Assembly (NCBI RefSeq): GCF_002995495.1
Contig: NZ_PVZV01000002.1
Span: 744,001-808,000 of the forward strand
Reading direction: 5' to 3'
DNA from: Actinocorallia populi
GTDB lineage: Bacteria; Actinomycetota; Actinomycetes; Streptosporangiales; Streptosporangiaceae
DNA length: 64,000 nucleotides
Shown: piece after piece, positions 1-64,000 of the stretch
Layout: every line of letters starts with the position of its first letter
How positions within the stretch are numbered: the stretch's first letter is position 1
The notes under the pieces: model-generated
What the model was told of the DNA's origin: nothing
What the model saw: the letters and a program-made list of their open reading frames with translations, nothing else
Database searches by the model: none
Program-made: the position numbers and the translations under genes

Positions 1-284
1 TGACGGTGCGGGCGGGCGAGGCGGGCTCGCACGCCAAGAAGGGCTGGGAGCAGTTCACCGACGCGGCGATCCGGGCGCTGAACGCCAAGGAGGAGCGCGT
101 CGTCTTCGTGCTGTGGGGCGCCTACGCCCGCAAGAAGGCGGCGCTGGTCACCGCGCCGCAGCACGTGGTCCACGAGTCGGCGCACCCCAGCCCGCTGAGC
201 GCGCGCTCGTTCTTCGGGACCAGGCCGTTCGGCGCCGTCAACAAGGCGCTGGCCGACGCGGGCCTGCCCGAGATCGACTGGTAG
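1..284 (+). CDS. ung: Uracil-DNA glycosylase, family 1 (3' end only)
   Basis: Only the last ~94 codons lie in the window; the reading frame is open from base 3 to the TAG at 282-284. The tail holds the family-1 signature HPSPLSA (about 35 residues from the end) followed by FFGTRPFG, matching the leucine-intercalation loop and C-terminus of Ung. Ung removes uracil from DNA by hydrolysing the N-glycosidic bond and starts base excision repair in the cytoplasm. The catalytic Asp/His-containing N-terminal part is outside the window. It converges on rnj, with a strong hairpin between them. Identity is sure; intactness cannot be judged. Confidence 0.93.
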   Translation, partial: TVRAGEAGSHAKKGWEQFTDAAIRALNAKEERVVFVLWGAYARKKAALVTAPQHVVHESAHPSPLSARSFFGTRPFGAVNKALADAGLPEIDW

Positions 285-293
285 AGGCGTCCG

Positions 294-322
294 CGCGGCG
301 CCCGGCGGGGCCGGGCGCCGCG
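294..322. terminator. Bidirectional GC hairpin between ung and rnj
   Basis: A perfect 12-bp stem (CGCGGCGCCCGG / CCGGGCGCCGCG) with a 5-nt loop sits in the 42-bp gap between the convergent stops of ung and rnj. There is no T-tract on either side, which is common for actinobacterial terminators. Position and symmetry suggest it ends both transcripts. Confidence 0.75.
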
Positions 323-326
323 GGGT

Positions 327-2015
327 TCAGGCCTCGATGACCACCGGGATGATCATCGGCCGTCGGCGGTAGCTGTCGGCCACCCACTTGCCCAGGGTGC
401 GGCGCATGCGCTGGCGCAGCTGGTGCGGGTCGGCGATGCCGTCGGCGGCGGCCTCGGTGAGCGTGGCGTTGATCCGGCCGATGACCTCGTTGAAGTCCTC
501 GTCGCCGATGCCCGCGCCGCGGGCGTGGATCTCCGGCCCGGCCAGGACCTTGCCCGTGGTGGAGTCGACGACCACGACGACCGAGACGAAGCCCTCCTCG
601 CCCAGGATGCGCCGGTCCTTCAGGGAGGCCTCGGTGATCTCCCCGACGCTGGAGCCGTCCACGTAGACGTACCCGGCGGGGACCGAGCCGGCGATCTGGG
701 CGTGCCCGTCGATGAGGTCGACCACCACGCCGTCCTCGGCGATGACGATGTTCTCGTCGGGGACCCCGGTCAGCGACGCCAGCTTGGCGTGCGCCCTCAG
801 ATGCCGCCACTCGCCGTGCACCGGCATGAAGTTCGACGGCTTGGTGAGGTTGAGCAGCATGAGCAGCTCACCGGCCGAGGAGTGGCCCGACACGTGCACC
901 AGGGCGTTGCCCTTGTGCACCACCCGGGCGCCCCAGCGGGTCAGCCCGTTGATCACCCGGTACACCGAGTTCTCGTTGCCGGGGATCAGCGAGGAGGCCA
1001 GCATCACCGTGTCCCGCTCGGTGATGCGGATCTGGTGGTGGTCGCGGTTGGCCATCCGCGACAGCGCCGACATCGGCTCGCCCTGGGAGCCGGTGCAGAC
1101 CAGCACCACCCGCTCCGGCGGCAGCTCGTCCAGGGACCTGGGATCGACCAGCAGGCCGTCCGGCACGTCGAGGTAGCCGAGCTCCTTGGCCACGCCCATG
1201 TTGCGCACCATCGAGCGGCCCACGAAGGCGACCTTGCGGCCCGCCTTGACGGCGGCGTCCAGCACCTGCTGCACCCGGTGGATGTGCGAGGCGAAGCACG
1301 CCACGATGATCCGCTCCTGGGCGTTGCGGAAGACGTCGTCCACCGCGGCGGAGATGTTGCGCTCGCTGGTGACGAACCCCGGCACCTCGGCGTTGGTGGA
1401 GTCCGACATCAGCAGGTCGATGCCCTCGGCGCCCAGCCGGGCGAAGCCCGGCAGGTCGGTCAGCCGGCCGTCCAGCGGGAGCTGGTCCATCTTGAAGTCG
1501 CCGGTGTGCACCACCAGCCCCGCGGGCGTGCGGATCGCCACGGCCATCGCGTCCGGGATGGAGTGGTTGACCGCGAGGAACTCGCAGTCGAACGGCCCGA
1601 ACGAGCGCCGCTCGCCGTCGGAGACCATCTGCAGCACCGGTTTGATCCGGTGCTCCGACAGCTTGGCCTCGATCAGCGCCAGCGTCAGCCGGGAACCGGC
1701 CAGCGGGATGTCCCCGCGCTCGCGCAGCAGGTACGGGACCGCGCCGATGTGGTCCTCGTGCCCGTGGGTGAGGATGATCGCCTCGACGTCGTCGAGGCGG
1801 TCACGGATGTACTCGAAGTCCGGCAGGATGAGGTCGACGCCGGGTTGCTCCTCCTCGGGGAAGAGCACTCCGCAGTCGACGATCAGCAGCCGTCCCTCGT
1901 ACTCGAACACGGCCATGTTGCGGCCGATCTCGCCGAGCCCGCCCAGCGCGACGATGCGCAGGCCGCCCGAAGGCAGCGCCGGAGGCGGGCCCAGCTCGGG
2001 ATGCGGGTGGCTCAT
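327..2015 (-). CDS. rnj: Ribonuclease J
   Basis: A 562-residue RNase J: metallo-beta-lactamase core with HGHEDH at residues 84-89, followed by the beta-CASP insertion and a C-terminal domain, full length for the family. RNase J is a cytoplasmic zinc-dependent 5'-3' exo- and endoribonuclease of mRNA decay and rRNA maturation. The ATG follows a GAGGG stretch. It starts 19 nt after the dapA stop, so the two genes form the operon dapA-rnj that is conserved in actinobacteria. It ends against the hairpin at 294-322. RNase Y is also encoded in this window (31546-33096). Confidence 0.97.
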   Translation of the reverse strand: MSHPHPELGPPPALPSGGLRIVALGGLGEIGRNMAVFEYEGRLLIVDCGVLFPEEEQPGVDLILPDFEYIRDRLDDVEAIILTHGHEDHIGAVPYLLRERGDIPLAGSRLTLALIEAKLSEHRIKPVLQMVSDGERRSFGPFDCEFLAVNHSIPDAMAVAIRTPAGLVVHTGDFKMDQLPLDGRLTDLPGFARLGAEGIDLLMSDSTNAEVPGFVTSERNISAAVDDVFRNAQERIIVACFASHIHRVQQVLDAAVKAGRKVAFVGRSMVRNMGVAKELGYLDVPDGLLVDPRSLDELPPERVVLVCTGSQGEPMSALSRMANRDHHQIRITERDTVMLASSLIPGNENSVYRVINGLTRWGARVVHKGNALVHVSGHSSAGELLMLLNLTKPSNFMPVHGEWRHLRAHAKLASLTGVPDENIVIAEDGVVVDLIDGHAQIAGSVPAGYVYVDGSSVGEITEASLKDRRILGEEGFVSVVVVVDSTTGKVLAGPEIHARGAGIGDEDFNEVIGRINATLTEAAADGIADPHQLRQRMRRTLGKWVADSYRRRPMIIPVVIEA

Positions 2016-2034
2016 AGGGCACCCTCGGTACGAA

Positions 2035-2952
2035 TCACTCAGTGGCCTCCACTTTGATACCCCCCGTGATCAAGTCTTCGCGCAGTTGCGCCGCGAACTC
2101 CGGCGTTGCGTCCACCAGCGGGGCTCGCACGGTGCCGCCGGGCCGCCCCAGCAGGTTCAGCGCCGCCTTGGTCGCGATGACCCCCTGGGTCCTGGTCATG
2201 ATCGCGGTGACGACGGGGAGCAGCCGGCGGTGTACGGCCAGCGCTCCGGTGACGTCACCGGACCTATAGAGGTCAATCATCTCATGGAGGTCGGACCCGG
2301 CGACGTGCCCCACCACGCTGACGAACCCGGCGGCGCCCTGGGAGAGCCAGGCGAGGTTGAGCACGTCGTCGCCGGAGTAGAACACCAGGCCGGTGGCGGC
2401 CATCACCCGGGAGGCGGCGAACAGGTCGCCCTTGGCGTCCTTGACCGCGACGATCCGGGGGTGTTCGGCCAGGCGCAGCAGGGTGTCGGTCTCGATCGGG
2501 ATGCCCGCGCGGCCGGGGATGTCGTAGAGCATCACGGGCAGGGCGGTGGCGTCGGCGATCGCCGTCATGTGGCGGTAGACGCCCTCCTGCGGAGGCTTGT
2601 TGTAGTAGGGGCAGACGGTCAGCAGACCGTGCGCCCCCGCCCGCTCGGCCATCAGGGCCAGCTCGATGCTGTGCCTGGTGTCGTTGCTGCCGGCGCCGAA
2701 CACGACGGACGCGCGGTCGCCCACGGCCTCGACGACGGCGCGCAGGACGCGCTCCTTCTCACCGTCGGTGGTGGTGGGGGACTCGCCGGTGGTGCCGTTG
2801 ATCACCAGGCCGTCGTGGCGCTGCTCGTCCACCAGGTGGGCGGCCAGACGCGCCGCTCCGTCGTAGTCGACGGAGCCGTCGGCGAGCATGGGGGTGACCA
2901 TCGCGGTGAGCAACCGGCCGAACGGCGCGTCGGATGTAGTGCTGGGTGCCAT
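2035..2952 (-). CDS. dapA: 4-hydroxy-tetrahydrodipicolinate synthase
   Basis: A 305-residue DapA, a TIM-barrel class I aldolase that condenses pyruvate with aspartate semialdehyde in lysine/diaminopimelate synthesis. Visible active-site landmarks are GTTGES near residue 53-58, the catalytic Tyr143 in YDIPGRAG and the Schiff-base Lys171 in VAVKDAKGD. The frame is open further upstream, but the ATG at 2952 fits the family N-terminus and lies 7 nt after a TACGGT -10 box, suggesting a leaderless mRNA. Followed at 19 nt by rnj. The thyX gene often found upstream of dapA in actinobacteria is not here. Confidence 0.96.
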   Translation of the reverse strand: MAPSTTSDAPFGRLLTAMVTPMLADGSVDYDGAARLAAHLVDEQRHDGLVINGTTGESPTTTDGEKERVLRAVVEAVGDRASVVFGAGSNDTRHSIELALMAERAGAHGLLTVCPYYNKPPQEGVYRHMTAIADATALPVMLYDIPGRAGIPIETDTLLRLAEHPRIVAVKDAKGDLFAASRVMAATGLVFYSGDDVLNLAWLSQGAAGFVSVVGHVAGSDLHEMIDLYRSGDVTGALAVHRRLLPVVTAIMTRTQGVIATKAALNLLGRPGGTVRAPLVDATPEFAAQLREDLITGGIKVEATE

Positions 2953-3142
2953 GCACCGAACCGTACCCGTCCATGGGCATTCCACGGGTGCCGGAGGGCG
3001 TGTCCCGCCCCGATCGGGGGCAGGGAGCCGAGACGCCATTCCGATCCGCGCTCGGGGGTACGGGGATCGAAATGGCGTCATTCCGTCATCGCGACCGGCG
3101 AATCCCGTGTTACGCGGTTTCTGGGTTTCTTCGCCCGAGCGG

Positions 3143-3322
3143 TCAGGAGAGGGGCTCGGCCAGCTCGGCCAGCCTGGCCCGCAGCTCCGCCAGATGCGGG
3201 GTGCGCACCAGCTCGTTGCCCCGCACGGCCCACCAGTGGCCGGATCCGCCCCGGCCGATGCGCCAGCCGGAGAACTCCGCGTGCAGGTCGGCCAGCGTCC
3301 GCCGTGCGTTCTCCATCTTCAT
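3143..3322 (-). CDS. Small hypothetical protein (59 aa)
   Basis: A short frame with an AGAGGA ribosome-binding site just upstream of ATG 3322, G/C-biased third positions and a composition unlike a random frame: an N-terminal helix-like part, a Trp-rich centre (GHWWAVRGN at about 28-36) and a charged Leu/Ala/Glu-rich C-terminal helix. Proteins of this shape are common beside regulators in actinomycetes, but I assign no function. A second ATG at 3316 would shorten it by two residues. It overlaps a longer frame on the same strand that I reject. It lies between dapA and the acetyltransferase gene, on the same strand as both. Confidence 0.6.
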   Translation of the reverse strand: MKMENARRTLADLHAEFSGWRIGRGGSGHWWAVRGNELVRTPHLAELRARLAELAEPLS

Positions 3323-3473
3323 TCGTCCTCTCTGCGCACCACAACCGGGGTCCCCTGATGCTCACCGCTTCGGGGGCGGTTCGGCAATCCCCTTCCCACC
3401 TGCGGAGACGGGAAAAAGGGAACGTGACAAAGCGGGTGGCCGAACGGAGTGATTCTGCTTACCTCCCGACTTC

Positions 3474-4004
3474 TCAGACCAGCGAGGTGTGCATGCGGAC
3501 CATCTCCACCGGCCGTTCCAGCGCCAGGGTGCGCCGCGCGCCGTCGGGCTCCCACCCGGCCGGCTCCAGGAAGGAGCGCAGCGCGGTGTCCTGGCTGAAG
3601 ACCCAGGTGACGGCCGTGCTGAAGGAGTGCTCGCGCAGCAGGTCGACCACCGCGGCCAGCAGCCGGCTGCCGTGGCCCTCGCGGGCGCGGGCCGGGTCGA
3701 CGGCCAGGGTGACCAGCTCGGCGTCCGCCGCGGGGTCGAGGTCGGGGTCGGAGGCGGGCGCGAACGCGGCGAACCCGGTGACGAGGCCGTCGGCCACCGC
3801 GACCAGGAGCCGGTGGCGGGGGGAGGGCGGGGCGGTGACGGCCTCGGTCCAGCGCTCCCGCCAGGGCTCGGCCGACGCGGTCATCTCGGCCAGCGTCTCC
3901 GCGGGCATGAAGGGCCGGTAGGCGGCCTTCCAGGCCAGGACCTGGATCTCGGCCACCGCCGCCGTGTCGCTGAGGGTGGCGTCTCTGACGCCGACATCCG
4001 CCAT
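3474..4004 (-). CDS. GNAT-family N-acetyltransferase
   Basis: A 176-residue single-domain GNAT protein. The fold is recognisable from the N-terminal IQxxAWKAAYRPFMP region, the beta4 strand AELVTLAVDP, and the acetyl-CoA loop AREGHGSRLLAAVVDLL near residues 110-125. Such enzymes move an acetyl group from acetyl-CoA to an amine; the substrate cannot be read from the sequence. I choose ATG 4004 rather than the TTG nine bases upstream because a TAGCGT -10 box ends 8 nt before it, as in other leaderless genes here. It is 19 nt from the stop of the MocR-type gene on the same strand. Confidence 0.88.
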   Translation of the reverse strand: MADVGVRDATLSDTAAVAEIQVLAWKAAYRPFMPAETLAEMTASAEPWRERWTEAVTAPPSPRHRLLVAVADGLVTGFAAFAPASDPDLDPAADAELVTLAVDPARAREGHGSRLLAAVVDLLREHSFSTAVTWVFSQDTALRSFLEPAGWEPDGARRTLALERPVEMVRMHTSLV

Positions 4005-4023
4005 GGGCGGCAACGCTACCCCC

Positions 4024-5439
4024 TCAGGAGGCGTCCCAGGACGGCAGGGACCGCAGGGCGCGCGCCAGCCTGCGCACCCCCTCGGCGAGGTCCTCGGCGG
4101 TCGGCGTGGCGTTGTAGCTCAGGCGCAGGCGCGGCGCGGGCGGCTCGGCCGGGTAGTAGGGCCGCCCGGCGCCGACGGTCACCCCGTGGGCGCGGGCGGC
4201 GTCGGCGAGCGCGACGTCGTCGGTGCCGCGGGGGAGCCCGACCCACATGTGCATGCCGCCCCCGGGCAGGGTGTCGGGCACGGCCTCCGGCAGGTGGACG
4301 GCCAGGGCCAGCGCCAGGGCGTCCCTGCGGGCGCGCAGCTCGGCGGAGACGGCACGCAGGTGCCGGGGCCAGGCCGGGGAGGTCACCAGCTCCAGCGCGG
4401 TCTCCTGGAGCGGCCTGGCCGGGTAGTACGAGTCCACCAGCTGGCAGGCGCGCAGCCGTTCGCCCACGGGCCCCCGCGCGGTGATCCCGGCGATCCGCAG
4501 GGACGGGACGGTGGCCTTGGTGAGGGAGGCCAGGTGCACCACGGTGCCGTGCGCGTCGTCGGCCGCCAGCGGGGGCGGCGGGGCGGCCAGGGCGAGGTGC
4601 CGGGCGAAGTCGTCCTCGATGACGAAGGCGCCGGCGGCCCGCGCGGCCGCCAGGACCGGGGCGCGGCGTCCGGGGGCCAGCACGGTGCCGGTGGGGTTGT
4701 GGAAGGTCGGCTGGCAGTAGAAGGCGCGGGCGCCGGTGCGGGCGAAGGCCTCGGCGAGCAGGTCGGGCCGCACCCCGTGCCGGTCCATGGGCACCGGCAC
4801 CGGGCGCAGTCCGGCGGCCCGCGCCGCGGTGATCGCGCCCTGGTAGGTGGGGGACTCCACCAGCAGCGGCTCGCCGGGCCGCAGGACGGCGCGCAGCGTG
4901 ATCGACAGGGCGGCCTGCCCGCCGCCGGCGACCAGCACGTCCGACGGCTCGGCTCCGACCGGCGCGGCGAACCAGGCGCGCAGCTCCGGCAGCCCGGCCA
5001 GCGGCGGCGCCTGCCAGGCGTAGGGACGGCGTGCTGCGCGGGCGCTGGCGGCGGCCAGCGCCCGCAGCGGCTGCAGAGCCAGGGGCAGGTAGCCGCCGGA
5101 CAGCGCTATCGCGTCGGCCGGGGGCGGGGTGAGCAGGGCGGCCAGGGTCTCGGTGCCGCCCGGGCCCTCGCCGAGCGCCACCGACTGCCAGCTGAAGTCC
5201 GCGGGGCGGGCGGGGGCGCGGCGCGCGGCGTGCTCGCTGACGAAGGTGCCGCTGCCGGGGCGGGTGACCACCACGCCCTCGGCGGTGAGCAGAGCCAGGG
5301 CACGGGAAACGGTGACGGGACTGACGCGGTAGCGCTCGGTCAGCGCCCGGCTGGACGGCAAGCGCTCACCTGGCGAAAGACGCTGGGCATCGGCCCTGAG
5401 TCGCTGGGCGAGCAAGGCGATACTGCTATCCTTGTTCAT
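4024..5439 (-). CDS. MocR/PdxR-type PLP-dependent transcriptional regulator
   Basis: A 471-residue fusion: N-terminal GntR-type winged helix (about residues 1-75, with SSRALTERYRVSPVTVSRAL and the wing RPGSGTFVS) and a class I aminotransferase-like domain. The PLP pocket is visible in the Asn-Pro region YCQPTFHNPTGTV, in EDDFARH and in the Lys of SLTKATVPSLRI. MocR proteins use PLP-bound amines or vitamers as signals and often control a divergent transporter. The ATG (complement of 5437-5439) overlaps the ATG of the divergent EamA gene by two bases, so both genes share one short promoter/operator region. The effector is unknown. Confidence 0.93.
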   Translation of the reverse strand: MNKDSSIALLAQRLRADAQRLSPGERLPSSRALTERYRVSPVTVSRALALLTAEGVVVTRPGSGTFVSEHAARRAPARPADFSWQSVALGEGPGGTETLAALLTPPPADAIALSGGYLPLALQPLRALAAASARAARRPYAWQAPPLAGLPELRAWFAAPVGAEPSDVLVAGGGQAALSITLRAVLRPGEPLLVESPTYQGAITAARAAGLRPVPVPMDRHGVRPDLLAEAFARTGARAFYCQPTFHNPTGTVLAPGRRAPVLAAARAAGAFVIEDDFARHLALAAPPPPLAADDAHGTVVHLASLTKATVPSLRIAGITARGPVGERLRACQLVDSYYPARPLQETALELVTSPAWPRHLRAVSAELRARRDALALALAVHLPEAVPDTLPGGGMHMWVGLPRGTDDVALADAARAHGVTVGAGRPYYPAEPPAPRLRLSYNATPTAEDLAEGVRRLARALRSLPSWDAS

Positions 5440-5455
5440 GAGAGATAACGATAGC
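5419..5455. promoter_or_regulatory. Overlapping divergent promoters and candidate MocR operator
   Basis: The two start codons share CATG at 5437-5440. GCTATC (5425-5430) and GATAGC (5450-5455) form an inverted repeat with a 19-bp spacer centred on the start codons, and extra GATA motifs flank it. TATCCT (5427-5432, plus) and TATCGT (5453-5448, minus) are each placed 5-8 nt before an ATG, so both transcripts are probably leaderless and a regulator bound here would cover both promoters. Confidence 0.6.
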
Positions 5456-6364
5456 GCTACTGGAAACCGGCGAATAGCGCTCCTCCTCGCCTTTCTGGGC
5501 ACCCTGGTGTTCTCCTTCACCCTCCCGGCCACCGTGCTGGCCCTGCGCGGCCTGGACCCGATGCTCATCGGAGTCGGCAGGGCCGCGCTGGCCGCGGTCC
5601 CGGCGGCGGGCGCGCTGCTGTGGGCCCGCGCCGCCCCGCCGCGGAACTGGAGGGCGTCGCTGATCGTCGGCCTGGGCGTCGTCGTCGCCTTCCCGGTGCT
5701 CTCGACCCTCGCCCTCTCCCACGGCTCGAGCGCCTCGCACTGCGCGGTGGTCATCGGGCTGCTGCCCGCCATGACCGCGATCATGGCGACGCTCCGCGCG
5801 GGGGAGCGGCCGTCCCGCGCCTTCTGGACGGCGGCGGGCAGCGGCGCCGCGTGCGTCACGCTGTTCACGCTCGTGCAGGGCGGGGGCGGCCTCACCACCG
5901 CCGACCTGCTGCTGCTGGGCGGCCTGGTGCTGTGCGGGCTCGGTTACGCCGAGGGCGGCCGCACGGCCAGGGAGATGCCGGCCTGGCAGGTGATCTGCTG
6001 GGCCCTGGTGCTGTACACGCCGCTGACCGTCCCGGTCACGGCCTGGCTGCTGGTCGACACGCAGCCGTCCTGGACCGCGGAGAGCCTCGCCGGGTTCGGG
6101 TACGTGTCGTTCTTCTCGATGTTCCTGGGCTTCTTCGCCTGGTACGCGGGCCTGGCCGGGGCCGGGATCGCCCGTGGCGGGCAGGTCCAGCTCGTCCAGC
6201 CGCTGCTCACCCTCGGCTGGTCCGCCCTCTTCCTGGGCGAGCACCTGGACGCGGTGACCGGGCTGGCCGCGCTGGCCGTCCTGGGGTGCGTGGCCTGGAC
6301 CCAGCGGGCCCGCGGGGCGGGGGAACCGGAGCCGGCGCCGCGGGGGGAGCCGGCCCCCGCCTGA
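5438..6364 (+). CDS. EamA/DMT-family transporter
   Basis: A 308-residue drug/metabolite transporter superfamily membrane protein with about ten hydrophobic segments in two EamA repeats (roughly residues 10-140 and 150-290) and a Pro/Glu-rich C-terminal tail. DMT proteins of this type export amino acids or small metabolites across the plasma membrane. An upstream TTG is in frame, but the ATG at 5438 fits the family N-terminus. No ribosome-binding site precedes it, in keeping with a leaderless mRNA. The divergent MocR-type regulator almost certainly controls it. The substrate is not predictable. Confidence 0.92.
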   Translation: MRDNDSATGNRRIALLLAFLGTLVFSFTLPATVLALRGLDPMLIGVGRAALAAVPAAGALLWARAAPPRNWRASLIVGLGVVVAFPVLSTLALSHGSSASHCAVVIGLLPAMTAIMATLRAGERPSRAFWTAAGSGAACVTLFTLVQGGGGLTTADLLLLGGLVLCGLGYAEGGRTAREMPAWQVICWALVLYTPLTVPVTAWLLVDTQPSWTAESLAGFGYVSFFSMFLGFFAWYAGLAGAGIARGGQVQLVQPLLTLGWSALFLGEHLDAVTGLAALAVLGCVAWTQRARGAGEPEPAPRGEPAPA

Positions 6365-6447
6365 GGCAGGGGGGCGTGCCGACGCTGGAAGGAGCGGGTT
6401 TAGGCTTGCCGACGGTCCTCCCTCCCCTTTTCGTTCCCAGGATGCCT

Positions 6448-8022
6448 ATGACTGCGCCCGTGACGGCCGACGCCCCGGCGGAACCGGCCGCCGAGCCGGG
6501 CCGGAGGCGGTGGCTCGGGCTGGCCGTGGTCAGCCTCGCGGTGTCGTTGATCATCGTGGACGCCACCATCGTCAGCGTCCTGCTGCCCGGCATGGTGGAC
6601 GAGCTGGGGCTGCGTGCCACCCAGGCGGAGTGGGTCACCTCGATCTACTCGCTGGTGTTCGCGGCCCTGCTGATCTCGTTCGGGCGGCTGGCCGACCGGT
6701 TCGGCCGGCGCCGGATGCTCCTGCTGGGCACCGGATTGTTCGTGGTGGCCAGCATGGGCGCCGCCCTGGCCGCCGGGAGCGGCTCGCTGATCGCGGCGAG
6801 GGCGCTGCAGGGCGTCGGCGCCGCGATGATCATGCCCGCCACCCTCTCCACGGTCAACGCGCTGTTCCACGGCAGGGACAGGGCCGTGGCCTTCGGCGTC
6901 TGGGGCTCCATGATCGGCGGCATGGCCGCGGTCGGCCCGCTGCTGGGCGGCTGGCTGGCCACCTGGCAGGGGTGGCGCTGGGCGTTCCTGATCAACCTGC
7001 CACTGGGCGTGCTGCTGATCGCGGGCGCGCGCCGCTACGTCGCGGAGACCAGGGAGCCCGGCGAGGAGCGCGGCGGCCTGGACTGGGCCGGCGGCGCGCT
7101 GTCGGCGCTCGGCCTGGGCGCGCTGGTCTTCGCACTGATCGAGGGCCAGGCCTACGGCTGGTGGAGCCCCGCCGGGGACTTCGCAGGCTGGCCGGTCTCG
7201 GCGGGCCTGCGCCTGTCCCCGGTGCCGCTGGTGCTCGCCGCCGGAGTGCTGCTGCTGGCCGCCCTGGTGGTGGTGGAGCGCCGCAGGGCCCGCGCAGGCC
7301 TGTCGGTGATGCTCGATTTCGGATTGTTCCGCATCGCCAGCTTCCGGCGCGGCAGCCTCGCCGCCTCGCTCATCAGCGTCGGCGAACTGGGCCTGCTGTT
7401 CGTGCTGCCGCTGTTCCTGCAGGGCGCGCACGGGGACTCCCCGCTGCAGATCTGCGTGGCGATCCTCCCGCTGGCCCTCGGCTCGTTCCTCTCCGGCGGG
7501 CTGGCCTCCCGGCTGTCGCCGCGGATCGGCGCGCACCGGGTCGTGCAGTACGGCATGGCCGCCGAGGTCGCCGCCGTCCTGGCGATCGGCCTGACCGTGC
7601 ACGCGAGCACGACCGGGTTCGCGCTGGCACCCTGGATGCTCCTGTACGGGCTGGGCCTCGGCCTGACCTCGGCGCAGCTGACCAGCGTGTCCCTGTCGGA
7701 GGTGCCGCAGGCCAGCGCGGGCCAGGCGTCCGGCACCCAGTCCACCGCCCGCCAGGTCGGCAGCGCCCTGGGCATCGCGCTGATCGGGACGGTCTTCGCG
7801 ACCAGTCTCGGCCACGTCATGCGGGAACGTTCCGGGGACGAGGCCGCCGCCCGGGAGCTGCAGCACAGCATCGGATCTGCGGTGGCGGACCTCGACCCGT
7901 CCCTGACGGCCGCCGCGGTGGAGAGCCTCGCGGTGGCGACCGGCCGCGCCGCCCTGGTGACCGCCGCTATCCTCGCGGTCGGATTGATCATGACCCTCCG
8001 CCTGCGCAAAAGAGAGATATGA
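6448..8022 (+). CDS. MFS transporter, DHA2 (EmrB/QacA-like) family
   Basis: A 524-residue major facilitator with about 14 hydrophobic segments, the size and topology of DHA2 proton-coupled exporters. Motif A-like GRLADRFGRRRM follows TM2, and the TM1 motif VDATIVSVLLPGM is typical of the EmrB/QacA branch. These proteins export hydrophobic drugs or metabolites; the ligand is unknown. ATG 6448 is preferred over ATG 6442 because AGGA lies at a proper distance only from the second. Its stop overlaps the menA start by four bases (ATGA), so the two are translationally coupled. Confidence 0.92.
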   Translation: MTAPVTADAPAEPAAEPGRRRWLGLAVVSLAVSLIIVDATIVSVLLPGMVDELGLRATQAEWVTSIYSLVFAALLISFGRLADRFGRRRMLLLGTGLFVVASMGAALAAGSGSLIAARALQGVGAAMIMPATLSTVNALFHGRDRAVAFGVWGSMIGGMAAVGPLLGGWLATWQGWRWAFLINLPLGVLLIAGARRYVAETREPGEERGGLDWAGGALSALGLGALVFALIEGQAYGWWSPAGDFAGWPVSAGLRLSPVPLVLAAGVLLLAALVVVERRRARAGLSVMLDFGLFRIASFRRGSLAASLISVGELGLLFVLPLFLQGAHGDSPLQICVAILPLALGSFLSGGLASRLSPRIGAHRVVQYGMAAEVAAVLAIGLTVHASTTGFALAPWMLLYGLGLGLTSAQLTSVSLSEVPQASAGQASGTQSTARQVGSALGIALIGTVFATSLGHVMRERSGDEAAARELQHSIGSAVADLDPSLTAAAVESLAVATGRAALVTAAILAVGLIMTLRLRKREI

Positions 8023-8876
8023 AGCTTTGGATCGCCGGGGCGCGGCCCCGGACGCTGCCCGCCGCCGTCGTGCCCGTCGCCGTGGGGACCGGGCTGGCCG
8101 TGGGCGAGGGGCACCCGGTCTGGTGGCGGGCGGGGCTGGCGCTGTTCGTGGCGCTGATCCTGCAGGTCGGGGTGAACTACGCCAACGACTACAGCGACGG
8201 GGTCAAGGGCACCGACGCCGACCGGGTCGGGCCGATGCGGCTGGTGGGCTCGGGCGCCAAGCAGCCCCGGCAGGTGCTGGCCGCGGCGCTGGCCTGCTTC
8301 GCGCTGGCCGGCGCGGCAGGCCTGGTGCTGGCGGCCGCCACCACCTGGTGGCTCCTGCTGATCGGGGCCGCCGCGATCGCCGCGGCCTGGGGCTACACCG
8401 GCGGCTCGCGCCCGTACGGCTACCGGGCGCTGGGCGAGCTGTCGGTCTTCGTGTTCTTCGGGCTCGTGGCGGTGCTCGGCACGGTCTACGTCCAGCTCGA
8501 GAGGCTGCCCTGGACGGCCTGGGCGGCCGCCGTCCCGGTCGGGCTGCTGGCCTGCGCGATGCTGGTCGTCAACAACATCCGCGACCTGGACACCGACGCG
8601 ATGACCGGCAAGCGCACCCTGGCGGTGGTGCTGGGCGACGTGCTCTCGCGGGTGCTCTACACCCTGTGCCTGGCGATCCCGTTCACCCTCGTGCTCGGGC
8701 TGGCCGTCGGCCGGCCGTGGGCGCTGCTGGCGCTGCTGGCCGCGCCGCTGTCGATCCGCCCGTCCCGGCGGGTGCTGGAAGGCGCGCATGGACCCGGCCT
8801 GATCGAGGTGCTGGGGGAGACGGGACGGCTGCAACTGGCCTTCGGCGCGCTGCTGACGGTCGGATTGGCCCTTTAG
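8019..8876 (+). CDS. menA: 1,4-dihydroxy-2-naphthoate polyprenyltransferase
   Basis: A 285-residue integral membrane UbiA-family prenyltransferase with about eight to nine hydrophobic segments. The two Asp-rich Mg-diphosphate motifs are visible: [14 protein letters not shown] (about residues 47-60) and [19 protein letters not shown] (about 183-201). The [13 protein letters not shown] start is characteristic of MenA. The enzyme attaches the polyprenyl chain to DHNA to make demethylmenaquinone. It overlaps the upstream MFS gene by ATGA. No other men gene is in the window. Confidence 0.95.
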
Positions 8877-8935
8877 AAAATTTCAGTTTTGCGGATAATT
8901 GGATCCCCGCCGTTCTTTCCCTCGTCTGAAGGAAT
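8877..8935 (+). promoter_or_regulatory. AT-rich promoter island upstream of the Crp/Fnr gene
   Basis: Between the menA stop and the next ATG lies an unusually AT-rich stretch (TTTTGCGGATAATTGG around 8885-8900) in a very GC-rich region. GATAAT (8893-8898) could serve as a -10 box for the Crp/Fnr gene; GAAGGA just before ATG 8936 is its ribosome-binding site. No clear Crp-type palindrome is seen. Confidence 0.45.
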
Positions 8936-9628
8936 ATGACCCCCGCCTCGAAGGGCCCGCGCGAAACCTTCTGGAGCAGCCTCGACCCCGCCGCCCGTGA
9001 GACCCTGGCGCGCGGCGGCCGCAGCCGCCGCTACCGCAAGGGCGACCACCTGTGCCTGCAGGGGGAGCCCCCGGAGCAGGTGCTCATCCTGGAGCGGGGC
9101 TGGACCAAGATCTGCGTCGGCGACAGCGAGGGCAGGGAGCGGGTGATCGCCGTACGCGGCCCCGGCGAGCTGCTGGGGGAGACCGGCCTGATCACCGACT
9201 CGCCCCGGACGGCCACCGTCACCGCCCTGCACCAGCTGTCCGCCCTGGTGGTGCCGCGCCAGCGGTTCCGCGCCTTCCTCAACGACAACCCCGACGCCTG
9301 GCCGAAGGTCTACCAGACCCTCAGCCGCCGGCTGGCCCAGTCCGACGAGCGCATCCTGTCGCTGGGCAGCCACGTGGGGGCCGGTCGCCTCGCGTTGTTC
9401 CTGCTGCGGCTGGCCGAGCAGAGCGGCCTGCCCGACCCCGAGGGCGGGATCGCGCTGCCGCCGCTGTCGCAGACCGAGCTGGGCAGCTGCGTGGACGTCT
9501 CCCGCGAGACGGTCGCGCGGGCCATGCGCGCCTGGCGGGAGCAGGACCTCATCCGCAACAGCTGGCGGCGGACCGTGCTGCTGGACCCCGAGGGGCTGCG
9601 CCGGCACGCGAAGCACTTCATGATCTAG
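8936..9628 (+). CDS. Crp/Fnr-family transcriptional regulator
   Basis: A 230-residue protein with an N-terminal cyclic-nucleotide-binding beta-roll (about residues 15-125) holding GELLGETGLITDSPRTATV, which resembles the phosphate-binding cassette with its Arg, and a C-terminal Crp-type winged helix (about 150-225) with the recognition helix in CVDVSRETVARAMRAW. It carries no N-terminal cysteine cluster, so it is not an Fnr-type oxygen sensor. Its ligand and targets are unknown. It stands alone between menA and ftsK behind its own AT-rich promoter. Confidence 0.92.
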   Translation: MTPASKGPRETFWSSLDPAARETLARGGRSRRYRKGDHLCLQGEPPEQVLILERGWTKICVGDSEGRERVIAVRGPGELLGETGLITDSPRTATVTALHQLSALVVPRQRFRAFLNDNPDAWPKVYQTLSRRLAQSDERILSLGSHVGAGRLALFLLRLAEQSGLPDPEGGIALPPLSQTELGSCVDVSRETVARAMRAWREQDLIRNSWRRTVLLDPEGLRRHAKHFMI

Positions 9629-9672
9629 CTGAAACCCTGATATCCCGGACGACACGCCCGTCCGTTTTGTTC

Positions 9673-9701
9673 TTGGTTGCTCTTGTGCCTCGGGTTACGC
9701 T
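9673..9701 (+). promoter_or_regulatory. Leaderless ftsK promoter
   Basis: TTGGTT (9673-9678) and TACGCT (9696-9701) are separated by exactly 17 bp and the ATG of ftsK starts 7 nt after the -10 box, so transcription should begin at or next to the start codon. No ribosome-binding site precedes this ATG. Confidence 0.65.
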
Positions 9702-9708
9702 CGACGGC

Positions 9709-12288
9709 ATGGCCTCACGTGCGTCCGGAGGTACCCGGAACTCCTCGCGTGGCGGGGCTTCCAAGCGTCCCTCCAAAGGCTCCGCGCAGCGTCGTCCCGC
9801 CCCGAGGAAACCCGCCCCCGCCCGCAGGCGGCCGCCCGCGCGGCGGTCCGGGCCCGATCCGATCAGCACGATGTTCCTGGGGTTCTTCCGGATGTTCGGC
9901 GGGCTGTGGATGCTCTTCGCCCGCGGCGTCGGATCGGTGTTCCGCGCCTACGGCGACGGCGCGCGCGACCTGGACGAGGAGCACCGCCGCGACGGTCTCG
10001 GCCTGACCCTGCTCGGCGTGGCGATCGTGCTGGCCTCGGTGCTGTGGTGGACGCCGAACGGCTGGTTCACCCGGGCGCTGGAGATGGTGGTGCGCGGCGG
10101 GCTCGGCAGGTTCGCCATGGTGCTGCCGATCTGCCTGGTGCTCCTGGCCTGGGGCGTGCTGCGCTACCCCGAGCGCCACGACGACACCGGCCGGATCGCG
10201 ATCGGCTCCAGTGCGCTGTTCCTGGGCATCGCGGGGATCGTGCACATCGCGCTGGGCACGCCCTCCCCGCGCTCGGAGATGGCCCTGGTGCGGGACGCGG
10301 GCGGGGTGCTGGGCTGGCTGGTCTCCGCCCCGCTGGAGATCATCCTCTCGGCGTGGGTGGCGGTGCCGCTGCTGCTGCTCGTGGCGTTCTTCGGGCTGCT
10401 CGTGGTGACCAAGACGCCGGTGCACCGCATCCCGGACCGGTGCCAGGAGCTGCTGCACCTGACGATGCTCAAGGAGCGGCCCGAGACCGGCGAGCCCGAG
10501 GGGTCCGCCGAAGGCGGCAAGAGCGACAAGGCTGACAAGGGCGACAAGCCGAAGAAGAAAAAGAAGCAGCGCCCCGCCCCGGCCGAACCCGGCGAGGAGG
10601 AGTTCTCCGTCGGGGAGCACACCCGGCCCTACGACACCCCGGTGGTCGAGCCCCCCGAGCGCACCCGCGAACTCGCCGACGACCTCTTCGGCGAGCCCGC
10701 GCCGCCCGTCCTGGAGGACGCGGAGGCGGCGGCCGCGGCCGCCCCGACCGAACCCGACGTCCCGGCCGTTCCCGACCCCACCCCCGCGCCGCGCCGTGCC
10801 GAGCAGCTGCCGCTGGAGTCCGGCGACGGGGTCTACGAGCTGCCCGCCCCCGGGCTGCTGCGGCCCGGCTCGGCCCTCAAACCGCGCACCAAGGCCAACG
10901 ACACGGTCGTCGACGCGCTCACCGGGGTGCTGGAGCAGTTCGACGTGGACGCCCAGGTGACCGGGTTCACCCGGGGGCCGACGATCACCCGCTACGAGAT
11001 CGAGCTGGGTCCGGCGGTCAAGGTCGAGAAGGTCATCGCGCTGTCCAAGAACATCTCGTACGCGGTCAAGAGCCAGGATGTGCGGATCATCTCCCCGATC
11101 CCGGGCAAGTCCGCGATCGGGGTGGAGATCCCCAACACCGACAAGGACCTGGTGTCGCTGGGGGACGTGCTGCGCTCCCAGGTGGCCCAGACCGACGGGC
11201 ATCCGATGCTGGTGGGATTGGGCAAGGACGTCGAGGGCCGCACGGTGGTGGCGAACCTGGCGAAGATGCCGCACATCCTCATCGCGGGTGCCACGGGCGC
11301 GGGCAAGTCGACGTGCATCAACGGCCTGATCACCTCGATCCTCATGCGGGCCACGCCGGATGAGGTGCGGTTGATCCTGGTCGACCCCAAGCGGGTGGAG
11401 CTGTCGTCGTACGCGGGCATCCCGCATCTGATCACGCCGATCATCACCAATCCGAAGAAGGCGGCCGAGGCGCTGGGCTGGGTCGTCGGCGAGATGGACC
11501 GCCGTTACGACGATCTGGCGGCGTCGGGGTTCCGGCACATCGACGACTTCAACAAGGCGGTCCGTGCGGGCAAGGTCACCGCTCCGCCGGGCAGCGAGCG
11601 CGTCTACACGCCGTATCCGTACCTGCTGGTGATCGTGGACGAGCTGGCCGACCTGATGATGGTCGCCCCGCGCGACGTGGAGGACCACGTCGTGCGGATC
11701 ACGCAGCTGGCCCGTGCCGCGGGCATCCATCTGGTGCTGGCCACGCAGCGGCCGTCGGTGGACGTCGTCACGGGCCTCATCAAGGCGAACGTGCCCTCGC
11801 GGCTGGCGTTCGCGACCTCGTCGCTGGCCGACAGCCGGGTGATCCTCGACCAGCCCGGTGCCGAGAAGCTGGTCGGGCAGGGCGACGCGCTGTTCCTGCC
11901 GATGGGCGCCTCCAAGCCGATGCGGCTGCAGAACGCCTACGTCTCCGAGAAGGAGATCGCGGGGATCGTCGACCACTGCAAGACGCAGATGGAGGCGCGG
12001 TACACCGAGGAGGTCCAGGGCGAGGCCGCGCCGCGCAAGGAGGTCGACGAGGAGATCGGCGACGACCTCGAACTGCTGATGCAGGCGATCGAACTGGTCG
12101 TCTCCACCCAGTTCGGGTCGACCTCGATGCTGCAGCGCAAACTCAGGGTCGGTTTCGCCAAGGCGGGACGTTTGATGGACCTGATGGAGAGCAGGAACAT
12201 CGTGGGTCCCTCCGAGGGCTCGAAGGCCCGGGACGTCCTGGTCAAGCCGGAAGACCTGCCAGAGGTCCTGGGCGCGCTCAATTCGTGA
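9709..12288 (+). CDS. ftsK: DNA translocase FtsK/SpoIIIE
   Basis: An 859-residue translocase. A basic, Arg/Pro-rich N-terminus (1-50) is followed by four to five membrane segments (about 54-235), a variable acidic/Lys-rich linker (about 250-390), the RecA-type motor with Walker A GATGAGKST (near 527) and Walker B VIVDELADL (near 640), and a C-terminal gamma winged helix (about 790-859, TSMLQRKLRVGFAKAGRLMD). FtsK anchors at the septum and pumps DNA during division or sporulation. I choose ATG 9709, which is placed for a leaderless transcript; an in-frame GTG at 9685 is possible. Confidence 0.96.
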   Translation: MASRASGGTRNSSRGGASKRPSKGSAQRRPAPRKPAPARRRPPARRSGPDPISTMFLGFFRMFGGLWMLFARGVGSVFRAYGDGARDLDEEHRRDGLGLTLLGVAIVLASVLWWTPNGWFTRALEMVVRGGLGRFAMVLPICLVLLAWGVLRYPERHDDTGRIAIGSSALFLGIAGIVHIALGTPSPRSEMALVRDAGGVLGWLVSAPLEIILSAWVAVPLLLLVAFFGLLVVTKTPVHRIPDRCQELLHLTMLKERPETGEPEGSAEGGKSDKADKGDKPKKKKKQRPAPAEPGEEEFSVGEHTRPYDTPVVEPPERTRELADDLFGEPAPPVLEDAEAAAAAAPTEPDVPAVPDPTPAPRRAEQLPLESGDGVYELPAPGLLRPGSALKPRTKANDTVVDALTGVLEQFDVDAQVTGFTRGPTITRYEIELGPAVKVEKVIALSKNISYAVKSQDVRIISPIPGKSAIGVEIPNTDKDLVSLGDVLRSQVAQTDGHPMLVGLGKDVEGRTVVANLAKMPHILIAGATGAGKSTCINGLITSILMRATPDEVRLILVDPKRVELSSYAGIPHLITPIITNPKKAAEALGWVVGEMDRRYDDLAASGFRHIDDFNKAVRAGKVTAPPGSERVYTPYPYLLVIVDELADLMMVAPRDVEDHVVRITQLARAAGIHLVLATQRPSVDVVTGLIKANVPSRLAFATSSLADSRVILDQPGAEKLVGQGDALFLPMGASKPMRLQNAYVSEKEIAGIVDHCKTQMEARYTEEVQGEAAPRKEVDEEIGDDLELLMQAIELVVSTQFGSTSMLQRKLRVGFAKAGRLMDLMESRNIVGPSEGSKARDVLVKPEDLPEVLGALNS

Positions 12289-12369
12289 TCAACTCATCGG
12301 CGTTGCGTATCGCCGGAGAAGAACCCGTTTTCTAGACTTGGCTCCAACGATATGGCGGCGGAGGCTTTC

Positions 12370-13149
12370 ATGAGCATTGGTGAGACCCTGGCGCAGGCGC
12401 GCCGCGAGTCAGGACTCACCACGAAGCAGGTCAGCGAGCGCACCCGCATCCGCGAGACGGTGATCCGACGGATCGAGCAGGACGACTACTCGCTGTGCGG
12501 CGGCAACTTCTACGCGCGCGGCCACATCCGCAGCATCGCCAAGATGCTCGGCGTCGACTCCGACCCGTTGATACGCGAGTATGACGAGAATCATGGCGGC
12601 GCGCCCGGGGCGCTGGCCGTCGCCACGGCCTTCGAGCCCGAGCAGCCCCTGCGGTTCCGGGAGCGGCGCACCCCGAACTGGAGCGCGGCGATGGCCGGCA
12701 CGCTCGTCCTGGTGCTGATCTACGGCGTCTTCCAGGTCTTCAGCGGCGAGGACGAGCGCAAGCCCGCCCCGGCGGCGCGCACCCCGGCGATCACGGCCGC
12801 GCCCGCCACCGCGACCGCCACGCCCGGCCACGGCGACGCCCACGCCCTGGGCCAGAACCCCCAGCAGCCGCCCGCCCAGGCCATCGGCGCGGACGAGGTC
12901 GTGGTGGCGGTCCGCGCCACCGAGCAGAGCTGGGTCAACGTCCGCGACGCCGCGGGCAAGGTGTTGTTCAGCGCGATGGTCCCCAAGGGCCAGCAGCGCG
13001 AGTGGCGGGCCGCCAAGCGCATGCGGGTGCTGATCGGCAACGCCGCCGGCGTGGTGCTCACCGTCAACGGCAAGGAGCTCGGGGTGCCCGGCGAGGACGG
13101 CCAGGTACTGCGCCTGACGTTCGTTCCGGGCAGCAGCGAGCCGGTCTGA
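12370..13149 (+). CDS. RodZ-like HTH / DUF4115 membrane protein
   Basis: A 259-residue protein with an N-terminal Xre/HTH_25 domain (about residues 3-70, GETLAQARRESGLTTKQVSERT), one transmembrane segment (about 107-125), an Ala/Pro-rich linker and a C-terminal DUF4115 domain with SWVNVRDAAGKVLFSAMVPKG. This is the architecture of RodZ, the cytoskeletal protein that links MreB to the cell envelope; actinobacterial members are commonly found between ftsK and rimO. ATG 12370 has GGAGG 7 nt upstream; the ATG at 12352 would give six extra residues without such a site. A TAGACT box (12333-12338) is a likely -10. Confidence 0.88.
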   Translation: MSIGETLAQARRESGLTTKQVSERTRIRETVIRRIEQDDYSLCGGNFYARGHIRSIAKMLGVDSDPLIREYDENHGGAPGALAVATAFEPEQPLRFRERRTPNWSAAMAGTLVLVLIYGVFQVFSGEDERKPAPAARTPAITAAPATATATPGHGDAHALGQNPQQPPAQAIGADEVVVAVRATEQSWVNVRDAAGKVLFSAMVPKGQQREWRAAKRMRVLIGNAAGVVLTVNGKELGVPGEDGQVLRLTFVPGSSEPV

Positions 13150-13207
13150 GCCGATCTTCCGGGCGGCCGGGTCCTGGGCTGGGCCCGGCTCCCACTACCG
13201 TTAGACC

Positions 13208-14623
13208 ATGCCCGAGTCCCGTACCGTGTCCCTGGTCACTCTCGGTTGCGCGCGCAACGAGACAGACTCAGAAGAGCTCGCCGCCAGGTTGGAGGCGTCC
13301 GGCTGGAAGCTGCAGGACGGCTCCGAAGGCGCCGACGTCGTCCTCGTCAACACCTGCGGGTTCATCGAGGCCGCGAAGAAGGACTCGATCGACACCCTGC
13401 TCGCCGCGCACGACACCGGCGCCAAGGTGGTGGCCGCCGGGTGCATGGCCGAACGGTACGGCGCCGAGCTGGCCGAGGCCCTGCCCGAGGCGGACTCGGT
13501 GCTCGGGTTCGACGACTACGGCCGGATCGGCGAGCGGCTGGACGACGTCCTGGCCGGGCGCGCGCACTCCGCGCACAAGCCCAGGGACCGCCGCACGCTG
13601 CTGCCGATCACCCCCGTGGACCGCTCCGCCGGGCACGTCCACGTGCCGGGCCACGGCATCCAGGACCTGCCCGAGGGCCTGGCGCCCGCCTCCGGGCCCC
13701 AGGTGCTGCGCAAGCGCCTGGGCGGCGGCCCCGTGGCGCCGCTGAAACTGGCGTCCGGCTGCGACCGGCGCTGCTCCTTCTGCGCGATCCCCGCCTTCCG
13801 CGGCTCCTACGTCTCCCGCAGGCCCGAGGACGTGCTGGCCGAGGCCGAGTGGCTGGCCCGGCACGACGTGCGCGAGATCGTCCTGGTCAGCGAGAACTCC
13901 ACCTCCTACGGCAAGGACCTGGGCGACCTGCGCCTGCTGGAGAAGCTGCTGCCGCAGCTGGCCGAGGTCATGGACGTGGTGCGGGTCAGCTACCTGCAGC
14001 CGGCCGAGCTGCGCCCGTCCCTCATCGAGACCATCGCCGGCACCCCCGGTGTCACGCCCTACTTCGACCTGTCCTTCCAGCACGCCAGCGGGCCGGTGCT
14101 GCGCCGGATGCGCCGCTTCGGCGACCCGGCGCGCTTCCTCGACCTGCTGGAGCGCATCCGGACGCTGGCCCCCGAGGCGGGCGTGCGCTCGAACTTCATC
14201 GTCGGCTTCCCCGGCGAGACCGAGGGGCAGCTGGCCGAGCTCACCGGCTTCCTGGAGGCCGCCCGGCTGGACGCGATCGGCGTCTTCGGCTACTCCGACG
14301 AGGACGGCACCGAGGCGGCGGACCTGGACGGCAAGGTCGACCAGGACGAGGTGGACCGGCGGCTGGCCGAGGTCTCCGAGCTGGCCGAGGAGCTCACCGC
14401 CCAGCGCGCCGAGGAGCGCGTCGGCACCGCGATGACCGTCCTGGTGGAGCGGGAGCTGGAGCCCGGCCTCTGGGAGGGCCGCGGCTTCCACCAGGCGCCC
14501 GAGGTCGACGGCTGCACCCTCGTGCGCGGGGCGGGCCTTGCGGCGGGCGCGCTGGTCGAGGCCGAGATCGTCGAGAGCGAGGGCGTCGACCTGGTCGGCG
14601 AGGCGACGGGGCCGGCTCGGTGA
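13208..14623 (+). CDS. rimO: Ribosomal protein S12 methylthiotransferase RimO
   Basis: A 471-residue radical-SAM methylthiotransferase. Order: UPF0004 domain with three Fe-S cysteines ([23 protein letters not shown]), radical SAM domain with CDRRCSFC (about 184-191), and a C-terminal TRAM domain. RimO adds a methylthio group to an aspartate of ribosomal protein S12. It differs from MiaB (also in this window) by the LGCARNxxDS motif. TACCGT (13196-13201) ends 6 nt before the ATG, suggesting a leaderless mRNA. The stop overlaps the pgsA GTG by four bases. Confidence 0.95.
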
Positions 14624-15177
14624 CAGCCGAGCAGGCACGGCAGGCGTCGAACCTCAACCCCGCCAACGTGCTGACGGTGCTGCGCATCGCGCTCGTCCCG
14701 CCCTTCTTCCTCATCCTCGTGCTGGGGGAGGGGGACGGCTGGCGGCTGACGGCGCTGCTGCTGTTCGTGGTGGCGGCCTTCACCGACCTGGCCGACGGGC
14801 GGATCGCGCGCAGCCGCGCCGAGGTCACCACCTTCGGCAAGATCGTCGACCCGATCGCCGACAAGCTGCTCACCGGGGCGGCGCTGGTCGGGTTGTCGCT
14901 GAACGGCGAGCTCACCTGGTGGGCCACCGTGGTCATCCTGCTGCGGGAGATCCCGGTGACCGTGCACCGGCTGGTGCTGCTGCGCCGCAACGTGGTGGTG
15001 GCGGCCGAGCGGCTGGGCAAGTACAAGGCGGCCCTGCAGATGCTGGCGATCTTCGTCTACCTGCTGCCGGTCCGCCTCGACCCGCTCAACGGGATCCTCA
15101 TGGGCGCCGCGGTGGCGGCGACCATCGTCTCGGGCGCGGAGTACCTGAACGGACGGCGCCGGGCGGCACTAGGCTGA
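14620..15177 (+). CDS. pgsA: CDP-diacylglycerol--glycerol-3-phosphate 3-phosphatidyltransferase
   Basis: A 185-residue integral membrane CDP-alcohol phosphatidyltransferase. The full catalytic motif D-x2-DG-x2-AR-x8-G-x3-D-x3-D is present from about residue 57 ([11 protein letters not shown] ... GKIVDPIAD). It makes phosphatidylglycerophosphate, the precursor of phosphatidylglycerol and cardiolipin, at the inner face of the membrane. The GTG start overlaps the rimO stop (GTGA), so translation is coupled. Other CDP-alcohol transferases share the motif, but the position between rimO and cinA and the DPIADK ending support PgsA. Confidence 0.93.
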
Positions 15178-15182
15178 GAGCC

Positions 15183-16460
15183 GTGCGAGCCGAACTACTG
15201 ACCGTCGGGGACGAGATCCTCATCGGCGACATCGTCAACGGCAACGCGGCATGGCTGGGCAGGGAGCTGACCGCCGCGGGCGTGGAGGTGGGCCGCAGCA
15301 CCGTCGTGGGCGACACGCTGGAGGCGATCACCGGCGCCCTCACGGCCGCGCTGGCCGCCGCGGACGTGGTGATCGTCACCGGGGGGCTCGGCCCGACCTC
15401 CGACGACCGCACCAGGGACGCCCTGGCCGCCCTGGCCCAAGTGCCGCTGGTGCGCGACGAGACGCTGGCCGGGCTGATCCGCGACCGTGTCGAGCGCAGC
15501 GGCCTGCGGCTGCGGCCGATGTCGTTGCGGATGGCCGACGTCCCCGAGGGCGCGACCATGCTGCCCAACCCCGCGGGGACGGCGCCCGGGCTGCGGATGG
15601 AGCTGCCGGGCGGGACGGTCTACGCGCTGCCGGGCGTGCCGAGCGAGATGCAGGCGATCATGGCGGTGTCGGTGCTGCCGGAGCTGGCCGACGGCGACGC
15701 GGCCCCGGCCGTCCTGACGCTGCGCACGGCCGGGGTCTGGGAGACGGTGCTGGCGACCAGGCTGGCCCCGGTGGAGGCGCTGGAGGAGGTCTCGCTGGCC
15801 TTCCTCCCCTCGCCCTCGGAGGTCGCGGTGCGCCTCACCGCGGACACCTCCTCGGCGCTGGACAAGGCGGTGCTCATGGCCAGGGAGCTGCTGGGCACCG
15901 TCATGTACGGGACGGGCGAGCAGTCGCTGGCGTCGGTGGTGCACGAGCTGCTGGCGGCGCGCGAGCGCACCGTCGCGGTGGCCGAGAGCCTCACCGGAGG
16001 GCTGCTGGGAGCCGAACTGACGTACGTGCCGGGCTCCTCGGAGACCTTCGCGGGCGGGGTGACCGCCTACGAGACACGGTTGAAGCACGAGCTTCTCGGG
16101 GTCTCAGCGAGTCTCCTGGAGGAGCGGGGCGCGGTCGACCCGCAAGTCGCCGTCCAGATGGCCGAGGGCGCCAGGGAGCGCCTGGGGGCCTTCTACGGGT
16201 TGGGCGTCACCGGGGTGGCCGGACCGGGTTCCCAGGATGGAAAGCCGGTCGGAACTGTACATATCGGCATTTCTGGGCCGGAAGGAAGCAGGTCCTTCAC
16301 CCCGGTCCTGCCGCTGCCCCCGGACCTCACCCAGGCACGCGCCAATATCCGGCGCATGACCGTTGTACAGGCCTTGGACCTGCTACGACACGAGATTTTG
16401 GGGGTTGCAATGGTCCGCCAATGGGAAGAGGATCAAGAAGATCGGGAAGGTTTGACCTGA
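15183..16460 (+). CDS. cinA: CinA-family protein (competence/damage-inducible, PncC domain)
   Basis: A 425-residue two-domain protein. The N-terminal MoaB/Mog-like domain (about 1-170) has [16 protein letters not shown] and [13 protein letters not shown]; the C-terminal nicotinamide-nucleotide amidohydrolase domain (about 265-420) has [14 protein letters not shown] and GVTGVAGPG. CinA acts on pyridine nucleotide by-products (NMN deamidation, ADP-ribose hydrolysis). The GTG begins 5 nt after the pgsA stop and 7 nt after a TAGGCT box (15170-15175), so an internal leaderless promoter is possible in addition to read-through from rimO-pgsA. Confidence 0.93.
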
Positions 16461-16472
16461 TTGCAGCGTTAC

Positions 16473-16485
16473 GTTCGCAGCGAAC
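16473..16485. promoter_or_regulatory. Perfect 13-bp palindrome upstream of clgR
   Basis: GTTCGCAGCGAAC is a perfect inverted repeat with a 1-bp centre, about 90 bp before the clgR start. GTTCGC is the half-site known for actinobacterial ClgR boxes, though the spacing here (1 bp) is shorter than the published motif, so autoregulation is a guess. Confidence 0.5.
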
Positions 16486-16573
16486 ACGATTTCCCGGCTC
16501 TGCCAAGCCCACGGTGGAGACGGGTACGGTGGGAACAGGTCAGATGGTCCGCACGATGGGGAGGGAGCGAGCG

Positions 16574-16942
16574 ATGGTCCTGCTTCGCCAGCTGCTGGGG
16601 GACGTTCTGCGGCAGCTCCGGCTGCGCCAGGGTCGCACCCTCCGTGAGGTGTCCGCCGCGGCCAGGGTGTCGCTGGGATACCTTTCAGAGGTGGAACGAG
16701 GGCAGAAGGAAGCGTCTTCCGAGCTGCTCGCGGCGATCTGCAAGGCGCTGGGTGTGCCGTTGTCCCATGTACTACGAGAAGTCTCCGATCTGCTGGCGCT
16801 CGCCGAACTGCAGGCCGAGCCGGTCATGGCCGGCGCTCCGCAGCGTGAGCGCATCTCCGAGACCATCCCGGCCTCACCGGTACCCGACTCGCCCGAAGCG
16901 ATCGCCGGTGACGCCTTCCGGGGGGACATGGTCGCGGCGTGA
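16574..16942 (+). CDS. clgR: ClgR-type HTH transcriptional regulator
   Basis: A 122-residue Xre-family regulator; the helix-turn-helix spans about residues 12-70 with [27 protein letters not shown] cut across helices 2-3, the hallmark of ClgR. ClgR activates clp protease and lon-type genes and, in several actinobacteria, recX and other stress genes. The C-terminus ends in Val-Ala-Ala, resembling the ssrA-like tail by which Streptomyces ClgR is destroyed by ClpP. Three in-frame ATGs exist (16544, 16556, 16574); the last has GGGAGGG about 8 nt upstream and fits the family N-terminus. Location after cinA is the conserved one. Confidence 0.88.
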
Positions 16943-16951
16943 CCCTTTCCA

Positions 16952-16968
16952 CAACCCGTACAGGGTTG
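16952..16968 (+). terminator. Small hairpin after clgR
   Basis: CAACCC-GTACA-GGGTTG forms a perfect 6-bp stem nine bases after the clgR stop. There is no T-tract. A second short inverted repeat ATGGG-TTAT-CCCAT follows at 16981-16994, in the likely dps promoter region. Confidence 0.45.
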
Positions 16969-17054
16969 GGAGGGGATGAGATGGGTTATCCCATTTGTTA
17001 CAGAGAAGTGACGCGAGAGCCGCCGAACTGAGATGTGACACGGGAGGATCCGCC

Positions 17055-17519
17055 ATGGCCGTTGTGAAGAGCCCGCTCACCGATGAGGTCCGCACTGTCG
17101 TCGGACAGGCCCTGCAGGGCTCCCTGGTCGACCTGATCGATCTGTCCCTGACCGCCAAGCAGGCGCACTGGAACGTGACAGGCCGTACGTTCAAGAGCGT
17201 CCACGAGCAGTTGGACGAGCTCACCACCACGGTCCGCGCCGCCTCGGACTCGGTCGCCGAGCGCGCCGTGATGATCGGCGTCAACCCGGACGGCCGGGTG
17301 CAGACCGTCGCGCACGAGACCTCGCTGCCGACCCTGGAGCCCGGCTGGCTGCCGGAGGACAAGGTGATCCACGCCATCGTGGACGCCCTGGCCGGCACGA
17401 TCGCCCGCTTCCGCGAGCGCATCGACGCCGTCGAGGCCGATCAGGTCACCCAGGACCTGCTGATCTCGATCACCGCGCAGCTGGAGGAGCACCACTGGAT
17501 GTTCTCCGTCCAGCGCTGA
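17055..17519 (+). CDS. dps: Dps-family ferritin-like protein
   Basis: A 154-residue Dps protein. The ferroxidase-centre residues are visible in AKQAHWNVTG (about 35-44) and HEQLDEL (about 52-58), with the later ferritin-like helices intact, and the length is normal for the family. Dps forms dodecamers that oxidise iron with peroxide, store the mineral and protect DNA. GGGAGGA sits 6 nt before ATG 17055. It has its own upstream gap and ends in a clear intrinsic terminator, so it is probably transcribed alone. The neighbour on the other side is a divergent-facing Rrf2 regulator, whose link to dps is unproven. Confidence 0.94.
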   Translation: MAVVKSPLTDEVRTVVGQALQGSLVDLIDLSLTAKQAHWNVTGRTFKSVHEQLDELTTTVRAASDSVAERAVMIGVNPDGRVQTVAHETSLPTLEPGWLPEDKVIHAIVDALAGTIARFRERIDAVEADQVTQDLLISITAQLEEHHWMFSVQR

Positions 17520-17563
17520 CTCCTCGGCCAGAGGTCCGCACCGCACCCGGAGAGATCCGGCTT

Positions 17564-17594
17564 CCGCGCCCCGCACACCGGGGCGCGGCTTTTT
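17564..17594 (+). terminator. Intrinsic terminator of dps
   Basis: A perfect 10-bp stem CCGCGCCCCG / CGGGGCGCGG with a 5-nt loop (CACAC), followed by CTTTTTC. This is the only textbook rho-independent terminator with a T-tract that I see in the window. Confidence 0.9.
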
Positions 17595-17656
17595 CATGTA
17601 CCGGCCCGTGAAAGGCCCGCCCGCGTCCCGGACGGCGCCGTCCGGGACACCGGGGC

Positions 17657-18139
17657 TCAGGCGAAGAAGACCGGCTTGGTCCACGCCTTGGGGTCCTCGG
17701 TGAGCTGCTGCACCGACTCGGGCAGCTCGCCGCGGGCGATGTGCGAGAGGGTGACCAGCTCCAGGATGGCGCGCTCGCTGGCGCGCAGCGCGATCCAGAC
17801 CTCCTGCAGGGAGCGGGCCGCGCCGGCGTAGCCGACGTCCTCGGGGCGCTCGCCACGGACGCCCAGCAGCGGGCCGTCGATGGCCCTGATGATGTCGGCG
17901 AGCGAGATCTCGTCGGCGGAGCGGGCCAGCCAGTAGCCCCCGTCGGGGCCCCGCTGGCTGCGGATGATCCCCGACCGGCGCAGCTGGCCGAGGATGTTCT
18001 CCAGGAACTTCGGTGGGATCTGCTGGGCTTCGGCGAGCTGCACCGCCGTCACCGGGTGCCCCCCCGTGGAAGCCTCGGCGGCGGAGGCGAGCTCGGCGGC
18101 CGCACGCAGCGCGTAATCAACCCTGGCAGACAGACGCAT
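17657..18139 (-). CDS. Rrf2-family transcriptional regulator
   Basis: A 160-residue Rrf2 winged-helix protein starting MRLSARVDYALRAAAELA, with the recognition region IPPKFLENILGQLRRSGIIRSQRG and wing GPDGGYWLAR at about 46-85. It contains no cysteine at all, so it cannot hold the [2Fe-2S] cluster of IscR/NsrR; it is closer to the CymR-like, cluster-free members. Targets are unknown. The upstream in-frame extension to 18181 is rejected because the ATG at 18139 is the family start and GATACT lies 6 nt before it. Confidence 0.92.
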   Translation of the reverse strand: MRLSARVDYALRAAAELASAAEASTGGHPVTAVQLAEAQQIPPKFLENILGQLRRSGIIRSQRGPDGGYWLARSADEISLADIIRAIDGPLLGVRGERPEDVGYAGAARSLQEVWIALRASERAILELVTLSHIARGELPESVQQLTEDPKAWTKPVFFA

Positions 18140-18321
18140 GCTGTAAGTATCCCTCTCCCCGGGGACCGCTTTCACCACCACCCCGATAGGACGTCCCGGT
18201 TAAGTCGACCCGCTGGCCTTTGTACCGGTCCATGGCCGATCCCGGCCGGAGACCCGGCACTTTTCCCGTGACGCGGATCTCCCGGCGCGGGGAGTGGCCG
18301 CCCCGGCGCCCCCGGACCCCC

Positions 18322-18327
18322 TAGAGT
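18322..18327 (+). promoter_or_regulatory. -10 box for the leaderless ROK gene
   Basis: TAGAGT ends 8 nt before ATG 18336, and no ribosome-binding site precedes that ATG. Confidence 0.5.
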
Positions 18328-18335
18328 GCCGGAAC

Positions 18336-19526
18336 ATGGCGAGACGTCCGGGCACCCCCCGCCTGCTGCGCGAACTCAACGACAAGGCGGCTCTGGAGCT
18401 GCTGATCGACGAAGGGCCCCTGACGCGGGCGCAGATCGGGGCGCGCACGGGGCTGTCCAAGGTGACGGCCTCCCAGCTGCTGGCCCGGCTGGAGCAGCGC
18501 GGCCTGGTGGAGATGGTCGGCGAGCGGGCCGGAGGGCGCGGGCCCAACGCCGCGGTCTACGGCGTGGTGCCCGCCAGCGCCTACGTCGCCGGGCTCGAGA
18601 TGGGGCCGCAGGAGGTGATCGCGGGGGTCGCCGACATCACGGGAACGGTCGGCGCGCGGATCACCGTGGCGTTCTCCGAGTCCGACGACCCCGTCGAAGT
18701 GATCCGCAAGGCGGTGGCCGGGGCGTGCCGCGCGGCGAAGGCGGCGCGGCTGCGGACCCTGGTGATCGGCACCCCCGGGCTGGTGGACCCCCGCACCGGT
18801 GACGTGCGCTTCGCGTTCGACCTCTCCTCGTGGCACGAAGGCGCGGCCGCGCGGCTGAGCCGCGACCTCGACACCCGGGTGGTCATCGAGAACGACGTGA
18901 ACCTGGTGGCCGTCGCCGAGCACGCCCACGGGGCCGCCCGCGACGCGGGGGACTTCGCCCTCCTGTGGATCGACCGCGGCATCGGGCTGGCCATCATGAT
19001 CGACGGGCGCCTGCACCGCGGCGTCTCCGGCGGCGCCGGCGAACTCGGCTACCTCCCCGTGCCCGGCGTACCCCTGCCCGGCACCGTCACCGAGTCCCGC
19101 GCCCACGGCGCCCCCACCCTGGCGGGAGGCTTCGGCGCCCTGGCCGGCGCCGATGCGCTCGGAGACCTGGCGAGCTCCCACGGCTACGCGGGCCTCCCGC
19201 TGGAGGAGGCCGTACGCCGGGCGTCCGCCGACCCCGCCGCGCCCGGCGCCTCGCCCTTCCTGGACGCCCTGGCCGCCCGCCTGGCCCTGGGCGCCGCCGC
19301 CGTCACCACCGTCCTGGACCCCGGCCTGATCGTCCTGTCCGGCTCCCTCGGCACCGCCGGCGGCCCCGCCCTGGCCGAACGCGTCGAACGCTCCGTGGCC
19401 CGCCTGTGCCCCACCCGCCCCCGCCTCATCCCCGGAGCCCTCACCACCGACCCCGTCCTCCAGGGCGCCCTCCACACCGCCCTCACCCTGACCAGGGAAG
19501 AGGTCTTCTCCAGCACCACGGACTGA
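18336..19526 (+). CDS. ROK-family transcriptional regulator
   Basis: A 396-residue protein: N-terminal MarR-like winged helix (about 8-75, GPLTRAQIGARTGLSKVTASQLL) and a C-terminal ROK sugar-kinase-like domain with IGTPGLVD and the catalytic-type Asp in VVIENDVNLVAVAEHAHG. ROK regulators sense sugars or their derivatives and usually repress uptake operons. The Cys-rich zinc motif normally found after the ligand-binding His is missing: no cysteine occurs in the stretch that follows GGAGELGYLPV. No sugar gene lies next to it, so its targets must be elsewhere. ATG 18336 is chosen over an upstream in-frame start at 18294. Confidence 0.9.
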   Translation: MARRPGTPRLLRELNDKAALELLIDEGPLTRAQIGARTGLSKVTASQLLARLEQRGLVEMVGERAGGRGPNAAVYGVVPASAYVAGLEMGPQEVIAGVADITGTVGARITVAFSESDDPVEVIRKAVAGACRAAKAARLRTLVIGTPGLVDPRTGDVRFAFDLSSWHEGAAARLSRDLDTRVVIENDVNLVAVAEHAHGAARDAGDFALLWIDRGIGLAIMIDGRLHRGVSGGAGELGYLPVPGVPLPGTVTESRAHGAPTLAGGFGALAGADALGDLASSHGYAGLPLEEAVRRASADPAAPGASPFLDALAARLALGAAAVTTVLDPGLIVLSGSLGTAGGPALAERVERSVARLCPTRPRLIPGALTTDPVLQGALHTALTLTREEVFSSTTD

Positions 19527-19552
19527 CCCCCGCGGCCGCGAGACCCACGGTC

Positions 19553-19785
19553 AGCGGACCCGGCAACGCGGGGTCTTGCGCGCAGCCGTCGGCACCGCCG
19601 TCCGGCCTCGCCTCCCGGGAAACCATGGCGAGCGGGCCCGGCAACGCGGGTCCTTGCATGCAGCCGTCGGCACCGCGGACGGCCTCGCAGCCCGGGAAAC
19701 CACGTAGAGCGGACCCGGTAGTGCAGATCTTTGTGTGTGGCAGTCGGCGTCGCGGACGGCCTCGCCGCCTGCGGGGCTTCAGGTT
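19553..19785. repeat. Tandem direct repeat, three ~78-bp copies
   Basis: Copies begin at 19553, 19631 and 19708 with AGCGGACCCGG or a close variant, share CAGCCGTCGGCACCG and the CCCGGGAAACCA end, and diverge progressively; the third is the most decayed. Period 77-78 bp. Not coding in any consistent frame. Confidence 0.8.
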
Positions 19786-19942
19786 CTGCGGGTGGGGCGG
19801 TGAGGGTCTTCGCGTGAGGATGCGGGTTCGCGGATCGACGCCCGCGGTCGCGTGGAAGGTCTGCGGCGCGGGGCGGTCGAAGGTCCTCGTGCGGGGTGGG
19901 GACGCGTTCCGGGATGGGTTTCGCGGCCGGAGGCGGTGTGCT

Positions 19943-19965
19943 CGGGCCCCGGTGTGCGGGGCCCG
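19943..19965 (-). terminator. Hairpin terminator of the small gene
   Basis: CGGGCCCCG-GTGTG-CGGGGCCCG is a perfect 9-bp stem with a 5-nt loop, two bases beyond the stop of the 43-aa gene at 19968-20099. Confidence 0.75.
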
Positions 19966-19967
19966 GC

Positions 19968-20099
19968 TCAGCTCTCGGAGGCCTCGTCCTTCGTGGCGGG
20001 CGAACGGCGGGGATCGGTCTGGGCGCGGTCACGCAGGGTCTGGCTGATCACCAGGCGCTTGCGTCGCTGGGCGATGGCCCAACGGGCGGTCGAGGTCAT
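19968..20099 (-). CDS. Small basic hypothetical protein (43 aa)
   Basis: A short frame (MTSTARWAIAQRRKRLVIS...) that I believe is real for three reasons: GGGAG lies 7 nt before ATG 20099, most third positions (about 38 of 43) are G or C, and a perfect hairpin starts two bases after the TGA. The product is strongly basic in its first half (AQRRKRLV at about 10-17) and ends acidic (KDEASES). It has no membrane segment or recognisable domain. It lies 159 bp downstream of lhr on the same strand. Function unknown. Confidence 0.6.
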   Translation of the reverse strand: MTSTARWAIAQRRKRLVISQTLRDRAQTDPRRSPATKDEASES

Positions 20100-20258
20100 G
20101 GGCGGCTCCCGGTCGACGGGCGGTTCATCAGAACCAACCCCGTGATGGCCTCCACTGTTCCACGTGCCGGCGGGGAACTCATCGCCCGCGAGAACGATCC
20201 CGCCGGGACGCCCTCCGCCCTGGGGACGACCACCCTGCGGAGGAGCCGTGCCCCGGCC

Positions 20259-23200
20259 TCAACGCCGCAGCCGCACCCCCCGGGGCGTCGGGTGGAAACC
20301 GGCCTCCTCCAGGAGGCGGCCCAGGGGCGAGCCCGTGACCGGCTCGCCGTCGGCGCGTTCCACGGTGACCTGGTCGAGCACGCCCTCCCGCACGGCGCGC
20401 ACCAGTGCCCGCGTCCCGGCTCGCCAGCCGTCCTCGTTCCAGGTCAGCAGGGTCCTGCCTCCGCGTTCGGCGTAGAACGTCAGCGCGCCGTCCACCAGGA
20501 CCACGAACGCCCCCGCCTTCCGACCGGGCCGGTGCCCGCCCCGGCCCTCCGGCCAGCCGAGTGCCGCCCCGTACGGGTTGGCCGGATCCTCCGCGGCCAG
20601 CACGACTCCCGCTTCCTCTCCTTCCGGAGAGGCCCGCAGGGAGCGCAGCAGGTCGACGGCCTCGGGCAGCGCGAACTGCGCGGCTCCCAGCCCCGCGACG
20701 AAATACCCGCGCCGGCAGTGCCCGCCCTCCTCCTGAGCCCGCAGCACCGGATAGAGCCCGGCGAACCCGCCCGGCACCCGCTCGGCCGCGACGGCCCCGC
20801 GGAGGACGATCCCGTACCGCTGCAGAAGCACCTCGCTCAGCGCGTGCGCCCGTCGCGTGGGGTCGTCGTCCGGTGCGGGGACCAGCCACCACCGTCCCGC
20901 CGCCGCAGGCGGAACGGTCCGCACGGGCAGGACCGGCCGCCCCCTGCGCACCACCCGGGCCCGGGGCGCCGGACGCCCCGTCCCGGCAGCCGCCCGCACC
21001 GGGCCCAACGTGTCATTGGTCACCCGGCCGGCCCACACGAGCTCCCACAACGCTTCCAGGAGCTCCCGGTCCGCCGGTCCGGCGCCGCCCGCCGGCGGGA
21101 CGGCCGCCACGGGAGCAGGAGCGGCAGATCCCAGGACGGAACGGACGCGTTCGGCGAGGGCGGGGAAGAAGAGGGCGGACCCGTCGGAGAGAACGGACAG
21201 GAGTGCCTGGTGGAGGGGGGCACGAGGGCCCGGCGGGAGCTCGGCGGCCGGGGGAATGAGCAGGGACGCGGTGTCGGCGGGATGGAGGGAGACGCGTCCG
21301 CCACCGTTGGGAAGGGCGCCGCGACCCACCCAGAGGACCTCGCCGGAGGCGGTCAGCTCGTCCAGAAGGGCGGGCGCATAACCGGGGACGCGGGACGGGA
21401 GGATGAGGCTCTCCAGCGCCGAGACCGGCAGGGGGACGCCCTGGAGGCGCTCGACGGCCTCGTAGAGGGCGTCGGAGCCCCCGCGAAGGGCCCCGACCCC
21501 CTGCCAGCGGGGAAGGAGCCGGGCGAGCGCCTCCGGCGGGGAGGGCTCGACCTCGGCGCGAAGCCGGGCCAGGGAACGCCGCCGGAGCAGGCGAAGCACC
21601 TCAGAATCCACCCATTCCGGACCGGTACGTCCCGGTGTGAACTCGCCCTCGATGACGGACGGAAGCCGCGCCAGGACCTCCCGCACCACGGCGGCGCCCA
21701 GCCCGAGCCGGACCGCGGCGTCCGCCGTGGTGAAAGGCCCGTGCGTACGGGCGTACCGGGAGAGGAGGTCCCCCAGGGGATCGTCGCCGCCACCCGTCAG
21801 AAAGGGCTCGGGAACCCCCGAAGGCAACGAGACCCCCAGCGCGTCCCGAATCCGGGCGGCGTCCTCGACCGCGGCCCAGCGCTCGACCTCCCCCACCCGA
21901 ACCCGGATCACCCGCCGCTCGTCCTCCAAAGCCGCCAACCACTCACCGACCGCGGATTCCCCCCGGAAAACCGCACCTCGCGGCAACACCACCCGCGCGC
22001 CGCCCGAATCCGCCCCCACCGGGCCGGTGCCCGCCCTGATCGGGCTGGTGTCTGCCCTGATCGGGCTGGTGTCTGCCTCGGTTGGGCTGGTGTCTGCCCC
22101 GACCGGGCTGGTGTCTGCCTTGGTTGGGCTGGTGTCCGCCTCGGTTGGGCTGGTGTCTGCCCCGACCGGGCTGGTGTCTGCCTTGGTTGGGCTGGTGTCC
22201 GCCTCGGTCGGACTGGCATCCGCCTCGGTCAGGCCGGTGTCCGCCTTGATCGGGCTGTTGTTCGGTCCGTTTTCCGGGGGGTCCGGTCTTCCGGTCGTTG
22301 AGGGCGGGACGGGAGGCGTTCGGTCGTGGTCCGTGCTCGACGGGTGTGTCGGCTGTGCGGTGTCCGGGGCCGGTTCGGCCTGGGGGGAGGCCGGGGCGAG
22401 GGTGCGGGCCTGGATCTCCGGCCGGGTCAGGGGGCCGAGGGCGCGGAGGAGGTCGGTCAGGGTGTCGGGATCGGTGGCGCGGCGGGAGGGGGTGAGGCGC
22501 TGGAGGTCGGCTTCGGTGCGGGCCAGGACGTCGGGGTCCAGGAGCTCGCGCAGGTCGCTGTGGCCGAGGAGCTCGGCGAGGAGGGACGGGTCCAGGGTGA
22601 GGGCCTGGGCCCTGCGTTCGGCGAGGGGGGAGTCGCCCTCGTACATGAAGGCAGCGACGTAGCGGAGCAGGAGCGACCGGGCGTAGGGGGAGGCGGTGGG
22701 TGTCTCCACCTCGGCGACGTGGACGGCGCCGGTGGACATGTCGCGCATCAGGGAGACGAGGCCGGGCACGTCGAAGACGTCCTGGAGGCACTCGCGGACC
22801 GTTTCCAGGACGATCGGGAAGTTCGGGTACTTCGCGGCGACGCTCAGCAGCTGGGAGGCGCGCTGGCGCTGCTGCCACAGCGGCATCCGGCGGCCCGGAC
22901 GGTGCCGCGGGAGCAGCAGGGAGCGGGCCGCGCACTCGCGGAACCGGGAGGCGAACAGCGCGGACGAGCCGAGCTCGGCGACGACGAGCCGCTCGATCTC
23001 CTCCGGGTCGAACACGCACAGCTCCGCCGAGGGCGGGAGGCCGTCGGTGTCGGGAACGCGCAGGACGATCCCGTCGTCGGCGTGCATGGCCTGGGCGTCG
23101 AGGCCGAAACGCGCCCGCAGCCGCGCCGCGATCACCAGGGCCCAGGGCGCGTGGACGGGTGCTCCGTAGGGGGAGTGGACGACGAGCCGCCAGTCGCCCA

Positions 23201-25529
23201 GCTCGTCGCGGAAACGTTCGACGACCAGGGTGCGGTCGTCGGGGACGCGGCCCGTGGCCGCCCGCTGCCCGGCCAGATGGGAGAGCAGGCCGTCCGCGGC
23301 GTTCGCGTCGAGCCCGGCCGCCGCCGCGCGCTCCAGCGCCCGCTCGTCGTCGAGCGCGCCGAGCTCGCGGACGAAGGCGCCCAGGGCGCGGCCCAGCTCG
23401 GCGGGGCGCCCGGGGGAGTCGCCGTGCCAGAACGGCAGCCTGCCCGCCCGCCCCGCCGCGGGGGAGACCAGCACCCGGTCGGAGGTGATCTCCTCGATCC
23501 GCCACGAGCTGGCGCCGAGCACGAACACGTCGCCGACCCGGGACTCGTAGACCATCTCCTCGTCCAGCTCGCCGACCCGCGAGGAGTGCTCCCCGGCCAG
23601 GAAGATCCCGAACAGGCCGCGGTCGGGGATCGTCCCGCCGCTGATCACGGCGAGCCGCTGTGCGCCCCGGCGCGCCCGCAACATCCCGTTCCGGCGGTCC
23701 CACACCAGCCGGGGCCGCAACTCCCCGAACTCCTCGCCCGGATAGCGGCCCGCCAGCATGTCGAGCGTCGCCTCGTAGAGGGAGCGGGGCAGGTCCGCGA
23801 ACGGCGCGGCCCGCCGGACCACCCGCTCCAGCTCGTCGACGTGCCACTCGTCCATCGCCGTCATGGCGATGATCTGCTGCGCCAGCACGTCCAGGGGGTT
23901 GCGCGGGTACCGCAGCGCCTCGATCAGCCCCGCCCGCATCCGCTCGGCCACCACCGCGGCCTGCACGAGATCGCCCTGGTGCGTGGGGAAGACCACGCCG
24001 CGGGACACCGCGCCCACCTGGTGCCCGGCCCGCCCCACCCGCTGCAGCCCGCTCGCCACCGACGGCGGCGACTCCACCTGGACCACCAGGTCGATCGCCC
24101 CCATGTCGATCCCCAGCTCCAGGCTGGACGTCGCCACCACCGCCGGCAGCCGCCCCTCCTTGAGCGCCCCCTCGATCTCCGCCCGCTCCTCCTTCGACAC
24201 CGACCCGTGGTGCGCCCGGACCACCACCCCGCCCTCGCCCGCCCTCGACAGGATCGGCGTCCGGTCCCCGGGCGACCGCCCGGTCTCGGGCCGCTTCTCT
24301 CCTGGGGCGGGTCTGTGGTGCGGCCGGGCTGCTTTTCCGTCCTGGGCGGGGCTCGGCGTCTGATTTTCGGGCGGCCGCCTGGTCTCGGGCCGCTTCTCTC
24401 CTGGGGCGGGTCTGGGGTGCGCTTGGGCTGCTTTTCCGTCTTGGGCTGGGGCTGGTGTCTGGTCTTGGGAAGGCCGCCCGGTCTCGGGCTGCTTCTCCTC
24501 CGATGCGGGCTCGGGCGGGACCCGGAGGGCGGCCCAGTCGGCGGCCAGGTCGGGCGGGAGGGGGCGGGAGGAGCCGGACTGGCCCATGAGGAGGGCGGGG
24601 GCGGGGGCGTCGGGGAGGGGGCCGTGGAGGTGTTCGGCGGCGAGTTCGTTGAGGCGGGTGCAGAGGCGTTCGGCGAGGCGGCGGCTGTTGGCGAAGACGA
24701 GGGTGGAGCGGTGGGAGGCGATGAGGGCCAGGACGCCCTCCTCGACGTGGGGCCACAGGGAGCGGCGGCGCGGGTCGGGGGTGTCGGGGAGGTCCGCCGC
24801 CGGGTCCGGGACGGGGACGGTGACGCGCAGGTCGAAGGTCTTGGCCGCGGGGGGCTGCACGACGGTGACGGGGGAGGCGCCGCCGAGGAACGCGGCGACC
24901 TCGTCCAGGGGGCGGACGGTGGCGGACAGGCCGACGCGCCGGGCGGGTGCGGGCAGCAGGGCGTCGAGGCGCTCCAGGGACAGGGCCAGATGGGCGCCGC
25001 GTTTGGTGGCGGCGACGGCGTGGACCTCGTCGACGATCACCGTCTCGACGCCGCGGAGCGACTCCCTGGCCCGGGACGTCAGCATGAGGAAGAGCGACTC
25101 GGGAGTGGTGATCAGGATGTCGGGCGGCCGGACGGCCAGCCGCCGCCGCTCGGCGGCGGGGGTGTCGCCGGAGCGCACGCCGACCTGGATCTCCGGTTCC
25201 GGCAGGCCCAGCCGGCGGGAGGCCGCGCGGATGCCGGCCAAGGGCGCGCGGAGATTGCGCTCGACGTCCACGGCCAGCGCCTTCAGCGGCGAGACGTACA
25301 GGACGCGGCAGCGGCGCTCCGGCTCGGCGGGCGGTGCGGCGGCCAGCCTGTCCAGCGACCACAGGAACGCCGCGAGCGTCTTGCCCGAGCCGGTGGGAGC
25401 CACCACCAGCGTGTGCTCTCCCCGTGCGATCGCCTGCCACGCGCCCGCCTGAGCGGCCGTCGGCTCTCCGAACGTCCCGCCGAACCACTCCCGCGTCGCC
25501 GCTGAGAACTCTTCCATCACCCTTCCCAT
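20259..25529 (-). CDS. lhr: Lhr-type ATP-dependent DNA helicase, with repeat insertions
   Basis: A 1756-residue Lhr (Large helicase-related) protein. The SF2 core has Walker A APTGSGKT (44-51), the DEVH box (about 165) and, in the second RecA domain, VVATSSLELGIDMG and QRVGRAGHQ. It continues with the winged-helix and beta-barrel core and the large Lhr C-terminal domain. Lhr is a 3'-5' translocase linked to repair of cross-links and mitomycin damage in mycobacteria. It is longer than usual members (about 1500-1600) because of two repeat-rich insertions: residues ~340-425, inside the second RecA domain, and ~1090-1173, a heptapeptide array in the linker before the C-terminal domain. ATG 25529 has GGGGAGAGG 5 nt upstream; ATG 25517 is an alternative. 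Confidence 0.93.
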   Translation of the reverse strand: MGRVMEEFSAATREWFGGTFGEPTAAQAGAWQAIARGEHTLVVAPTGSGKTLAAFLWSLDRLAAAPPAEPERRCRVLYVSPLKALAVDVERNLRAPLAGIRAASRRLGLPEPEIQVGVRSGDTPAAERRRLAVRPPDILITTPESLFLMLTSRARESLRGVETVIVDEVHAVAATKRGAHLALSLERLDALLPAPARRVGLSATVRPLDEVAAFLGGASPVTVVQPPAAKTFDLRVTVPVPDPAADLPDTPDPRRRSLWPHVEEGVLALIASHRSTLVFANSRRLAERLCTRLNELAAEHLHGPLPDAPAPALLMGQSGSSRPLPPDLAADWAALRVPPEPASEEKQPETGRPSQDQTPAPAQDGKAAQAHPRPAPGEKRPETRRPPENQTPSPAQDGKAARPHHRPAPGEKRPETGRSPGDRTPILSRAGEGGVVVRAHHGSVSKEERAEIEGALKEGRLPAVVATSSLELGIDMGAIDLVVQVESPPSVASGLQRVGRAGHQVGAVSRGVVFPTHQGDLVQAAVVAERMRAGLIEALRYPRNPLDVLAQQIIAMTAMDEWHVDELERVVRRAAPFADLPRSLYEATLDMLAGRYPGEEFGELRPRLVWDRRNGMLRARRGAQRLAVISGGTIPDRGLFGIFLAGEHSSRVGELDEEMVYESRVGDVFVLGASSWRIEEITSDRVLVSPAAGRAGRLPFWHGDSPGRPAELGRALGAFVRELGALDDERALERAAAAGLDANAADGLLSHLAGQRAATGRVPDDRTLVVERFRDELGDWRLVVHSPYGAPVHAPWALVIAARLRARFGLDAQAMHADDGIVLRVPDTDGLPPSAELCVFDPEEIERLVVAELGSSALFASRFRECAARSLLLPRHRPGRRMPLWQQRQRASQLLSVAAKYPNFPIVLETVRECLQDVFDVPGLVSLMRDMSTGAVHVAEVETPTASPYARSLLLRYVAAFMYEGDSPLAERRAQALTLDPSLLAELLGHSDLRELLDPDVLARTEADLQRLTPSRRATDPDTLTDLLRALGPLTRPEIQARTLAPASPQAEPAPDTAQPTHPSSTDHDRTPPVPPSTTGRPDPPENGPNNSPIKADTGLTEADASPTEADTSPTKADTSPVGADTSPTEADTSPTKADTSPVGADTSPTEADTSPIRADTSPIRAGTGPVGADSGGARVVLPRGAVFRGESAVGEWLAALEDERRVIRVRVGEVERWAAVEDAARIRDALGVSLPSGVPEPFLTGGGDDPLGDLLSRYARTHGPFTTADAAVRLGLGAAVVREVLARLPSVIEGEFTPGRTGPEWVDSEVLRLLRRRSLARLRAEVEPSPPEALARLLPRWQGVGALRGGSDALYEAVERLQGVPLPVSALESLILPSRVPGYAPALLDELTASGEVLWVGRGALPNGGGRVSLHPADTASLLIPPAAELPPGPRAPLHQALLSVLSDGSALFFPALAERVRSVLGSAAPAPVAAVPPAGGAGPADRELLEALWELVWAGRVTNDTLGPVRAAAGTGRPAPRARVVRRGRPVLPVRTVPPAAAGRWWLVPAPDDDPTRRAHALSEVLLQRYGIVLRGAVAAERVPGGFAGLYPVLRAQEEGGHCRRGYFVAGLGAAQFALPEAVDLLRSLRASPEGEEAGVVLAAEDPANPYGAALGWPEGRGGHRPGRKAGAFVVLVDGALTFYAERGGRTLLTWNEDGWRAGTRALVRAVREGVLDQVTVERADGEPVTGSPLGRLLEEAGFHPTPRGVRLRR
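22009..22260 (-). repeat. Twelve in-frame 21-bp tandem repeats in lhr
   Basis: Exactly 12 units of 21 bp encode a heptapeptide of the type T-S-P-(T/V/I)-x-A-D. Groups of three units (63 bp) are themselves duplicated nearly identically, showing recent expansion. The array lies in a linker after the helicase core and keeps frame. Confidence 0.92.
24256..24500 (-). repeat. 99-bp in-frame tandem repeats in the lhr helicase core
   Basis: Two complete units (24282-24380 and 24381-24479) with partial copies on both sides; each encodes 33 residues containing EK(R/Q)PETGRP and PAQDGKAA. They interrupt the second RecA-like domain between RLNELAAE and VVRAHHGS. Confidence 0.92.
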
Positions 25530-25894
25530 GGTGCCTCTCCCCACCGACAGAACCTCCACCTGTCCCATGGGGTCGGGCAGCCGGGGCGGATCCGCCCCCG
25601 GCGAAGAAGGCATGGTGAAGAGGCCACAGGCTCCGCAGGCCCCGGTAAGCCGAAGGCGCGCGGCGGCACCGCCAACGGGTCGTCGAAGAGATCACCGTGA
25701 CATCACGGCGTGCTTTTCGCGGCCTGGTAGAGCTCCGCTTGCCGAGGCGGCCACCGTGGCACGGCATGCCGCAGGCTTCGGCGGGCCGGAGGCGCATGCG
25801 GGGGGGCCGCCGAAGGCCGGAGGGCATCGTCAACGAGGCGATTGTCGATGAGGCCGCGTCAGCAGGAGTCCGCCGGCGTCCGGGCGGAGGCGGG
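25530..25894. other. Intergenic region between lhr and recX
   Basis: 365 bp. It contains the lhr ribosome-binding site and presumably its promoter; the rest has open frames only in shadow phases, with no ribosome-binding site or homology that I can recognise. Several short inverted GGC-rich motifs occur around 25770-25830, but no clean hairpin with a T-tract. Confidence 0.55.
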
Positions 25895-26476
25895 TCAGTC
25901 GTCGGAGAAGTCGGGTTCGTCGGTGTCGGCGGAGGCGTCGGCCAGGACGTCCTTGACGACGCGGTACGCCAGGCCGGGGGAGTAGCCCTTGCGGGCGAGC
26001 ATGCCGACGAGGCGGCGGACGCGCTTTTCGTGGTCGAGGGAGCGCATCGTGTGGAGCTTGCGGGACACCAGGTCGCGGGCGGCCTCCTCGAGGTCCTCGG
26101 GCTGGAGCTCGGCGACCGCTTCCTTGATCGTCTCGTCGGCGACGCCGCGGCGGCGCAGCTCGGCCGAGAGCGCGCGCGGCGCCAGGCCCTTGCCGGTGTG
26201 GCGGGAGCGCACCCAGGCCTGCGCGAAGGCCTCGTCGTCGATCAGGCCGACCTCGGTGAAGCGTCCCAGCACCTGCTCGGAGACCTCGTCGGGGATGTCC
26301 TTGCGGGCCAGCGCCTCGGCGAGCTGCGCCCGGGTCTTGGGCGAGAGCGCCAGCAGCCGCAGGCAGACCTCCCGTGCTGCGGCCTCGGGGTCGGCGGGCG
26401 GCCGCGGGGCGGTACCCTCCCCGCCCTCCCCGGCGCCTTCCGCCCTCCGTGCACGACTACGCGGACGACCGGCCAT
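25895..26476 (-). CDS. recX: Regulatory protein RecX
   Basis: A 193-residue RecX built of three-helix repeats: LLALSPKTRAQLAEALARKDIP, VGLIDDEAFAQAWVRSRHTGKGLAPRAL (interrupted here for length) and a third repeat ending KGYSPGLAYRVVKDVL. RecX caps and inhibits RecA filaments. ATG 26476 has GAGGAG 6-7 nt upstream; the longer open frame upstream is repeat DNA. In many actinobacteria recX overlaps or abuts recA, but here 458 bp with hairpin-forming repeats separate them. Confidence 0.94.
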   Translation of the reverse strand: MAGRPRSRARRAEGAGEGGEGTAPRPPADPEAAAREVCLRLLALSPKTRAQLAEALARKDIPDEVSEQVLGRFTEVGLIDDEAFAQAWVRSRHTGKGLAPRALSAELRRRGVADETIKEAVAELQPEDLEEAARDLVSRKLHTMRSLDHEKRVRRLVGMLARKGYSPGLAYRVVKDVLADASADTDEPDFSDD

Positions 26477-26934
26477 ATGAGTCTCCTCTTCTCCTGCGAA
26501 CCGCTCGGACACTGCGGAAACTCGAGTACTCCGGAAAACGGCCTCCCCACGGACGGCCACGGCCGCGGGACGGCCAGGCCCACCGGCGGGGCCACGCGGT
26601 TCCGGCCGCACGGCGGTCATGATCGCCTCGGCGACGGTCTCCCGCCGGGCGGTGGGGAACACCGGCGGGCCCGCATGCCGAACCAGGGGACCGGGAACAG
26701 CCCACCGTTCGGCTCCGCCGAACCGGGAGCGGCTGACCGCGGCCTCTCGGGCCGGGACGGCAGACCACCAGGCTCCGCTGAACCGGTGACGGCCGACGGC
26801 TCTCGTTCTCGCCGGGCATGCCTCGCCGTCCGGCTCCGCTGAGCCGGGAGCGGCTGACCGTCCGACCCTCGGGCCGGGGGCGGGCGCGGGGGCGCCCGCC
26901 CCGGAGGCGTCGGTCACCGGGCGGTGCCGAGGCC
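26477..26934. other. recA-recX intergenic region
   Basis: 458 bp without a supported gene. It carries the recX ribosome-binding site at its left end and three degenerate ~60-bp repeats (26704-26880) at the right, two of which form hairpins. Confidence 0.65.
26704..26880. repeat. Three ~60-bp hairpin-forming repeats between recA and recX
   Basis: Units contain GGCTCCGC(C/T)GAACCGG at 26711, 26771 and 26832 (period 60-61). The first forms GTTCGGC-TCC-GCCGAAC (26707-26723) and the third CCGGCTC-CGCT-GAGCCGG (26830-26847), both perfect 7-bp stems that could attenuate transcription from recA into recX. Confidence 0.75.
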
Positions 26935-28065
26935 TCAGTCGCCGGGCTTGGGGGCCGAGGCGGTGCGGGTGCGCCGGGCGGCCGGAGCCGGGGCCGCCGC
27001 GGCGGCGGCGGGCTCGGCCGCCGAGGGCGGGCCCGCGGGAGCCGCGGCGGGCTCGGCCGGGGCGTCGACGCGGGGGCCGATGCCGAGCTTCTCCTTGATC
27101 TTCTTCTCGATCTCGTCGGAGGTCTCGGGGTGGTTGCGCAGGTAGTTGCGCGCGTTCTCCTTGCCCTGGCCGAGCTGGTCGCCCTCGTAGGTGTACCAGG
27201 CGCCGGACTTGCGGACGAAGCCGTGCTCGACGCCGAGGTCGATCAGGCCGCCCTCGCGGCTGATGCCGACGCCGTACAGCAGGTCGAAGTCGGCGACCTT
27301 GAAGGGCGGGGCCATCTTGTTCTTCACGACCTTGACGCGGACCCGGTTGCCCACGGCCTCGGTGCCGTCCTTGAGGGTCTCGATGCGGCGCACGTCGAGG
27401 CGGACGGAGGAGTAGAACTTCAGCGCCCGGCCGCCGGTGGTGGTCTCGGGAGAGCCGAACATGACGCCGACCTTCTCCCGCAGCTGGTTGATGAAGATCG
27501 CCGTGGTCTTGGTCTGGTTGATCGCGCCGGTCAGCTTGCGCAGCGCCTGCGACATCAGGCGGGCCTGCAGGCCGACGTGGCTGTCGCCCATGTCGCCCTC
27601 GATCTCGGCGCGGGGCACCAGCGCCGCCACCGAGTCGATGACCACCAGGTCGACCGCGCCGGAGCGGATCAGCATGTCGGTGATCTCCAGCGCCTGCTCG
27701 CCGGTGTCGGGCTGGGAGACCAGCAGGGCCTTGGTGTCCACGCCGAGCTTCTCGGCGTAGTCGGGGTCGAGCGCGTGCTCGGCGTCGACGAAGGCGGCGA
27801 TGCCGCCCATCCGCTGGATGCTGGCGACCGCGTGCAGCGCCACGGTCGTCTTACCGGAGGACTCCGGCCCGTAGACCTCCACGACCCGGCCGCGGGGCAA
27901 CCCGCCGATGCCGAGTGCGATGTCGAGGGAGATGGCCCCGGTGGGGATCACCTCCATGGGCGCGCGCACCTCGTCGCCGAGGCGCATGATCGAGCCCTTG
28001 CCGAACTGGCGTTCGATCTGGGCGAGGGCGGTCTCGAGCGCCTTCTCGCGGTCGTTAGCTGCCAT
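26935..28065 (-). CDS. recA: Recombinase RecA
   Basis: A 376-residue RecA with Walker A GPESSGKT (about 67-74), the DNA-binding loop L2 region with [22 protein letters not shown] and a C-terminal Ala/Pro-rich tail ending basic ([13 protein letters not shown]). RecA forms ATP-dependent filaments on single-stranded DNA for recombination and triggers LexA cleavage. ATG 28065 has AGGGG 7 nt upstream; an in-frame ATG at 28110 would add 15 residues but lacks a ribosome-binding site and uses AT-rich codons. A LexA box lies about 110 bp upstream. No intein is present. Confidence 0.97.
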
Positions 28066-28167
28066 GGTCTGCCCCTGTCGGGTCGTCGTGTTCTTTTTCG
28101 GATTCGCCATCTCGGGACCGAAGCTACGCGAGCCCACTGACAAAAAAGCGGCCCTCGTGACACCGCC

Positions 28168-28189
28168 ACTCTACCGAACATAAATTCGA
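28168..28189 (-). promoter_or_regulatory. LexA (SOS) box and -10 of recA
   Basis: CGAACATAAATTCG (28175-28188) matches the actinobacterial SOS box CGAAC-N4-GTTCG with one mismatch. Directly downstream on the minus strand is TAGAGT (28173-28168), a good -10 box, so the operator lies in the promoter spacer. Transcription would start near 28161, leaving a leader of about 96 nt. Confidence 0.8.
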
Positions 28190-28295
28190 TCGGGGCCGGG
28201 CTCGCCGAGCCGTCCGGAACCGGCGGGGGAATCAGGCTGCGCGGTAAGGACCCGGCGACGTACCCTTGCGCTCAGGCGATCAAGCGGGGGCCGGC

Positions 28296-29159
28296 ATGAC
28301 CCTGACCGTTCTGTTCTGCGCCGATCCCCTCGACCCTCGGCGCGTGGATCCGCACTTCGCCCGTGAGGCGGAGACCGTCCGGGCCACGGGCGGCGCTCTG
28401 GCGCTGCTCGACCACGACCTGCTGCGGCGCGGCGAGGCGGCCGAGGCGGTCCGCCGCGTCCCGCGCGGCGTGGGCGGCCTGTGGTACCGCGGCTGGATGG
28501 TGACGGCCGCGGAGTACCACGCGATGGCCAAGGCGCTGGCCGACCGGGGCGGCCACCTCATGACCCCGCCGGACGGCTACCGCCGCGCCCACGAGCTCCC
28601 CGGCTGGTACGAGACCTTCGCCGGCGTCACCCCGCCGAGCGTCTGGCTGCCGCTGGTGCCGGGCGAGACGCCCCCGCCGCGGCTGCTGGCCGAGGCGGTG
28701 CGGGAGCTGGGCCCGGGTCCCGGGGTGGTCAAGGACTACGTGAAGTCCCGCAAGCACGAGTGGGACGAGGCCTGCTACGTGCCCGACCTGGCCGACGCCG
28801 AGCGCCTGCACCGCACCGTCGAGCGCATGGTGGAGCTGCAGGGCGAGTTCCTCGCGGGCGGCGTGGTCGTGCGCCGCTTCGAGGACTACGAGACCGCCGA
28901 GGCGCGCGTCTGGTGGATCGACGGCGAGCCCGTCCTCATCGGCCCCCATCCCGACACCCCGGACGCCGACTGCCTGCCCGTCCTCGACCAGATCCGGCCC
29001 GCGGTCCGCGCCCTGGGGTGCCGCTTCGTCACCACCGACCTGGCCCGCCTGCGGGACGGCGGGTGGCGGGTGGTCGAGGTGGGGGACGGCCAGGTGAGCG
29101 AGCTGCCGGCCGGCGCCGACGTGGGCGACCTCTACTTTCACCTGCCCGATCCCGCCTGA
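28296..29159 (+). CDS. ATP-grasp domain protein, R2K-like (DUF4343) family
   Basis: A 287-residue protein resembling the R2K clade of ATP-grasp enzymes (the group that includes CDC123). The nucleotide-binding core runs from about residue 145: GVVKDYVKSRKHEWDEACYV, then FLAGGVVVRRFEDYE and the metal-binding end WRVVEVGDGQVSELP. The N-terminal ~100 residues are the pre-ATP-grasp domain. Such enzymes ligate a carboxylate to an amine; the substrate is unknown. ATG 28296 follows a GGGGG stretch. It is divergent from recA and 107 bp upstream of the lipoprotein/YjfC/DUF350 genes on the same strand, so a functional link is possible but unproven. Confidence 0.75.
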   Translation: MTLTVLFCADPLDPRRVDPHFAREAETVRATGGALALLDHDLLRRGEAAEAVRRVPRGVGGLWYRGWMVTAAEYHAMAKALADRGGHLMTPPDGYRRAHELPGWYETFAGVTPPSVWLPLVPGETPPPRLLAEAVRELGPGPGVVKDYVKSRKHEWDEACYVPDLADAERLHRTVERMVELQGEFLAGGVVVRRFEDYETAEARVWWIDGEPVLIGPHPDTPDADCLPVLDQIRPAVRALGCRFVTTDLARLRDGGWRVVEVGDGQVSELPAGADVGDLYFHLPDPA

Positions 29160-29205
29160 GAGGGAACCGAACGGAGCCCGCGGGGGTCTCAGAGCGGTGT
29201 ATCGC

Positions 29206-29234
29206 TGTTCACGGACGGTCGGTACCCCTACAAT
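29206..29234 (+). promoter_or_regulatory. Promoter of the lipoprotein-yjfC-DUF350 genes
   Basis: TACAAT (29229-29234) is a near-perfect -10 box; TGTTCA (29206-29211) at 17-bp spacing is a weak -35. The ribosome-binding site GGAGGG of the lipoprotein follows at 29254-29259. Confidence 0.55.
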
Positions 29235-29266
29235 GCGTGCGCATCGTTTCAACGGAGGGACCCCCC

Positions 29267-29602
29267 ATGCCCCGACGTCGTATGAGTTCCCGAGCGGTCA
29301 AGGTAGGCATGCTCGGCACCCTGTCGATGTCCCTCGCCGCCTGCGGCGGCAACTCCTACACCGCGGACTGCGTGGACGGCTACAGCTACAGCGGCGGCCA
29401 GTACAAGGCCGTGAGCGACCGAGACTGCGACTCGGGCGGCAACGGCGGACGCTACTTCTGGTACTACGGGGGCACCGCCACCGGCACCGGTTACATCTAC
29501 AACGGCACCACGCTCAAGCCGCGCAAGGGCGAGATCAAGACGAAGTCGGGGCGCGTGCTGCAGCGCGGCGGGTTCGGCAGCGGTTCCAGCAGCGGCGGCT
29601 GA
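29267..29602 (+). CDS. Small lipoprotein with C-terminal RGGFG motif (YgiB/YjfM-like)
   Basis: A 111-residue secreted protein: basic start, hydrophobic segment and lipobox LAAC with Cys26, so it should be a lipid-anchored envelope protein. The mature part is rich in Tyr, Gly and Ser, has three more cysteines (in TADCVDG, DRDCDSG and the lipid Cys) and ends LQRGGFGSGSSSGG. The RGGFG motif (100-104) followed by a Ser/Gly tail is also found, from memory, in Escherichia coli YgiB/YjfM (DUF1190), which are encoded beside YgiC/YjfC. Here the next gene is a YgiC/YjfC homologue, 3 nt downstream. I infer that it is the ligase's partner or substrate. Confidence 0.72.
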   Translation: MPRRRMSSRAVKVGMLGTLSMSLAACGGNSYTADCVDGYSYSGGQYKAVSDRDCDSGGNGGRYFWYYGGTATGTGYIYNGTTLKPRKGEIKTKSGRVLQRGGFGSGSSSGG

Positions 29603-29605
29603 CCG

Positions 29606-30742
29606 GTGCGAAGAGAGAGGTCCCGGCCGCGCGACGGCTGGGCGTCGACGATCGAGTCGCAGGGGCTGGCCTACCACCGCACGGCCCATCCGGAGAACCT
29701 GACCCGTCCCTACTGGGACGAGTCCGTGCACTACGTGCTGGAGATGGACGAGGTCCTCCATCTGGAGGAGGTGGTCGAGGAGCTGCACCGCATGTGCCTC
29801 CAGGCCGCGGAGCACGTGGTGAGGACGGGGCGCTACGAGGTGCTCGGCATCGACGAGCGCCTGGTCCCGCTGATCGAGGAGTCCTGGCGGCGCCGAGACC
29901 CGCACGTGTACGGCCGCTTCGACCTGCGCTACGACGGCCTGGGCCCGGCCAAGCTGCTGGAGTACAACGCCGACACCCCCACGTCCCTGGTGGAGAGCTC
30001 CATCATCCAGTGGTACTGGAAGGAGGACGTCTTCCCCGAGGACGACCAGTGGAACTCCATCCACGAGCGCCTGGTCGAGCGCTGGAAGGAGCTGCCGCTG
30101 CGGGAGGGCCCCGTCCACTTCGCCTGGACCGAGGCGGACCTGTCGGGCGAGGAGGTCATGACGGTCTCGTACCTGCTGGAGACGGCCGAGCAGGCGGGCC
30201 GCGCGTGCGTCCCCGTCACGATGGAGTCCATCGGCTGGGACGGCGAGGACTACCGCGACCTCGAAGGCGAGCAGATCAAGACGCTCTGCAAGCTCTACCC
30301 GTGGGAGTGGATCGTCGGCGAGCCGTTCGGCGCCTTCGTCGACGAGGCCGACTGGATCGAGCCGATGTGGAAGATGCTCCTGTCCAACAAGGGGCTGCTG
30401 GTCCTGCTCTGGGAGCTCTTCCCCGGCCACCCCAACCTGCTGCCGGCCTACCTGAACACCCCCGGCGACCTGACCTCCCACATCAAGAAGCCCCTGCTGG
30501 GCCGTGAGGGCGCGAGCATGTCCATCACCGCGCCCGGCCTCAGCCAGGAGACCGGCGGCCGGTACGGCGCCGAGGGCTTCGTCTTCCAGGAGTTCGTGCC
30601 GCTGCCGGAGTTCGACGGCCAGCACCCCGTCCTGGGCGCCTGGATGGTCGCGGACGAGTCCGCGGGCCTGGGCATCCGGGAGACGTCGGGCCTCATCACA
30701 GACGACACGTCCTCGTTCATCCCGCACCGGATCCCCCGGTAG
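29606..30742 (+). CDS. YgiC/YjfC-type glutathionylspermidine synthase-like ATP-grasp ligase
   Basis: A 378-residue member of the GSP_synth ATP-grasp family. Landmarks are YGRFDLRYDG, KLLEYNADTPT (116-126, the family signature), the lid region SNKGLLVLLWELFPGHPNLLPAY (split here) near 254-276, and FVFQEFVPLPEF near 325. It lacks the amidase domain of true glutathionylspermidine synthetase, and actinobacteria do not make glutathione as their main thiol, so the name describes fold only. Probable reaction: ATP-dependent amide bond formation on an amine or peptide. GTG start 3 nt after the lipoprotein stop; DUF350 gene follows at 25 nt. Confidence 0.9.
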   Translation: MRRERSRPRDGWASTIESQGLAYHRTAHPENLTRPYWDESVHYVLEMDEVLHLEEVVEELHRMCLQAAEHVVRTGRYEVLGIDERLVPLIEESWRRRDPHVYGRFDLRYDGLGPAKLLEYNADTPTSLVESSIIQWYWKEDVFPEDDQWNSIHERLVERWKELPLREGPVHFAWTEADLSGEEVMTVSYLLETAEQAGRACVPVTMESIGWDGEDYRDLEGEQIKTLCKLYPWEWIVGEPFGAFVDEADWIEPMWKMLLSNKGLLVLLWELFPGHPNLLPAYLNTPGDLTSHIKKPLLGREGASMSITAPGLSQETGGRYGAEGFVFQEFVPLPEFDGQHPVLGAWMVADESAGLGIRETSGLITDDTSSFIPHRIPR

Positions 30743-30767
30743 AGACATCCCTTCCTAAGGAGCCCCC

Positions 30768-31217
30768 ATGCCTCTCGCTCTCGACAGCGCCTTCGGCGAG
30801 GTCCTGGGAGACAACGTCGTCGCCATCCTCGCCTACGCGGGCGTCGGCCTCATCCTGTTCGTGCTCGGCTTCTACGCCGTGGACCTGGCCACCCCGGGCC
30901 GCCTGGTGTCGGTGATCCGGCACGACCGCAACCCGAACGCCACGCTGCTGGCCGCGGCGGGCATGGCCGCGGTGGGCGTGATCGTGTCGGCGTCCATCTA
31001 CGCCACGGACGCCGCGCTGACCGAGGGCCTGATCGCCACCGCCGTCTACGGGGTGGTGGGCATCGTCGCGCAGATCGTGGCGATGATCGTCTTCAACCTG
31101 CTCATCGGGCTGAAGATCAAGGACCTGTGCCACGAGGAGCACCTGCAGCCGGGCACCTGGATGCTGGCGGTCACCTACGTGATGATCGGCCTGGTGACCG
31201 CGCTGGCCGTCATCTGA
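30768..31217 (+). CDS. DUF350 (YjfL-like) membrane protein
   Basis: A 149-residue protein with four transmembrane segments (about 16-37, 58-79, 86-114 and 131-149) arranged as two DUF350 hairpins; charged residues in the short loops are few. DUF350 proteins accompany YjfC-type ligases in many bacteria, including the E. coli yjf operon. Function is unknown; a role in the membrane with the ligase and lipoprotein is an inference from this repeated neighbourhood. AAGGAG precedes ATG 30768. The 3' end overlaps the stop of the convergent DUF3046 gene by 8 bp. Confidence 0.9.
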   Translation: MPLALDSAFGEVLGDNVVAILAYAGVGLILFVLGFYAVDLATPGRLVSVIRHDRNPNATLLAAAGMAAVGVIVSASIYATDAALTEGLIATAVYGVVGIVAQIVAMIVFNLLIGLKIKDLCHEEHLQPGTWMLAVTYVMIGLVTALAVI

Positions 31218-31404
31218 GCCGCTCGGGCACGTCGAACGCCGCGCAGACCGCCTTCCAGACGGACCTGGTGTCGGCCCCGTCGGCGAACGCCTGCTCGACG
31301 GTGCGGCCGCCGAGCTCGGCGATCACCTGATCCTTGGCGATGCTCTCGGCGTAGCCCTCGCCGAAATGCTGGTTCATCCTGGTCCAGAAAGCCGTCAACC
31401 TCAC
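31210..31404 (-). CDS. DUF3046 protein
   Basis: A 64-residue small acidic protein with the family pattern VRLTAFWTRM near the start and AELGGRTVEQAFADG in the middle. DUF3046 is an actinobacterial family usually encoded next to recA; function unknown. GTG 31404 is the family start (the frame is open far upstream but that is the antisense of rny). It converges on and overlaps the DUF350 gene by 8 bp and is divergent from rny. Its usual neighbour recA lies 3.1 kb away, beyond the ATP-grasp cluster. Confidence 0.88.
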   Translation of the reverse strand: MRLTAFWTRMNQHFGEGYAESIAKDQVIAELGGRTVEQAFADGADTRSVWKAVCAAFDVPERLR

Positions 31405-31545
31405 CGGCCCAGTGTGCCAGCCGCCGGGTGGGGCGGGGACACTTTGCTTTACGGATGGCCTTCGTGTGGTACATCCAGATGGCAAAGTCTTTACTTGCTC
31501 GTTAATCCCGGGCGGCTGACAGGGCCGTAAGGAGGGGGCTGCGCC

Positions 31546-33096
31546 ATGGTGAGCGTCGTATTGGGGGCGGCGCTGCTCGTCAGCCTGGTCCTGCTGGCCG
31601 TGCTGGTGGCGCGCCGCCCCGCGCTCGGGAAGGCGGCCGAGGCCGAGCTGCGGAGCCTGCGCGAGCAGGCGCTGCGCGAGGGCGAGGAGGCCGCCGCGCG
31701 GTTGCGCGAGGAGGCGCGCGACCAGGCGGCGGAAGCCCGCGAACAGGTCGAGGAGCAGGCCCGCGCGTTCCGTGAGGAGACGCGGGAGCGGCTGGAGGAC
31801 CTCGAACGCCGGGCGCGCCGACTCGCCGAGCGGGAGCGGCGGCTGGACCAGGAGGCCGAGCGGCTGGAGGAGCGGCGGTCCGGGCTGGACGAGCGGTCCG
31901 CCGCGCTGGACGCCCGCGAGGCCGTCCTGGGCGACGCCGAGCGGGAGCACGGCCGGGCCCTGGAACGGGTGGCGGGGCTGACCGCCGAGCAGGCCAGGGG
32001 CGAGCTGGTCGCGCAGATCCGCGACCAGGCCAAGCGCGAGGCGGCGCTGACCGTCCGGGAGCTGGAGAGCCGGGCCCGCGAGGAGGGCGAGGCACGCGCC
32101 CGCAAGATCGTCACGATGGCTGTGCAGCGGGTGGCCAGCGAGCAGACGACCGAGTCGGTCGTCTCGGTGCTGCACCTGCCGCACGAGGAGATGAAGGGCC
32201 GGATCATCGGCCGCGAGGGCCGCAACATCCGCACCTTCGAGTCGGTCACCGGGGTCAACCTCATCATCGACGACACGCCCGAGGCGGTGCTGCTCAGCTG
32301 CTTCGACCCGGTGCGCCGCGAGGTCGCCCGGCTCACCCTGGAGCAGCTCGTCCTGGACGGGCGCATCCACCCGCACCGCATCGAGGAGGTCTACGAGCAC
32401 AGCCTCGCCGAGGTGGAGACCCTGTGCGTCAGGGCGGGCGAGGACGCGCTGGTGGAGGTGGGCATCACCGAGATGCACCCCGAGCTGATCGCCCTGCTGG
32501 GCAGGCTGCGCTACCGCACCTCCTACGGGCAGAACGTGCTCAAGCACCTGGTGGAGTCGGCGCACCTGGCCGGGCTCATGGCCGCCGAGCTCAGGCTCCC
32601 GGTGGACATCGCCAAACGCGGAACGCTCCTGCACGACATCGGCAAGGCGCTCACCCACGAGGTGGAGGGCAGCCACGCCCTGGTGGGCGCCGAGGTGGCG
32701 CGCCGCCACGGCGAGCACGAGGACGTCGTCCACGCCATCGAGGCCCACCACAACGAGGTCGAAGTACGCACCGTGGAGGCCGTCCTGACCCAGGCCGCCG
32801 ACGCGATCTCCGGGGGGCGGCCCGGCGCGCGCCGCGAGTCGCTGGAGGCCTACGTCCAGCGCCTCGAGCAGCTGGAGCGCATCGCCAAGGACACCCACGA
32901 GGGCGTCGAGAAGGTCTTCGCCATGCAGGCGGGGCGGGAGATCCGGGTCATGGTCAAGCCCGGCGCGGTGGACGACATCCAGGCGCAGGTCATCGCCCGC
33001 GACATCGCCAAGCAGGTCGAGGACGAGCTGACCTATCCCGGGCAGATCCGCGTCACGGTGGTCCGGGAGTCCCGGGCCACCGAGTACGCGCGCTGA
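31546..33096 (+). CDS. rny: Ribonuclease Y
   Basis: A 516-residue RNase Y: an N-terminal transmembrane segment (about 4-23), a long Glu/Arg-rich coiled coil (about 28-190), a KH domain with GRIIGREGRNIR (about 220-231) and an HD domain with LLHDIGK (about 364-370) and HH metal ligands in AIEAHHNEVE. It is a membrane-anchored endoribonuclease that starts mRNA decay in bacteria lacking RNase E. AAGGAGG precedes the ATG at about 12 nt. The gene is divergent from DUF3046 and ends 7 bp from the convergent peptidase gene. Confidence 0.95.
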   Translation: MVSVVLGAALLVSLVLLAVLVARRPALGKAAEAELRSLREQALREGEEAAARLREEARDQAAEAREQVEEQARAFREETRERLEDLERRARRLAERERRLDQEAERLEERRSGLDERSAALDAREAVLGDAEREHGRALERVAGLTAEQARGELVAQIRDQAKREAALTVRELESRAREEGEARARKIVTMAVQRVASEQTTESVVSVLHLPHEEMKGRIIGREGRNIRTFESVTGVNLIIDDTPEAVLLSCFDPVRREVARLTLEQLVLDGRIHPHRIEEVYEHSLAEVETLCVRAGEDALVEVGITEMHPELIALLGRLRYRTSYGQNVLKHLVESAHLAGLMAAELRLPVDIAKRGTLLHDIGKALTHEVEGSHALVGAEVARRHGEHEDVVHAIEAHHNEVEVRTVEAVLTQAADAISGGRPGARRESLEAYVQRLEQLERIAKDTHEGVEKVFAMQAGREIRVMVKPGAVDDIQAQVIARDIAKQVEDELTYPGQIRVTVVRESRATEYAR

Positions 33097-33103
33097 ACCG
33101 CGC

Positions 33104-35086
33104 TCAGACCGCCGGAGGCGCCTCGCCCTCGCTCAGCTTCAGCGCGGGCACGCCCTGCGGGGAGAACCCGAGGGTCTGCCCGTAGAAGGACAGCTCGGCC
33201 TCCAGGCAGGCCTGCACGGTCTCGGCCCGCCGGAACCCGTGCGACTCGCCCTGGAAGGTGAGGTAGGCGTGCGGGACCTTGTTGTCGGCCAGCGCCCTGG
33301 CGAACCGCTCGGACTGCGCCGGGGGCACCACCGGGTCCTCCAGGCCCTGCAGCAGCAGCACGGGGCAGGAGGTGCGGTCGGCGCGGTGCAGCGGCGACCG
33401 CTCCTCGTAGGCGCGCTCGTAGCCGGGGACCGGGCCGATCAGGCCGAACGGGTAACGGGACTCGAAGTCGTGGGTCTCCTTCAGCAGCATCATCGCGTCG
33501 CTGACGCCGTAGTAGGACGTGCCCGCCTTGAAGACGTCGCCGGAGGTGACGGCGGCCAGGGCGGTCCACCCGCCGGCGCTGGCCCCGCGGACGGCGAGCC
33601 GGTCGGGGTGCGCCCGGCCGGTCCTGACCAGTTCGGCGGCGACCGCGGTGGCGTCCTCGACGTCCACCACGCCCCACTGGCGGCGCAGCCGCTCGCGGTA
33701 GGCGCGGCCGTAGCCGGTGGAGCCGCCGTAGTCGACCTCCACGACGCCGATGCCGCGGCTGGTGAAGTAGGCGCGCTCCAGGCTGAACGTGCCCATGGCG
33801 CGTCCGGTGGGACCGCCGTGGACGAACACCACGTACGGCGGCAGCTCGTCCTGGGGGCCGAGCGCGGCCGGGTTGGCGGGCTCGAAGACGTAGGCGTGCA
33901 CCGGCCGTCCGAACTGGCCCTCGAACCGCTCGACGCGCGGCGCGGGCAGGTACGCCTCGTCGGGCGTCCGCTCGAGTTCGCGGCGCAGCACCGCCACCCG
34001 GCCCTGGGAGACCTTCACCACGGACGCGGGCAGCGTTGGGGAGGATCCGATGCCCACGAACGTGGAGCCGTCCGCCGACAGGCACATCTGCCAGTCGGTG
34101 TAGGGCAGGTCCAGCGGCTCCAGTTCGAGCGTGTCGGGGTCGTACAGGCTGAGCCGCTGCGCGCCCTGGCCGTGCATGACCACGAGCCGCCCGTCGCCCA
34201 TCAGCGCGTACGGCATGCCGCCCAGCTGCCACAGCGGGCCCGCGAACTCCTCCTCGGCCGGGTAGAGCGCCTGCGGGGACTCCCCGTACAGGCCGACCTG
34301 GTAGATGTTCCACCAGCCGGGCCAGTCCGAGGCGACGTACAGGCTGCGGTCGTCGGCCCACAGGGGCGCCAGCACCGACTCGGACATGCCCCCCTTGACC
34401 GTGCGGGGGGAGACGACCTTGCCGTCCTGGATCACCCCGACGCGCAGCTCGGTGCCGTCCCACGGCATGCGCGGGTGGTTCCACTGCACCCACGCCAGAT
34501 GGCCGCCGGACGGCGAGGGCGTCGGGGAGGCGTAGAAGTCGTTGCCGGTGACCAGCTCGTTGATCGCACCCGGGTCGTTGGCCGCCCGCCCGTCCAGGGG
34601 GATCCCCACGATGGCGCGCCGCACCCCCGGCGTGCCCGACGCCTCCCCCTCGGCGGCGGGCGCGGCCACATGACCCTCGCAGACGCACCAGACCTCGGAA
34701 CCGTCCGGGGAGAGCACGAAGTCGGCGTACCGCAGCCCCCCGGGGATCGCCGGCTCGGGCGTCAGCGGGCGGGGGCGCGCGTCGCGCGGCACCAGCAGGT
34801 ACAGCCGCTGGTCGGCGTAGTTGGTGAAGACGAGCCCGCGCGACGTCGGCAGATAGGACTTGCCGCCGTACTCGTGCACCCGGCTGCGGGCGTTCCAGGG
34901 CGAGGGGAGGATCTCGCGCCCGTTGAGAACGACCGTGGTCCGGCCCCCTTCGTCCGGCCGCGTCTCCTGCCACCAGACGTCGTCGCCCTGCGCGGTCGGG
35001 AAGCTCAGTCTCAGCCGGTTGCGGGCGACGTCGGCGGCGGAGATGGGGGAAGGCCAGGAACCGTAGGGGGCAACGCGAGCGGTCAT
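33104..35086 (-). CDS. S9-family prolyl oligopeptidase-like serine peptidase
   Basis: A 660-residue protein with an N-terminal beta-propeller (about 1-390) and a C-terminal alpha/beta-hydrolase peptidase domain. The catalytic triad is seen as Ser in RGASAGGW (about 508-515), Asp in GLEDPVVPP and His in GESHGF; HGGPTGR forms the oxyanion region. Members cleave short peptides as dipeptidyl or acylaminoacyl peptidases. There is no signal peptide, so it acts in the cytoplasm. ATG 35086 is preferred; ATG 35104 in frame is possible. It lies 71 bp downstream of gluD on the same strand. Confidence 0.93.
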   Translation of the reverse strand: MTARVAPYGSWPSPISAADVARNRLRLSFPTAQGDDVWWQETRPDEGGRTTVVLNGREILPSPWNARSRVHEYGGKSYLPTSRGLVFTNYADQRLYLLVPRDARPRPLTPEPAIPGGLRYADFVLSPDGSEVWCVCEGHVAAPAAEGEASGTPGVRRAIVGIPLDGRAANDPGAINELVTGNDFYASPTPSPSGGHLAWVQWNHPRMPWDGTELRVGVIQDGKVVSPRTVKGGMSESVLAPLWADDRSLYVASDWPGWWNIYQVGLYGESPQALYPAEEEFAGPLWQLGGMPYALMGDGRLVVMHGQGAQRLSLYDPDTLELEPLDLPYTDWQMCLSADGSTFVGIGSSPTLPASVVKVSQGRVAVLRRELERTPDEAYLPAPRVERFEGQFGRPVHAYVFEPANPAALGPQDELPPYVVFVHGGPTGRAMGTFSLERAYFTSRGIGVVEVDYGGSTGYGRAYRERLRRQWGVVDVEDATAVAAELVRTGRAHPDRLAVRGASAGGWTALAAVTSGDVFKAGTSYYGVSDAMMLLKETHDFESRYPFGLIGPVPGYERAYEERSPLHRADRTSCPVLLLQGLEDPVVPPAQSERFARALADNKVPHAYLTFQGESHGFRRAETVQACLEAELSFYGQTLGFSPQGVPALKLSEGEAPPAV

Positions 35087-35157
35087 ACCGGAATCGTCCC
35101 GCATGACGAGGCCGATTGGAGCCAAGAACGGACACTTGAGCTCTGAAAGTAACAAGG

Positions 35158-36027
35158 TCAGGCGCCGAGCGGGGGCACTCCGACGACCGGGTCGGCCTTC
35201 ATCGGAGTGGCGGCGCTCCGGCGGCTGCGCCGGCCCCGTCCTTCGAGCCAGGTGGCGAACCATCCCAGCACCAGGTTGAGGGCGATGTAGACGGCCGCCA
35301 CGACGATCGCCGCGGGGATGATGTTGCCGTAGTTGGCCGGGACGACGCGGAAACCCGCGTTCAGCAGGTCCTCGTAGGCGATGATGTAGCCCAGCGCGGT
35401 GTCCTTGAGCAGCACGATCATCTGGCTGACGATCGCGGGGAGCATCGCGGTGACGGCCTGCGGCAGCAGGATCAGCCGCATGACGCCGCCCTTGCGCAGG
35501 CCCAGCGCGTACGCGGCCTCGGACTGCCCGCGCGCGACCGAGTGGACGCCGGAGCGGAACACCTCGGCCAGGACCGAGCCGTTGTAGAGGGTGAGGCCGA
35601 TCACCACCGCCCAGAAGGCGGGCATGACGTAGCCGAAGATCGCGAACGCCCCGGCCTGGGCGAAGAAGATCATGATCAGGACGGGGACGGACCGGAAGAA
35701 CTCCACGATCCCGCCGGACGGGAGCCGCAGCCACCAGTGGTCCGACAGCCGCCCGAGGCCGAAGACCACCCCGAACAGCAGGGCCAGCACCGCCGAGACG
35801 GCGGCGGCCGACAGGGTGCCCCACAGGCCCGGCAGGATCAGCCCCGTCCACACCTCGGGGTCCAGGAAGGGCTTCCACAGCTCGGCGTCCCACTGGCCGG
35901 CCGCCGAGAAGCGCGCCCAGACGAACCAGGCGGCCAGCAGCGCCGCCAGCAGGCCGACCAGGGTCAGCACGTTGTGGCGCAGCCTGGCCCGCGGGCCGGG
36001 CGCGTCGAACAGCACTCCCGTGCTCAT
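35158..36027 (-). CDS. gluD: Glutamate-type ABC transporter permease GluD
   Basis: A 289-residue permease with a first membrane segment near 20-40, a periplasmic-side loop and a core of about five segments; the EAA-type loop EAAYALGLRKGGVMRLILLP (about 171-190) contacts the ATPase. With GluC it forms the membrane channel of a polar amino acid importer of the GluABCD type. Its start overlaps the gluC stop by four bases. Substrate by family and gene order: glutamate, possibly glutamine or aspartate. Confidence 0.92.
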   Translation of the reverse strand: MSTGVLFDAPGPRARLRHNVLTLVGLLAALLAAWFVWARFSAAGQWDAELWKPFLDPEVWTGLILPGLWGTLSAAAVSAVLALLFGVVFGLGRLSDHWWLRLPSGGIVEFFRSVPVLIMIFFAQAGAFAIFGYVMPAFWAVVIGLTLYNGSVLAEVFRSGVHSVARGQSEAAYALGLRKGGVMRLILLPQAVTAMLPAIVSQMIVLLKDTALGYIIAYEDLLNAGFRVVPANYGNIIPAAIVVAAVYIALNLVLGWFATWLEGRGRRSRRSAATPMKADPVVGVPPLGA

Positions 36028-36695
36028 CGGCGCACCGCCAGCCGCCGGGCCAGCCAGCCGGTGAGGTAGCCGACCGGAAGGGTGAGGATCATGTAGCCCG
36101 CGGCGAACCCGAGGAACACCATGACGACCGTTCCGGCACTTTCGTAGAGCATGTCCTTCATGACGAACGCAGCTTCCGCGTAACCGGCGACGATGACGAC
36201 GGTGGTGTTCTTGATCAGGGCGATGAGCACGCTGCCCAGCGGGGCGATGACCGCGCGGAAGGCCTGCGGCAGGATCACCATCCGCATCGACTGGGCGAAC
36301 GTCAGCCCGATGGCGCGGGAGGCCTCGGCCTGGCCCATCGGCACGGTGTTGACGCCCGCGCGCAGCGTCTCGCAGACGAAGGTCGACGTGTAGGCGGTCA
36401 GCCCGAGGACGGCCAGCCAGTAGCCGTTGAAGGCAGGGTCCTCGACGTCGAAGTTCAGCTGCAGGGTGTTGCTGATGCCCAGCGCGCAGAACAGCAGCAC
36501 CAGGGTGAGCGGGGTGTTGCGCAGGATGGTGACGTAGAGCGTCCCCATCCCGCGCAGCACCGGGACCGGCGAGACCCGCAGCGCGACCAGCAGGGTGCCC
36601 AGCAACAGGGAGAGCACGGCGCTCATCGCGGCCAGCCTGATCGTCGACCAGAAACCGGCGATGATGGCGTCGAAGTTCTCGATCAGCGCTGACAT
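36024..36695 (-). CDS. gluC: Glutamate-type ABC transporter permease GluC
   Basis: A 223-residue polar amino acid permease with about five membrane segments and the EAA loop EASRAIGLTFAQSMRMVILP (about 124-143). It pairs with GluD; the two genes overlap by four bases. It lies 41 bp downstream of gluB. The order gluA-gluB-gluC-gluD is that of the actinobacterial glutamate uptake operon. Confidence 0.92.
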   Translation of the reverse strand: MSALIENFDAIIAGFWSTIRLAAMSAVLSLLLGTLLVALRVSPVPVLRGMGTLYVTILRNTPLTLVLLFCALGISNTLQLNFDVEDPAFNGYWLAVLGLTAYTSTFVCETLRAGVNTVPMGQAEASRAIGLTFAQSMRMVILPQAFRAVIAPLGSVLIALIKNTTVVIVAGYAEAAFVMKDMLYESAGTVVMVFLGFAAGYMILTLPVGYLTGWLARRLAVRR

Positions 36696-36736
36696 CGTCC
36701 TCTATCCCGCGGTTCTCGTTCCCTGGGCGCCGTACG

Positions 36737-37591
36737 TCAGGCGCAGCCCTCGAAGGCGGGCGCCTCGGTGGGCAGCTGCAGGCCCTGCGTCTGGCCGAAC
36801 CACTTCTTCAGCAGCTGGGCGGCGGTGCCGTCCTTGTACATCTCGGCGATGGCGTCGTTGACCGCCTCGCAGCTCGCGGTGTCGCCCTTCTTCATGCCGA
36901 CGCCGTACTTCTCGTCGGTGAAGGGGGTGCCGAGGATCTTGTAGTCGCTGGGGTTCTGGGCGGCGAAGCCCGCCAGGATCAGGTCGTCGGTGGTCACGGC
37001 GTCGAGCGTCCCGCCCTTGAGCTTGGCCACGCACTCGCTGTAGGAGCCGGCCGGGACGAGCTTGGCCTTGATGCCCTGGCCGTCGGGGGCGGGGTCGGTG
37101 ATGCGCTTGTAGGAGTTGGAGCCGGACGCCTGGCAGATCAGCTTGTCCTTGAGGTCCTCGACCTTGGTGACGGAGCTCTCGTCGCTGCGGACCATGATGT
37201 CCTGGTGGGCCACGATGTAGGGGCCGGCGAAGGTCACCTTCTCCTTGCGCTCGTCCAGGATCGAGTAGGTGGCGACGACGAAGTCGACCTGGCCCTGCTG
37301 GATGAACGGCTCGCGGTTGGCGGAGATGGTCTCCTTCCAGGTGATGCCGCTCTCGGGGACGCCCAGCTTCTCGGCGATGTAGCGGGCGACGTCGACGTCG
37401 AAGCCCTCCATGGTGCCGTCGGGCTTCTTGACACCCAGCCCCGGCTGGTCGATCTTCACGCCGACCGTCAGCTTCTTGTCGTTCTTCGCCTTGTCCACAA
37501 GGCTGTCGGAACCACCTGCGTCACCGCCGCAGGCGGTCAGCGCGGTGGAGCCCAGAGCGAGGGCGGCCAGGGCCAGGACGATACGGCGCAT
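36737..37591 (-). CDS. gluB: Glutamate-binding lipoprotein GluB
   Basis: A 284-residue solute-binding protein with a lipoprotein signal ending LTAC (Cys21) and a type II periplasmic-binding fold: LTVGVKIDQPGLG, GFDVDVARYIAEKLG and FVVATYSILDERK are typical of the polar amino acid (SBP_bac_3) group. It captures the amino acid outside the membrane and delivers it to GluCD. It is 27 bp downstream of gluA. Confidence 0.93.
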   Translation of the reverse strand: MRRIVLALAALALGSTALTACGGDAGGSDSLVDKAKNDKKLTVGVKIDQPGLGVKKPDGTMEGFDVDVARYIAEKLGVPESGITWKETISANREPFIQQGQVDFVVATYSILDERKEKVTFAGPYIVAHQDIMVRSDESSVTKVEDLKDKLICQASGSNSYKRITDPAPDGQGIKAKLVPAGSYSECVAKLKGGTLDAVTTDDLILAGFAAQNPSDYKILGTPFTDEKYGVGMKKGDTASCEAVNDAIAEMYKDGTAAQLLKKWFGQTQGLQLPTEAPAFEGCA

Positions 37592-37618
37592 GGGGGGTGG
37601 ATCCTTTCGTGGGTCCTC

Positions 37619-38368
<750 letters not shown>

Positions 38369-38376
38369 AACCCAGG

Positions 38377-38437
38377 ACGCTACGTGGCGGATACGGATCA
38401 CGGGAAGGTATCGCCGATATCTATCTGATCACGGGAA
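38377..38437 (-). promoter_or_regulatory. gluA promoter with direct repeat
   Basis: TAGCGT (38382-38377 on the minus strand) is the likely -10. GATCACGGGAA occurs twice, at 38396-38406 and 38427-38437, 31 bp apart (about three helical turns); the first copy covers the expected -35 position. This looks like a regulator site on one face of the helix. Confidence 0.6.
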
Positions 38438-38550
38438 TGTCATCGCGCGAGGTCTCGCAATTTTGTAGGGGCTTTCGCGCTTTTTGGTGTTCTGTCACCG
38501 GCTCTCGCGGGGCCTGCGGGGCGGGCGCGCACGGGTACGCTGGGAGCGCC

Positions 38551-40047
38551 ATGAACGTCATGAATCCCGCTCCCTCCGCCGAGGCGCCTCGCACCTACGA
38601 GATCCGCACGTACGGCTGCCAGATGAACGTCCACGACTCCGAGCGCCTGGCCGGGCTGCTGGAGTCAGCCGGGTACGTCAAGGCGGACGAAGAGCCCGAC
38701 GTCATCGTCTTCAACACCTGCGCGGTGCGGGAGAACGCCGACAACCGGCTGTACGGCAACCTCGGCCACCTGCGCAGGCAGGCCGAGAACGGCCTGCAGA
38801 TCGCGGTGGGCGGCTGCCTGGCCCAGAAGGACCGCGACACGATCGTCAAGCGGGCGCCCTGGGTGGACGTGGTGTTCGGCACCCACAACATCGGCGCGCT
38901 GCCGGTGCTGCTGGAGCGGGCGCGCGTCCGGCAGGAGGCGCAGGTCGAGATCGAGGAGTCCCTGTCGGTCTTCCCCTCGACGCTGCCGACCCGCCGCGAG
39001 TCCCCCTACGCCGCCTGGGTGTCGGTCTCGGTCGGCTGCAACAACACCTGCACGTTCTGCATCGTGCCCTCCCTGCGCGGCAAGGAGAAGGACCGCCGGC
39101 CCGGCGAGATCCTCGCCGAGGTCGAGGCGCTGGTCGCCGAAGGCGTGCTCGAGGTGACGCTGCTGGGCCAGAACGTCAACGCCTACGGCTCGGAGTTCGG
39201 CGACAAGGCGGCGTTCGCCAAGCTGCTGCGCGCCTGCGGCGGGATCGACGGCCTGGAGCGGGTGCGCTTCACCTCCCCGCACCCCAAGGACTTCACCGAC
39301 GACGTGATCGCGGCGATGGCCGAGACCCCCAACGTCATGCCCTCGCTGCACATGCCGCTGCAGTCCGGCTCGGACGCGGTGCTGCGCGCGATGCGCCGCT
39401 CCTACCGCCAGGAGCGCTACCTGGGCATCATCGAGCGGGTCCGGGCGTCGATCCCGGACGCGGCGATCACCACCGACATCATCGTGGGCTTCCCCGGCGA
39501 GACCGAGGAGGACTTCGAGCAGACCCTGCACGTGGTGCGCGAGGCGCGGTTCTCCTCGGCGTTCACCTTCCAGTACTCCAAGCGCCCCGGCACCCCGGCG
39601 GCGACCATGGCGGACCAGGTGCCCAAGGAGGTCGTCCAGGCCCGCTACGAGCGGCTGGTCGAGCTGCAGGAGCAGATCTCCTGGGACGAGAACAAGAAGC
39701 AGGTCGGCCGCACCCTGGAGCTGCTGGTGGCCGAGGGCGAGGGCAGCAAGGACGGCGCCACGCGGCGCCTGTCCGGGCGCGCCCCCGACAACCGGCTGGT
39801 GCACTTCCAGCGCCCCGAGCAGGAGGTGCGCCCCGGCGACCTGGTGACGGTCGAGGTCACCTACGCCGCCCCGCACCACCTGCTGGCCGACGCGCCCGTG
39901 CGGTCCGTCCGGCGCACCCGGGCCGGGGACGCCTGGCAGGCCCGCCAGGAGGCGCCGCAGCAGGGCGGCGCGGTCTCGCTGGGCATGCCGAAGATCGGCG
40001 CTCCGGCGCCCGCTCCGGCTGCCTCCGGCTGCTCCACCTGCCCGTGA
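38551..40047 (+). CDS. miaB: tRNA-2-methylthio-N6-dimethylallyladenosine synthase MiaB
   Basis: A 498-residue methylthiotransferase: UPF0004 domain cysteines in [14 protein letters not shown] and GGCLAQ, radical SAM motif CNNTCTFC (about 164-171), TRAM domain (about 385-455) and a Pro/Ala-rich tail ending CSTCP. MiaB adds the 2-methylthio group to i6A37 of tRNAs, acting after MiaA, which is encoded 1 kb downstream. ATG 38551 has GGGAG 5 nt upstream and a TACGCT box at 38536-38541. Confidence 0.95.
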
Positions 40048-40057
40048 GGGGGCGCGC

Positions 40058-40726
40058 GTGCTGATCGGCGCCGCGGTGTGCCCGCACCCGCCCCTGCTCG
40101 TGCCCGAGCTGGCCGGAGCGGCCGCGGACGAGCTGGCGGGGCTGCGCGAGGCCTGCCGCCGGGCGATCGCGCCGCTGCTGGCGGCGGACGAGCTCGTGGT
40201 GGTGGGCGGCGGCCCCGAGACGCGCGCCTTCGGCCCGTCGGCGGCGGGCACGTTCCGCCCCTACGGCCTCGACCTCCAGGTGGGTCCCGGCGAGCCGGTG
40301 CTGCCGCTGTCCCTGACGGTGGGGCGCTGGCTGCTGGGCGGGGCGCGGGCCGCACGCTTCCAGGAGGTGGCGTTCGACGCCGCGCCCGCCGACTGCCTGG
40401 AGCTGGGCCGCGAGCTGGCACGGGACGACGTGGCGCTGCTGGTCATGGGCGACGGCTCGGCCTGCCGGGACGAGAAGGCCCCCGGCTACCTGGACGAGCG
40501 GGCCGGCCCCTACGACCGCGAGGTGGCGCGGGCCCTGGAACACGCCGACGCCGCCGCGCTCGGCCGGCTCGACCCCGTGGCGTCGGGGGAGCTGATGGCG
40601 GCCGGGCGGGCGGCGTGGCAGGTCCTGGCCGGCGCGGCGCAGGCCGGGTCCGGCCGGCTGCGCGGCGAGCTGCTGGCCGACGAGGCCCCCTACGGCGTCG
40701 GCTACTTCGTGGCGGCCTGGACGTAG
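40058..40726 (+). CDS. Class III extradiol dioxygenase subunit B-like protein
   Basis: A 222-residue LigB-like protein with the N-terminal CPHPPLLVPEL motif and MGDGSACRDEKAPGYLDERA near 129-148. The fold is that of class III extradiol ring-cleavage dioxygenases, but this actinobacterial group is short and found between miaB and miaA rather than in aromatic pathways, so catalytic activity is doubtful. GAGGGGG precedes the GTG start by 5 nt; it begins 10 bp after miaB and is probably in the same transcript. Confidence 0.82.
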   Translation: MLIGAAVCPHPPLLVPELAGAAADELAGLREACRRAIAPLLAADELVVVGGGPETRAFGPSAAGTFRPYGLDLQVGPGEPVLPLSLTVGRWLLGGARAARFQEVAFDAAPADCLELGRELARDDVALLVMGDGSACRDEKAPGYLDERAGPYDREVARALEHADAAALGRLDPVASGELMAAGRAAWQVLAGAAQAGSGRLRGELLADEAPYGVGYFVAAWT

Positions 40727-40741
40727 CCGGCCGGACGGGCG

Positions 40742-40939
40742 CTACCTGGGCGGCTGCTGGCCCTGCCGCCGGGCCTGCTGGGCCGCGGCCTCCTTGGCCC
40801 GCCGCTGCGCCTCGTCCACCTGGCCCCGGTACTTGTTCCCCGTCCGGCGGTCGATCATGTCGCCCGCCTTGTCGATGGCGGGGCCCGCCTTGTCGCCGTG
40901 CTTGCCCAGCAGGTCCATGAACTTCTGGACGATGCTCAT
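40742..40939 (-). CDS. MT0933-like antitoxin-family protein
   Basis: A 65-residue highly charged protein of the Rv0909/MT0933 type: MSIVQKFMDLLGKHGDKAG at the start, the K-A-G-D-xx-D-xxTGxKY core (about 25-38) and a Gln/Arg-rich tail. The family was named from a mycobacterial toxin-antitoxin pair, but no toxin gene is next to it here; solitary copies between miaB and miaA are common in actinobacteria. GGGGGA precedes the ATG. It lies on the opposite strand to its neighbours. The real role is unknown. Confidence 0.8.
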   Translation of the reverse strand: MSIVQKFMDLLGKHGDKAGPAIDKAGDMIDRRTGNKYRGQVDEAQRRAKEAAAQQARRQGQQPPR

Positions 40940-41050
40940 CCTCGTTCCCCCGATACTGGTTCGGGCGGCGCCGTCCGTTGGCGTCCGCCGATCTCACCTG
41001 TACCTACCCACGAACCTGCCACCACCCCTATCTGCGGAAACCGATAATTC

Positions 41051-41971
41051 GTGAACGTGATCTCTGTCGTCGGACCCACCGCGGCGGGCAAGTCGGACCT
41101 GGCCGTCGATCTGGCGCTGCGCCTGGGCGGTGAGGCGGTCAACACCGACTCCATGCAGCTCTACCGGGGCATGGACATCGGCACCGCCAAGCTGACCGTC
41201 GCCGAACGGCGCGGGGTGCCCCACCACCTGCTGGACGTCTGGGACGTCACCGAGCCCGCCAGCGTCGCCGAGTACCAGCGGGCGGCGCACGGGGCGGTCG
41301 CGCAGATCCGGTCCAGGGGCCGGGTGCCCGTCCTGGTCGGCGGGTCGGGGCTCTACGTGCGCGCGGCGCTGGACGACCTGGAGTTCCCCGGCACGGACCC
41401 GGAGATCAGGGCCCGGCTCGAGGCCGAACTGGCCGAGCGGGGTCCGAGTGAGTTGTTCGCCCGGCTGCGGGAGGCCGACCCGCAGGCGGCACGGGCGATC
41501 CTGCCGAGCAACGGGCGGCGGATCGTGCGGGCCCTGGAGGTCATGGAGCTGACCGGGCGGCCCTTCACCGCCAGCCTGCCCCAGCACCGCTACCGGGACC
41601 CCGAGACGGTGCAGCTGGGCCTGCTGGTGCCCCGTCCCGAGCTCGACGAGCGCATCGCGCTGCGGGTCGACCGCATGTGGGAGGCGGGGTTCGTCGCGGA
41701 GGTCGAGGCGCTGGAGAAGGCCGGCCTGCGCGAGGGCCGCACCGCCTCGGCCGCGCTCGGCTACGCCCAGGTGCTGCGCTTCCTGGCGGGCGAGTGGAGC
41801 CAGGAGCAGGCCAGGGAGGAGACGGTCAGGGCGACCCGGCGGTTCGCCCGGCGCCAGGAGTCGTGGTTCCGCCGCGACCCGCGCATCCACTGGCTGCCCT
41901 ACGACGCGCCCGACCTGCTGGAGCGCGCGCTGGAGCTGTGCGCGGGCGGCACCGGGGTTTCCTCGATCTGA
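41051..41971 (+). CDS. miaA: tRNA dimethylallyltransferase
   Basis: A 306-residue MiaA with P-loop GPTAAGKS (8-15), DSMQLYRGMDIGTAK (about 33-47), GGSGLYVRA and the tRNA-binding TRRFARRQ with the later FRRDPRI. It transfers a dimethylallyl group to A37 of tRNAs reading UNN codons, the substrate for MiaB. GTG start; no clear ribosome-binding site, AT-rich GATAAT lies only two bases upstream. In mycobacteria and streptomycetes dapF and hflX follow miaA; here a 12-kb block intervenes and dapF is absent. Confidence 0.95.
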   Translation: MNVISVVGPTAAGKSDLAVDLALRLGGEAVNTDSMQLYRGMDIGTAKLTVAERRGVPHHLLDVWDVTEPASVAEYQRAAHGAVAQIRSRGRVPVLVGGSGLYVRAALDDLEFPGTDPEIRARLEAELAERGPSELFARLREADPQAARAILPSNGRRIVRALEVMELTGRPFTASLPQHRYRDPETVQLGLLVPRPELDERIALRVDRMWEAGFVAEVEALEKAGLREGRTASAALGYAQVLRFLAGEWSQEQAREETVRATRRFARRQESWFRRDPRIHWLPYDAPDLLERALELCAGGTGVSSI

Positions 41972-42023
41972 CGTTTGTCATAGCCTGCTTTTCGAATCGT
42001 ATTCGGTTTGGAGAGGAGGGGTC

Positions 42024-42779
42024 GTGACGCGACCCGCGACGACGGCCTGGAGCGTCAAAGGCCACATCCAGGAGCTCGGCGGAGCGTTCATGTTCTCCCG
42101 GGAGGCCAGGGCCTTCGGGGAGGGCACGGGGGTTCCGGGCTTCATCGGCCCGTACATGAAGGGCCGCTGCGGCGTGCTCGGCGACGTCGACGCCGACGTG
42201 GTGACCTCGGCGGTGGGCTTCTTCCACCCGCAGGCGGTCCGGGAGGCCTGGGAGTCGGTCGAGATGCCCGCCGCCCAGGCCGCGGAGGGCTACCTGCACG
42301 CCTGCCACGAGTTCGGCCGGCGCAAGCTCGCCTCCTTCGACGGGTCCGAGCGGCTGTCCGAGCTGCTGCTGGCCGTCGTGCGCCACGGGGACGCCACCGG
42401 AGCGCCCCTGTTCGCCGGATGGCGGGCCATGCCGCTCGCCGACGACGCGCGCGCCCTGGTCATGCAGCTCGTGCACACCCTGCGGGAGTTCCGCGGCGGG
42501 CTGCACTTCCTGGCGGTCCGGGCCGCCGGGCTGGCTCCGGTGCAGGCCGTCCTGATCGGCGGTTCGCCCATGTTCGGGGCCCGTGACCAGGCCCTGCTCT
42601 ACGGGTGGCCGGAGTCGGAGCTGGCCGAGGTCACCGACGAGCAGCGGGACCGCTGGCAGGAGGCCGAGCTGGTCACCGACCGGCTCGCCCAGCAGGCGTT
42701 CTCCGTGCTCGACAAGGCCGAGAGCGAGGAGCTCGCGGCACTCATGGCGAAGGCGCACGCGGCGGCGCTCTCCCGGTGA
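42024..42779 (+). CDS. SCO6745-like family protein
   Basis: A 251-residue, mostly alpha-helical cytoplasmic protein without recognised catalytic motifs. The N-terminus (KGHIQELGGAFMFS ... FIGPYMKGRCGVLGDVDADVV) and the helical Ala/Glu-rich body match the actinobacterial SCO6745 family, whose function is not known. A strong ribosome-binding site GAGAGGAGGGG lies just before GTG 42024. It is 52 bp after miaA but has an AT-rich gap (GAATCGTATTCGG around 41994-42006) that may be a promoter. Confidence 0.6.
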   Translation: MTRPATTAWSVKGHIQELGGAFMFSREARAFGEGTGVPGFIGPYMKGRCGVLGDVDADVVTSAVGFFHPQAVREAWESVEMPAAQAAEGYLHACHEFGRRKLASFDGSERLSELLLAVVRHGDATGAPLFAGWRAMPLADDARALVMQLVHTLREFRGGLHFLAVRAAGLAPVQAVLIGGSPMFGARDQALLYGWPESELAEVTDEQRDRWQEAELVTDRLAQQAFSVLDKAESEELAALMAKAHAAALSR

Positions 42780-43078
42780 AGGGGCGGGCGTCCGGAGATG
42801 TCCCCCGGGGGAGACCCGCCGAAGTCGGGACCGCTGTCCCTTAGCGGCGGGATCTTCGGACCCGTAATTTCTCCTGTGTAAGGGGGTACGCACGCCACCG
42901 GGTCGGGAGCCCCGGAACGAGCGGCGGACCAGAAGGGCCGGCGGTCATACTCTTGGCGGGGGACGACCGACCGGCCCTTCGTCTTCCCTTCATCCATACC
43001 GGGACGGGCGAACGCACCGAGCCGCATCGCGCATCGTGATATCTCACTTGCTCTCTGTTGTCCGCGACGGGAGCGGTG
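42780..43078. other. Gap before the peptide ABC operon
   Basis: 299 bp without a gene. It holds a nested inverted repeat (CCGAAG 42819-42824 with CTTCGG 42854-42859, and inside it CCGCT 42831-42835 with AGCGG 42843-42847) that may end the preceding transcript, and an AT-richer end (ATATCTCACTTG) that probably contains the operon promoter. Confidence 0.5.
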
Positions 43079-44026
43079 ATGCTCGTCCTGCTCGTCCGCC
43101 GCTGCTCGTCCGCACTGGTGCTGGCGGCGCTGGCGGCCAGCCTCGGCTACCTGCTGGCCGGAGCGGCTCTGGACCCGCGCGCCCGGCTGGAGGCGGCGCG
43201 GCCCCGGCCCCCGCAGCCGGCGATCGAGGCCGAGCTGACCGCGCTGAACCTCAACGACCGCACCCCGCTGCACGTCCGCTACCTCACCTGGGCCTCCGGA
43301 GCGGTGCGCGGCGACTTCGGACGCACCCTGCACGGCACCCCCGTCAGCGACGAACTGCCCCGGAGGCTTGGGACGAGCCTGCTCCTGCTGCTGCCCGGCG
43401 CGGTCCTGGGCGCGGCCCTCGGAGTGCTGCTCGGCGCCCTGTCGGTGCTGCATCCGGGGCCGGACAAGGCGCTGACGGTGCTGTCCCACGTCCTGCTGGC
43501 CACGCCCGTCTTCGTGCTCGCGGTCCTGCTGCAACTGGGAGCACAGCACGCCAACGCCGCGATGGGCGGCCACTTCTTCCAATGGGTCGGCGAGGGCACG
43601 GACCTCACCTCCCGGTTGCGGCACCTGGTCCTGCCGACCGCGACGGTGGCACTGCTCCAGGCGGCCCTCTACAGCCGCTACCAGCGGGCGCTGATGCGCG
43701 ACGTCCTGGAGGCCGAGCACGTCAGGGCGGCGCGCGCCCGCGGCCTCCGGCGGCACCACGCCCTCCTCAAGCACGGCCTGCGCACCGCTCTCGTGCCCAC
43801 CAGCACCTTCTTCGCCTACGACCTGGGCCTGCTGCTGCTCGGTGCGGCCTTCGTCGAGCAGGCCTACGGCAGGCACGGGATGGGTGCCTGGCTGCTGGAC
43901 TCGCTGCGCGAGGCCGACCCCCACCCGGTCGCCGCCTGCGTCGCGGTGGCGGCGCTGCTCGTGCCCACCGCCACCGTCCTGGCCGGGGCCGCACACCGCC
44001 TCCTTCTCCCAGGGAGCCGTACATGA
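43079..44026 (+). CDS. Peptide-type ABC transporter permease (OppB/DppB-like)
   Basis: A 315-residue permease with about six membrane segments; it is short in the first periplasmic loop. HVRYLTWASGAVRGDFGRT is typical for OppB/DppB proteins, and ARARGLRRHHALLKHGLRTAL (about 218-238) is the ATPase-contact loop. It forms half of the membrane channel for oligopeptides, nickel or similar. ATG 43079 has GGGAG 5 nt upstream; in-frame GTG 43076 and TTG 43058 are alternatives. First of four coupled genes. Confidence 0.87.
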   Translation: MLVLLVRRCSSALVLAALAASLGYLLAGAALDPRARLEAARPRPPQPAIEAELTALNLNDRTPLHVRYLTWASGAVRGDFGRTLHGTPVSDELPRRLGTSLLLLLPGAVLGAALGVLLGALSVLHPGPDKALTVLSHVLLATPVFVLAVLLQLGAQHANAAMGGHFFQWVGEGTDLTSRLRHLVLPTATVALLQAALYSRYQRALMRDVLEAEHVRAARARGLRRHHALLKHGLRTALVPTSTFFAYDLGLLLLGAAFVEQAYGRHGMGAWLLDSLREADPHPVAACVAVAALLVPTATVLAGAAHRLLLPGSRT

Positions 44027-44919
44027 CGGGCCTCACGCACTCTCTGCAGCCGAGTCCCCGCCGCCTCCGCCGTCTGCTGCGGCCCCGGCCGACCCGCCCT
44101 TCGGAGGGCGGGCCGCTGCGGCGGCTGGTCCGCGACAGGGCCGCGTTCTGCGGCGGCGTGCTGCTCGCGGTGCTGGTGTCGCTGGCGCTGGCCGGAGCCC
44201 TCGGCAGGGACTGGCGCGCCCTGGACCTGAGCGCCCTGCGCGAACCGCCGTCGGCACGGCACTGGTTCGGCACCACCGGCACCGGCCGCGACATGTTCGC
44301 CCTCAGCCTGCGGGGCATGCGCCGCTCGCTGGCGGTCGGCCTGTCCGCCGGACTGCTGGCCACCGCGATCGCCGCCCTCGTGGGCGCCTTCGCCGGCCTG
44401 GTCGGCGGGCCGGCCGACCGGCTGCTCATGGGCACCGCAGACCTCCTGCTGGTGCTGCCGGGCGTGCTGCTGGTGGCCGTCCTGGCACCCGAGGGGGCCT
44501 CATGGGGCACGGTCGTGCTGCTGCTGGCGGCCTTCCTGTGGCCGTTGACCGCGCGGACCGTGCGGGCCCAGACCCGCGCCCTCGCCGAACGCGAGTTCGT
44601 CCTTGCCGCCTTCTATACGGGCGCGTCCCGCCGCCGCGTCGTGCTGCGCCACCTGCTGCCCAACCTGGCGGGGCTGCTGAGCGCGGACGCGGCCGTGAAC
44701 GTCGGCGTGGCGATCATGGGCGAGAGCGGCCTGGCCTTCCTCGGCTTCGGCGTGCGCCCGCCGGACGTGTCCCTGGGCATCCTCATCGCCGACGGCACCT
44801 CCGCGGCCACCGTCTACCCCTGGTTGTTCCTTCCTCCCGCCGTGCTGCTGACCCTGATCGTGCTGGCCGTCAACCTCCTGGGCGACGGCCTGCACCGCGC
44901 GATGGACGCCGACCGGTGA
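44023..44919 (+). CDS. Peptide-type ABC transporter permease (OppC/DppC-like)
   Basis: A 298-residue permease with an Arg-rich N-terminus, about six membrane segments, the OppC-typical HWFGTTGTGRDMFALSLRGMR (cut at about 83-100) and the contact loop REFVLAAFYTGASRRRVVLRH (cut) near 190-210. It pairs with the preceding permease. Its ATG overlaps the upstream stop (ATGA) and its stop overlaps the next GTG (GTGA). Confidence 0.88.
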   Translation: MTGLTHSLQPSPRRLRRLLRPRPTRPSEGGPLRRLVRDRAAFCGGVLLAVLVSLALAGALGRDWRALDLSALREPPSARHWFGTTGTGRDMFALSLRGMRRSLAVGLSAGLLATAIAALVGAFAGLVGGPADRLLMGTADLLLVLPGVLLVAVLAPEGASWGTVVLLLAAFLWPLTARTVRAQTRALAEREFVLAAFYTGASRRRVVLRHLLPNLAGLLSADAAVNVGVAIMGESGLAFLGFGVRPPDVSLGILIADGTSAATVYPWLFLPPAVLLTLIVLAVNLLGDGLHRAMDADR

Positions 44920-46313
44920 CCGGCCTGCGGGTGCGCGGCCTGAACGTGGCCTTCGGCGGACGCCGGGTCCTGCGCGGGGTGTCCTTCGACGTGGAGCCGG
45001 GCGAGACCGTCGCGCTGACGGGGGCCTCGGGCGCCGGCAAGTCCGCGACGGCCCTGGCGCTCCTGGGCCTGCTGCCCCGCGGCGCCCGCGCCGAAGGCGA
45101 GATCAGGCTCCGTGGCCGCCCTCTGACGGGCCTGCGCGAACGCGACTGGTCCCGGATCAGGGGCCGCGACATCGCGATGGTCTTCCAGGACCCCCTGGCC
45201 GCGTTGAGTCCCGCGTTCACCGTGGGCGCGCAGGTCACCGAGGCGGTGCGGGCGCACGGGGCCCGCAGGGGCTCCCGGGAGCGCGCAGCGCGGCTCCTGG
45301 AGTCCGTCGGGATCCCGCACGGGCGCCACCGCGCCTATCCCGGCGAGCTGTCGGGGGGAATGCGCCAACGCGTCCTCATCGCGATGGCGATGGCCCACCG
45401 CCCCGCGGTCCTGGTCGCCGACGAGCCCACGGCCTCCCTCGACCCCCGTACCCGTGACCAGGTCCTCGACCTCCTCCAGGAACTGTGCGCGGAGAACGGG
45501 ACGGGTCTTCTGCTGATCTCCCACGACCTCGAGGCGGTCCGCCGGAGGGCCACGCGGGTGCTGACCCTGCACGAGGGCCGGCTGACCGGCGCTCCGCCGC
45601 TCGGGACGCGACCGCGGCGGAAGGGCGCGTCCCAGGAGGAGGCGCGGGTGCGGGAGGCGGTGCTGACAGTGCGGGGATTGGGGTGCCTGCGAGGCGGAAG
45701 CCGGGTGCTGGACGGAGTGGAGCTGGTGGTCGGGGCGGGCGAGATCGTCGGGCTGACGGGTACCTCGGGGGCGGGGAAGACCACGCTGCTGCGGGAGGTG
45801 CTGCGGCTGGAGCGGCCGCAGGAGGGCCGGATCGAGGTCTGCGGGCAGGACGTGGCGGGACTGTCGCGGGCGGGCCGACGGGAGTCGAGGCGGCTGGTCC
45901 AGCCGGTGTTCCAGGACCCGTGGGCGTCGCTGGACCCGTGCATGACGGTGGGACGGATCGTGGCGGAACCGCTGCGGGTGCACGGGCTGCCGGTGAAGGG
46001 CCGGGTGGAGGAGCTGCTGGCGGAGGTGGAACTGCCCGCGGAAATGGCGAGACGGTACCCGCGGGCGCTCTCCGGCGGCCAGCGCCAGCGAGTGGCGATC
46101 GCCAGGGCGCTGGCCTGCTCGCCCCGGCTGCTGCTGGCCGACGAGCCGGTGTCGGCGCTGGACGCGCGGGCCAAGGCGGGGATCGCGGCGCTGCTGGCCG
46201 GGCTGCGGGAGAGGACGGGGCTGGCCTGCCTGCTGGTCTCCCACGACGAGGACGTGCTGGCGGAGCTGGCCGACCGGATCCTCGTCCTGCGGGACGGACG
46301 GGTCCGGCCGTGA
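44916..46313 (+). CDS. Fused double ATPase of a peptide ABC transporter (OppD-OppF-like)
   Basis: A 465-residue protein with two complete ATPase cassettes in one chain. Cassette 1: Walker A GASGAGKS (36-43), signature LSGGMRQR, Walker B LVADEPTASLD. Cassette 2 (from about 255): Walker A GTSGAGKTT (near 281), signature LSGGQRQR, Walker B LLADEPVSALD, switch His in LVSHDED. Separate OppD and OppF chains are the norm; both signature sites are intact. The cassettes lack the usual C-terminal Fe-S/oligopeptide extension, which explains the short length. Overlaps both neighbours by four bases. Confidence 0.92.
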   Translation: MTGLRVRGLNVAFGGRRVLRGVSFDVEPGETVALTGASGAGKSATALALLGLLPRGARAEGEIRLRGRPLTGLRERDWSRIRGRDIAMVFQDPLAALSPAFTVGAQVTEAVRAHGARRGSRERAARLLESVGIPHGRHRAYPGELSGGMRQRVLIAMAMAHRPAVLVADEPTASLDPRTRDQVLDLLQELCAENGTGLLLISHDLEAVRRRATRVLTLHEGRLTGAPPLGTRPRRKGASQEEARVREAVLTVRGLGCLRGGSRVLDGVELVVGAGEIVGLTGTSGAGKTTLLREVLRLERPQEGRIEVCGQDVAGLSRAGRRESRRLVQPVFQDPWASLDPCMTVGRIVAEPLRVHGLPVKGRVEELLAEVELPAEMARRYPRALSGGQRQRVAIARALACSPRLLLADEPVSALDARAKAGIAALLAGLRERTGLACLLVSHDEDVLAELADRILVLRDGRVRP

Positions 46314-47920
46314 GGACGCACGCCTGGAAGGCCGTCCTCGCCGTGTTCCCGCTGGCGGCCGGGGCCTGCGCCGCTCCGCAGCCGCGCATCCCGAGCGGGC
46401 CGCCGGCCCTGGCGGACCTGCGCCTGACGCCCCGCGAGCACGTCCGGGACGGGGGAGTGCTGCGCTGGCCGCTGCCGTCGTTCCCGGGGCAGTGGAACTT
46501 CAACCAGGTGAACGGGATGGACGGGGTCTCCGAGCTGGTGCTGCGGGGGCTGATGCCGTTCACCATGGTCTCCGACGAGCGGGGCGAGGTGCGCCCGCAC
46601 CCGGACTACCTGCTGAGCGCGCGGGTCCTGGAGGGACCGGGCCAGGTCGTCCGCTACCGGGTGAACCCGCGGGCCCGCTGGTCCGACGGCAGGCCGCTGG
46701 GCTACCGCGACTTCGCAGCGCAGGCCAGGGCCCTGTCGGGACGGGACGGGCGGTTTCGGGCCGCGACCGACACGGGGTACCGGCAGATCGCCTCGGTGCG
46801 CAGAGGACGGAGCGACACCGAGGTCCTGGTGGCGTTCCGCGAGCCGTTCGCCGACTGGAAGGCGTTGTTCAGCCCGCTGTACCCGGCGGAGACGAACAGC
46901 GATCCGGAGTCGTTCAACGAGGGGTGGCGCGGGCGGATCCCGGTCACTGCGGGGCCGTTCAAGGTGGGCGCGCTGGACGAGGCGGGGCAGACCGTCACGC
47001 TGGTGCGGGACCCGGCGTGGTGGGGCGGCCAGGCGAAGCTGGACGAGATCCGCTTCCGCGCGCTGGCTCCCGCGGCGCGGGCGGGCGCCTTCGCCAACCG
47101 CGAGCTCGACCTCCTGGAGGCGGGCGACGACCCGGGCGCCTACCGGCGCGGCGCGGCGCTGCCCTGGGCCGAGGTGCGGCGCGCGGCGGGCCCGGACTGG
47201 CGCCACCTGACGCTGAACGCGCGGCGCGGCCCGCTGGCCGACCCGTCCGTCCGGCGGGCCCTGCTGCTGGCACTGGACCGCGGGCTGCTGGCCAGGGCCG
47301 CGCTGGAGCAGCTCGACAGCCCGGTCGAGACGCTGGGCAGCCACTTCCTGACCCTGGGGCGCTCCGGCTACCGCGACCTGGCGCCCGCGCCCGACCTCGG
47401 CTCGGCGCGGGCGCTGCTGGCAGGGGCGGAGCCCGCGCTGGAGTACGTGGTCCCCGCGGGCAACCCCGCCCACCGGGAGGAGGCCGAGCTGGTCCAGGCG
47501 ATGCTCGCGCGGGCCGGCTTCCGGGTGAGCCTGCGGTCGGTGCCGCAGAACGAGCTGATCAGCGGCCACGTGCTGCGCGGGGACTTCGACCTGGTGTCGT
47601 TCTCCTGGCTGGGCACGCCCTTCCCGGTGGCGGACATGGCGTCGGTCTTCGTCCGCGGCGGCGGGCAGAACTTCACCGGGGCGGGCAGCGCGCGGCTGGA
47701 CGGGCTGCTGGCGCGGGCGGCGCGGGAGCTGGACGCCGAGCGCGGGGCCGTGCTCGTGGGCAGGGCCGACGAGCTGCTGTGGGAGCAGGCGGCGGTGATC
47801 CCGCTCTACCAGCGGCCCCAGCTGGTGGTGCTCGACCGCGACCTCGTCAACGTGGGCGCCAGGGGGCTGCGGCACCTGCGGTACGAGGACATCGGGCGTT
47901 ACGGCAGGGGGAGCGGCTGA
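46310..47920 (+). CDS. Peptide-type ABC transporter substrate-binding protein
   Basis: A 536-residue SBP_bac_5-family protein. A signal-like N-terminus ends at AAGAC (Cys16 or so), a weak lipobox, so membrane anchoring is likely but not certain. Family features are LRWPLPSFPGQWNFNQVNG, GYRDFAAQARAL and the C-terminal WEQAAVIPLYQRPQLVV. It would deliver peptides or a similar solute to the two permeases. The GTG overlaps the stop of the ATPase gene, completing a four-gene coupled operon. The 3' end overlaps the convergent gene by 22 bp. Confidence 0.87.
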   Translation: MRTHAWKAVLAVFPLAAGACAAPQPRIPSGPPALADLRLTPREHVRDGGVLRWPLPSFPGQWNFNQVNGMDGVSELVLRGLMPFTMVSDERGEVRPHPDYLLSARVLEGPGQVVRYRVNPRARWSDGRPLGYRDFAAQARALSGRDGRFRAATDTGYRQIASVRRGRSDTEVLVAFREPFADWKALFSPLYPAETNSDPESFNEGWRGRIPVTAGPFKVGALDEAGQTVTLVRDPAWWGGQAKLDEIRFRALAPAARAGAFANRELDLLEAGDDPGAYRRGAALPWAEVRRAAGPDWRHLTLNARRGPLADPSVRRALLLALDRGLLARAALEQLDSPVETLGSHFLTLGRSGYRDLAPAPDLGSARALLAGAEPALEYVVPAGNPAHREEAELVQAMLARAGFRVSLRSVPQNELISGHVLRGDFDLVSFSWLGTPFPVADMASVFVRGGGQNFTGAGSARLDGLLARAARELDAERGAVLVGRADELLWEQAAVIPLYQRPQLVVLDRDLVNVGARGLRHLRYEDIGRYGRGSG

Positions 47921-48531
47921 GCGATCCGGTTCGTGACGAAGCGGACGTCCCAGATGTAGAGCCTGATGGCGTCGGGCCGGGCGCTCTGCGCGACGGGCTG
48001 CTCGGTGCTCACGCGGACGATGAAGGACGCCCCGGCGGGCATGTACTGGTCGACCCCGTCGGGCGAGGGCTGCGCGTCGCCGACGACGCCCACGATCTGC
48101 GACTCGGTGGGCGGGTTGCACATGCCCTCGGAGACACCCGCCTGAGGGGCGCACCTGTCGGTGCCCGCGTCGGCCGCGGGCAGGTAGAGCTGGGCGGGCG
48201 CCTCGAACGGGGCGGTCCGGCCGCTGTCGTTGGTGACCAGGTACTCGGCGTAGGCGCGGCCGGAGTCCAGGCCGGTCCGGATCGCGCCCATGGAGTAGTC
48301 GAAGTCCTCGGTGCTGGTGAACTTCAGCTGCGTCCCGGTCCGGGGGACCTTCGCCGCGGCGGGGACGTCGCGGCCCGCGGCGCCCTCCTCCTCCCCGCCC
48401 GGACGGACGAGGAACACCACCACGCCGATGGCGATCACGGCCACGACGGCGGCCAGGATCGCGGGAAGGGCCTTCCCGGAGTTCTTCTTCCTTCTGGACC
48501 TGCCGGAGGTCGCGCGGTGCGTGCCTGACAA
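47899..48531 (-). CDS. Membrane-anchored hypothetical protein
   Basis: A 210-residue protein with a basic N-terminus (SGRSRRKKNSGK), one transmembrane segment (about 19-40), an acidic Gly-rich stretch and an extracytoplasmic domain of about 150 residues containing two cysteines (in TDRCAPQ and GMCNPP) that may form a disulfide. I recognise no domain. No ATG or GTG is available near the membrane segment; TTG 48531 has GGGGAA 6 nt upstream and is the best start. It overlaps the convergent substrate-binding protein gene at its 3' end. Confidence 0.7.
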   Translation of the reverse strand: MSGTHRATSGRSRRKKNSGKALPAILAAVVAVIAIGVVVFLVRPGGEEEGAAGRDVPAAAKVPRTGTQLKFTSTEDFDYSMGAIRTGLDSGRAYAEYLVTNDSGRTAPFEAPAQLYLPAADAGTDRCAPQAGVSEGMCNPPTESQIVGVVGDAQPSPDGVDQYMPAGASFIVRVSTEQPVAQSARPDAIRLYIWDVRFVTNRIAQPLPLP

Positions 48532-48625
48532 CGGTGTTCCCCAGGGTCGGTGCGGATCGTCGGGGCAGCATATTGGAACAATCGGGGATAAAACACCCCA
48601 GGGTGGTGGGAGGGGGCACAGGCCA

Positions 48626-49921
48626 TCAGCGGGAGGGGCCGGGGCCGCCTTCTCCGGACACGCCCAGAACACCCGGGCCCAGGCCGCGCAGCGAGGCGTC
48701 GAGGACCTGCGCGGGATGCGCCACCGCCGGCTCGTGACCCCGGCGGCGCAGCGCCGTGGCGATCTGCAGGGTGCAGCCCGGATTGGCCGCCACCAGCAGG
48801 CTCGCGCCCGTCGCGGCGACGTTCGCGGCCTTGCGGTCGCCGAGCTCGCCGGCCGCCTCCGGCTGGAACAGGTTGTAGGTGCCGGCCGAACCGCAGCAGA
48901 CGTCCGGATCGGCGATCTCACGCAGCTCCAGGCCGGGGATGCCCGCCAGCAGGGAGCGCGGCTGCGCCCGCACGCCCTGGCCGTGGGCGAGGTGGCAGGC
49001 GTCGTGGTAGGCGGCGGTGAGCTCCAGCGGATGCCGTTCGGCGCGCGGGCCGAGCGCGGCGAGGAACTCGCTGAAGTCCTTCGTCTTGGCGCTGAGCGCC
49101 TCGGCACGGCCCGCCCACTCCGGTTCGTCGGCCAGCAGCGCGGCGTAGTCCTTCATCGCCGAACCGCAGCCCGCGGAGTTCACGACGACGGCGTCCGCCG
49201 ACTCGAAGGCGACGATGGTCGCGCGGGCGAACGCCTTGGCCTCCTCGGCACGCCCCGAGTGCAGGGACAGCGCGCCGCAGCACCCCTGCCCCTTGGGGAT
49301 GAGGACGTCGCAGCCCTCCAGCGCCAGCACGCGTGCGGTCGCGGAGTTGACCTGCGGGAAGAACTCGCGCTGGACGCAGCCGGTGAGCATGCCGACGGTC
49401 GCGCGCCGCCCGCCGCGCGCCGGGACGCGCTCAGGCAGCCGGTAGGCGCGGCCCAGCGGGGGAGTGAGGCGCTCCATCGCCGCCAGGGAGGGGCTGAGCC
49501 GCTCCAGGACGGGTCGGAGGAGCCTGCTCAGACCGCTCCCTTGGTAGAGCCGCAGCGGGCCGCGCAGGGCGCGCAGGCGGGCCGGATAGGGGAAGAGTGC
49601 GAAGACGGTCTCACGGAGCGCCTGCTCGGCGCGGGTCCGCGGGTGGACGCGCTCGACCTCCTCGCGGGTGGACTCGATGAGCTTGTCGTACTGCACTCCC
49701 GACGGGCAGGACGTCACGCAGGCAAGGCAGCCCAGGCACGCGTCGAAGTGCCCGGCCATCTCGGGTGTCAGCGGAGTCCCGTCGTGGTGCTGCTGCATGA
49801 GGTGGATACGGCCGCGCGGAGAGTCCATCTCCTCGCCCCACAACACGTACGTGGGGCACGTCGGGAGGCAGAAACCGCAATGGACGCAGTCTCCGAGCAG
49901 CTTGCCGAGGTCGTCGCCCAC
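48626..49921 (-). CDS. glcF: Glycolate oxidase iron-sulfur subunit GlcF
   Basis: A 431-residue GlcF: two [4Fe-4S] motifs at the N-terminus (Cys12, 15, 18, 22 in DCVHCGFCLPTCP and CLGCLACVTSCP near 62-73) and two CCG domains (GCVQREFF ... GQGCCGA; YHDACHL ... PDVCCGSAGTY). It passes electrons from the FAD subunits of glycolate oxidase towards the quinone pool at the membrane. GTG start one base after the glcE stop region, so translation is coupled. Last gene of aceB-glcDEF. Confidence 0.93.
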   Translation of the reverse strand: MGDDLGKLLGDCVHCGFCLPTCPTYVLWGEEMDSPRGRIHLMQQHHDGTPLTPEMAGHFDACLGCLACVTSCPSGVQYDKLIESTREEVERVHPRTRAEQALRETVFALFPYPARLRALRGPLRLYQGSGLSRLLRPVLERLSPSLAAMERLTPPLGRAYRLPERVPARGGRRATVGMLTGCVQREFFPQVNSATARVLALEGCDVLIPKGQGCCGALSLHSGRAEEAKAFARATIVAFESADAVVVNSAGCGSAMKDYAALLADEPEWAGRAEALSAKTKDFSEFLAALGPRAERHPLELTAAYHDACHLAHGQGVRAQPRSLLAGIPGLELREIADPDVCCGSAGTYNLFQPEAAGELGDRKAANVAATGASLLVAANPGCTLQIATALRRRGHEPAVAHPAQVLDASLRGLGPGVLGVSGEGGPGPSR

Positions 49922-49922
49922 T

Positions 49923-51041
49923 TCAGATACCTCCGATGAAGCGACCGGGGGAGAGCCGGTGGTCCGGATCGAACTGGTCCTTCACCCTGCGCATGAGCGA
50001 CAGGGCGGGCGTGGGGCCCCAGAGGTCGAGCGTCTCGTGCAGCTCCAGGGGCGCGTGGCGGACGACGGTGGGCAGGTGCTCGCGCAGCTTGGCGACCACG
50101 CGGGGTGCGGCCTCGGCGGAGGTCCCGAGGAACCAGACGCCGGAGCCTGCAGAACCGCGCAGCCACGCGTCCCGGACCGTCAGGAGGCCGGTGAGGTCCG
50201 TGGGCTTGCCCTGGACCTCCAGCAGCACGTCGCCGTCGGGGTAGCGGCCCCACCACGCGGGCGGCGCCCCGGCGGCCGTGGCACCCGCGCCGAGCAGCGC
50301 CACGGCCTCCTCTGCGCGGGATCGCGCCGCCGTCCCCTCGAACAGCGCGGCCACCGTGCCGTCGCCGTCCACCTCGATCGCGCTGGGGACGAGATGACTG
50401 TGCAGAAGCGCGCGTACGCGGCGTGCGGGATCGCGGCCATCCGTCGCGACGTACATCTGCTGCTCGGGGAGAGGATGCAGCCGGAAGGACGCCTTGACGA
50501 TGAGTCCCAGCGTGCCGAACGAGCCGGTGTAGAGCTTGCCGAGGTCGTACCCGGCGACGTTCTTCACGACCTTGCCGCCGGACTTCACGATGGTGCCGTC
50601 CGCGCGGACCACCGTGATGCCGATGAGGAGGTCGCGCGCCGTGCCGTACAGGAGCCGCCGGGGGCCCGCGGCAGCCGTCGCGACCAGGCCGCCGACGGTG
50701 GAGGGGAACGGCGAGTCCAGCGCGAGCTGCTGGCCCGTCGTGCGCAGGACGTCCTGGAGAGACCGCACGGGCAGGCCCGCCTCGACCGTCACGACGAGGT
50801 CGCCGGCGGCGTGCTCGACCACCCTGTCGAGCTTGCGGGTGTCGATGACGACGTCGCAGGCGCGCGGCGCGGCGCCCCAATGGACGCGGGTGCCGTTGCC
50901 GCGCGGGACGACCGTCAGGCCCTCCTCGTGCGCGACCCGCATGACGGCCGCGGCCTCCGCGACCGTCGACGGCTCGACCACGTACCTGGGGCGGACGCCC
51001 AGGACGGCGTCCTCGTCGGTGACCGGGCGGGAGTCGAACAT
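49923..51041 (-). CDS. glcE: Glycolate oxidase FAD-binding subunit GlcE
   Basis: A 372-residue FAD-linked subunit with the PCMH-type FAD-binding domain: VVPRGNGTRVHWG (about 45-57), STVGGLVATAAAGPRRLLYG (about 110-129) and GGKVVKNVAGYDLGKLYTGS (split) near 153-172. It is shorter than GlcD and lacks its C-terminal catalytic cap, as usual for GlcE. The ATG shares one base with the TGA of glcD. Confidence 0.93.
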   Translation of the reverse strand: MFDSRPVTDEDAVLGVRPRYVVEPSTVAEAAAVMRVAHEEGLTVVPRGNGTRVHWGAAPRACDVVIDTRKLDRVVEHAAGDLVVTVEAGLPVRSLQDVLRTTGQQLALDSPFPSTVGGLVATAAAGPRRLLYGTARDLLIGITVVRADGTIVKSGGKVVKNVAGYDLGKLYTGSFGTLGLIVKASFRLHPLPEQQMYVATDGRDPARRVRALLHSHLVPSAIEVDGDGTVAALFEGTAARSRAEEAVALLGAGATAAGAPPAWWGRYPDGDVLLEVQGKPTDLTGLLTVRDAWLRGSAGSGVWFLGTSAEAAPRVVAKLREHLPTVVRHAPLELHETLDLWGPTPALSLMRRVKDQFDPDHRLSPGRFIGGI

Positions 51042-52465
51042 CAGAACAGCTCTCCGTCGGGGGAGCCCTTGCGGACGCGCGGGATCTCGCCGCACAGGCG
51101 GGGGGTGGGGAAGACCTTGCCGGGGTTGCACAGATTCGGCGGGTCGAACGCGCAGCGGACCATCTGCATGGTGTCGAGGTCGGCCTCGGTGAACATGCGG
51201 GGCAGGTACCGCGCCTTGTCCACGCCGACGCCGTGCTCGCCCGTGATGGAGCCGCCGTGCGCGATGCACAGGTCGAGGATCGCGCCCGAGACCAGCTCGG
51301 CGCGCTCGCCCGCGCCCTCCTCGGCGTCGTCGAACAGCACGAGCGGGTGGAGGTTGCCGTCCCCGGCGTGGAAGACGTTGGCGACGCGGACGCCCGACTC
51401 GCGGGACAGGCGGTCGATGTCGGCCAGGACCTCCGGCAGGGCCGTGCGGGGGATGACGCCGTCCTGGACGATGTAGGCGGGGGAGATGCGGCCGACGGCG
51501 GCGAACGCCGACCTGCGGCCCTTCCAGATGAGGGCGCGGTCGGCGTCGTCGCGGGCCACGCGCTGCTCGAACGCGCCCGCCTCCTCGCACAGCAGCCGCA
51601 CCCGGGCGAACTGCGAGGCGACCTCGGTCTCGGGGCCGTCGAGCTCGACGATGAGCACCGCCGCGGCGTCCGCCGGGTAGCCGCAGGCCACCGCCGCCTC
51701 GGCCGCCTCGATCGCCAGGGCGTCCATCATCTCGACCGCGGCCGGGACGATGCCCGCGCCGATGATCGCGCTGACCGCGGCGCCCGCCGTCTCCACCGAG
51801 GGGAACGCGGCCAGCAGCGTCTCCACGGCCTGGGGGATCCGGGTGAGCCGTACCGTGATCTTCGTGGTGATGCCGAGGGTGCCCTCGGCGCCGATGAACG
51901 CGCCCAGCAGGTCGTAGCCCGGCCCGTCGCCCAGGGTGGTGATCTCGCCCTCGGGGGTGACGATCTCGCAGGCCAGCACGTGGTTGGCGGTGAACCCGTA
52001 CTTCAGGCAGTGCGCGCCGCCGGAGTTCTCCGCGACGTTCCCGCCGATGGAGCAGATCTGCTGGCTCGACGGGTCGGGCGCGTAGTAGTAGCCGTGCGGG
52101 CGCACCGCCTTGCTGACGTCCAGGTTGATGACGCCCGGCTCCACCACGGCCCGCTGGTTGTCCGGGTCGACCTCCAGGATGCGGCGCATCCGCGAGGTGA
52201 CGACCAGGACGCCGTCGGTACGCGGCAGGGCACCGCCGGACAGGCCGGTGCCGCTGCCGCGCGCGACGTAGGGAACGCCCGCCTCCACGCACTCGCGCAC
52301 GACGAAGGCGACCTCCTCCGCCGACCCGGGCAGTACCACCAGGCCGGGGGAGGCCCGGTGGTACGTCAGCCCGTCGCACTCGTACGTGCGCAGTCGGACG
52401 GGATCATCGATGACGGATTCCGGCCCCAGCCGGTCGCGGAAACGCTCGGCCAGCCTCCGGAGCAT
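51041..52465 (-). CDS. glcD: Glycolate oxidase catalytic subunit GlcD
   Basis: A 474-residue FAD-linked oxidase: FAD domain with YVARGSGTGLSGGALP (about 66-81) and SIGGNVAENSGGAHCLKYG (about 139-157), and the C-terminal oxidase domain with NVFHAGDGNLHPL and the metal/substrate site GGSITGEHGVG (about 416-426). It oxidises glycolate (or D-lactate in close relatives) to the 2-oxo acid. The partner genes glcE and glcF and the upstream malate synthase favour glycolate. It is 19 bp downstream of aceB. Confidence 0.93.
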   Translation of the reverse strand: MLRRLAERFRDRLGPESVIDDPVRLRTYECDGLTYHRASPGLVVLPGSAEEVAFVVRECVEAGVPYVARGSGTGLSGGALPRTDGVLVVTSRMRRILEVDPDNQRAVVEPGVINLDVSKAVRPHGYYYAPDPSSQQICSIGGNVAENSGGAHCLKYGFTANHVLACEIVTPEGEITTLGDGPGYDLLGAFIGAEGTLGITTKITVRLTRIPQAVETLLAAFPSVETAGAAVSAIIGAGIVPAAVEMMDALAIEAAEAAVACGYPADAAAVLIVELDGPETEVASQFARVRLLCEEAGAFEQRVARDDADRALIWKGRRSAFAAVGRISPAYIVQDGVIPRTALPEVLADIDRLSRESGVRVANVFHAGDGNLHPLVLFDDAEEGAGERAELVSGAILDLCIAHGGSITGEHGVGVDKARYLPRMFTEADLDTMQMVRCAFDPPNLCNPGKVFPTPRLCGEIPRVRKGSPDGELF

Positions 52466-52484
52466 CGGCTCTCCCTTCTCGGCA

Positions 52485-54080
52485 CTACGGGAAGCGGACG
52501 TAGGCCGGGGTGGTGAGGAACTCGCTGTACTCGTCGGCGAGGGTGACCTCCTTGAAGAGGGCCACCGCCTCGTTGTACCGCTCGGAATTGTAGGCGTCGC
52601 CCATCTCCTCCTGGATCTTGGCCAGCTCCTCGTCGAGCAGCGTGCCGACCAGCTCCCGGGTGATGACGGTGCCGTCGGGCAGCTTGACGCCGTTGTAGAT
52701 CCACTGCCAGACCTGCGAGCGGGAGATCTCGGCGGTCGCCGCGTCCTCCATCAGGTTGTGGATCGCCACCGCGCCCGAGCCGTTCAGCCACGCGGCCAGG
52801 TAGCGCAGCGCCACGTCGATGTTGTTGCGCAGGCCCGCCTCGGTGATCTCGCCCGGGGTCTTGTCGACCGACAGCAGGTCGGCGGCCGAGACCCGGACCT
52901 CCTCGCGCAGGCGGTCGCGCTGGTTGGGCTTGTCGCCCAGCACGCCGTCGAAGATCTCGCGGCAGACCGGGACCAGGTCGGGGTGGGCGACCCAGGAGCC
53001 GTCGAAGCCGTCGCCGGCCTCGCGGGTCTTGTCCGCGCGGACCTTCTCGAACGCGACGCGGTTGACGTCCTCGTCCTTGCGGGACGGGATGAACGCGGCC
53101 ATGCCGCCGATGGCGTGCGCGCCGCGCTTGTGGCAGGTGCGCACGAGCAGCTCGGTGTAGGCGCGCATGAACGGCGCGGTCATCGTGATGGCGTTGCGCT
53201 CGGGCAGGAGGAACTTCTCGCCGCGGGAACGGAACTTCTTGATGACCGAGAACAGGTAGTCCCAGCGGCCGGCGTTCAGGCCCGCGGAGTGGTCGCGCAG
53301 CTCGTAGAGGATCTCCTCCATCTCGAACGCGGCCGGGATCGTCTCGATCAGGACGGTGGCGCGGATGGTGCCGCGCGGGATCTCCAGGGCGTCCTGGGCG
53401 AAGTTGAAGACGTCGTTCCAGAGGCGTGCCTCCAGGTGCGACTCCATCTTCGGCAGGTAGAAGTACGGGCCCTTGCCCTTGGCCAGCTGGCGGCGGGCGC
53501 TGTGGAAGAAGTACATGCCGAAGTCGAACAGCGACCCCGACATCACCTTGCCGTCGACGGTGACGTGCTTCTCGTCCATGTGCCAGCCGCGGGGGCGCAC
53601 GACGATGGTGGCGAGCTCCTCGTCGGGCTTGAGGGCGTAGGTCTTGCCGCTCTTGGCGTCGGTGAAGTCGATCGTGCGGTCGAGGGCGTCGCGCAGGCTG
53701 AGCTGGCCCTCGATCATGTTGTCCCACAGGGGGGTGTTGGCGTCCTCGAGGTCGGCCAGCCACACCTTGGCCCCGGAGTTCAGGGCGTTGATCGTCATCT
53801 TCCGGTCGGTGGGGCCGGTGATCTCGACCCGGCGGTCCTCCAGGCCGGGGGCGGGCTCGGCGACACGCCAGGTGTCGTCGGCGCGGACGCCCGCGGTCTC
53901 CGGGAGGAAGTCCAGGGTGCCGCCCTGGTCGATCGCCTCCTGGCGCTCGGCGCGCCTGGCCAGCAGCTCCAGGCGGCGCTCGCCGAACTCGCGCTGCAGG
54001 GAGCCGACGAACTGCAGGGCCTCGGGGGTGAGGATCTCGTCGAAGCGCTCGTTGGTGGGTCCGGTGACCTCAACGCCCAT
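52485..54080 (-). CDS. aceB: Malate synthase A
   Basis: A 531-residue malate synthase A. Landmarks: [20 protein letters not shown] (about 98-117), [12 protein letters not shown] (about 160-171), [20 protein letters not shown] (about 249-268) and the C-terminal [12 protein letters not shown]. It condenses glyoxylate with acetyl-CoA to malate. As first gene of aceB-glcD-glcE-glcF it removes the glyoxylate made by the glycolate oxidase. AAGGAAGG precedes the ATG by about 9 nt. A palindrome covers the probable transcription start. No isocitrate lyase gene is in the window. Confidence 0.95.
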
Positions 54081-54095
54081 GATCGGGACCTTCCT

Positions 54096-54127
54096 TTTTC
54101 ACCAGGTGAAAACTTACTTCTGAGTAA
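54096..54127 (-). promoter_or_regulatory. aceB-glcDEF promoter/operator with two palindromes
   Basis: TTTTCACCAGGTGAAAA (54096-54112) is a perfect 17-bp palindrome; TTACT-TCTG-AGTAA (54114-54127) is a second inverted repeat. On the minus strand TAAGTT (54116-54111) is a plausible -10, which puts the transcription start inside the first palindrome, a typical repressor arrangement. Confidence 0.7.
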
Positions 54128-54263
54128 TGAAAAGACTAGCTCTTCCAGGAGGCGTGCTCCAAAGCGGGGGTGGGGAAACCCAGGTGAACTTTCCGGGCCG
54201 CGCGTGGCAGGCTGGAAGCGGAAGAACCCGCAGCTGTCCGGTGTTGGTACAGCCAGGAGGAAC

Positions 54264-55679
54264 ATGACTGAGTTCGATTCGCGCCCGTTCGACGACCACG
54301 AGACCACCGGGGAGTACGACCTCGCCGACCGGCACGCCCTGCGGCGGGTGGGCGGCCTGTCCACCGAGCTGCGGGACATCACCGAGGTCGAGTACCGCGC
54401 CCTGCGGCTGGAACGGGTCGTGCTGGTGGGCGTCTGGACCGAGGGCACGCTCGAGCAGGCCGAGAACTCGCTGCGCGAGCTGGCCCTGCTGGCCGAGACG
54501 GCCGGCTCCGAGGTGCTCGAGGGCCTGATCCAGCGGCGTGCCAAGGCCGACCCGGCCACCTACATCGGCTCGGGCAAGGCCGAGGAGCTGGCGGACACGG
54601 TGCTGGCCACCGGCGCCGACACCGTCATCGCCGACGGCGAGCTCGCGCCCTCGCAGCTGCGCACGCTCGAGGAGATCTGCAAGGTCAAGGTCATCGACCG
54701 CACCGCGCTGATCCTCGACATCTTCGCCCAGCACGCCAAGTCCCGCGAGGGCAAGGCCCAGGTCGAGCTGGCCCAGCTGGAGTACCTGCTGCCCCGCCTG
54801 CGCGGCTGGGGCGGCAACCTGTCCCGGCAGGTCGGCGGCCGGGCGGCCGGCGGCGTGGGCATCGGCGGCCGCGGCCCCGGTGAGACCAAGATCGAGCTGG
54901 ACCGGCGGCGCATCCGCACCCGGATGGCCAAGCTGCGCCGCGAGATCGCCGAGATGTCCAAGTCGCGGGTGACCAAGCGCGCCACGCGCCGCGCCCGGCA
55001 GGTGCCGTCGGTGGCGATCGCCGGCTACACCAACGCCGGCAAGTCCTCGCTGCTCAACCGGCTGACCGGGGCGGGGGTGCTGGTGGAGAACGCGCTGTTC
55101 GCCACCCTGGACCCGACCGTGCGCAAGGCGGCCACGCCCTCGGGCAGGCCGTTCACGCTGACCGACACCGTGGGGTTCGTCCGGCACCTGCCGCACCAGC
55201 TCGTCGAGGCGTTCCGCTCCTCCCTGGAGGAGGTCGCCGAGGCCGACCTGATCCTGCACGTGGTGGACGGCTCCGACCCCGAGCCGGAGGCGCAGATCGC
55301 CGCGGTCCGCCAGGTGATCGCCGAGGTGGAGGCCGCGGACGTCCCCGAGCTGATCGTGATCAACAAGGCCGACGCGGCCGACCCCATGGTCGTCTCCCGG
55401 CTGCGGCGCGCGCACCCGCGCAGCGTCGTGGTCTCGGCGCGCACCGGCGCGGGCCTCACCGAGCTGATGGAGCAGGTCGAGGCGGAGCTGCCGGAGTTCG
55501 ACCGCCGGGTGCACGTGCTGGTGCCCTACGCGCAGGCGGCGCTGGCCGCCCGCGTGCACGCCGAGGGCGAGGTGCTCAAGACCGAGCACCGCGACGAGGG
55601 CACCGAACTCCTCGCCCGGGTGCCGATGGCGCTCGCGGTGGAGCTGGAGGGCTTCGAAGTGGCTCCATCGGGTCACTAA
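54264..55679 (+). CDS. hflX: GTPase HflX
   Basis: A 471-residue HflX: N-terminal HflX domain with the glycine-rich GGRAAGGVGIGGRGPGE and ETKIELDRRRIR (about 192-216), then the G domain with G1 GYTNAGKSS (about 253-261), G3 DTVGFVRHLPH and G4 NKAD. HflX binds the 50S subunit and rescues stalled ribosomes under stress. GGAGG lies 6 nt before ATG 54264. Divergent from aceB. The C-terminal region is typical; full length. Confidence 0.95.
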   Translation: MTEFDSRPFDDHETTGEYDLADRHALRRVGGLSTELRDITEVEYRALRLERVVLVGVWTEGTLEQAENSLRELALLAETAGSEVLEGLIQRRAKADPATYIGSGKAEELADTVLATGADTVIADGELAPSQLRTLEEICKVKVIDRTALILDIFAQHAKSREGKAQVELAQLEYLLPRLRGWGGNLSRQVGGRAAGGVGIGGRGPGETKIELDRRRIRTRMAKLRREIAEMSKSRVTKRATRRARQVPSVAIAGYTNAGKSSLLNRLTGAGVLVENALFATLDPTVRKAATPSGRPFTLTDTVGFVRHLPHQLVEAFRSSLEEVAEADLILHVVDGSDPEPEAQIAAVRQVIAEVEAADVPELIVINKADAADPMVVSRLRRAHPRSVVVSARTGAGLTELMEQVEAELPEFDRRVHVLVPYAQAALAARVHAEGEVLKTEHRDEGTELLARVPMALAVELEGFEVAPSGH

Positions 55680-55699
55680 AGGGCTACATGTAGCGCGTT

Positions 55700-55719
55700 C
55701 GGGCCCCGTCGCGGGCCCG
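55700..55719 (+). terminator. GC hairpin after hflX
   Basis: CGGGCCC-CGTCGC-GGGCCCG, a perfect 7-bp stem 20 bp after the hflX stop, without a T-tract. Confidence 0.55.
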
Positions 55720-55962
55720 TTCGCCCTATGGTCGTGAGGAACTTTCCCGGACCGTGCCACGTTTGTTGTCAAGAGGTTGTATGGCGGGCCTGACGTGCAC
55801 TACCGTGACGAAACCGATATCTCCGGTCTCGTCGCTCCCGGTGCTCAGCCGAGCACCGGTCGGTAACCCGCCACCCGGCATCCAGTCGGACGGCACGAAC
55901 GAGAGCAGGTGGCTCTTGACGTCCGGTCGATCCCTCTCAGCGGACGGTTCGGTGACCCAGCC

Positions 55963-57174
55963 ATGACGGTGCGCCTGCTGACGAACATCGGACGGCTCTG
56001 GACGGGCACCGATGTCTGCAGCAATGCCGCGATCCTCATCCACAAGGACCGCATCGTGTGGGCCGGACAGGCATCCGACCTCCCCTCCAGCGTGCCGGGC
56101 GTCATCGACGACATCGTCGACGTCGACCACGTGGAGAACCTCGGCGGCGGACTCGTCACCCCCGGGCTCATCGACGCCCACTCCCACCCCGTCTACGCCG
56201 GCAACCGCTGGGCCGAACTGGCGATGCGCACCAGCGGGGCCAGCCCGCAGGAGATCGCCTCGGCGGGCGGCGGCGTCGGCTCCACCGTCACCGTCACCCG
56301 CGGCACCGACCCCTGGACGCTGTGCAACAGCGTGCGCGAGCGGCTGCGCTCGTGGGTGCTGTCGGGCACCACCACCGTCGAGGCCAAGACCGGCTTCCAC
56401 CTCACCAGGGACGGCGAGCTCGCCGACATCCGCATGCTGCGCTCGCTGGAGAACGAGCCCGCCATGCCGCGCATCCACGCCACCCTCCTGGCCGCCAACG
56501 TGCTGCCTCCGGAGTACTTCGGCCGCCGCCGCGACTACGTGGAGGCCGTCCGGCAGTGGACGGCCGACGCCGCCGCGGCCGGCGCCGACAGCGTCGACGT
56601 CTACTGCGACGAGGGGCACTTCACCGCCGACGAGGCGCGCATCATGCTCCACACGGGCCGCCAGGTCGGTCTGAAACCGCGCATCCACGCCTGCATGTCC
56701 GACCGCAGCGGAGCCGCCCAGGTCGCCGCCGAGACCGGCTGCGCCTCGGCCGACCTGCTCACCGAGGCCTCCGACGAGGACATCAAGGCGCTCGCGCACG
56801 CCGGCGTCACCGCCACCGTCTGCCCCGGCAGCGCCCTGCGCGGCGGCCGCAAGCCGCCGGTGCGGGCCATGCTCGACCGCGGCGTCACCGTCGCCCTCGG
56901 CACCGACCACAACCCCGGCGAGTGCGGCATCACCTCCATGCCGCTGGTCGTCGGCCTGGCCGTCGCGATGTTCGGCATGAGCGTCACCGAGGCCCTGCGC
57001 GCCGCCACCATCGGCGGCGCCGCCGCCCTGCGCGTCTCCGACCGAGGCACCCTCTCCCGCGGCATGTACGCCGACATCGTCCTGTGGGACGCCGACCACG
57101 AGGGCGCCTTCGCCTGGGCGTACGGGCTGCGCGCCCTGCGCGTCTGGCGCGGCGGCACCCCCGTCCAGGCCTGA
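55963..57174 (+). CDS. Imidazolonepropionase-like amidohydrolase (divergent HutI paralogue)
   Basis: A 403-residue amidohydrolase of the HutI type. Zinc ligands are kept: HSH in DAHSHPVYAGNRW (about 85-97), His in IHACMSDRSG and Asp in GTDHNPG. The nearby GTTTVEAKTGF also matches HutI. However, three residues that surround the substrate in true HutI are changed: GAHAxP is AANVLP, HADE is HACM and SADHL is SADLL. No other histidine-degradation gene is near. I therefore call it a divergent relative with unknown substrate. ATG 55963 is chosen; the frame is open 54 bp further upstream. Confidence 0.8.
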   Translation: MTVRLLTNIGRLWTGTDVCSNAAILIHKDRIVWAGQASDLPSSVPGVIDDIVDVDHVENLGGGLVTPGLIDAHSHPVYAGNRWAELAMRTSGASPQEIASAGGGVGSTVTVTRGTDPWTLCNSVRERLRSWVLSGTTTVEAKTGFHLTRDGELADIRMLRSLENEPAMPRIHATLLAANVLPPEYFGRRRDYVEAVRQWTADAAAAGADSVDVYCDEGHFTADEARIMLHTGRQVGLKPRIHACMSDRSGAAQVAAETGCASADLLTEASDEDIKALAHAGVTATVCPGSALRGGRKPPVRAMLDRGVTVALGTDHNPGECGITSMPLVVGLAVAMFGMSVTEALRAATIGGAAALRVSDRGTLSRGMYADIVLWDADHEGAFAWAYGLRALRVWRGGTPVQA

Positions 57175-57380
57175 ACCCCGCCGCAGGGCCCGTCCATGCG
57201 GGTCTTCGTCCCGCCGTTCCCGGGACGTTCGTCATGTCCTGGAGCCGTGTTCGTCCGGGCGTTCCGTTGCGTTCCCACGGGCTCGGCGCGCAGTTCCCGC
57301 GGACGTGCGGGCAGGTCCCCGCGAGCACGGCGTCTCATGCTTCGGATTCATTGCGGAGGACCGGAATCGGCAGCGCCTCG

Positions 57381-57423
57381 GTCACGTTGACGTGACGAGG
57401 GGTTAACGCTTTCTGGGTACGGT
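57381..57423 (+). promoter_or_regulatory. degV promoter with 16-bp palindrome
   Basis: GTCACGT-TG-ACGTGAC (57381-57396) is a perfect inverted repeat. TACGGT (57418-57423) ends 6 nt before ATG 57430, so a leaderless transcript is likely and the palindrome would sit around -35 to -50. Confidence 0.6.
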
Positions 57424-57429
57424 GCGGGC

Positions 57430-58266
57430 ATGGGTGTTGCGATAGTCACGGATTCTTCCGCTCATCTGCCTCCCGAGCTGATCACGCGGCACGACCTGGA
57501 GGTGGTCCCGCTCCAGGTGATCATCGGGGGCGCCGCCTACGACGACGGTTTCGTCACCACGGACGACCTGGCGGAGGCCATGCGCGCATGGCAGCCGGTG
57601 TCCACCTCCCGCCCCTCGCCGGAACGTTTCGCCCAGGCCTATAAGGCGGCGGCCGGCACCGGAGCGACCTCCATCGTCTCCGTCCACCTGTCGGGCACGA
57701 TGTCCGGCAGCCTGGAATGCGCGCACATCGCCGCGGAGGAGGCGTCCGTCCCCGTCCGGGTCGTCGACAGCCGCACCATCGGCATGGCACTCGGCTTCGC
57801 CGCCGTCTCCGGCGCGCTGGCCGCCGCGGAGGGCGCCTCGCTGGACGAGGTCGAGGCCGTCACCCGCCGCCGCGCCGAGCAGAGCAGCACGCTCTTCTAC
57901 GTCGACACCCTGGAGTACCTGCGGCGCGGAGGCCGCATCGGGGCCGCCGCGGGCTTCCTCGGCACGGCTCTGCGCGTCAAGCCGCTGCTCCACCTCTCCG
58001 AGGGCCGGATCGCCCCCCTGGAGAAGGTCCGCACCTCCTCACGCGCCCTCTCCCGCATGGAGGAACTCGTCCTGGCCCGCGCCGGTGACGCGGAGGTCGA
58101 CATCGCCGTGCAGCACGTCGCCGCCGGCGCCCGCGCCGAGAGCATGGCCAACCGCCTCCGCGACAAGATCCCCAACCTGCGCACCCTCCACGTCACCGAG
58201 GTCGGCCCCGTCATCGGCGCCCACGTCGGCCCCGGCACGCTCGGTGTGGCGGTAAGTCCTCTCTGA
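57430..58266 (+). CDS. DegV-family fatty-acid-binding protein
   Basis: A 278-residue DegV protein: AIVTDSSAHLP (4-14), TSRPSPERF (about 58-66), SVHLSGTMSGS (about 84-94) and the C-terminal GPVIGAHVGPGTLGV. DegV/FakB proteins bind a fatty acid in the cytoplasm and can present it to a fatty acid kinase; whether this one does so is unknown. Leaderless start after TACGGT. It precedes comEA by 138 bp, as in many actinobacteria. Confidence 0.93.
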   Translation: MGVAIVTDSSAHLPPELITRHDLEVVPLQVIIGGAAYDDGFVTTDDLAEAMRAWQPVSTSRPSPERFAQAYKAAAGTGATSIVSVHLSGTMSGSLECAHIAAEEASVPVRVVDSRTIGMALGFAAVSGALAAAEGASLDEVEAVTRRRAEQSSTLFYVDTLEYLRRGGRIGAAAGFLGTALRVKPLLHLSEGRIAPLEKVRTSSRALSRMEELVLARAGDAEVDIAVQHVAAGARAESMANRLRDKIPNLRTLHVTEVGPVIGAHVGPGTLGVAVSPL

Positions 58267-58404
58267 GCCGCTTCGGCGGCGTTCGCGGCTGCGGACGGCC
58301 GCTCGTCCTGCGGCTCGGCCGGCCGGTGCCGTGTTCTCACCTGGCCATCCACAGAATCGTGTTCGGTGATTTTCCGGATGCGGAGGGTGTCTAGCGTCGG
58401 GGTC

Positions 58405-59604
58405 ATGAGCAGACGTGCCGACACCGGGGAACACCGGTTTCCCGCGCCGAGCCCCTCCGGCGCACACCCGGACGACCCTCCTGCCGCGTTTTTACGAGCG
58501 GGTCCGCAACCGCCCAGGTCCTTCCGATCCCGTCCGGAGGAGACGCGTTCCGTCGTCTGGGAGGAAGACGCCGCGTCGCGGAACCTCCCGTCGGAAGGTG
58601 CTCCGTGGGGCGACGGTGAGCCGTGGCAGCTTTCGTCAGGGGTTTCTCCATTGAACGCGGAAGGGGAGCGGAGCCTTTCGGGGGAGAGGCCGCCGTGGGA
58701 CGACGGACGACGCCTGCCCGCTTCGGCGCCGTTCGGCGATGAACGGCGCCGCCTGCTGGAAGAAGGCCTGGGCGGTGGGGAACCGGTGGCCGGACGTCCA
58801 CCCGTGTCCGGGGAGGTGCGTTCCGCTCACCGAGGCGGGGAGCCCCTGCCACGGCGCCTCTCGCCGGAAGGGGTGCCGTGGGAGGAGGAGCGTCGCCGAT
58901 CGCCCCTCTCGGCGCGGGGGGCTTCTTCCCTTCGGGCGCGGGGCGGCATCGGGGGCGTGCTGGAGCGCTGGGATCCCGGCATCACCGGAGGACGGGCGCT
59001 GGCCGTCGTCGCGGTCCTCGCCGCGTTGGCCTCCGGGGTCCTGCTGTGGGCGAGCCGCCCCGAACCCCAGCCCGTCCCCCTGGCCTCCACGCCACCCGAG
59101 CCGGCGTCCGCCACGACCCTGCAGGCACACCCCGTGGCGGCGCCCACCACCACACCGTCGGCAGACCCGCTGGTGGTCCATGTCACCGGCGACGTCCGGA
59201 CGCCCGGCATCGTGACCCTCCCGGCGGGATCCCGCGTCGCCGACGCGCTCAACGCCGCGGGAGGCCTGCGCAAGAACGGCAAGGTCGGCGCCGTCAACCT
59301 GGCCCGCAAGCTCACCGACGGCGAACAGGTCATCGTGGGCTCCGAGGCGCCCGTCCTCCCGCCGGCCCTCTCCGCCCCCGGCGCCTCCGCCCCGGCGGCC
59401 CCCACCGCCCCCGTGGACCTCAACACCGCGACCCTCGACCAACTCCAGCAGCTCCCCGGAGTGGGCCCCGTCCTGGCCCAGCGCATCCTCGACCACCGCG
59501 CCGAACACGGCTCCTTCCGCACCGTCGACCAGCTCCAGGACGTCACCGGCATAGGCGAACGCCGCTTCGCCGACCTGAAGGACAAAGTCCATGTCACCGG
59601 ATGA
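58405..59604 (+). CDS. comEA: ComEA-family helix-hairpin-helix protein
   Basis: A 399-residue protein with a very long, Arg/Gly/Pro-rich N-terminus (about 1-195) in which motifs of the type PWxDGxR and GExxP recur, one transmembrane segment (about 205-222), a SLBB domain (VHVTGDVRTPGIVTLPAGSRV, cut, near 253-272) and a C-terminal double helix-hairpin-helix (DLNTATLDQLQQLPGVGPVLA, cut, near 335-355). ComEA binds DNA outside the membrane for uptake. Typical members are 200-300 residues, so the disordered N-terminus is expanded. TAGCGT ends 7 nt before ATG 58405. Overlaps comEC by 14 bp. Confidence 0.92.
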   Translation: MSRRADTGEHRFPAPSPSGAHPDDPPAAFLRAGPQPPRSFRSRPEETRSVVWEEDAASRNLPSEGAPWGDGEPWQLSSGVSPLNAEGERSLSGERPPWDDGRRLPASAPFGDERRRLLEEGLGGGEPVAGRPPVSGEVRSAHRGGEPLPRRLSPEGVPWEEERRRSPLSARGASSLRARGGIGGVLERWDPGITGGRALAVVAVLAALASGVLLWASRPEPQPVPLASTPPEPASATTLQAHPVAAPTTTPSADPLVVHVTGDVRTPGIVTLPAGSRVADALNAAGGLRKNGKVGAVNLARKLTDGEQVIVGSEAPVLPPALSAPGASAPAAPTAPVDLNTATLDQLQQLPGVGPVLAQRILDHRAEHGSFRTVDQLQDVTGIGERRFADLKDKVHVTG

Positions 59605-62440
59605 CCCGCCGCCCCCGCCCGTCGACCTCCGCCTGGTCGCCCCCGCCCTGGCCGTCTGGTCGGCGGCCTTCCTCCTCCTGCCCGCCCCACCCGTCCTCGC
59701 CTACGTGGCAGCCGCCCTCTGCGGACTCCCCGGCCTGCTCCTGCTCATCCGGCCGCCGACCACCCGCCGCTCCCCGGGAGAAGGGACACCGCTCCCACAC
59801 CACCCCGAGGCCACCCCCGTCCCCGGCACACCGGACAGCGCCCAGAACACGGACACGGAACAGCAGCCCCGCCATACGGCACAGCAGAACCGCCCTTTCC
59901 CCCACCTCGCGAACCGCCCGGAAGGAGCACATCACGGCGCCCCGGCGAAAGGAACGGCCCGCACGACGTCCGGTGCTGCGCAGGAACAGCCGCCGCAGCG
60001 GCCTGGCTGCGCGAAAGAGCAGAGCACCCGCTCCACCCGCAGTGGTCGTGGTGGGTTGGGGGCGGCGACTTGTGCGTCGTCGGGCGGTGAGCAGGAGCGC
60101 TCGGGACGTTGGCTTGGTCGCGTAGGTGAGCGGGGCGTGCGGCTTGTGCGCGGTCGTGGTGGGTCGGGGGCGGTGGATTGCGCGTCGGGTGGTGGGCAGG
60201 GGTGTTCGGGGTGTGGGCCGGGGGGAGCGGGTCGGCGGATCGGAGTGCGGGGGAGAGGCGGGGTGGGGCGAGGGCTGGTGGGGGTCGTGCTGGTTCTGGG
60301 GGCGGCTTCGGCGGTGGGCACGGGGCTGCGGGTGGAGTCGGTGCGGGGAGGGGCGGTGCGGGCGGCGGCGGAGCGGGGGGCGAGCACGGTGGTGGAGGTC
60401 GTGGTGAAGTCCGAGGGGAGGGTGACGGGCAAGGGGGTGGTGGTGGTCGAGGGGCGGGCGGTCTGGGCAGGGGTCGGCGGCGGGGTGCGGGTGCGGACAC
60501 CGGTGGTGGTGCTGGCGCGGCAGGGGAAGTGGCGGGAGGCGGAGAGCGGGCAGCGGATCCGGACGCGGGGAAGGCTGGCGGTGCCCGAGCGGGGGGAGCT
60601 GCTGGGGGCGGTGGTGCTGGCGCGCGGTGACCCCGAGGTGGTCCAAGAGGCCGGGTCCGCCCAGCGCGCGGCGACGCAAGTACGTGACGCGCTGCGAGAG
60701 GCGGTGCGGGGTCTGGAACCGGGCGCGCGGGGGGTCGTGCCCGCCATGGTGCTGGGCGACACCGCGGGGATCGACGCGGAGCTGAAAGAGGAGTTCGTAC
60801 GGGCGGGGCTGGTGCACTGCCTGGTCGTCAGCGGGGCGAACTTCTCGATCCTGGTCGTGGTGGTGCTGTGGACGGGACGCAGGGCGGGGCTGGGCAACCG
60901 CGCGGGAGCGGTGCTCGCCGGGGGAGTGGTGCTGGGCTTCGTCCTCGTGGTGGGGATGGAACCCAGCGTGCTGCGCGCGACCGTCATGGGCCTCATCGGG
61001 TTGGCGGCCGTCTGCACGGGCCGGGAACGCCAGGGAGTGCCCGCACTGGCGGCGGCGGTCATCGTGCTGGTCCTGGCCGACCCAGGACTGGCCCGCTCCT
61101 ACGGGTTCGCCCTGTCGGTGACGGCCACCTCAGGGCTGCTGCTCCTGGCCCCCCGCTGGCGGGACCGGCTGGCGGGCGCGGGCCTGTCCCGCCGGCTGGC
61201 CGAGGCGACGGCCGTCCCCCTCGCGGCGCAGGCCGCCGTCGGCCCGATCCTGGTCCTGCTGGCGGGCACGGTCAGCCTCGTCGCCGTCCCCGCCAACGTG
61301 CTGGCCGCCCCCGCCATCGCCGTCGCGACGGTCTGCGGCTTCCTCACGGCGGCCGTCGCCCCGTTCTTCCCCGACCTCGCGACCCTGACAGTCCGCCCCG
61401 CCGGCTGGGCCGCGGGCTGGGTCATCACGGTCGCCCGCGCTTTCGCCGCGGTCCCGCACGGCACGATCCCCTGGCATCAGGGCCTGCTCGGCGCCCTCCT
61501 CCTGACCGCCCTCACCGCCGCCCTGGCCGTGGCCGTCCGCAACCGCTCCTTCCGCAGGCTCACCGCCGCGGCCCTCGCCGGTCTGGCGCTGGCCGCCGTC
61601 ACCTTCCGCTTCACCGCCCCCTCCTGGCCTCCCCGCGACTGGCGTCTCGTCGCCTGCGACGTGGGGCAGGGCGACGCCCTGGTCCTCCACGCGGCCCCCG
61701 GCCAGGCCGTCGTCGTCGACGCGGGACCCGACCCCGTTCTGGTCGACCGCTGCCTCTCCCGCCTGTCCGTCCGCGCCGTCCCCCTCCTGTTCATCACCCA
61801 CCCCCACGCCGACCACCTGGCAGGCCTCCCCGGCATCACCCGGAACCGCACCCTCTCCACCCTCGTCCACACCCCGCTCACTCCCGCCGATCCCCAGCTC
61901 CGCGCCCTTCACGCCGCAGGCCTCCGCCCCGCCGCCCGGTTCCCGGCACCCGAGGCGGTCCGGCGATCGGGGAAGGGCCGGGTGCGGGTGACGGGAGCGG
62001 CGGCCGGGGAGAGGCTGCGGGCGGGAGAAGTGGAGATCGAGGTGCTGGCGCCGCGGAGCGGGCGGGAGGTACTGGAAGGAGCGGGGGGAACGGAGGTCAA
62101 CAACGTGAGCCTGGTGCTGGTGGCCCGGTGGGACGGGCTGACCGTGCTGCTGGGAGGCGACCTGGAGGAGGAGGGGCAGCGGGCGTTGCGAGGCCTGGTG
62201 CCCCAGGTGGACGTGCTGAAGGTCCCCCACCACGGGAGCGCGCGCCAGGAGCCGGCCTTCCTCACCGAGGGCCGACCGCGGGCGGCCCTGATCTCCGTGG
62301 GCCGGGACAACGACTACGGCCACCCCTCGGAGCGGCTCCTGGGAATGCTGCGCGGAATCCGCGTCTACCGAACGGACCGGCACGGAGACATCGCGGTGAC
62401 CGCCCCGAGCGGCGGACTCGAAATCGTCACCCGCTCCTGA
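59591..62440 (+). CDS. comEC: ComEC/Rec2-family DNA-uptake channel protein
   Basis: A 949-residue membrane protein: two N-terminal membrane segments (about 13-55), an unusual hydrophilic insert (about 56-222, containing a 108-bp duplicated unit), a further membrane segment and OB-like domain, the Competence domain with VHCLVVSGANFS (about 399-410) and about eight segments, and a C-terminal metallo-beta-lactamase domain with HPHADH (about 737-742) and KVPHHGS. It carries single-stranded DNA into the cell, the nuclease-like domain possibly degrading the second strand. It starts inside the end of comEA. Confidence 0.93.
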   Translation: MSPDDPPPPPVDLRLVAPALAVWSAAFLLLPAPPVLAYVAAALCGLPGLLLLIRPPTTRRSPGEGTPLPHHPEATPVPGTPDSAQNTDTEQQPRHTAQQNRPFPHLANRPEGAHHGAPAKGTARTTSGAAQEQPPQRPGCAKEQSTRSTRSGRGGLGAATCASSGGEQERSGRWLGRVGERGVRLVRGRGGSGAVDCASGGGQGCSGCGPGGAGRRIGVRGRGGVGRGLVGVVLVLGAASAVGTGLRVESVRGGAVRAAAERGASTVVEVVVKSEGRVTGKGVVVVEGRAVWAGVGGGVRVRTPVVVLARQGKWREAESGQRIRTRGRLAVPERGELLGAVVLARGDPEVVQEAGSAQRAATQVRDALREAVRGLEPGARGVVPAMVLGDTAGIDAELKEEFVRAGLVHCLVVSGANFSILVVVVLWTGRRAGLGNRAGAVLAGGVVLGFVLVVGMEPSVLRATVMGLIGLAAVCTGRERQGVPALAAAVIVLVLADPGLARSYGFALSVTATSGLLLLAPRWRDRLAGAGLSRRLAEATAVPLAAQAAVGPILVLLAGTVSLVAVPANVLAAPAIAVATVCGFLTAAVAPFFPDLATLTVRPAGWAAGWVITVARAFAAVPHGTIPWHQGLLGALLLTALTAALAVAVRNRSFRRLTAAALAGLALAAVTFRFTAPSWPPRDWRLVACDVGQGDALVLHAAPGQAVVVDAGPDPVLVDRCLSRLSVRAVPLLFITHPHADHLAGLPGITRNRTLSTLVHTPLTPADPQLRALHAAGLRPAARFPAPEAVRRSGKGRVRVTGAAAGERLRAGEVEIEVLAPRSGREVLEGAGGTEVNNVSLVLVARWDGLTVLLGGDLEEEGQRALRGLVPQVDVLKVPHHGSARQEPAFLTEGRPRAALISVGRDNDYGHPSERLLGMLRGIRVYRTDRHGDIAVTAPSGGLEIVTRS
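60044..60259 (+). repeat. Duplicated 108-bp unit inside comEC
   Basis: Two tandem units start at 60044 and 60152 with GGTCGTGGTGGGT. The first 66 bases or so are well conserved (encoding GRGG-x-GA-x2-CAS-x-GG); the rest has diverged. The period of 36 codons keeps frame. The unit lies in the hydrophilic insert after the first two membrane segments. Confidence 0.75.
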
Positions 62441-62546
62441 ACACGCCCCCGGGCCGCAGGGACGGCGGACGGGGGGAAGGCGGGAGGAAGGTGAAGGCGG
62501 GAGGAAGACGGGTGGGGCGGGGGAGCGGGCGTGCCATGCTGGGGGG

Positions 62547-63494
62547 GTGGATGTGGTGACGTTGGTGGTGGGGGACGAGGAGCTGCTGGCCGAGCGGGCG
62601 GTGGCGGAGGTCGTGCAGGAGGCGCGGCGGGGCGACCCCGGCACCGAGGTGGTCGATCTGACACCTTCGACGCTGGAGCCGGGGCGGCTGGTGGAACTGA
62701 CCTCGCCCTCGTTGTTCGGCGGCGGAAAGGTGCTGGTGCTGCGGGGGGCGCAGGACCTCGGAAAGGACCTGGCCGCCGAGGTCACCGCGTACGTGAAGAA
62801 CCCGGCGGACGACATCGTGTTCGTCCTGGTGCACGCCGGGGGCGTCAAGGGGAAGGCGCTGCTGGAGGCGTGGACCAAGGCGGGAGCGCGGAAGATCGCC
62901 TGCCCGAAGATCACCAAGCCGGGGGAGCGGCTGGACTTCCTGCGCGCGGAGATCCGGCGGCTCGGCGGCACGATCAGCGCGGGCGCCGCCCAGCAGCTCC
63001 TGGACGCCGTCGGCAACGACCTGCGGGAGCTGGCGGCGGCCTGCAGCCAGCTGGTCGCCGACACCGGCGGGAAGATCAACGACGCGGCCGTCGCCCGCTA
63101 CCACCGGGGCAGGGCGGACGTCAGCGGTTTCACCGTCGCGGACCTGGCCGTGGAGGGCAGGCTCGGCGAGGCGCTGGAGCAGCTGCGCTGGGCCCTGGCC
63201 ACCGGCGTCGCCGCCGTGCTCATCAACAGCGCCCTGGCCCAGGGCATCCGCGGCCTGGCCAAGGTCAGCGGCGCCCGCGGCAAGAGCTTCGCCCTGGCCA
63301 AGGAACTCGGCATGCCTCCCTGGAAGATCGAGCGCCTCCAGAAGCAGATCCGCGGCTGGACCCCCGACGGCATCGCCCGCGCCCTCATCGTCGTCGCCGA
63401 GACCGACCAGGCCGTCAAGGGCGGCGCCGCCGACGCCTCCTACGCCCTGGAGAAGGCGATCAAGGAGATCGTCGCCGCCCGAACCCCCCGCTGA
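62547..63494 (+). CDS. holA: DNA polymerase III subunit delta
   Basis: A 315-residue HolA: N-terminal AAA-like domain beginning VTLVVGDEELLAERAV, the SLFGGGKVLVLRG element (about 54-66), no functional Walker A as expected for delta, and the C-terminal collar domain with WKIERLQKQIRGWTP (about 268-282). Delta opens the beta clamp in the clamp-loader complex. GTG 62547 directly follows a run of G; GTG 62553, two codons on, is better spaced from that run and may be the true start. The order comEA-comEC-holA is conserved. Confidence 0.94.
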   Translation: MDVVTLVVGDEELLAERAVAEVVQEARRGDPGTEVVDLTPSTLEPGRLVELTSPSLFGGGKVLVLRGAQDLGKDLAAEVTAYVKNPADDIVFVLVHAGGVKGKALLEAWTKAGARKIACPKITKPGERLDFLRAEIRRLGGTISAGAAQQLLDAVGNDLRELAAACSQLVADTGGKINDAAVARYHRGRADVSGFTVADLAVEGRLGEALEQLRWALATGVAAVLINSALAQGIRGLAKVSGARGKSFALAKELGMPPWKIERLQKQIRGWTPDGIARALIVVAETDQAVKGGAADASYALEKAIKEIVAARTPR

Positions 63495-64000
63495 CCGTTC
63501 GTCCGTCTCGCCGTCGCGGCATGCCCTGACCCGCCTGCCGCGCCGAACTCCTCAAGGCGAAGACGACCGCGCCGGAGGACCCGCGTTCCACCGACTCCCG
63601 CGCCCGGAGAGCCACGGCCCCGAATGCCGCTTCCGCCAGGGGATCCGGGGCGCTCTCACCAACCGTCTGAAGGCCCGCCCGTCACAAGCATCCGGCTCCG
63701 GACAGCCTGTTCCCGAATGTTGTTTTCGCCGGGGTTCCGCGGTATCCCGTCAGCTGCTGAAGGCTTGTCCGTCGCGGAGGTCCGGCTTCAGGCGACCTTC
63801 CCCGACTGCCGCTTTCGCTCAAAAATCCGCGGTATCGCCACCGGCTGTGTGGAGATCCGTTCGGTGCGGAGGTCCGGCTTCGGGCGGTCTGTTCCCGCAC
63901 CATCGGAGTGATGGCACGGGGCGTCGGACCGTCCGGGGCCGGCAGGGCGGACCAGGGCGTGCGGGAACTCACTCTGCTCGGGCGGATCCACGGATGTGGT
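63495..64000. other. Right-end region without a supported gene
   Basis: 506 bp after holA. Open frames here follow the degenerate ~90-bp repeats and change phase between copies, and none has a ribosome-binding site, so I call no gene. In related genomes rpsT lies next to holA, but no S20 coding sequence is visible up to the window end. Confidence 0.6.
63621..63895. repeat. Three degenerate ~90-bp tandem repeats
   Basis: Copies begin CGA(A/C)TG at 63621, 63714 and 63803, with a further stub at 63896 (periods 93, 89 and 93). Shared parts are CG(C/T)TTTCGCC near the start, CTGAAGGC in the middle of the first two, and GGTCCGGCTTC(A/G)GGCG near the end of the last two. Confidence 0.7.

Follow-up and report, generated by a model that had tools for sequence, protein, structure and literature searches.

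A conserved C-terminal tail of a membrane-anchored protein as candidate acceptor site of a YgiC/YjfC-type ATP-grasp ligase encoded directly downstream in Actinocorallia populi

In this analysis of a 64,000-nucleotide stretch of the Actinocorallia populi genome (the window), we found that three adjacent genes, which encode a lipoprotein, a YgiC/YjfC-type ATP-grasp ligase and a DUF350 membrane protein, belong together, that the R2K_3 ATP-grasp gene in front of them lies outside this unit, and that the C-terminal tail of the lipoprotein is a concrete candidate for an acceptor site. The unit was found again in several different genomic contexts and its recurrence exceeds chance. The original prediction had described four same-strand genes of these types, and the coordinates, the Pfam matches and the lipobox all agree with it (Table 1); the spacings that it gave, 3 nt between the lipoprotein and ligase genes and 25 nt between the ligase and DUF350 genes, were exact. 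Its promoter fared less well: the TACAAT motif is present, but a sigma-70 scan of positions 28000-31600 returned one promoter-like site, which is located elsewhere, and TACAAT is therefore unproven as a promoter. A search of the four window proteins and the tail protein-ligase pair of phage Motura against the PADLOC anti-phage defence models gave 0 families at E 0.001, and an identity as a known anti-phage defence system was dropped.

Table 1. Features of the locus, with positions in the window
Feature	Position	Strand	Basis
R2K_3 ATP-grasp gene	28296-29159	+	Pfam R2K_3 (PF14243) 9.4e-48, 163 bits vs cut-off 26.3 (over)
TACAAT, possible -10 element 5' of the lipoprotein gene	29229-29234	+	direct reading of the sequence
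GGAGG	29254-29258		direct reading of the sequence
Lipoprotein, 111 aa, membrane-anchored tail protein, candidate protein substrate	29267-29602	+	lipobox; tail; position upstream of the ligase
Lipobox codons L-A-A-C (LAAC, residues 23-26 of the lipoprotein)	29333-29344	+	translation
C-terminal tail RGGFG-SGSSSGG of the lipoprotein (conserved RGGFG core and glycine end), proposed ligase recognition/acceptor site	29564-29599	+	alignment
GSP_synth-family (YgiC/YjfC-type) ATP-grasp ligase, 378 aa	29606-30742	+	Pfam GSP_synth (PF03738) 3.5e-143
DUF350 multi-pass membrane protein (YjfL-like), 149 aa	30768-31217	+	Pfam PF03994 4.3e-23, 82.3 bits vs cut-off 26 (over)

When 80 actinobacterial loci were fetched by the ligase alone, a tail-bearing frame was found upstream of the ligase in all 80, and their last-60 sequences were all different. 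Relative to the inferred start of the ligase gene, the stop of this frame lies at -4 to +13 nt in 78 of the loci. Such a tail occurred in 0 of the 846 other genes predicted in the same loci, a count that depends on a gene caller which overlooks some small glycine-rich genes (e.g., the tandem tail protein of locus L071), while shuffles of the same tails that kept their composition scored as a tail in 3.7% of cases (589/16,000). Another set of 39 loci, which includes the window's own locus and two loci shared with the 80, had the tail in 39/39 (33 strict, six near variants); L066, whose match (E 3.5e-4) was below the family cut-off, was left out of this count because tblastn found no ligase there. 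Among 60 genomes, one of which is the window's own, 21 had the ligase and all 21 also had the lipoprotein; two of the 39 without the ligase gave weak matches that cover part of the lipoprotein profile. Within the window itself, one of the 51 other predicted genes (3143-3322) has RGGSG in its last 45 residues when a wider pattern is used. DUF350 had a tblastn match in 69 of the 80 loci, in 67 of which it lies directly behind the ligase. The neighbourhood survey thus bears out the predicted co-conservation of the trio, and a lack of co-conservation of the lipoprotein and DUF350 genes with the ligase, which had been named earlier as the contrary outcome, did not occur.

The lipoprotein ends in RGGFG and seven further residues (...SGG), and R100, G101, G102 and G104 are conserved at 99-100% in 81 aligned rows. 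No Pfam or NCBIfam family matched the protein at E up to 1, DUF1190 (PF06693), the Pfam family of the YgiB/YjfM lipoproteins, included. Its model has a modest pLDDT of 68.2, with values below 50 from residue 104 on, and a fold search with this model gave no PDB match at E <= 0.001. The tail has no hydrophobic segment, which known C-terminal sorting signals carry. The label of lipoprotein holds for the window protein with its LAAC lipobox but is lineage-specific among the partners of the ligase: of the 44 of 80 partners that were delimited by one gene-caller pass, a simple pattern finds a lipobox in 12, and 34 show a hydrophobic anchor (three have both and one has neither). The tails of the 80 loci end in Ser (61), Gly (18) or Thr (1), 78 of them as G[GS], and 13 of 35 distinct viral tails end in Ala or Glu; a strict rule of a terminal glycine as in glutathione therefore fails. 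The distance from the core to the end of the tail ranges from 2 to 29 residues.

The tail-ligase association was seen across several phyla and in phages. As the original prediction stated, yjfL-yjfM-yjfC and ygiB-ygiC adjoin in E. coli; the YgiB tail is RGGFG...MGG and that of YjfM is RGGYG...WGG, and 5 nt separate ygiB, and 2 nt yjfM, from the ligase gene that follows. The acid substrate of the related Gss is free glutathione, and the 9.5 kb that surround E. coli gss contain no tail frame. A strict tail was found in 41 of 66 viral stretches (32 distinct tails) and some tail protein, by a looser reading, in 60; of the six without a tail, three end at a contig edge within 240 nt upstream. Among 13 annotated stretches (11 plasmid and two phage, picked for taxon spread among the 40 listed each of 167 plasmid and 136 phage ligase records), one had no tail (L227) and one was doubtful (L224). 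When the profile of the actinobacterial partner was compared with that of eight partners from proteobacteria and phages (YgiB, YjfM, four more annotated as DUF1190 and two without this annotation), the tail alone aligned (19 columns, probability 50.4); removal of the 42 C-terminal residues left nothing credible (probability 2.8). At a loose cut-off (1e-3, single linkage), 131 of 147 partner bodies chain together with YgiB in the large cluster, and the tail may therefore be inherited within one divergent superfamily, while at 1e-4 there are 15 clusters, with YgiB and YjfM separate from the actinobacterial one. The idea that unrelated bodies share a tail was weakened by the former result and partly restored by the latter. 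By sequence comparison, the tail appears as the one segment that the profiles align, and we make no wider claim about the partner bodies.

The ligase matches GSP_synth over its full length (477.7 bits vs cut-off 29.3, profile positions 1-371 of 371). Among the PDB sequences, it matched E. coli YgiC (1.3e-80) and YjfC (9.9e-78), and the best fold match of its model (pLDDT 92.3) was YjfC 7uk6, with a TM of 0.94. Its residues R104, D106, E119, N121, K262, K295 and R358 are identical to the aligned R316, D318, E330, N332, K498, K533 and R598 of Gss, which we take to be ATP/Mg catalytic positions, and the positions aligned with Gss E391, E392 and R538 are also identical. It is not identical at those aligned with Gss S335, S337, T441, T446, K607 and D610. 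A bifunctional Gss identity found no match, as the 378-aa protein has no amidase domain and reached 112.8 bits against the cut-off of 882 of the NCBIfam Gss model. Peptide-spermidine ligase activity has reportedly been found for the E. coli homologues. In RefSeq, YgiC and YjfC are named peptide--spermidine ligases.

On balance, we consider it probable that the locus is a substrate-plus-ligase unit, in which the ligase attaches an amine, probably a polyamine, as a cap to the terminal carboxylate of the tail, either before the protein is exported or while this happens. This proposal draws on the genes, their co-conservation, the tail and the aligned catalytic positions that are kept. Exported to the cell surface, the small membrane-anchored protein would combine a small domain, in which a Cys pair is conserved, with a flexible C-terminal tail that has RGG[F/L]G as its core and Gly-Gly or Gly-Ser as its end. 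Before or, as we infer, at the latest during export, the cytoplasmic ligase, encoded directly behind, would bind this tail as its substrate, use ATP to activate the terminal carboxylate, in the way that Gss activates the glycine of glutathione, and join the C-terminus to the amine. The product would be a membrane protein whose C-terminus carries a cationic cap, and DUF350 would act as a membrane partner. It should be added, against the proposed capping, that the ligase and the exported substrate sit in different compartments.

Polyamines are known blockers of channels and porins. Ion-channel genes are found close to some pairs, i.e., those of Rhizobium and Deinococcus plasmids, and ion-channel matches were obtained in five of the 66 viral stretches (two near-duplicate pairs among these); the Rhizobium channel had no match in the 80 actinobacterial stretches. 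We tentatively raise the possibility that, in bacteria and phages, a dedicated ATP-grasp ligase adds a polyamine to the tail (RGG[F/L]G...G[G/S]) of its membrane-anchored partner and so makes a surface-tethered polyamine. Because of the blocking property and the nearby channel genes, the capped tail may plug envelope channels while tethered or sense charge for them, and phages may carry it in order to change the envelope of their host.

A different reading is that the ligase makes soluble peptide-polyamine conjugates; the tail protein would then not be its acid substrate but would serve as a receptor, sensor or scaffold, with its tail as the docking site for the ligase or for the ligase product. 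This would fit the RefSeq name of YgiC and YjfC and the use of free glutathione by Gss. Moreover, the accessible part of PMC11237479 proposes polyamine monitoring by related operons, and the variable distance from the core to the end of the tail is consistent with docking. A docking tail would need no G[GS] ending, yet nearly all of the actinobacterial tails have one. The ligase also departs from Gss at the six positions listed above, if their roles in Gss are as we take them to be, and we regard this reading as rather unlikely.

The nature of the amine is a separate matter. AdoMet decarboxylase (PF02675) had no match in the A. populi genome, and of the 20 further genomes among the 60 that bear the ligase, 18 also had none. 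Canonical spermidine synthesis was rejected for this genome; home-made spermidine is therefore doubtful, and another amine, another route or uptake must consequently be assumed. The sole Spermine_synth match of the genome is predicted to have about nine membrane segments, and a second DUF350 gene precedes this membrane spermidine-synthase-like gene, which speaks for a polyamine link. The lack of an AdoMet decarboxylase match in 19 of the 21 ligase-bearing genomes argues that the C-terminus of the tail protein receives an amino acid or another small amine rather than a polyamine. Enzymes of related fold point the same way, e.g., the glutathione synthetases among the fold matches, which use amino acids. 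The activity for which the E. coli homologues are named is, in contrast, with spermidine, and homospermidine synthase adjoins the pair in three of the 66 viral stretches, including that of Motura, in which the order is homospermidine synthase, tail protein, ligase. Neither this homospermidine synthase nor E. coli SpeD had a match in the 80 actinobacterial stretches. We hold a non-polyamine amine to be distinctly unlikely and keep a polyamine as the probable one.

The R2K enzyme had been suggested as a possible second ligase of the system, which in a four-gene reading would act on the lipoprotein in series with the GSP_synth ligase. Its gene lies in front of the trio and points the same way in Actinocorallia, in genome G003 and in 10 of the 80 loci, and R2K.3 enzymes are predicted to modify proteins according to the accessible part of PMC4431377. 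However, all 10 occurrences are beside recA and the other 70 stretches had no match at E 1e-5; for the over-cut-off R2K matches in four other relatives (G009, G010, G011 and G017), the surrounding 1.5 kb gave no match to another window gene, and G009 lacks the ligase. Given the restriction to 10/80 loci and the linkage to recA, R2K was rejected as a member of the system, which makes the four-gene reading very improbable, and the R2K_3 gene is a lineage-specific neighbour outside the core unit. Least credible of all is a role of the tail as a signal for sorting, assembly or binding apart from the ligase chemistry, with the gene pair kept together by co-regulation only: in eukaryotic proteins, RGG boxes serve as binding motifs, as far as the accessible literature goes, and the tail proteins L266 and L267 are orphans with no ligase within 1.5 kb, but both of their genomes hold a ligase elsewhere, the association spans several phyla and phages, and the tail has no hydrophobic sorting segment.

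The view that the system is undescribed was only partly right, as YgiC and YjfC are already named and an operon with DUF350, DUF1190 and an ATP-grasp ligase is published (PMC11237479, accessible part). Among the literature matches listed on these families and polyamines, there was no description of the C-terminal tail, and none of those listed named a natural acceptor for YgiC/YjfC. Both ligases occur in E. coli K-12, and the tail proposes the upstream-encoded protein as the acceptor and its last residues as the site; the question of their acceptor is therefore testable. If the capping proposal is true, the capping of exported proteins with an amine at the C-terminus would be widespread in bacteria, phages would carry this modification as well, and a simple tail motif would predict the ligase substrates.

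The closest known system is that of E. coli YgiC and YjfC (PDB 7uk8 and 7uk6), with each of which the window ligase shares 40% identity over the alignment, in addition to the fold, the order of partner then ligase with a gap of 2-5 nt and the tail type. It differs in that its partners belong to DUF1190, a model that does not match the window's partner, and the A. populi genome shows no AdoMet decarboxylase match; E. coli YjfI, YjfJ (PspA) and YjfK had no tblastn match at E 1e-3 in the 80 actinobacterial stretches. The PspA-linked polyamine operon of PMC11237479 is proteobacterial and, in the accessible part of that account, comprises an ATP-grasp ligase, DUF350, DUF1190 and a K+ channel. It resembles the window in having a ligase, DUF350 and a lipoprotein in one operon, with an example on a Rhizobium plasmid, but is centred on PspA, which is not near the actinobacterial unit, and that part mentions neither a C-terminal tail nor a protein substrate. 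E. coli Gss has the Pfam family, the fold and ten identical aligned positions in common with the window ligase and is distinguished by its amidase domain, by positions 335, 337, 441, 446, 607 and 610 and by having no tail gene nearby. In eukaryotes, according to the accessible part of PMC12270671, spermidine is joined to the C-terminal carboxylate of SUMO, the same type of spermidine amide on a protein as in our proposal; that conjugation uses E1/E2 enzymes and is reversible by Ulp1, and it serves as an analogy only. Compared with these systems, the enzyme class and the proteobacterial operon are known, and the conserved tail is what this analysis adds; its part would be that of the ligase substrate.

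The protein encoded directly upstream of the GSP_synth-family ligase (its partner, which is the lipoprotein in the window) is highly variable, and its C-terminal end is constant: a tail with an RGG[F/L]G core and a GG or GS ending. In a survey by name of the best 80 of 575 confirmed ligase loci, which is biased to close relatives because all 80 titles are actinobacterial, a tail frame was found 5' of the ligase in 80/80, with frames selected on a relaxed motif, namely a GG[F/L/...]G-type core at most 40 residues before the stop. The last matching cores in these 80 best loci were RGGFG (49), RGGLG (27), KGGFG (2), RGGSG (1) and RGGIG (1), while the final two residues were GS (60), GG (18), SS (1) and GT (1). 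The distance from the core to the C-terminus ranges from 2 to 29 residues, with values of 7 to 11 in 58/80; relative to the start inferred for the ligase, the partner's stop is at -4 to +13 nt in 78/80. Among 8984 open frames of at least 60 codons, 109 carried the tail, namely the 80 partners and 29 elsewhere. None of the 846 other genes predicted in these loci had it, a control that carries some bias against small glycine-rich genes because the gene caller overlooked an extra, tandemly encoded tail protein of Actinomadura barringtoniae (locus L071). That protein, one of the 29, lies 593 nt upstream of the ligase and ends in RGGFGGSSSHSSGG. Shuffling the last 60 partner residues produced the motif in 589/16,000 cases. 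In the window, one of the 51 other predicted genes matched a Ser-permitting pattern (3143-3322, RGGSG), and the lipoprotein alone of 52 ends in GG or GS. In a separate set of 39 loci, which includes the window's own and two of the 80, the tail was found in 39/39 (33 strict and six near variants). Across 81 aligned rows, four tail positions were kept in 99-100%, which is as strict as the best positions of the body (Cys35 94%, Cys54 98%, Tyr67 and Pro85 100%).

The tail is not confined to actinobacteria: in E. coli, YjfM terminates in SRGGYGRSSSARGHWGG and YgiB in TRGGFG...SSRSMGG; no tail frame was found within 9.5 kb near E. coli gss. The ligase matched 167/72,556 plasmid records and 136/50,697 records of a phage collection, a few of which resemble host contigs. 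Thirteen stretches (11 of 40 listed plasmid matches and two of 40 listed phage matches) had a strict tail in six cases, a degenerate one with a GG or GS end in five, a doubtful one in one and none in one; in a Rhodobacter plasmid, the tail gene is 3' of the ligase. Among 66 viral-contig stretches, many of them near-duplicates, 41 encoded a strict tail protein no more than 500 nt 5' of the ligase (32 distinct tails), 19 more had a variant or a remoter tail protein, some downstream, as read by eye, and six had none, three of these being clipped by the contig end. In the T4-like Aeromonas phage 44RR2.8t (L225, 1690-5191), the ligase occurs together with a Band-7 lipoprotein and with a strict tail protein encoded three genes ahead of the ligase. 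When the profile of the actinobacterial partners was compared with that of eight proteobacterial and phage partners, 19 columns aligned, the tail alone (probability 50.4); with the tail removed, nothing credible was obtained (probability 2.8). At 1e-4 the partner bodies split into 15 clusters, and neither YgiB nor YjfM joined the actinobacterial one. The bodies may be distantly related by descent, since 131/147 of them chain into one cluster at 1e-3.

The gene-neighbourhood survey bore out the original prediction that lipoprotein, ligase and DUF350 genes recur together. Two neighbours were independent of lineage in the 80 best loci: the directly upstream gene (one protein cluster in 73) and the downstream DUF350 gene (one cluster in 68; 69 by tblastn, 1.1-1.4 kb from the ligase start in 67 of these and farther away in L105 and L107). 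The ligase family was present in 21/60 genomes, the window's own counted, and in 19/296 genomes of the phylum (18 above the cut-off; three, including this genome, shared with the first set). Co-occurrence of ligase and partner is tight: the partner was present in 21/21 ligase-bearing genomes among the 60, where two further partner-profile matches were weak (E about 2e-4), spanning 4-81 and 15-64 of 166 positions and not covering the tail. Two genomes encode extra tail proteins (L266 in G006, L267 in G029) with no ligase within 1.5 kb and a ligase elsewhere, which could serve them in trans. At loci without recA (e.g., L025-L035), the trio is intact at quite different chromosomal sites across lineages, as if it moved as one piece. 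The contexts included recA with Lhr helicase genes (10 of the 80 best loci) and a Streptosporangium/Nonomuraea type with fabD-, fabH- and acpP-like genes, named by eye from the sequence. The R2K ATP-grasp gene, which had been proposed as a member of the system, was found in only 10 of the 80, recA being present in all 10, and within 1.5 kb of its above-cut-off matches in four other relatives, none of the window's other genes had a match; R2K is therefore a neighbour and was excluded from the core unit.

Genes of the unit and the adjoining R2K gene (window positions)
Gene	Position	Context
R2K ATP-grasp	28296-29159	between recA and rny
Lipoprotein, 111 aa	29267-29602	between recA and rny
GSP_synth-family ligase	29606-30742	between recA and rny
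DUF350	30768-31217	between recA and rny

The predicted gaps of 3 and 25 nt within the trio were exact. The TACAAT sequence of the proposed promoter is present at 29229-29234, but a promoter scan returned no site there. The ligase is the sole PF03738 match in this actinomycete genome; its closest named relative in the 80 best loci, from Actinocorallia sp. API 0066, is 79% identical, and the DNA of the latter is identical to that of the same-genus genome G002. The unit bears no mark of fresh acquisition, since third-position G+C of the R2K, ligase and DUF350 genes (96-98%) resembles that of recA and rny, with the lipoprotein at 90%. A small minus-strand gene (31214-31377), which we take to be DUF3046-like, meets the DUF350 gene end to end in convergent orientation and had a tblastn match in the 10 recA-type loci. 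DUF3046 beside mycobacterial psp genes is discussed in a section of PMC11237479. An Lhr-like helicase gene, named by eye (20259-25613, minus strand), contains consecutive, nearly identical repeats of the ADTSPTEADTSPTK type.

By sequence, YgiC and YjfC are the best solved relatives of the ligase, whose model (pLDDT 92.3) gave a TM of 0.94 to YjfC 7uk6 and 0.77-0.89 to the listed E. coli Gss (glutathionylspermidine synthetase/amidase) chains. Among 25 positions compared with Gss, R316, D318, E330, N332, E391, E392, K498, K533, R538 and R598 are identical, likewise Q568 and L603, whereas 335, 337, 441, 446, 607 and 610 are among those that differ. Enzymes of this family activate a carboxylate with ATP and join it to an amine, the carboxylate in Gss being that of glutathione's glycine. 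RefSeq names YgiC and YjfC peptide--spermidine ligases, an activity of the E. coli homologues reportedly described by Pederick in 2023. YgiC lacks Gss activity, according to a passage of PMC12506659 that cites Sui 2012. The partner looks like a candidate acid substrate because its Gly/Ser tail, modelled as flexible (pLDDT under 50 from residue 104), is encoded directly 5' of the ligase, and its core and end are kept while the rest drifts. The ligase would activate the terminal carboxylate of the tail with ATP and join an amine to it. Since the partner's N-terminus is a lipobox or hydrophobic anchor, the tail should lie outside the cell, so that modification would be expected before or during export. 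We infer all three: the C-terminal bond, the identity of the amine and the order of modification and export.

The amine may be a polyamine, as suggested by the RefSeq-named activity, a viral homospermidine synthase, the context of a second DUF350 gene and the PspA-linked operons, which contain polyamine genes according to a section of PMC11237479. A homospermidine synthase gene accompanies the ligase in 3/66 viral stretches, including that of Achromobacter phage Motura (221 kb; L226, 2303-5896), in which homospermidine synthase, tail protein and ligase are encoded consecutively, a DUF350-like gene lying a short way downstream; this arrangement is a polyamine module. The second DUF350 gene of the window's genome (L241, G000:C4, about 11.6-15.1 kb) precedes the gene of a membrane protein with a fused spermidine-synthase-like domain; next come a small protein and, by eye, a trypsin-type protease-like gene. 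AdoMet decarboxylase had no match in this genome or in 18/20 other ligase-bearing genomes among the 60, and neither SpeD nor the Motura homospermidine synthase had a match in the 80 best actinobacterial stretches, which counts against spermidine in this organism.

In the literature searched, we met no account of this tail marking ligase partners across phyla, and we stop short of calling it unpublished. A protein whose C-terminus carries spermidine is known from eukaryotes, namely SUMO (PMC12270671). Both the class of enzyme and the set of genes in proteobacteria have been described before. We assign the unit to the YgiC/YjfC kind, of which it would be a variant: its ligase tests positive by sequence, and the DUF1190 model did not match the window lipoprotein.
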